Of a stretch of DNA of 6,539 nt, positions 1 through 6,539 are shown one piece after another. Numbering within the stretch: the stretch's first letter is position 1; the number at the start of each line of letters is the position of its first letter. The position numbers and the translations under genes are program-made. The notes under the pieces are model-generated. The model made no database searches. It was not told where the DNA came from and saw only the letters and a program-made list of their open reading frames with translations. Source of the DNA: Deltaproteobacteria bacterium. GTDB taxonomy: Bacteria > Bdellovibrionota > Bdellovibrionia > JABDDW01. The DNA lies in contig JABDDW010000062.1 in assembly GCA_013287405.1 (NCBI GenBank), forward strand, positions 2,212-8,750. Direction: 5' to 3'.

Positions 1-1149
1 TAGGGGGAATGGGAGGGGCTCAACCGCTGGCTGCAAGCTTTGCCGGGGCAACTTCTCTGACAGTAGAAGTTGATCCTGAACGAATAAAAAAGAGATTAGA
101 AACGGGCTATGTGGACGAGCTAGCTGAAAATCTGAATGCCGCGTTAGAGCGTGTTCATGAATCCGTAAAGGGTAGTTTAGGACGATCCATTGCTCTCTGT
201 GGAAACATGGCCACGGTGATTCATGAAATACTTGAGCTCAAAGAAAAACCAGACATTGTAACAGACCAGACGAGCGCCCACGATCCTCTGATAGGTTATA
301 TTCCCGAAGGTTATTCCCCGGGTAGTGGGGGGGGCAGCCGAAGTTTTGAGAAAAACTGACCCTCAAAAATATATATCCTTAAGCAAAAAATCCATGGCAA
401 AACACGTCAGCGGGATGTTGGCCTTCCAAAAGGCGGGCTCTATTGTTTTTGATTATGGCAATAATATTCGCGCCATGGCTAAAGACGCGGGTTGCGAGAA
501 TGCTTTTGAAATTCCTGGATTTGTCCCTATGTTTATACGACCTCTTTTTTGCGAAGGACAGGGGCCCTTCAGATGGGTGGCCCTTTCGGGGGACCCCCAG
601 GATATTAAGGTTACCGACCAGGCCTTGATGGAGTTATTTCCAGAGAATAAGAAATTGAAAACTTGGCTCACCAAAGCGTCCGAGAGAATTCAGTTTCAGG
701 GATTACCGGCGAGGATTTGTTGGCTGGGTTACGGAGAAAGAGAAAAAGCCGGTATTGCTTTTAATAATTTAGTGAAAAAGGGAATGGTCAAGGCACCCAT
801 TGTGATTGGGCGTGACCATCTTGATTGTGGGAGTGTGGCCTCACCCCATCGTGAGACCGAAGGCATGATGGACGGAAGCGACGCCGTTGCCGATTGGCCC
901 ATTCTTAACGCCTTACTTAATACAGCTTGTGGTGCCACCTGGGTGAGTTTTCACCACGGGGGCGGAGTGGGAATGGGTTATAGCCTTCACGCCGGTCAAG
1001 TGATTGTGGCCGACGGGACTGTCGATGCTGAGCTGAGATTGAGAAGAGTCCTCACCGCTGATCCTGGAATGGGGATCATACGCCATGTGGACGCGGGCTA
1101 TCCAAAAGCTATGCAGGTGGCTCGTGAACGGGGCGTTTTTATTCCATGA
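1..1149 (+). pseudogene. hutU: Urocanate hydratase (urocanase), 5' end outside window, frameshifted at a G run
   Basis: Urocanase hydrates urocanate to 4-imidazolone-5-propionate, the second step of histidine degradation, in the cytosol with tightly bound NAD+. The first complete codon is at 3, and the frame reads GGMGGAQPLA, the conserved NAD-contact stretch, so roughly the first 160-170 residues lie upstream. The first part (3-359) continues through VTDQTSAHDPL and GYIPEGY, then stops at TGA 357-359. The second part, in the next frame from about 325, carries [26 protein letters not shown], the active-site region [13 protein letters not shown] (Cys codon 718-720), [15 protein letters not shown] and [14 protein letters not shown], and ends at 1147-1149. 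Both halves match the family closely without other damage, so the break is recent, a sequencing or assembly error, or a switchable tract. Around the break the restored protein seems about three residues longer than family members I recall. Its stop overlaps the hutI start. Identity is very secure; functional status is uncertain. Confidence 0.93.
327..334 (+). other. Run of eight G causing the hutU frameshift
   Basis: Eight consecutive G lie where the hutU protein match switches frame. With eight G the upstream frame reads [11 protein letters not shown] and stops. With seven G it reads [13 protein letters not shown] and continues to the natural hutU end. The downstream frame is closed upstream by a TAG at 292-294, so the switch must occur between 295 and about 356, and the G run is the obvious site. 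The correction needed is loss of one base (or a +1 shift), which a -1 ribosomal slip would not provide. Confidence 0.85.
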
Positions 1150-2432
1150 ATTTTGTCTTGGATAAAATCGGAAAATTAGCCACCCTCAAAGGAGCTGTTC
1201 AGAAAAAAGGGCGAAACATAAATTATGAAGACTTAAGTATAATAAACGACGCTTGTCTCGTGGTGGGTGGCGGCCCTGGGAAGAAATCCAAAATTCTTTG
1301 GGCCGGAGCTCGAAGTGAATTGCCCTCAACATTCAAAAAGTTCAAAAAAATAAGTGCTCAAGGAAGAATGGTCCTCCCGGGTTTTGTCGATAGTCATACT
1401 CACCTTATTTTTGCCGGCGACCGCTCCAATGAATTTGAAATGCGCCTTGCGGGGAGAACCTATCAAGAGATAGCTCGCCTTGGTGGAGGAATCACCAATT
1501 CAGTCAAAGCCACCCGTGATCTTTCTGCGGCCGAACTTTATAAGGTGGCCCTCCGGCGGGTTGAGAGTTTTTTAAATCAAGGGGTGACGACCATTGAAGT
1601 AAAATCTGGATACGGCCTGAGTTTTGAAAGTGAGAAAAAATGTCTTGAAGTGAGTGCAAAGTTAAAAAAGAGTCGCGCCACAATCCTTTCTACTTTTTTG
1701 GGCGCCCATGCAGTCGCAGAAGAGTTCAAGGGGCGAAAATCCCAGTACATAAGAGAAATCAGCCAAAATTGGCTCCCCAAATTTCATAACCTCTGTGACT
1801 TTGTGGATATTTTTTTGGACGAGGGTTATTTTAACCAAGAGGATGCAAGAGCTTTGTTCCAATCGGCGCAAAAATTGGGGATCCCCACAAAAATTCATGC
1901 TGATGAATTGGTTTTGACTGGCGGGACCGAAATCGCCGTGGAATTTTCAAGTCTTTCTGCCGATCATTTGTTGAAAATATCAGATAAAGAAGTGAACCTT
2001 TTGGCAAGCCATGAAGTGACGGCGACTCTTCTCCCCATCACTGCTTTTTTTCTTAAAACAAAGTATGCACCCGCCCGAAAGCTTCTCGATCAAGGGGCCC
2101 GTGTGGCTTTGGCCTCGGATTTTAATCCGGGAACCTCGCCCTGCCAGGATATTTCACTGGTAGGGACTCTCTCGGCTCTTGAAATGGGGATGCGTATTGA
2201 GGAGATTGTGGTGGGCCTAAGTCTGAATGGTGCCTATGCTCTTGGTCTTCAGAAAACAAAAGGGGCCCTAATCGAAGGCTATGATTCTGATTTCTTTGTG
2301 GTCGACGGTGAAAACCCCGCTAAACTTTTCTACGAATTTGGAAGCGGCCGCCCACCTGTAAAAGTCTTTTCTTCAGGAGAGTGGCTTGATGAATCTTACG
2401 CGACGCGCATGAATCTAATGGAGAAAAAATAG
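1146..2432 (+). CDS. hutI: Imidazolonepropionase
   Basis: This metal-dependent amidohydrolase opens the ring of 4-imidazolone-5-propionate to give N-formimino-L-glutamate, the third step of histidine degradation, in the cytosol. The 428 residues match the usual family length (about 405-425). The N-terminal beta-sandwich part is followed by the TIM-barrel metal motif [13 protein letters not shown] (His84, His86). Next come the substrate-side stretch [14 protein letters not shown] (about 111-124), EVKSGYGL (151-158), STFLGAHAV (His188), KIHADEL (His251 as metal ligand, Glu254 as the expected catalytic acid/base), SADHL (His274) and [10 protein letters not shown] (Asp325 as metal ligand). All expected catalytic residues are present. 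The ATG overlaps the hutU stop as ATGA and has no strong Shine-Dalgarno site of its own, which suggests coupling to hutU translation. If the hutU frameshift is real, early termination at 359 could lower hutI translation. Identification is very secure. Confidence 0.96.
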
Positions 2433-2453
2433 TTCCGTCGTGTAATCTTTTCT

Positions 2454-2483
2454 CTCACACATGCCTTTGGTTTTTGCTACAAG
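2454..2483 (+). promoter_or_regulatory. Weak sigma70-like promoter candidate upstream of the prkA-like operon
   Basis: A CTCACA hexamer (2454-2459) lies 18 bases before TACAAG (2478-2483), which has a TG dinucleotide one base upstream (2475-2476), as in extended -10 promoters. Each hexamer matches consensus at four of six positions. The gap after hutI and the change of function imply a promoter somewhere in 2433-2620. This is only the best match by eye and would give a 5' leader of about 150 bases. Confidence 0.22.
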
Positions 2484-2502
2484 CACTTCAATCAAAAGTG
2501 TT
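2482..2502 (+). repeat. Short hairpin in the hutI/prkA-like gap
   Basis: AGCACTT (2482-2488) can pair with AAGTGTT (2496-2502) around a 7-base loop, with one G-T wobble. There is no T tract after it, so it is a poor candidate for an intrinsic terminator of the hut operon. It may be an operator-like element or chance. Confidence 0.3.
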
Positions 2503-2524
2503 GGAGGGTAGTGGGTTCTAGTTA

Positions 2525-2539
2525 CGAGATCGATTCTCG
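2525..2539 (+). repeat. Perfect 5-bp inverted repeat (possible operator)
   Basis: CGAGA and TCTCG flank a 5-base TCGAT spacer, with an ATCGAT palindrome near the centre. It sits about 100 bases before the prkA-like start. There is no T tract, so a terminator is unlikely; a protein-binding site is possible but unproven. Confidence 0.3.
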
Positions 2540-2570
2540 GATCATTCACAGTATCATCCAATTGAATAAT

Positions 2571-2612
2571 TAGCACTCGGCAGTTCGGGAAGCTTTCTGT
2601 TTGGAAGTGCTA
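2571..2612 (+). repeat. 7-bp inverted repeat in the leader of the prkA-like gene
   Basis: TAGCACT (2571-2577) is the exact reverse complement of AGTGCTA (2606-2612), with 28 bases between the arms that include an AAGCTT palindrome. The element ends about 15 bases before the Shine-Dalgarno site of the next gene. It could therefore form an RNA hairpin that affects translation initiation, or a DNA operator. No known riboswitch class is recognised. Confidence 0.4.
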
Positions 2613-2626
2613 TAGGGATTAAAAGT

Positions 2627-2633
2627 AGGGGAG
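2627..2633 (+). promoter_or_regulatory. Strong ribosome binding site that fixes the prkA-like start
   Basis: AGGGGAG lies five bases before the ATG at 2639. This good site supports the start that includes the signal peptide, rather than a later cytosolic start such as Met53. Confidence 0.75.
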
Positions 2634-2638
2634 TATCA

Positions 2639-2737
2639 ATGGGATTTTCTAAATCTATTTCTGCATCAATTAAATTTTCATTGCCAATCTTATTTCTATT
2701 TTTGGCGACATGCTTTTTACCAAACCTTGTTTTTGCT
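2639..2737 (+). other. Signal peptide of the PrkA-like protein
   Basis: Residues 1-33 have a basic n-region (Lys5, Lys12), a long hydrophobic stretch rich in Leu, Phe and Ile, and an SPase I type VFA motif before acidic TDDGE. LATC at 22-25 resembles a lipobox, but it has Thr at -1 and the hydrophobic run continues beyond it, so lipoprotein processing is less likely. If uncleaved it would be an anchor with the body outside the cytoplasm. Confidence 0.75.
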
Positions 2738-5170
2738 ACCGACGATGGTGAACAGTGTGGAGAGCGTCTGGCTAATGTCACTTCTGAAAACGACATGGCC
2801 AAAATGATTCGCGTGATTGTCGGCGAAGAAAATAAAGAAGCTTCAGAAGACTCCTCACATATCTTTCTAGAAAAACGCGCTCTCACAGATTTCTTGAAGG
2901 CAGATGATGAAAACTTAGTGCTCCGCGCCCCATTTACGGTCATGAACGCGGCTCAACGGATATTGGATTTAATCTATAGCCAAGGCGTGAAAAAGATAAA
3001 ACTTCCAATTACTGGAGAAGAAGTCGATTTTTATCCGTTTTTCAGTGAAGGCAACGCCATTACTAATGGGAAACTCATTGTCGGCAATGAGAAAGTGATT
3101 GCTCAGGTCGTAAATAACATCAGGGCCCAAGCCCAAGGAGACCGTTCCGCAGTGAGTATTCCCCTTCTCGAAGGCTCCCACGGAACGGGAAAAACCGAAC
3201 TCTTAAAACTCTTGAGCATTGGTGTCGAGAACCTTACGGCAAAATCCGATTCTAAATTTGCGAACTACACCTATTCATGGGTTCGCCTTGGAGAAATCCC
3301 ATCCCTTCATCGCTTTATTCCGTCCACAAATGAGGGGGGATCCAGAGTTTATGCAGACCTAGGTTCTCCTCTCGGGGACTCCCCCGTTGTTCTTTTTCCT
3401 CCGGAGATTCAGAAAGCCCTTATCAAAAAATCGACCAAGACCGTTCAGGCCCTTGTTTCAATGGATCCAACGCCAGTGCTGAAGCTTGATCCCATTTCAT
3501 TTTTTATTCGATCGCAAATAGTACAACACTACTCAGAGAAGCGTGGGCATCCGTTAAGCGCTAATGAAATAGTTGAAGTTTTAAATGATCACGTAGTTGT
3601 TCGTAGACAAGTCATTGGGAGGACCTACGGGAATATGCCTCTCATTGAAAAACAACCCGATGATTTAGATATCGCCGGTCTCTTTATGACGCCAAATCCT
3701 GTTGTGCGATTTGCCTCCGGTGAAGGCCCCACTCACCCCATGGCGTGGTACTTCAATGGCAAAATATTAAGTGGGCATGGTAACGCAATTCAGTTTGACG
3801 AACTTCTTAGAAATCCTCCGGCCTTAAGAGACATGCTTTTGGGTGTATTTGAGTCTCGCGAGGTGTCCGTCGGTGGCGCTCAGACCGTCCCTTTTGATCC
3901 CGTAATCCTTGCTTCCACCAATTCGGCAAATATCCAGGAAGTAAAACAACAAAAAAATGGTACGGGGGATGCAATACTTGACCGTCTTACTCCAATGCCC
4001 ATGCGATGGAGCGCTCTTCCAAGCCAAATCATCCAACTCTTGATCTTAGGAAAACAAAAAGAAACTTATCAGCAACCCCTAAAAGAGGGGGAGGAACATC
4101 CTGTTACAGGAGGGAAGATATATGATCTGGTCCCCCGACAAGAAGGTTTAAATAGATTAGTGACCTCTGACTATAGATATCGAATATGGTTTGGATCAGG
4201 GGCCGATAAAGTAGAGGTTGCGCCACACACGCTTCTGATGATGTCAGAGATCATTGCCGCTTCCCGAATGAGGACCAACCCCGAGAAAGCGGCTCAAGTT
4301 TTTCAAGGTAAAATCGTCGGTTCAAATTTGCTGATCAATCCCATTGATCGATTACGCCTTTATGAGGGAACTCGCCCCGACGTGACCCGTGATGAGATTC
4401 GAGAATTAACGGAAGTCACAAAGCTTTTGAAAGAGGGTGAGTCGGGAATATCGGCCCGGGATGCCGGAAAGTGGCTCTCAAATGCCATCGCCGCTGCCCG
4501 AGGGGGTCGCGCTGGGAATACTCTCACTCCAGGAGTGGCTCTGGCAACGTTCCGAGAGATGTTAACTGACGAAGCCATTAGCTCACCGAGTAACAAGGTT
4601 CGACTTGAATGGCTCGGTTTGGCCGATGAGGTCGTGGCCCAAATGCTTATTCCACGGCTTGACGGCGACATTTCTAAAGCACTCGCCAACGGAGAGCAGG
4701 TCGTAAAATCGGCTTACTGGGATATTCTGCAAGAAATGTGGGCTATAAGTTTAAATCCTGAAGCCACAACTTATATTTCTGAAACCGGTGGGCAAGAGCG
4801 TCCCATCGATCGAGAAAGGTTGGCGGCGATTAAGGAAATTTATAAGCAAAAAAATGGGCGAACATTAAATGAAGGCCAAATTGCGGTTTTCCACGCCAAC
4901 CAAAAGGGGCTAGGCATAAAAGAAGTAGGAAGAGTTCCTGATGAGTCTCTTCTGGATGCCATTGCGCAGTACTACGCCAAGCTTACGGAACGTGTAGCCG
5001 GATTTGGTGCCCTCATAGAGTTCGAGCGCACTGGTATCGGTAACGATGATGTCAAGATGGCTCATACTTCCCTGATCTCTGCTCTTAAAGCGATGGGCTA
5101 CAACGAGGTTGCAGTCAAAGATGCATTGATGCTCATCAACGATCAACGGTCAAGAAATAGAATAAATTAA
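2639..5170 (+). CDS. Exported PrkA-family AAA+ protein (putative serine protein kinase / ATPase)
   Basis: PrkA/YeaG proteins are AAA+ ATPases reported to act as serine protein kinases in bacterial stress responses, normally cytosolic and about 630-645 residues. This one has 843. Residues 1-33 look like a Sec signal peptide: Lys5 and Lys12, a hydrophobic core at about 13-32, and a likely cut after VFA (33/34). The AAA+ motifs follow: Walker A GSHGTGKT (179-186), Walker B AIQFDE (383-388), sensor-1 VILASTN (422-428) and a possible arginine finger in DAILDRL (Arg449). PrkA-like landmarks include APHTL (528-532), GISARDAGKWLSNAI (603-617), an IDRERL stretch (723-728) resembling YeaG FDRESL, and a C-terminal AMGYNEVAVKDAL segment (818-830) matching YeaG's end. 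Extra length comes from the N-terminus and an insertion at about 470-525. The mature part has a single Cys (40). A shared operon with the next exported gene is likely. Family is fairly secure; kinase activity and location are inferred. Confidence 0.82.
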   Translation: MGFSKSISASIKFSLPILFLFLATCFLPNLVFATDDGEQCGERLANVTSENDMAKMIRVIVGEENKEASEDSSHIFLEKRALTDFLKADDENLVLRAPFTVMNAAQRILDLIYSQGVKKIKLPITGEEVDFYPFFSEGNAITNGKLIVGNEKVIAQVVNNIRAQAQGDRSAVSIPLLEGSHGTGKTELLKLLSIGVENLTAKSDSKFANYTYSWVRLGEIPSLHRFIPSTNEGGSRVYADLGSPLGDSPVVLFPPEIQKALIKKSTKTVQALVSMDPTPVLKLDPISFFIRSQIVQHYSEKRGHPLSANEIVEVLNDHVVVRRQVIGRTYGNMPLIEKQPDDLDIAGLFMTPNPVVRFASGEGPTHPMAWYFNGKILSGHGNAIQFDELLRNPPALRDMLLGVFESREVSVGGAQTVPFDPVILASTNSANIQEVKQQKNGTGDAILDRLTPMPMRWSALPSQIIQLLILGKQKETYQQPLKEGEEHPVTGGKIYDLVPRQEGLNRLVTSDYRYRIWFGSGADKVEVAPHTLLMMSEIIAASRMRTNPEKAAQVFQGKIVGSNLLINPIDRLRLYEGTRPDVTRDEIRELTEVTKLLKEGESGISARDAGKWLSNAIAAARGGRAGNTLTPGVALATFREMLTDEAISSPSNKVRLEWLGLADEVVAQMLIPRLDGDISKALANGEQVVKSAYWDILQEMWAISLNPEATTYISETGGQERPIDRERLAAIKEIYKQKNGRTLNEGQIAVFHANQKGLGIKEVGRVPDESLLDAIAQYYAKLTERVAGFGALIEFERTGIGNDDVKMAHTSLISALKAMGYNEVAVKDALMLINDQRSRNRIN

Positions 5171-5186
5171 AAGATTTTCGGAGAGC

Positions 5187-5191
5187 AGGAG
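5187..5191 (+). promoter_or_regulatory. Ribosome binding site choosing ATG 5197 over GTG 5191
   Basis: AGGAG ends five bases before ATG 5197. A second purine-rich site, GGAGAG (5180-5185), lies five bases before an in-frame GTG at 5191. The two starts differ by only two residues (Val/Met-Arg), so the signal peptide is the same either way. ATG is preferred for its codon and better Shine-Dalgarno match. Confidence 0.6.
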
Positions 5192-5196
5192 TGAGA

Positions 5197-5289
5197 ATGG
5201 GCTCTAACAAAATCCTCAATCTAATAGGAAAGTCTTCTGCGGCTTTGTTAGGTTGTATTATTGCCCTGAACTCCGCTCAAAGCGTTGCG
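5197..5289 (+). other. Signal peptide of the downstream exported protein
   Basis: Residues 1-31 comprise a short basic n-region, a hydrophobic core (AALLGCIIAL, 15-24) and an AQSVA motif giving a Ser-X-Ala cut before Gly32. The following mature start is rich in Lys, Ser and Arg. Confidence 0.7.
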
Positions 5290-6539
5290 GGAAGTAGAAA
5301 ATCTGGCAAGACATCTAAAGACTGTTTGAATGCGCTTGGAGATTTGAAAAAAGAAGGGCAGCCGCAGAGACCAGTTGATTTTGATCCTGTAATCAGTGTG
5401 CTTAGCGGTTCTGCAGTCTACTCAGTTCTGAGAGAAGAAAGGGGTGGAGACAAACCCGGCCTATATCGAAAAACTCAAGAAGGTTGGAAGCTTCATCTCC
5501 CTGGACAAATTTTAATGGATTCAAGGGGGATCTCCTTTGTCCACCAACTCGAAATTACACAAAGAGACCAAAAAGATTATGCTCTTGTTGTCGATAACGG
5601 AAAGCTTTTTCTCATCACTCATTCGACTGATTTAGAAAAGCCAGATACCTACATTCATTTCGGAAGTAACTCCTCCCCTTTGTTTGAAATAGGTTCAATG
5701 CAACGGCGCTATCTTCCTCCAATTCAAAGCACTGATGATGTCAGCATCTATCAAGATGGAATGGATTCAAAAGGGGGACAAGTCATCTTGGTTTCTATTA
5801 AATTGTCTGGCACTCAAGCTGTAGGTCAGGGAATGACTTTTGCTTTTGAAGTTCTTCCCAACCCATCTGATCCTGGAGTGAAGATTTTTGGTAAACCACT
5901 TGTTTTGGATTATGAATTTCATGACTCAAAGATCTTAAGCGAGATGGTTTCCACCAAAGACAACGAGAAATGGCTTTATTCAAAAATTCTTATTGAGCAG
6001 ACCGGGAGCCAGGATTTCTCCTATTTCGGAAGTCATCTGGAGCATGTTAAATCCACGGTGGCACAATTTATCGATTCGCTTTTATCGTCTGGTTTCACTA
6101 GCCCTGTGGACCAAAACAGCGCAAAACCTGTGGTTCATTTTAACTGGACAACTCAGAAGGCTATAAAGAGTCTTCCCGTCTCTAACAATCTTACGGGCCG
6201 AGATGGCACTGTCGTTCTGCAGAATTACAACATTGGTGCAGGCAATCCCACGTTCACTATATTTTTCGGCAAAAATGAGAAAATCAATTCCGGAGGGACC
6301 ATAGACCTTACGTCGGAGGGAAATGCTGCCGTTTGGAGCGGCGAAAGTACTACAAATAGAGGAACGGCCGCATTTCTGTCTGATGGAAACCTTTTCATTG
6401 AAACGCCAATGAACTCCGGTGAATTTGCCCACGTCAACTTGGGTTCTTTAGGGAAATTTCTGCAACCCTTTGGTTATGGAAATCATTCGGGTCATGAGAT
6501 TCCCCGGGATGTGAGCTTCTATTATATTGGTATTAGAGC
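5197..6539 (+). CDS. Exported protein of unknown function, beta-rich, 3' end outside window
   Basis: The frame is open from ATG 5197 to the window edge (447 complete codons plus two bases). I do not recognise a family. Residues 1-31 look like a Sec signal peptide: Lys5 and Lys12, a hydrophobic core at about 14-25, and a likely cut after SVA (29-31). LLGC (17-20) is a weak lipobox alternative. The visible mature chain has one Cys (43) and many short alternating hydrophobic stretches with Gly/Asp/Asn turns, suggesting beta structure. Two stretches resemble each other: YALVVDNGKLFLIT (128-141), with FGS at 155-157, and TAAFLSDGNLFIET (390-403), with LGS at 415-417. This may indicate repeated blades, as in a beta-propeller; that is inference only. 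It starts 26 bases after the PrkA-like gene with no terminator between, so the two are probably co-transcribed and may act together outside the cytoplasm. Confidence 0.85.
   Translation, partial: MGSNKILNLIGKSSAALLGCIIALNSAQSVAGSRKSGKTSKDCLNALGDLKKEGQPQRPVDFDPVISVLSGSAVYSVLREERGGDKPGLYRKTQEGWKLHLPGQILMDSRGISFVHQLEITQRDQKDYALVVDNGKLFLITHSTDLEKPDTYIHFGSNSSPLFEIGSMQRRYLPPIQSTDDVSIYQDGMDSKGGQVILVSIKLSGTQAVGQGMTFAFEVLPNPSDPGVKIFGKPLVLDYEFHDSKILSEMVSTKDNEKWLYSKILIEQTGSQDFSYFGSHLEHVKSTVAQFIDSLLSSGFTSPVDQNSAKPVVHFNWTTQKAIKSLPVSNNLTGRDGTVVLQNYNIGAGNPTFTIFFGKNEKINSGGTIDLTSEGNAAVWSGESTTNRGTAAFLSDGNLFIETPMNSGEFAHVNLGSLGKFLQPFGYGNHSGHEIPRDVSFYYIGIR

Follow-up and report, generated by a model that had tools for sequence, protein, structure and literature searches.

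In Bdellovibrio bacteriovorus, a PrkA-type kinase and SpoVR are reported, together with an unnamed protein, as products of a putative operon (bd0228-bd0231), and the same report links SpoVR to the spore cortex in Bacillus and Myxococcus (PMC5430801). The activity of PrkA as a kinase or a protease is disputed: the B. subtilis protein was earlier reported as a weak ATP-dependent protease, while one canonical PrkA is described as having negligible protease and kinase activity, forming ATP-induced oligomers and being required for sporulation (PMC13001217). We recognised no description of an exported PrkA, SpoVR or DUF444 set among the papers listed in searches of the open-access literature.

The window, the whole stretch of 6,539 nucleotides analysed here, contains on the forward strand an ORF with an ATG start (2639-5170) that encodes a PrkA-like AAA+ protein of 843 amino acid residues, which is predicted to be exported and is named here ePrkA. 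A Shine-Dalgarno site, AGGGGAG (2627-2633, forward strand), lies five nucleotides ahead of the ATG, and the protein begins with a signal-peptide-like N-terminus of about 34 residues (2639-2740, forward strand). It contains K5 and K13 and a hydrophobic core, closes near residue 34 in an A-x-A-like putative cleavage site and is followed by acidic residues. Both features had been pointed out in a first-pass annotation and were seen again here. The sole cysteine downstream of the hydrophobic segment, Cys40 (codon 2756-2758, forward strand), is near-invariant in the 22 rows of the alignment. A scan of window positions 2400-2700 found no sigma-70 promoter or terminator. Further upstream, the urocanase gene hutU is broken, according to Pfam, into two overlapping frames (9-359 and 325-1149) near a run of eight G, through either a true frameshift or a mistake in the assembly, and it is followed by hutI (1146-2432).

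The PrkA-type assignment of the first-pass annotation, for which a search with PrkA profiles had been proposed, holds: the PrkA C-terminal domain PF06798 matches residues 570-830 (4346-5128, forward strand) with 41.5 bits and AAA_PrkA PF08298 matches with 37.6 bits, its best stretch being residues 366-454, both over the Pfam cut-off of 25. The NCBIfam PrkA equivalog NF011999 gave 21.9 bits, below its cut-off of 576, and therefore ePrkA is, by profile score, a distant PrkA-type protein and not an equivalog. The alignment places the Walker A motif GSHGTGKT at residues 179-186 (3173-3196), the Walker B motif FDE at residues 386-388 (3794-3802), the sensor-1 Asn428 (3920-3922) and an Arg-finger-like Arg449 (3983-3985), all on the forward strand. 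These motifs had been called intact from the single sequence, and G179, T183, G184, K185, D387, E388, N428 and R449 are invariant across the 22 aligned proteins. In a larger set of 48 ePrkA rows (27 loci and 21 database proteins; L008 is too short and informative for Walker A only), GK[ST] is present in every row, and EE replaces DE in the Walker B of three of them (L060, L061 and L062).

Relatives were read in nine loci of public metagenome-assembled genomes and in further loci from a scan of the phylum. The nine loci came from a profile scan of genome contigs with alignment A1, and their records are labelled Bdellovibrionaceae, Bacteriovoracaceae, Bdellovibrionales, Bdellovibrionota, 'Deltaproteobacteria' or 'bacterium'; an earlier contig scan with a single protein query gave no confirmed relative. 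The phylum scan covered the 368 genomes of the phylum to which the L001 genome belongs, Bdellovibrionota according to the record lineage, with two candidates scored per genome. Strong ePrkA matches were found in 26 genomes, with 320 bits or more (the lowest in G254); the next genome gave 63 bits, and matches weaker than those of the 26 were taken to be canonical PrkA or AAA proteins of other kinds. The L007 record is labelled Myxococcota, yet its genome is within the 368. These results suggest that ePrkA is restricted to one phylum, as far as an insensitive contig scan tells. One homologue, P0033, is labelled as a Calothrix metagenome-assembled genome, which may be misbinned. No relatives were found on plasmids by tblastn or on viral contigs by scan, and there was no cultured carrier among the named matches listed.

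Canonical PrkA, DUF444 and SpoVR genes lie on one contig in all nine genomes behind L001-L009, where the exported-type protein comes in addition to a canonical copy; the canonical PrkAs gave 282-305 bits and occupy frames of 686-737 residues in eight genomes, the ninth lying at a contig end. In a tree of 37 proteins, the exported PrkAs (25) form one deep clade apart from the canonical ones (11), the separating branches having support of 100/100, and their end branches (0.27-1.89, against 0.1-0.33 in the canonical proteins) indicate faster evolution. The secreted PrkA lineage with kept motifs that had been proposed from the window is thus found as a clade with signal-peptide-like N-termini. A third PrkA-like protein in G004 (L091:2124-4328), with 734 residues, a PF06798 match of 126 bits and no hydrophobic N-terminus, falls with the canonical PrkAs, its own branch being very long.

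The protein is better placed in a set of three, which the first-pass annotation had missed: the exported PrkA clade with its ATPase motifs stands, while the lone-protein reading was dropped in favour of a multi-protein system on account of the neighbours in relatives, a giant protein and a fusion protein. By homology to the second genes of other loci, the window holds the first 447 residues of the giant (5197-6537, forward strand), which leaves the window end. Its ATG at 5197 is preceded by AGGAG at 5187-5191, and a GTG at 5191 lies in the same frame. The fragment matches 17 other second genes, best that of L001 (32.7% identity over 459 columns, E 4e-65), and no Pfam family is above cut-off in it. 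A following gene on the same strand is readable in 24 of the 27 ePrkA loci, counting that of the window, and in 21 of the 24 it belongs to a single family of giants; L063, L068 and L070, where the next genes are not giants, are outside that count. Giants have about 1,800-2,200 residues and carry a second AAA domain, in which the Walker Lys, a DD pair and an Arg are kept in 12 of 12, with a score below every Pfam cut-off (best 26.4 bits against 27). Tentatively, they also have a beta-rich, perhaps propeller-like, part, and the fold of their N-terminal region is equally tentative.

The third gene lies outside the window and was read in relatives, where its product joins SpoVR to DUF444 (YeaH/YhbH) in one fusion protein. 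All 11 third-gene proteins scanned have the two domains above the Pfam cut-off; the fusion alignment A3 has 12 rows, its additional row L076 being outside the Pfam scan. The SpoVR HxxxH and Glu are kept in 12 of 12 and the MIDAS residues in 11 or 12 of 12. Seven canonical SpoVRs share 24 invariant charged, His or Cys positions that no more than half of the exported SpoVRs retain, so the chemistry of the exported ones may differ from the canonical. A PDB sequence search with one fusion protein gave no match at E 0.1. The full order ePrkA-giant-fusion was found in ten loci (L004, L007, L062, L064, L065, L066, L067, L071, L072 and L076), and the L006 locus ends inside the third gene. In L069 the giant is divided over two ORFs, and in L063 the giant and the fusion are oriented opposite to ePrkA. 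In L070 and L068 the fusion comes immediately after ePrkA, in L068 divided over two ORFs; these two form a sister pair (G268 and G264) with no giant found in either genome, and the giant may thus be dispensable. In L062 the fusion is followed on the same strand by an ORF of 1295 residues (13597-17484) with a seemingly hydrophobic N-terminus, a possible fourth member of the system. Two proteins, P0029 (692 residues) and P0030 (628 residues), have a DUF444-like part ahead of SpoVR, opposite to the order in the exported fusion, and may be gene-calling artefacts.

Across the 368 genomes, the giant was found in 26 and the fusion clearly in 28 (best match of 247 bits or more). Two extra fusion fragments, in G269 (161 bits) and G344 (152 bits), score barely over the canonical DUF444 matches (145 downwards), and the co-occurrence tally used the 30 genomes that include them. 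All three parts occur together in 22 of the 368 genomes, a co-occurrence whose Fisher statistics ignore kinship. Four genomes have ePrkA without the giant (G008, G264, G268 and G344) and four the giant without ePrkA (G181, G276, G293 and G362). Apparent double copies were seen in G343 (contigs C265 and C326, two ePrkA and two giant matches) and G293 (C61 and C74, two giants).

As a proxy for export we used a 12-residue segment with a mean hydropathy of at least 1.7 within the first 110 residues. The ePrkA rows show it in 42 of 45 cases, and every giant (21 of 21) and every fusion (12 of 12) has it. None of the 11 canonical PrkAs does, nor do any of the 13 canonical rows of DUF444 or SpoVR, which represent 11 distinct proteins from six genomes (L040 and L055 being one locus). 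The 45 ePrkA rows comprise 24 loci and 21 database proteins, L001 and P0003 looking like one gene; L008, L060 and L069, cut or open at one end, were excluded. Since 74 of 121 other ORFs of these loci also carry such a segment, which is by itself not diagnostic, we put the weight on the contrast with the paralogues. The mean charge is +1.3 to +1.6 ahead of the segment and -0.6 to -0.9 behind it in ePrkA, giant and fusion, although the charge before exceeds that after it in only 36 of 45, 17 of 21 and 9 of 12 rows, respectively.

The first-pass annotation had asked whether signal peptides and Walker motifs are conserved together in homologues, and had named homologues starting downstream of the hydrophobic segment as the finding that would speak against export. 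That is not the pattern seen: the segment is present in 42 of 45 rows and GK[ST] in 48 of 48, and only P0007, P0009 and P0019 lack the segment. The called starts of P0007 and P0009 lie five and eight residues ahead of the conserved Cys, and in P0019 the entire N-terminal part is absent. Start codons with a loose Shine-Dalgarno-like match are found upstream of the segment in 25 of the 27 ePrkA loci. Among homologues found later, segment and Cys are both present in six of eight ePrkAs and six of six fusions, P0031 (that is, L007) and P0023 (90% identical to L064) not being independent of the earlier rows. The two ePrkAs without a clear segment as called are P0038 and P0031; along its length the latter shows 100% identity to L007, in whose DNA a GTG in the same frame and a hydrophobic stretch lie upstream. 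A lipoprotein reading is disfavoured, as a lipobox was found in 0 of 45 ePrkAs, 1 of 12 fusions and 1 of 21 giants.

The three proteins are poor in cysteine: ePrkA has 1.65, the giant 1.42 and the fusion 2.90 Cys per 1000 residues, compared with 7.63 and 6.89 for the canonical proteins; other ORFs of the loci bearing such a segment have a median of 6.1. A Cys lies at most 45 residues past the segment in all 42 segment-bearing ePrkAs (3.0 expected), a terminal-tail Cys is present in 12 of 12 fusions (1.5 expected) and a Cys in the last 30 residues in 11 of 11 complete giants (0.34 expected), all three expectations ignoring kinship. Near the N-terminus a Cys is found in only two of 21 giants, those of the window and L001 (1.6 expected). 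In 34 of the 42 ePrkAs just one Cys lies past the segment; with exactly one Cys in only three of 12 fusions and four of 21 giants, pairing by a simple scheme is unproven. The conserved tail cysteines of these otherwise Cys-poor proteins suggest disulfide links in an oxidising compartment.

On balance we favour, with somewhat better than even confidence, a three-gene system derived from the PrkA-YeaH-SpoVR set, exported through Sec-type signal peptides and working as an ATP-using remodelling machine. A duplicated PrkA-VWA-SpoVR set would have left the cytoplasm as each subunit gained such a signal peptide. The ePrkA would form the AAA+ ring that serves as motor, and the VWA domain of DUF444 would dock SpoVR, or a substrate of SpoVR, to this ring through its MIDAS, on the model of the VWA proteins in NorQ-NorD and similar AAA-VWA pairs. 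SpoVR would be the working domain, so that the exported form would join docking and working parts in one protein, and the giant would contribute a second AAA motor and its beta-rich, perhaps propeller-like, part. Cysteines in flexible tails may staple the subunits by disulfides in the oxidising compartment, and the machine would spend ATP on remodelling a target in the envelope or on the prey side; peptidoglycan is a candidate target in view of the link between SpoVR and the spore cortex. We hold more tentatively, as a distinct possibility short of an even chance, the specific form of a disulfide-stapled double-AAA+ envelope machine in Bdellovibrionota fed by external ATP, for example released from prey. 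We know of no ATP supply outside the bacterial cytoplasm, and the periplasm is thought to be ATP-free; nothing useful on ATP for Bdellovibrio was found among the papers listed in open-access searches. The ATP could come from prey or from some other supply, or might not be used at all.

This last option, an exported system that no longer uses ATP and keeps the motifs for structure, for nucleotide sensing or as relics, would fit a periplasm thought to lack ATP, the faster evolution of the exported PrkAs (end branches of 0.27-1.89 vs 0.1-0.33) and the EE for DE in three Walker B rows, but GK[ST] in 48 of 48 rows, the invariance of D387, E388, N428 and R449 in 22 rows and the retention of the Walker Lys, the DD pair and the Arg in all 12 AAA domains of the giant make it rather unlikely. 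We regard an ATP-using exported machine as the likeliest reading, since the motifs are preserved in two different ATPase domains.

The place of action could also be another cell, the proteins crossing the envelope into prey and acting in an ATP-rich cytoplasm there. The carrier phylum is known for predators, and ATP is available in prey, but subunits of 2,000 residues are awkward as cargo and the terminal cysteines suit an oxidising space, and we consider such delivery improbable. Lower still we place the N-terminal segments as membrane anchors of ATPase domains that remain cytoplasmic. Cleavage is putative, and the database entries P0007, P0009 and P0031 start downstream of the segment; against this, the mean charge in all three families, between +1.3 and +1.6 ahead of the segment and between -0.6 and -0.9 behind it, fits an N-in orientation, 25 of 27 loci have start codons with a loose Shine-Dalgarno-like match upstream of it, and Cys is scarce (1.4-2.9 per 1000 vs 6.9-7.6 in the canonical paralogues).

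If the exported machine is real, it would be a bacterial envelope AAA+ machine that arose through export of an entire duplicated PrkA-YeaH-SpoVR set. The need of AAA+ proteins for ATP outside the cytoplasm then becomes testable, in a system whose subunits all look exported and which has two ATPase domains with kept motifs. The exported copy may also reveal the role of the widespread and poorly understood PrkA-YeaH-SpoVR set, because it would act only on envelope or external targets. The families themselves are known; new to us are the predicted extracytoplasmic setting, the joining of SpoVR to DUF444 and the presence of a giant.

The lumen of the ER is supplied with ATP. Torsins, which have been called the only AAA+ proteins of the nuclear envelope and ER (PMC7175109), likewise lie beyond a membrane, in the ER lumen and nuclear envelope, but are eukaryotic and not PrkA-like. 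The MoxR-type pairs NorQ-NorD and CbbQ-CbbO combine AAA and VWA domains, both types being present in the exported set, and NorQ and CbbQ are among several AAA groups that the AAA core resembles, their fold rows being tied with those of MCM and sigma-54 activators; the exported set differs from these pairs in its PrkA-type sequence and its predicted extracytoplasmic location. The canonical PrkA-YhbH/YeaH(DUF444)-SpoVR/YcgB cluster has the same three domain families as the exported set and shares with it the Walker motifs, the SpoVR HxxxH and Glu and the VWA MIDAS. However, the canonical proteins have no N-terminal segment and more cysteines, and are encoded by separate genes in the order PrkA, DUF444, SpoVR, whereas the exported set has the segment and few cysteines, joins SpoVR and DUF444 in one protein in reversed order and includes an additional giant that carries a second AAA domain.
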